Source: Deltaproteobacteria bacterium (GTDB taxonomy: Bacteria; Desulfobacterota; DSM-4660; Desulfatiglandales; Desulfatiglandaceae). Taken from it: a stretch of 5,763 bases of DNA. Of this stretch, positions 1-5,763 are shown in pieces (the stretch's first letter is position 1; each line of letters opens with the position of its first letter). Made by a program: the position numbers and the translations under genes. The notes beneath the pieces are model-generated. The model made no database searches. It was not told where the DNA came from and was given only the letters and a program-made list of their open reading frames with translations. The stretch spans positions 1-5,763 of the forward strand of contig JAFDJF010000194.1 in NCBI GenBank assembly GCA_019307645.1, read 5' to 3'.

Positions 1-347
1 GCACAGACGCCGCAGGCAATACATTTTTTTTTTTTTTTTTATCGCGGGCGCTGTAAGATATTGACTTCAAAATCGCCTTCCTCACCCGAGATATTTTCCA
101 CCTCTGATAAGGTAAGTAACTCAATGTTTAGGTGCCGGCCGACCTCGACCAGTTTGGGTGAAATGATTCACATGTCGCAGTCATTGGTGGGAAAAGTCTT
201 GTCCAGTTGGGACATGGCTCCGCCTATGGAGGGAGATCTTTCAACGAGATAAACGTAATAGCCTGAGTTTGCAAGATCGAGCGCCGCCTGCATGCCGGCG
301 ATTCCCCCACCGGCCACCAGCACTGAACCGACTCTTTTCTTTGACAT
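1..347 (-). CDS. hdrA: HdrA-like FAD/Fe-S subunit of heterodisulfide reductase, N-terminus, probable selenoprotein (partial)
   Basis: About 115 codons are visible; the gene runs off the left edge. The start at 347 is chosen over an upstream ATG at 371 because GGGGAG lies 7 bases before it and HdrA/QmoA-type homology begins there. Residues 9-20 are the FAD-binding strand-turn-helix ([12 protein letters not shown]), and E36 with the SPSIGG turn follows. Residues 52-72 match the family block FPTNDCxMC..SPKLVE.GRH, but the second cysteine codon is UGA (codon 60), giving a CxxU pair with C57. Reading continues in family-like sequence to codon 102. Codon 103 is UAA inside an A run; codons 109-115 then give CIACGVC, the first ferredoxin motif, in the same frame. 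HdrA is the flavin subunit of Hdr and can bifurcate electrons. It follows HdrB by 57 bases. Family call is firm. Whether the gene is intact depends on UGA recoding and on the A run being artefactual; a pseudogene is the alternative. Confidence 0.85.
24..40. repeat. 17-base T run (A run in the hdrA sense)
   Basis: Seventeen uninterrupted T on the plus strand. In the hdrA frame, with the preceding T, it makes exactly six codons (UAA plus five AAA) between QRPR and CIACGVC. Related HdrA proteins have about six residues there, of the type YxDxxK, so phase and spacing are preserved while the content is lost. This points to filled ambiguous bases or a homopolymer error near a contig end rather than a real insertion. 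Confidence 0.75.
135..152 (-). promoter_or_regulatory. Candidate bacterial SECIS hairpin
   Basis: Starting 16 bases after the UGA, CUGGUC (152-147) pairs with GGCCGG (140-135), giving six pairs including two G-U. The loop is GAGGUC (146-141). A short stem with a GGU-containing loop, about 20 bases 3' of the UGA, matches what SelB recognises; E. coli fdhF has an AGGUCU loop at a similar distance. The hairpin overlaps conserved coding sequence (LVEVGR), so part of the pairing could be coincidental. Confidence 0.6.
168..170 (-). other. In-frame UGA, probable selenocysteine codon (Sec60 of HdrA)
   Basis: The codon sits where HdrA proteins carry a conserved cysteine in NDCxMC..SPKLV. Sequence on both sides stays in frame and matches the family (NDCDM before, then [12 protein letters not shown]). 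Cys-to-Sec exchange in HdrA is known from methanogens and has been reported in deltaproteobacteria. A hairpin of bacterial SECIS type follows at 152-135. A simple nonsense mutation is the alternative. Confidence 0.8.
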
Positions 348-354
348 TTCTTTT

Positions 355-360
355 CTCCCC
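355..360 (-). promoter_or_regulatory. Ribosome binding site of hdrA
   Basis: GGGGAG on the minus strand, 7 bases before the ATG at 347. It decides the start, because an in-frame ATG also exists upstream at 371 without such a site and would add eight residues not typical of the family. Confidence 0.7.
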
Positions 361-372
361 TGACAGTGCATT

Positions 373-387
373 ACAGAAAAATTCTGT
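373..387 (-). repeat. Small inverted repeat in the hdrB-hdrA gap
   Basis: ACAGAA (373-378) and TTCTGT (382-387) form a perfect 6-base stem around a 3-base loop in the 57-base gap between hdrB and hdrA. No U tract follows, so it is not an intrinsic terminator. It may stabilise or process the message, or be chance in AT-rich DNA. Confidence 0.35.
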
Positions 388-404
388 TAATAATAATCCT
401 TTTA

Positions 405-1286
405 CTACGTCTTTTCTTCAGCCAGAAACCCATAAAGGCTGTCGGCCTTCAATTGATTCATCTCCAATCCTAATAGACCCTTTTCAATGTCCATGCTCAG
501 TCCCAGAAGCTGGGAGTATAGAAGAGATGGGATGTGATGGTTAGTGCCCCGGGTCCTCGTAATCATCTTTTGAACCGTATCGAATTGCATCTGACAGTAT
601 GGACAGGCAGTGCACAGGTATGTGGCGCCGGACTGTTTCCCGTCCTTAAGCTTCTTTTCGGTCAAGTCCATGGAAAGGCTGTCATTTATTCCGAGTAAGG
701 GGGCCCCGCAACATTCCAGCTTTGACGACCAATCGATGCTCTTGGCCCCGGTTACCTCTACAAGACGATCAAAGATGCTTGGCGCGACCGGGTCATCGAA
801 CTGGACTATTTTGCTGGGTCTTAAGGCATGGCAACCATAATGTGTTGCAATTTTTAAATCCTTGAAAGACTTTTCTATCTTCTCTTTTATGGCATCAATA
901 CCCACATCATGATACAGTACCGATAGAAAATGCTTTATCTCAATCCCAGCTTCATATTTCAGTCCCTCTCCGGCGAGCGCCTCATTGATTTTGTCCCGCA
1001 GGGCAGAATCTTCCTTTAACAAATAATCGGTCTTTTTCAGGCTGCCAAAACAACACTTGCAAAGACTTATGATGTTAAGGCCCTCTTTTTCGGCCAGGGC
1101 CAGATTTCTGGCAGAAGAGAGGATAAAAGCATCATGATCAATGTTTCGAATCGGATATCCGCAACAGTTGAACTCTTTTATATCCTTCAGTCCTACATTG
1201 AGTTTTCCTAAAACCGCCCTTGCCGAAGATTCGTACTGGTTGAGACGGGCAGGAATGTTGCAGCCTAAGAATAGTGCAAATTTCAT
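405..1286 (-). CDS. hdrB: HdrB, heterodisulfide reductase subunit B (two CCG domains)
   Basis: 293 residues, the usual length of HdrB, soluble, with no signal peptide. Both cysteine-rich CCG motifs are complete. The first has C9, C41-C42-G, C76 and C79; the second has C152, C192-C193-G, C228 and C231. These correspond to the ten cysteines that bind the two non-cubane [4Fe-4S] clusters where methanogen HdrB reduces the CoM-CoB disulfide. Extra cysteines sit at C78 and C225. The start is fixed by a 4-base ATGA overlap with the stop of the preceding HdrC-like fusion, with AGGA about 9 bases upstream, so translation is probably coupled. HdrB needs HdrC and HdrA partners; both functions lie beside it, HdrC as a fused domain upstream and HdrA downstream. 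The organism is probably not a methanogen, so the substrate is not CoM-S-S-CoB by default and remains unknown. Confidence 0.92.
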   Translation of the reverse strand: MKFALFLGCNIPARLNQYESSARAVLGKLNVGLKDIKEFNCCGYPIRNIDHDAFILSSARNLALAEKEGLNIISLCKCCFGSLKKTDYLLKEDSALRDKINEALAGEGLKYEAGIEIKHFLSVLYHDVGIDAIKEKIEKSFKDLKIATHYGCHALRPSKIVQFDDPVAPSIFDRLVEVTGAKSIDWSSKLECCGAPLLGINDSLSMDLTEKKLKDGKQSGATYLCTACPYCQMQFDTVQKMITRTRGTNHHIPSLLYSQLLGLSMDIEKGLLGLEMNQLKADSLYGFLAEEKT

Positions 1287-3058
1287 ATGCTTTTTCCTAT
1301 TTGCTCTCGAGTCTGTTCTTGTGCGACTCGCACCGCTTCATTCTTAAGTTCGTAAAAAACATCAGTTATGCAAACTCCCTGTGGACATTGCTCCTGGCAT
1401 TGGTAACAGGTCAAACAGTCCCACAGCATGTTGGAACCTATGGCAAGGTCTTTCATTCCCAAAGCGCATGAATGCATTATCTGATGGGGCAAAAGGTCCA
1501 GGATCTCACCAGGGTTGTCGTAGTTTGCCACCACCGGGCATACAGTGGTACAAGTTTCACAGCCAAAGCAAACCGAGAATGTATTTGCCTGATCTGATAA
1601 ATTTAAGCTGCCCTTAAAACCTTTATCAGAATTTGCAATGGACAGGACCCCATCCGGCTTTTTCATCAAATCACCGCGGGCAACAACAGCCTCCCTGGCC
1701 CTGTTCAGGGGCATTAGATATTTCTCGGAATCCCCGTTTTCTTTTATGAATCCACGGTAGAATGAAAAAGGCGAGAGGGTGAGAAGTTCCGGAAAGCCAC
1801 GCCCAAGGAGAGATTCTCTTACATTAAACCACAAATCCTGGAGGTTGATACCCACCGGACAGACAACAGTGCAACGTTTACAGTTCGTACACAGATAGAC
1901 ACCTTCCTGGATCTCCTTAAGTGCCTGCTCGCTCAGTTCCTTACCGGCAGCAAGAGCCTTGATTGAGATAATCTTTTCAGAAGGAAGGATGTTGATGTTT
2001 GAAAAATGATCATAAAACGTTCCGGCAGAGCAGTTTAATGTACAGGTGCAGCAGTGGGTGCATGCATCCAGTTCCATAACTTGTCTGGTAGCTATGTTAG
2101 CCGGGTCTGATTTTCCTTTCTCCATTACAGAGTTGGTAAGCAGGCTCAATGGACCGGCAAAGATGTGGAACATCTTGCTGAAAGGAAGATAGGCAAGGCC
2201 TAACCAGCAGGCCAAGAAATGGATATACCAGAGCAAGGTAGGCACATTTGCCCGATCCAATGCCAGGGCAATCGGGCTGAAGATTTTGACAACGGCATAT
2301 CCTGTAAAGGCCCATTGAGGTCGCGAATGGCATTCGACACAGGACATCTCGTGGGTTTCCTGCCCCTGAGCCAAAACCTCTTGATCAAACGGGGCCTTAA
2401 CATTCGGTGAAACCACACCAAAATCTGAAACCCAGTAACTCTCTAGGGCCAGCATTTCATCTTCGCCATCAAGATCTCCGTATTCATCCACCATATCTGT
2501 AAACGCTGTATAGGACATGATCTTTGTGCCTTCCAGAAATATACCGGAAATCATAATGACGGCCATGATAATGATGGCGTAATGATCCATGGCATTGGTT
2601 GCCAGGCGTGGCACCTTTAAAATAAAACGCCTGCAGACGGCAATGGCTATCCCCAGGATGACCATCGCGCCGAACAGATCGCGTAAAAACAAAAACGGGT
2701 TGATGGACGAATAATACTCAGTAAATAGCGCAGAACTTACGAAGCTATCCAGGGCATGCATCAGAAGGAGCAGCATAAAACCGACATAAATACAGATGTG
2801 CATAAGCCATCTGAGAAAATCCTGACGCAATATCTTTAACTGTAAAATGACATCAAAAACAAAGACCTTCACCAGCGTAAGGATTTTCACGCTGAATAAG
2901 GTCCATACAATCCCCTTAATGGCCCCGGAAACTCGTGCTGAGGTCGAAACTCTTCCGGCTTCTATGCCGATGTCGTATCGAAACCAGGTTGAAAATTTAT
3001 AGACAAGGCCAACTACAAAGACTGCCAAGGCAATATACAATGAAATATAAAAAAACAT
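1283..3058 (-). CDS. NarI-like haem b membrane protein fused to two HdrC-type 4Fe-4S dicluster domains, with a haem c site
   Basis: 591 residues. Membrane spans are likely near 2-20, 84-104, 122-142, 159-176 and 272-293; 49-74 is hydrophobic but may lie at the interface. That gives a NarI-like five-helix plan with the C-terminus in the cytoplasm. Candidate haem b ligands are H87 and H101 in one helix, and H280 and H298 in the last; their 18-residue spacing equals that of His187 and His205 in E. coli NarI. The loop between the last two helices, predicted outside, holds CVECH (240-244), a haem c motif. The C-terminal half has four CxxCxxCxxxC sites starting at C333, C390, C497 and C548, the last two being HdrC-like. 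The start at 3058 has only a weak upstream GGAAACGAG. Likely role: passes electrons between HdrB/HdrA and quinone or an external cytochrome. Related families are DsrM, HmeC and TmcC; no exact named family is claimed. Confidence 0.85.
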   Translation of the reverse strand: MFFYISLYIALAVFVVGLVYKFSTWFRYDIGIEAGRVSTSARVSGAIKGIVWTLFSVKILTLVKVFVFDVILQLKILRQDFLRWLMHICIYVGFMLLLLMHALDSFVSSALFTEYYSSINPFLFLRDLFGAMVILGIAIAVCRRFILKVPRLATNAMDHYAIIIMAVIMISGIFLEGTKIMSYTAFTDMVDEYGDLDGEDEMLALESYWVSDFGVVSPNVKAPFDQEVLAQGQETHEMSCVECHSRPQWAFTGYAVVKIFSPIALALDRANVPTLLWYIHFLACWLGLAYLPFSKMFHIFAGPLSLLTNSVMEKGKSDPANIATRQVMELDACTHCCTCTLNCSAGTFYDHFSNINILPSEKIISIKALAAGKELSEQALKEIQEGVYLCTNCKRCTVVCPVGINLQDLWFNVRESLLGRGFPELLTLSPFSFYRGFIKENGDSEKYLMPLNRAREAVVARGDLMKKPDGVLSIANSDKGFKGSLNLSDQANTFSVCFGCETCTTVCPVVANYDNPGEILDLLPHQIMHSCALGMKDLAIGSNMLWDCLTCYQCQEQCPQGVCITDVFYELKNEAVRVAQEQTREQIGKSI

Positions 3059-3137
3059 AGGCTCGTTTCCGTATGTTTAAGTTATAATTAAGGGTTCACA
3101 TCTTTCCAATAACCTATGGGTAGCACACGCGAACCCC

Positions 3138-5189
3138 TTAGTGCAGCGCCCCTTTCTTCGTGCGACGATAGCAGATGATTCCGCATTGCAGGCACCGTTT
3201 GGATTCCTTTGACGCCTGATCCTGAGAAAAACCCAGGGCGATCTCTTTTGCCGGGTCAAGGAGTTGTTGTTCCTGTGAAAGCTCGGGCATCTTCTCACGC
3301 GGCGCTTGGGGCACCGGCTCAAGACTATCCAGGCTGACCACGTGGGTAAATGTCCGGATCATATTAAACGGGGCCTCAACAGGTTCATCGTTCAGATATC
3401 TCTGGACAGAGCTTGCAGCCCTTCTGCCCGCCCCAATGGCCTCGATCACTGCCTTGTAATCACTGGTCACCTCACCGTCACGGAAAAGCCCCACATCATC
3501 GGTGGCAAACGGACCGGCATAGGGAACCACTGTCTGCCAGGTGTCCACTTTCTGCGGCGTTTGTGTTTCTTCTCCTTCGACCCGGGGAACATATATCAGC
3601 TCAGGGAACCGGCCCGCACCCGTCAGAAGGGTGTCAACGGAAATAACCTCTGCCTCCCCCAGACCTGAAGCCGCCATAACCTCAACCTGCATCAGGCGGT
3701 CTCCTTCACCGAGCATCTTCGAAAGTGCCGCCTCATAAATAATCCTGATCCCTTCACCTTCGGCAGCATCAAGGGCTTCGTCACTGACAGGCACAAGCGC
3801 TTTTGAACTGCGCAATACCACGCAAACCGCAGCGCCGGCTTCCTTTGCCGCCCCGGCCGCCTCGAGGGCCGCATGACCGCCTCCGATGATCATCACACTG
3901 TCGCCCACAGACGGGCTCTTTCCTTCCCTTATATCCAGAACATAATCCACCAGAAGCTGCACCCCGGGGATGGGCTGAGACACACCACCGGTTGCCCTTT
4001 CACTCATCCGGGTGTCCCATCCGCCCGTGGCAACAAATACCGCAGATGCACCTTGCCTGATCAATGAGCCAATGGTAAAATCCTTGCCCACTTGCTGCGC
4101 CTTCTTAACCGCAACACCGGCATCAATGATGCTGTCAATGTCCCAGTCAATTATCTCGCGCGGCAACCGGTTTTCCGGAAGCCCCGTACGCAGCAACCCT
4201 CCCAACCGGGACGTGGACTCATAGACCGTGGCATCGTGGCCCAGACGATTTAAAAAATAGGCCGCGGTCAGACCCTCTGCGCCACCCCCAACCACAGCAA
4301 TCTGCTTGCCCGTCTCAGGCGCCCGGGGCACTTGAACCCTCTGAGCGGAAGCCCGCTCATAATCCGTCGCAAACCGCTTCAGATCATTGATGGCAACCGA
4401 AGCATCCACCAGGTTCCTCCGACAGACATCCTCACACGGGTGCACACAAATCCGGCCGCATACCGACGGAAACGGATTCCTCAACTTGATGACCCGAACC
4501 GCTTCAAGATACCGGCCTTGTGCAATCTCATGGATATAACCCGAAATATCTATCCCTGCCGGACAGGCCCTCTGGCACGGGGTGGTACAGTCATAGGTGG
4601 TCTGCTCCCGCTGGATCTTCCGGGAATTGGACGAAAGCGTGATAATGTGCTTCGGACACACCCGCTCACAGGTACCACAGCCCGTACAAAGCGCTTCATC
4701 CACCACAGGCAGACTGTCATCCCCTATGGAAAGCGCCCCAAACGGACAGGCCTCAACACAGGTGCCCAAACCCAGACAACCCGCATAACAGACCTTGGTG
4801 CCACCATTCAACAACATGGCGGCACGGCAGTCATTAACACCATTATATATAAACTTTATGTCCGCCTCGGCTAAACCATAACTGCAGCCCGGAAGCGCAA
4901 TGTCAGGCTCCCTGGCCTCGATCTTTACCCCCATAATCTCGGCAATCTCTAAAGCAATCTCTTCTCCTCCGGCCACACAGGAAGACGCCGCTGCTTCCCC
5001 TCGGACAATGGCCTCGGCATTGGAACTGCACCCGGGTAGACCGCAGCCCCCACAGTTGGCCCCGGGAAGCGCATCTTCAACCGCCTCTATCTTCGGATCC
5101 ACATAGACATAAAATATCTTGGATGCCAGCGCCAGCCCTACACCGATAACTGTACCCAGTAACCCCATTATCAAAAATCCGCCTACCAT
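3138..5189 (-). CDS. rnfB: RnfB fused to a GltD/NfnB-like FAD and NAD(P)H oxidoreductase
   Basis: 683 residues. Residues 5-28 are one membrane anchor. C46, C49, C54 and C71 form the RnfB Fe-S motif (PGANCGGCGLPGC). C134, C138, C144, C148 and C168, C171, C174, C178 are the two ferredoxin sites. This RnfB part ends near 190, about the length of short stand-alone RnfB proteins (E. coli about 192). A GltD-type domain follows immediately: Fe-S cysteines C201, C205, C209 and C244, C248, C252, C256, an FAD motif at 299-307 (VVGGGAEGL), and an NAD(P)H motif at 434-443 (IIGGGHAALE). The protein ends with C666, C669 and C673 in RCLQCGIIC. RnfB takes electrons from ferredoxin at the membrane; GltD and NfnB oxidise or reduce NAD(P)H. 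The fusion should put an NAD(P)H site on the Rnf entry subunit (inference). The start has GGAGGA 6 bases upstream. rnfA lies upstream, as in standard rnf order, but 464 bases away. Confidence 0.88.
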   Translation of the reverse strand: MVGGFLIMGLLGTVIGVGLALASKIFYVYVDPKIEAVEDALPGANCGGCGLPGCSSNAEAIVRGEAAASSCVAGGEEIALEIAEIMGVKIEAREPDIALPGCSYGLAEADIKFIYNGVNDCRAAMLLNGGTKVCYAGCLGLGTCVEACPFGALSIGDDSLPVVDEALCTGCGTCERVCPKHIITLSSNSRKIQREQTTYDCTTPCQRACPAGIDISGYIHEIAQGRYLEAVRVIKLRNPFPSVCGRICVHPCEDVCRRNLVDASVAINDLKRFATDYERASAQRVQVPRAPETGKQIAVVGGGAEGLTAAYFLNRLGHDATVYESTSRLGGLLRTGLPENRLPREIIDWDIDSIIDAGVAVKKAQQVGKDFTIGSLIRQGASAVFVATGGWDTRMSERATGGVSQPIPGVQLLVDYVLDIREGKSPSVGDSVMIIGGGHAALEAAGAAKEAGAAVCVVLRSSKALVPVSDEALDAAEGEGIRIIYEAALSKMLGEGDRLMQVEVMAASGLGEAEVISVDTLLTGAGRFPELIYVPRVEGEETQTPQKVDTWQTVVPYAGPFATDDVGLFRDGEVTSDYKAVIEAIGAGRRAASSVQRYLNDEPVEAPFNMIRTFTHVVSLDSLEPVPQAPREKMPELSQEQQLLDPAKEIALGFSQDQASKESKRCLQCGIICYRRTKKGALH

Positions 5190-5195
5190 TTATGA

Positions 5196-5201
5196 TCCTC
5201 C
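5196..5201 (-). promoter_or_regulatory. Ribosome binding site of the rnfB fusion
   Basis: GGAGGA with a 6-base spacer before the ATG at 5189. It is the strongest Shine-Dalgarno in the window and confirms that the membrane anchor is the true N-terminus. Confidence 0.75.
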
Positions 5202-5210
5202 ATTAAATAA

Positions 5211-5238
5211 TGTTGAATTTTCAATGTTGAATTTTGAA
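5211..5238. repeat. 14-base tandem repeat, two copies, one mismatch
   Basis: TGTTGAATTTTCAA at 5211-5224 is followed directly by TGTTGAATTTTGAA at 5225-5238, differing only at the twelfth base. It lies about 10 bases upstream of the rnfB ribosome binding site. Confidence 0.8.
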
Positions 5239-5283
5239 TATTAAAAAAGGATTTTTTGTCAGTCCTTAATTTATAGTCAATAA

Positions 5284-5302
5284 CCACCCCTAAAAAGGGT
5301 GG
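5284..5302 (-). repeat. GC-stem hairpin CCACCC/GGGTGG
   Basis: CCACCC (5284-5289) and GGGTGG (5297-5302) enclose a 7-base loop. In the sense strand of the operon it reads CCACCC, UUUUUAG, GGGUGG, then UUAUUG. The tail is too poor in U for a convincing terminator; an attenuating or mRNA-stabilising hairpin ahead of rnfB is possible. Confidence 0.45.
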
Positions 5303-5313
5303 CTTGAAATGTG

Positions 5314-5326
5314 ACCCTAAAAGGGT
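5314..5326. repeat. Second small hairpin ACCC/GGGT, related to 5284-5302
   Basis: ACCC (5314-5317) and GGGT (5323-5326) enclose TAAAA. With the hairpin at 5284-5302 it forms two near copies of a CCCTAAAA(A)GGGTG unit about 28 bases apart. Confidence 0.4.
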
Positions 5327-5349
5327 GTTTATTCATAACAAAACACTTA

Positions 5350-5527
5350 TCTCTCACCCGCTCCGCTAGAGACCACAGAGTTTTTCTTCTGTCTTTAAAA
5401 CACTCACAGTATTATAGCTGAATGGGTAAAAGAACTAATTTTTGGTTGTCTCAGACACAGGAAATTTGGTTTTTTCTTTCTCTGTGTTCCCTGTGCCTCT
5501 AACGACCGCCAGGGAGTGGGTGAGAGA
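5350..5527. repeat. Imperfect inverted repeat, possible miniature element
   Basis: TCTCTCACCCGCTCC (5350-5364) matches the reverse complement of 5513-5527 in 14 of 15 bases. The similarity continues inward: left GCTAGAGACCACAGAG (5365-5380) resembles the reverse complement of about 5480-5503, which has extra bases. A third, direct partial copy of the TCTCTCAC motif begins near 5560. CTCTGTG-rich segments like these resemble dispersed intergenic repeats of environmental deltaproteobacteria (from memory, unchecked). No clear target duplication is visible. Confidence 0.5.
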
Positions 5528-5608
5528 ACAATCTTTCTGTAAATTGGGTTCCATAACATCTCTCACTTACCCGCATAGCAAAGCTGGCACCACCTGCAAA
5601 GTAGATGG

Positions 5609-5627
5609 TTTAATTCGGTTAATTAAA
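5609..5627. repeat. AT-rich 7-base hairpin
   Basis: TTTAATT (5609-5615) and AATTAAA (5621-5627) pair perfectly around CGGTT. It lies 27 bases beyond the rnfA stop in the direction of transcription. The A-U stem is weak and has no U tract after it in the sense direction, so it is not called a terminator. Confidence 0.4.
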
Positions 5628-5653
5628 AATTAAGAATTCAAAATTAAGAATTC
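5626..5653. repeat. Perfect 14-base tandem repeat abutting rnfA
   Basis: AAAATTAAGAATTC occurs at 5626-5639 and again at 5640-5653, ending exactly next to the rnfA stop codon. Each copy ends in a GAATTC palindrome. Confidence 0.85.
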
Positions 5654-5763
5654 CTACACCATTCCCTTAAATGCAAAAAAGGCAAGGGACAACATCCCGG
5701 CAGACACCAGACCAATGGAGGTGTCCTGCAGCGGTTTGGGAACATTGCACAGTAAAATCCGCT
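5654..5763 (-). CDS. rnfA: RnfA-like membrane subunit, C-terminal fragment (partial)
   Basis: The reading frame from 5761 to the TAG at 5656-5654 gives 35 residues. It holds VPKPLQ, then SIGLVSAGMLSLAFF and AFKGMV. This resembles the C-terminus of RnfA: a VP.P...G..I.LI.AGL..LAF.GF.G pattern, the last membrane helix and a short tail. RnfA is an integral subunit of the ion-pumping ferredoxin:NAD+ oxidoreductase and normally comes directly before rnfB, which agrees with the next gene. The alternative is RnfE, a paralogue with similar helices. The call rests on a short stretch and on gene order. The gene continues beyond the right edge. Confidence 0.7.
   Translation of the reverse strand, partial: RILLCNVPKPLQDTSIGLVSAGMLSLAFFAFKGMV

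Follow-up and report, generated by a model that had tools for sequence, protein, structure and literature searches.

A probable selenocysteine codon and SECIS hairpin in hdrA of a Desulfobacterota bacterium

Described selenocysteine-containing HdrA and the genes of the window

Selenocysteine (Sec) in HdrA has been known since 2006 (PMC1794560) and is described for Deltaproteobacteria also in later papers (PMC2702500, PMC5109826). The HdrA genes of Syntrophobacter fumaroxidans, Syntrophus aciditrophicus, Desulfobacterium autotrophicum HRM2 and Desulfococcus multivorans contain a Sec-coding UGA, as does the hdrA gene analyzed here (PMC1794560, PMC2702500, PMC5109826). In D. multivorans, the UGA lies upstream of a SECIS and the gene is filed under two tags, dmul_C02770/80 (PMC5109826). 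In methanogen HdrA, Sec occurs in a CxxU motif, again as in the present gene (PMC13188914, PMC1794560). The occurrence of HdrA selenoproteins in methanogens and in deltaproteobacteria, stated in the preliminary description of this DNA, is thus in print for both groups (PMC1794560, PMC2702500, PMC5109826, PMC13188914).

The window, i.e., the whole stretch of DNA analyzed (5763 bases), is very probably a whole contig, as the database entry for its own 67-aa ORF comes from a contig of just this length. It holds the 5′ end of hdrA of a Desulfobacterota bacterium, and all its genes are on the minus strand, in the order rnfB, hdrC-like, hdrB and hdrA (Table 1). Compared by description, the neighbors differ from those of the deltaproteobacterial genes above: here hdrB, an HdrC-like gene and a large rnfB, there frhD/frhG/frhA, mvhD or glpC (PMC1794560, PMC2702500, PMC5109826). 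The large RnfB resembles that of the D. toluolica Tol2-type Rnf, an RnfB of about 700 amino acids with an NAD-binding part; in the window, however, the large RnfB is followed by hdrC-hdrB-hdrA (PMC5109826).

Table 1. Features of the window (5763 bases), with positions on the forward strand
Feature	Position	Strand	Basis
HdrA motif K-C-I-A-C-G-V-C, in the same frame after the T run	3..26	-	Translation; sites of ten relatives compared
Run of 17 T, read as A on the coding strand	24..40	.	In relatives, ordinary codons of equal total length; the run creates an in-frame TAA (41-39)
hdrA 5′ part, residues 1-102, read through the UGA	42..347	-	Translation; the window ends before the remainder
Predicted SECIS hairpin, 7-bp stem, AGGU loop	135..152	-	16-33 nt past the UGA; best fold and conservation
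In-frame UGA, codon 60, putative Sec of the C57-D-M-U60 motif	168..170	-	Translation and homologue sites
Codon 57, the other Cys of CxxU	177..179	-	Translation; C57 invariant in the full-length alignment
hdrB-like gene, CCG domain, directly upstream of hdrA	405..1286	-	PF02754; TIGR03288 with E 2.3e-74, below its cut-off
591-aa protein, HdrC-like 4Fe-4S domains, one CxxCH motif	1283..3058	-	Pfam/NCBIfam profile matches
683-aa large RnfB fused to a GltD-like NAD(P)/FAD oxidoreductase	3138..5189	-	Profile matches
3′ end of an upstream gene	5654..5761	-	Translation

Translation of hdrA starts at position 347 and meets the TGA after 59 codons. The NCBIfam family HdrA2 (NF040770) matches residues 8-58 (E 2.8e-21) with 75.3 bits, far below the cut-off of 1100, which applies to a model of 777 positions, since the query is a fragment of only 59 amino acids. 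The 591-aa HdrC-like protein is probably membrane-bound, to judge from its sequence, and its single CxxCH motif (MSCVECH) is a possible c-type haem site. The RnfB-GltD fusion precedes hdrC-hdrB-hdrA; none of the 46 loci that surround the related hdrC gene, some with short flanks, is listed with a match to it of at least 40% identity. The tail of the upstream gene may be RnfA-like, and its 35 amino acids have no Pfam match. Rfam and ARAGORN found nothing in the window, and a plasmid search gave no match.

The in-frame UGA, its hairpin and the decoding genes of relatives

Beyond the TGA, 42 more codons can be read and they are plainly HdrA sequence, so that the family sequence does resume after the UGA, as had been noticed from the letters of the window. 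Codon 60 is TGA in 42 and TGC or TGT in 17 of 59 distinct HdrA sites, and there is no site with any other codon (0/59). These sites comprise a PTNDCxM-type motif with any residue or stop next to it, in all loci and the window, paralogues included (64 sites minus five duplicates); 46 of the loci come from a contig scan with the 591-aa gene and 30 HdrA loci from a protein search of 85 genomes of the class, which gave an HdrA match in 84. In a full-length alignment of 14 sequences, with TGA entered as C in seven of them, residue 60 is an invariant C. The alignment of homologues proposed as a check thus bears out that the UGA stands in the place of a conserved HdrA cysteine, U or C being present in 59/59 sites. 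By hand count, 129 of the best 150 HdrA matches listed have one internal TGA and 21 have none, in a list biased toward UGA genes, since the query is itself a UGA gene; one of the 129 also has a TAG. Within the motif CDMU (168-179), a D before the M occurs only in the window's own entry among the best 120 database matches, the others having A, S or T.

The 42 codons that follow the UGA are conserved and under purifying selection. Between the window and each of six relatives, dN is 0.03-0.21 and dS 0.97-2.06 after the UGA (6/6 pairs), and dN is far below dS before the UGA as well (in the five of six pairs that could be computed). Among the 42 UGA sites, only the window (after 43 codons) and L046 (after 81) have a second stop within 300 codons of the UGA, and some loci end sooner.

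The archaeal SECIS is of another type and in another place than the bacterial one. The hairpin of the window lies shortly after the UGA and has G in its apical loop, two features that we take to mark a bacterial SECIS. It had been described as a six-pair stem with a GGU-containing loop, 16-33 bases past the UGA; this is essentially right, except that in the best fold an AGGU loop is closed by seven pairs. Folding of the RNA thus recovers the hairpin, but the z-scores of four overlapping stretches (-0.57, -0.69, -1.11 and -1.95) are too weak to decide. When the codons of the peptide are resampled, 643 of 20,000 versions (3%) form a hairpin of equal stability. By itself, the hairpin of the window is suggestive only and not rare.

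The comparison across relatives is decisive, at the level of sequence, for a hairpin that is more than chance. Its 18 nucleotides (+18 to +35 from the T of TGA) are letter-identical in 37 of the 42 UGA genes, against 1 of the 17 Cys genes. Of the five UGA genes without the exact hairpin, L004:4900 departs from it by one change and L033:4579 by three, and the others belong to a paralogue. That UGA-HdrA paralogue (three genes: L004 10037, L010 10223, L036 16128) has a hairpin of its own, which starts four or five bases further on, at +22/+23, and has GGUC in its loop. As the hairpin barely varies across the UGA set, conservation at synonymous sites was taken in place of covariation. In the 39 main-type UGA genes, the normalized synonymous entropy of the hairpin codons is 0.029, less than in any other of the 131 windows of six codons, for which the median is 0.803. 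For these six codons, the 17 Cys genes give an entropy of 0.653, rank 8 of 95 (median 0.769). Because the silent conservation is confined to UGA genes, selection on the protein alone does not explain it.

Genes for Sec decoding are present in most relatives. With 29 loci submitted, 28 relatives' genomes were examined for selA, selB and tRNA-Sec. A selA over the cut-off occurs in 27 of the 28 and a selB in 23. A tRNA-Sec scores over the gathering score in 24; the two such matches in G015 are tRNA-Trp and tRNA-Ser according to ARAGORN, so that a canonical tRNA-Sec (69.9 bits or more) is counted in 23 genomes and not 24. In the 13 genomes behind the UGA-HdrA loci, selA is found in 13, selB over the cut-off in 10 (selB is in two pieces in G002) and canonical tRNA-Sec in 11; in the 15 other genomes, the counts are 14, 13 and 12. 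With such similar counts in both groups, no loss of Sec decoding is apparent where the site has Cys. In assemblies that are partly fragmented, and with tRNA candidates partly scored, canonical tRNA-Sec was not seen in 5/28 genomes and selB over the cut-off not in 5/28. The row most identical to the window (88%) is the HdrA of G094, a genome with a selB, in which no tRNA-Sec match was seen at E 1e-8.

Four observations thus lead to the Sec reading: TGA in 42/59 sites, a hairpin frozen in UGA but not in Cys genes, purifying selection past the UGA, and sel genes in most relatives. On these grounds the Sec-containing HdrA with SECIS of the preliminary description is upheld. No other explanation of the UGA comes close to that of a Sec codon with a bacterial SECIS, and with high confidence we take hdrA of the window as a predicted selenoprotein gene, in which UGA60 would be read as Sec via the hairpin. 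As the ribosome meets UGA60, SelB with Sec-tRNA(Sec) would bind the hairpin 16-33 nt downstream, as the anatomy of the site and the relatives suggest, and selenocysteine would be inserted at codon 60 in place of termination. The early stop at the UGA of hdrA is thus probably not a defect. The identification as Sec-HdrA is right and well supported, and the gene is an ordinary member of its family.

Cysteine-coding homologues and other readings of the UGA

On a quick tree of the 59 rows (with SH-aLRT support only, and the window row 21% filled), the Sec/Cys trait needs at least 7 changes, a count that gives no direction. Three Cys genes keep the hairpin wholly or nearly so. L032 and L071 are Cys genes in a set of 33 rows (support 95) in which the other 31 rows have UGA, and L014 pairs with the UGA gene L087 (support 92). 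The hairpin has no mismatch in L014 (12993), one in L032 (9624) and two in L071 (1671); the rows of L014 and L071 are poorly filled, and each of the three genes comes from one assembly. From these sequences, the three are likely Sec-to-Cys changes with a remnant SECIS. For L014, where TGC stands with an exact hairpin, insertion of Sec at the UGC codon was considered and rejected: no tRNA-Sec with a GCA anticodon was found in its genome, G015, and a remnant hairpin is therefore simpler.

In the 2006 table, remnants are given for FdhA and a HesB-like protein, and no Sec-to-Cys event for HdrA (PMC1794560). A 2026 review describes Sec-to-Cys changes as rare and mainly limited to FdhA and SelD (PMC13188914). 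The Cys genes that keep the SECIS hairpin suggest a Sec-to-Cys change in HdrA, against none in that 2006 table (PMC1794560). No report of SECIS remnants in HdrA was found in the open-access literature searched.

The hairpin could also serve the insertion of cysteine: the UGA would be read as Cys, wholly or under selenium shortage, by a selC*-type tRNA-Cys(UCA) with SelB*, a second elongation factor. Such selC* tRNA-Cys/SelB* pairs of Syntrophobacterales and Desulfobacterales are reviewed in PMC7609411. Among the relatives, a second selB adjoins a tRNA-Sec-like gene in 3/28 genomes (G001, G003 and G011), and by tree path only one row is closer to the window than G011. The three divergent tRNAs have U at the discriminator position, against G in the three canonical ones compared, and their anticodons are UCA (G001), GCA (G003) and UCA (G011). 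The second tRNA-Sec-like genes are located, beside the second selB, at L047 3390-3481 (UCA), L048 2960-3051 (GCA) and L049 1078-1169 (UCA). On the other hand, the nearest row by tree path (G086) has one canonical tRNA-Sec and one selB, with no second pair at the limits used, and among the matches listed for the 13 genomes behind UGA-HdrA loci, the other 10 show no pair of this kind (one 77-base match in G006 being left aside). Further, a canonical tRNA-Sec is present in all three selC* genomes as well, the selB* frame in G001 spans just 390 of the 581 positions of the profile, and nothing ties SelB* to the hdrA hairpin. We regard cysteine insertion at this UGA as unlikely.

A broader proposal combines the two kinds of decoding. 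The hdrA UGA of the clade might be ambiguous, giving Sec via SelB and Cys via SelB*/selC* when selenium is short, with one frozen 18-nt hairpin; lineages would then repeatedly fix Cys in the DNA, the hairpin lingering on as in L014, L032 and L071. This we consider quite improbable.

If both the UGA and a second stop were real disabling stops, hdrA of the window would be a pseudogene. The second stop is an in-frame TAA at 41-39, 43 codons past the UGA, near the end of the window and at the edge of the homopolymer. The preliminary description does not mention this TAA, which touches on a condition named there as refuting the Sec reading, the accumulation of other disabling changes in the rest of hdrA. 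The homopolymer, however, is exactly as long as the codons of the family that it stands for, the frame resumes with KCIACGVC, and its distance from the end of the sequence, very probably a complete contig, is 24-40 nt; from these sequence features, the TAA and its homopolymer are probably an assembly or base-call artefact. Moreover, the UGA is at the Sec codon of the family, with an intact hairpin, and dN is far below dS on both sides of it. A pseudogene is thus very improbable. Slippage on the A run as a way of bypassing the TAA was rejected, since a ribosome would meet the TAA ahead of the run, and the run leaves the reading frame unchanged. Lastly, a sequencing error in a Cys codon has next to no probability in spite of the 17/59 sites with Cys (TGC/TGT), as the hairpin is the one of the UGA genes, the five nearest tree rows are all UGA, and the next seven best database matches (98-95% identical) end at the same codon.

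Residue 60, two-half HdrA and truncated database entries

Residue 60 can be placed in solved HdrA chains. In the relative L036, residue 60 aligns gap-free with chain residue 197 of 5odc_A (counted by hand). Cys197 of one HdrA copy is described as a ligand of the N-terminal FeS cluster of its partner copy, in a structure that is ascribed to M. wolfeii and is tied to 5odc by the agreeing residue number only (PMC9012536).

The L036 HdrA has 1010 amino acids, of which residues 8-378 match 5odc_A from residue 145 on and residues 453-607 match the N-terminal part of the chain. Two HdrA halves are fused in it: the Sec lies in the first, which lacks the N-terminal cluster domain, and this domain is present in the second, where the Cys is missing. 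When the halves are aligned with each other, no Cys of the second half falls at the position of the Sec. In contrast to this two-half form, each of the solved archaeal HdrA chains is a single unit of about 650 amino acids. In fused HdrAs, Cys197 and the N-terminal domain are divided between the two halves (PMC9012536). L036 thus resembles the HdrA forms of ANME archaea and Moorella, fused or in tandem, with residue 197 and the N-terminal cluster domain in separate halves (PMC9012536). It differs from the ANME fusions described in that its halves come in the opposite order and that it has Sec at this residue (PMC9012536).

By analogy with L036, the HdrA of the window would have a second half too, and its Sec would be a cluster ligand. 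Sec60 would take the place of the HdrA cysteine aligned with residue 197 of the solved HdrA, and would probably ligate the FeS cluster of the partner half, in the ferredoxin branch of an electron-bifurcating Hdr complex. As a predicted cross-subunit FeS ligand, residue 60 makes the placement of selenium at an iron-sulfur cluster open to test.

The main consequence concerns annotation: TGA-HdrA is common in the class and truncated fragments are abundant in protein databases. The shortening of Sec genes in gene prediction is in print for archaea (PMC12054007). In the window, too, a miscalled short ORF had been anticipated, and the best 120 short database matches, the window's own included, all end just before the UGA codon. 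Of these matches to the 59-aa ORF, 119 end in C-x-M/I and one in C-S-L; the search, made with a fragment, admits only proteins of about 33-103 amino acids, and shows that fragments abound but not what share they form. Because gene finders tend to stop at the UGA and fragments abound, Hdr complexes with a HdrA of the Sec kind are easily missed.
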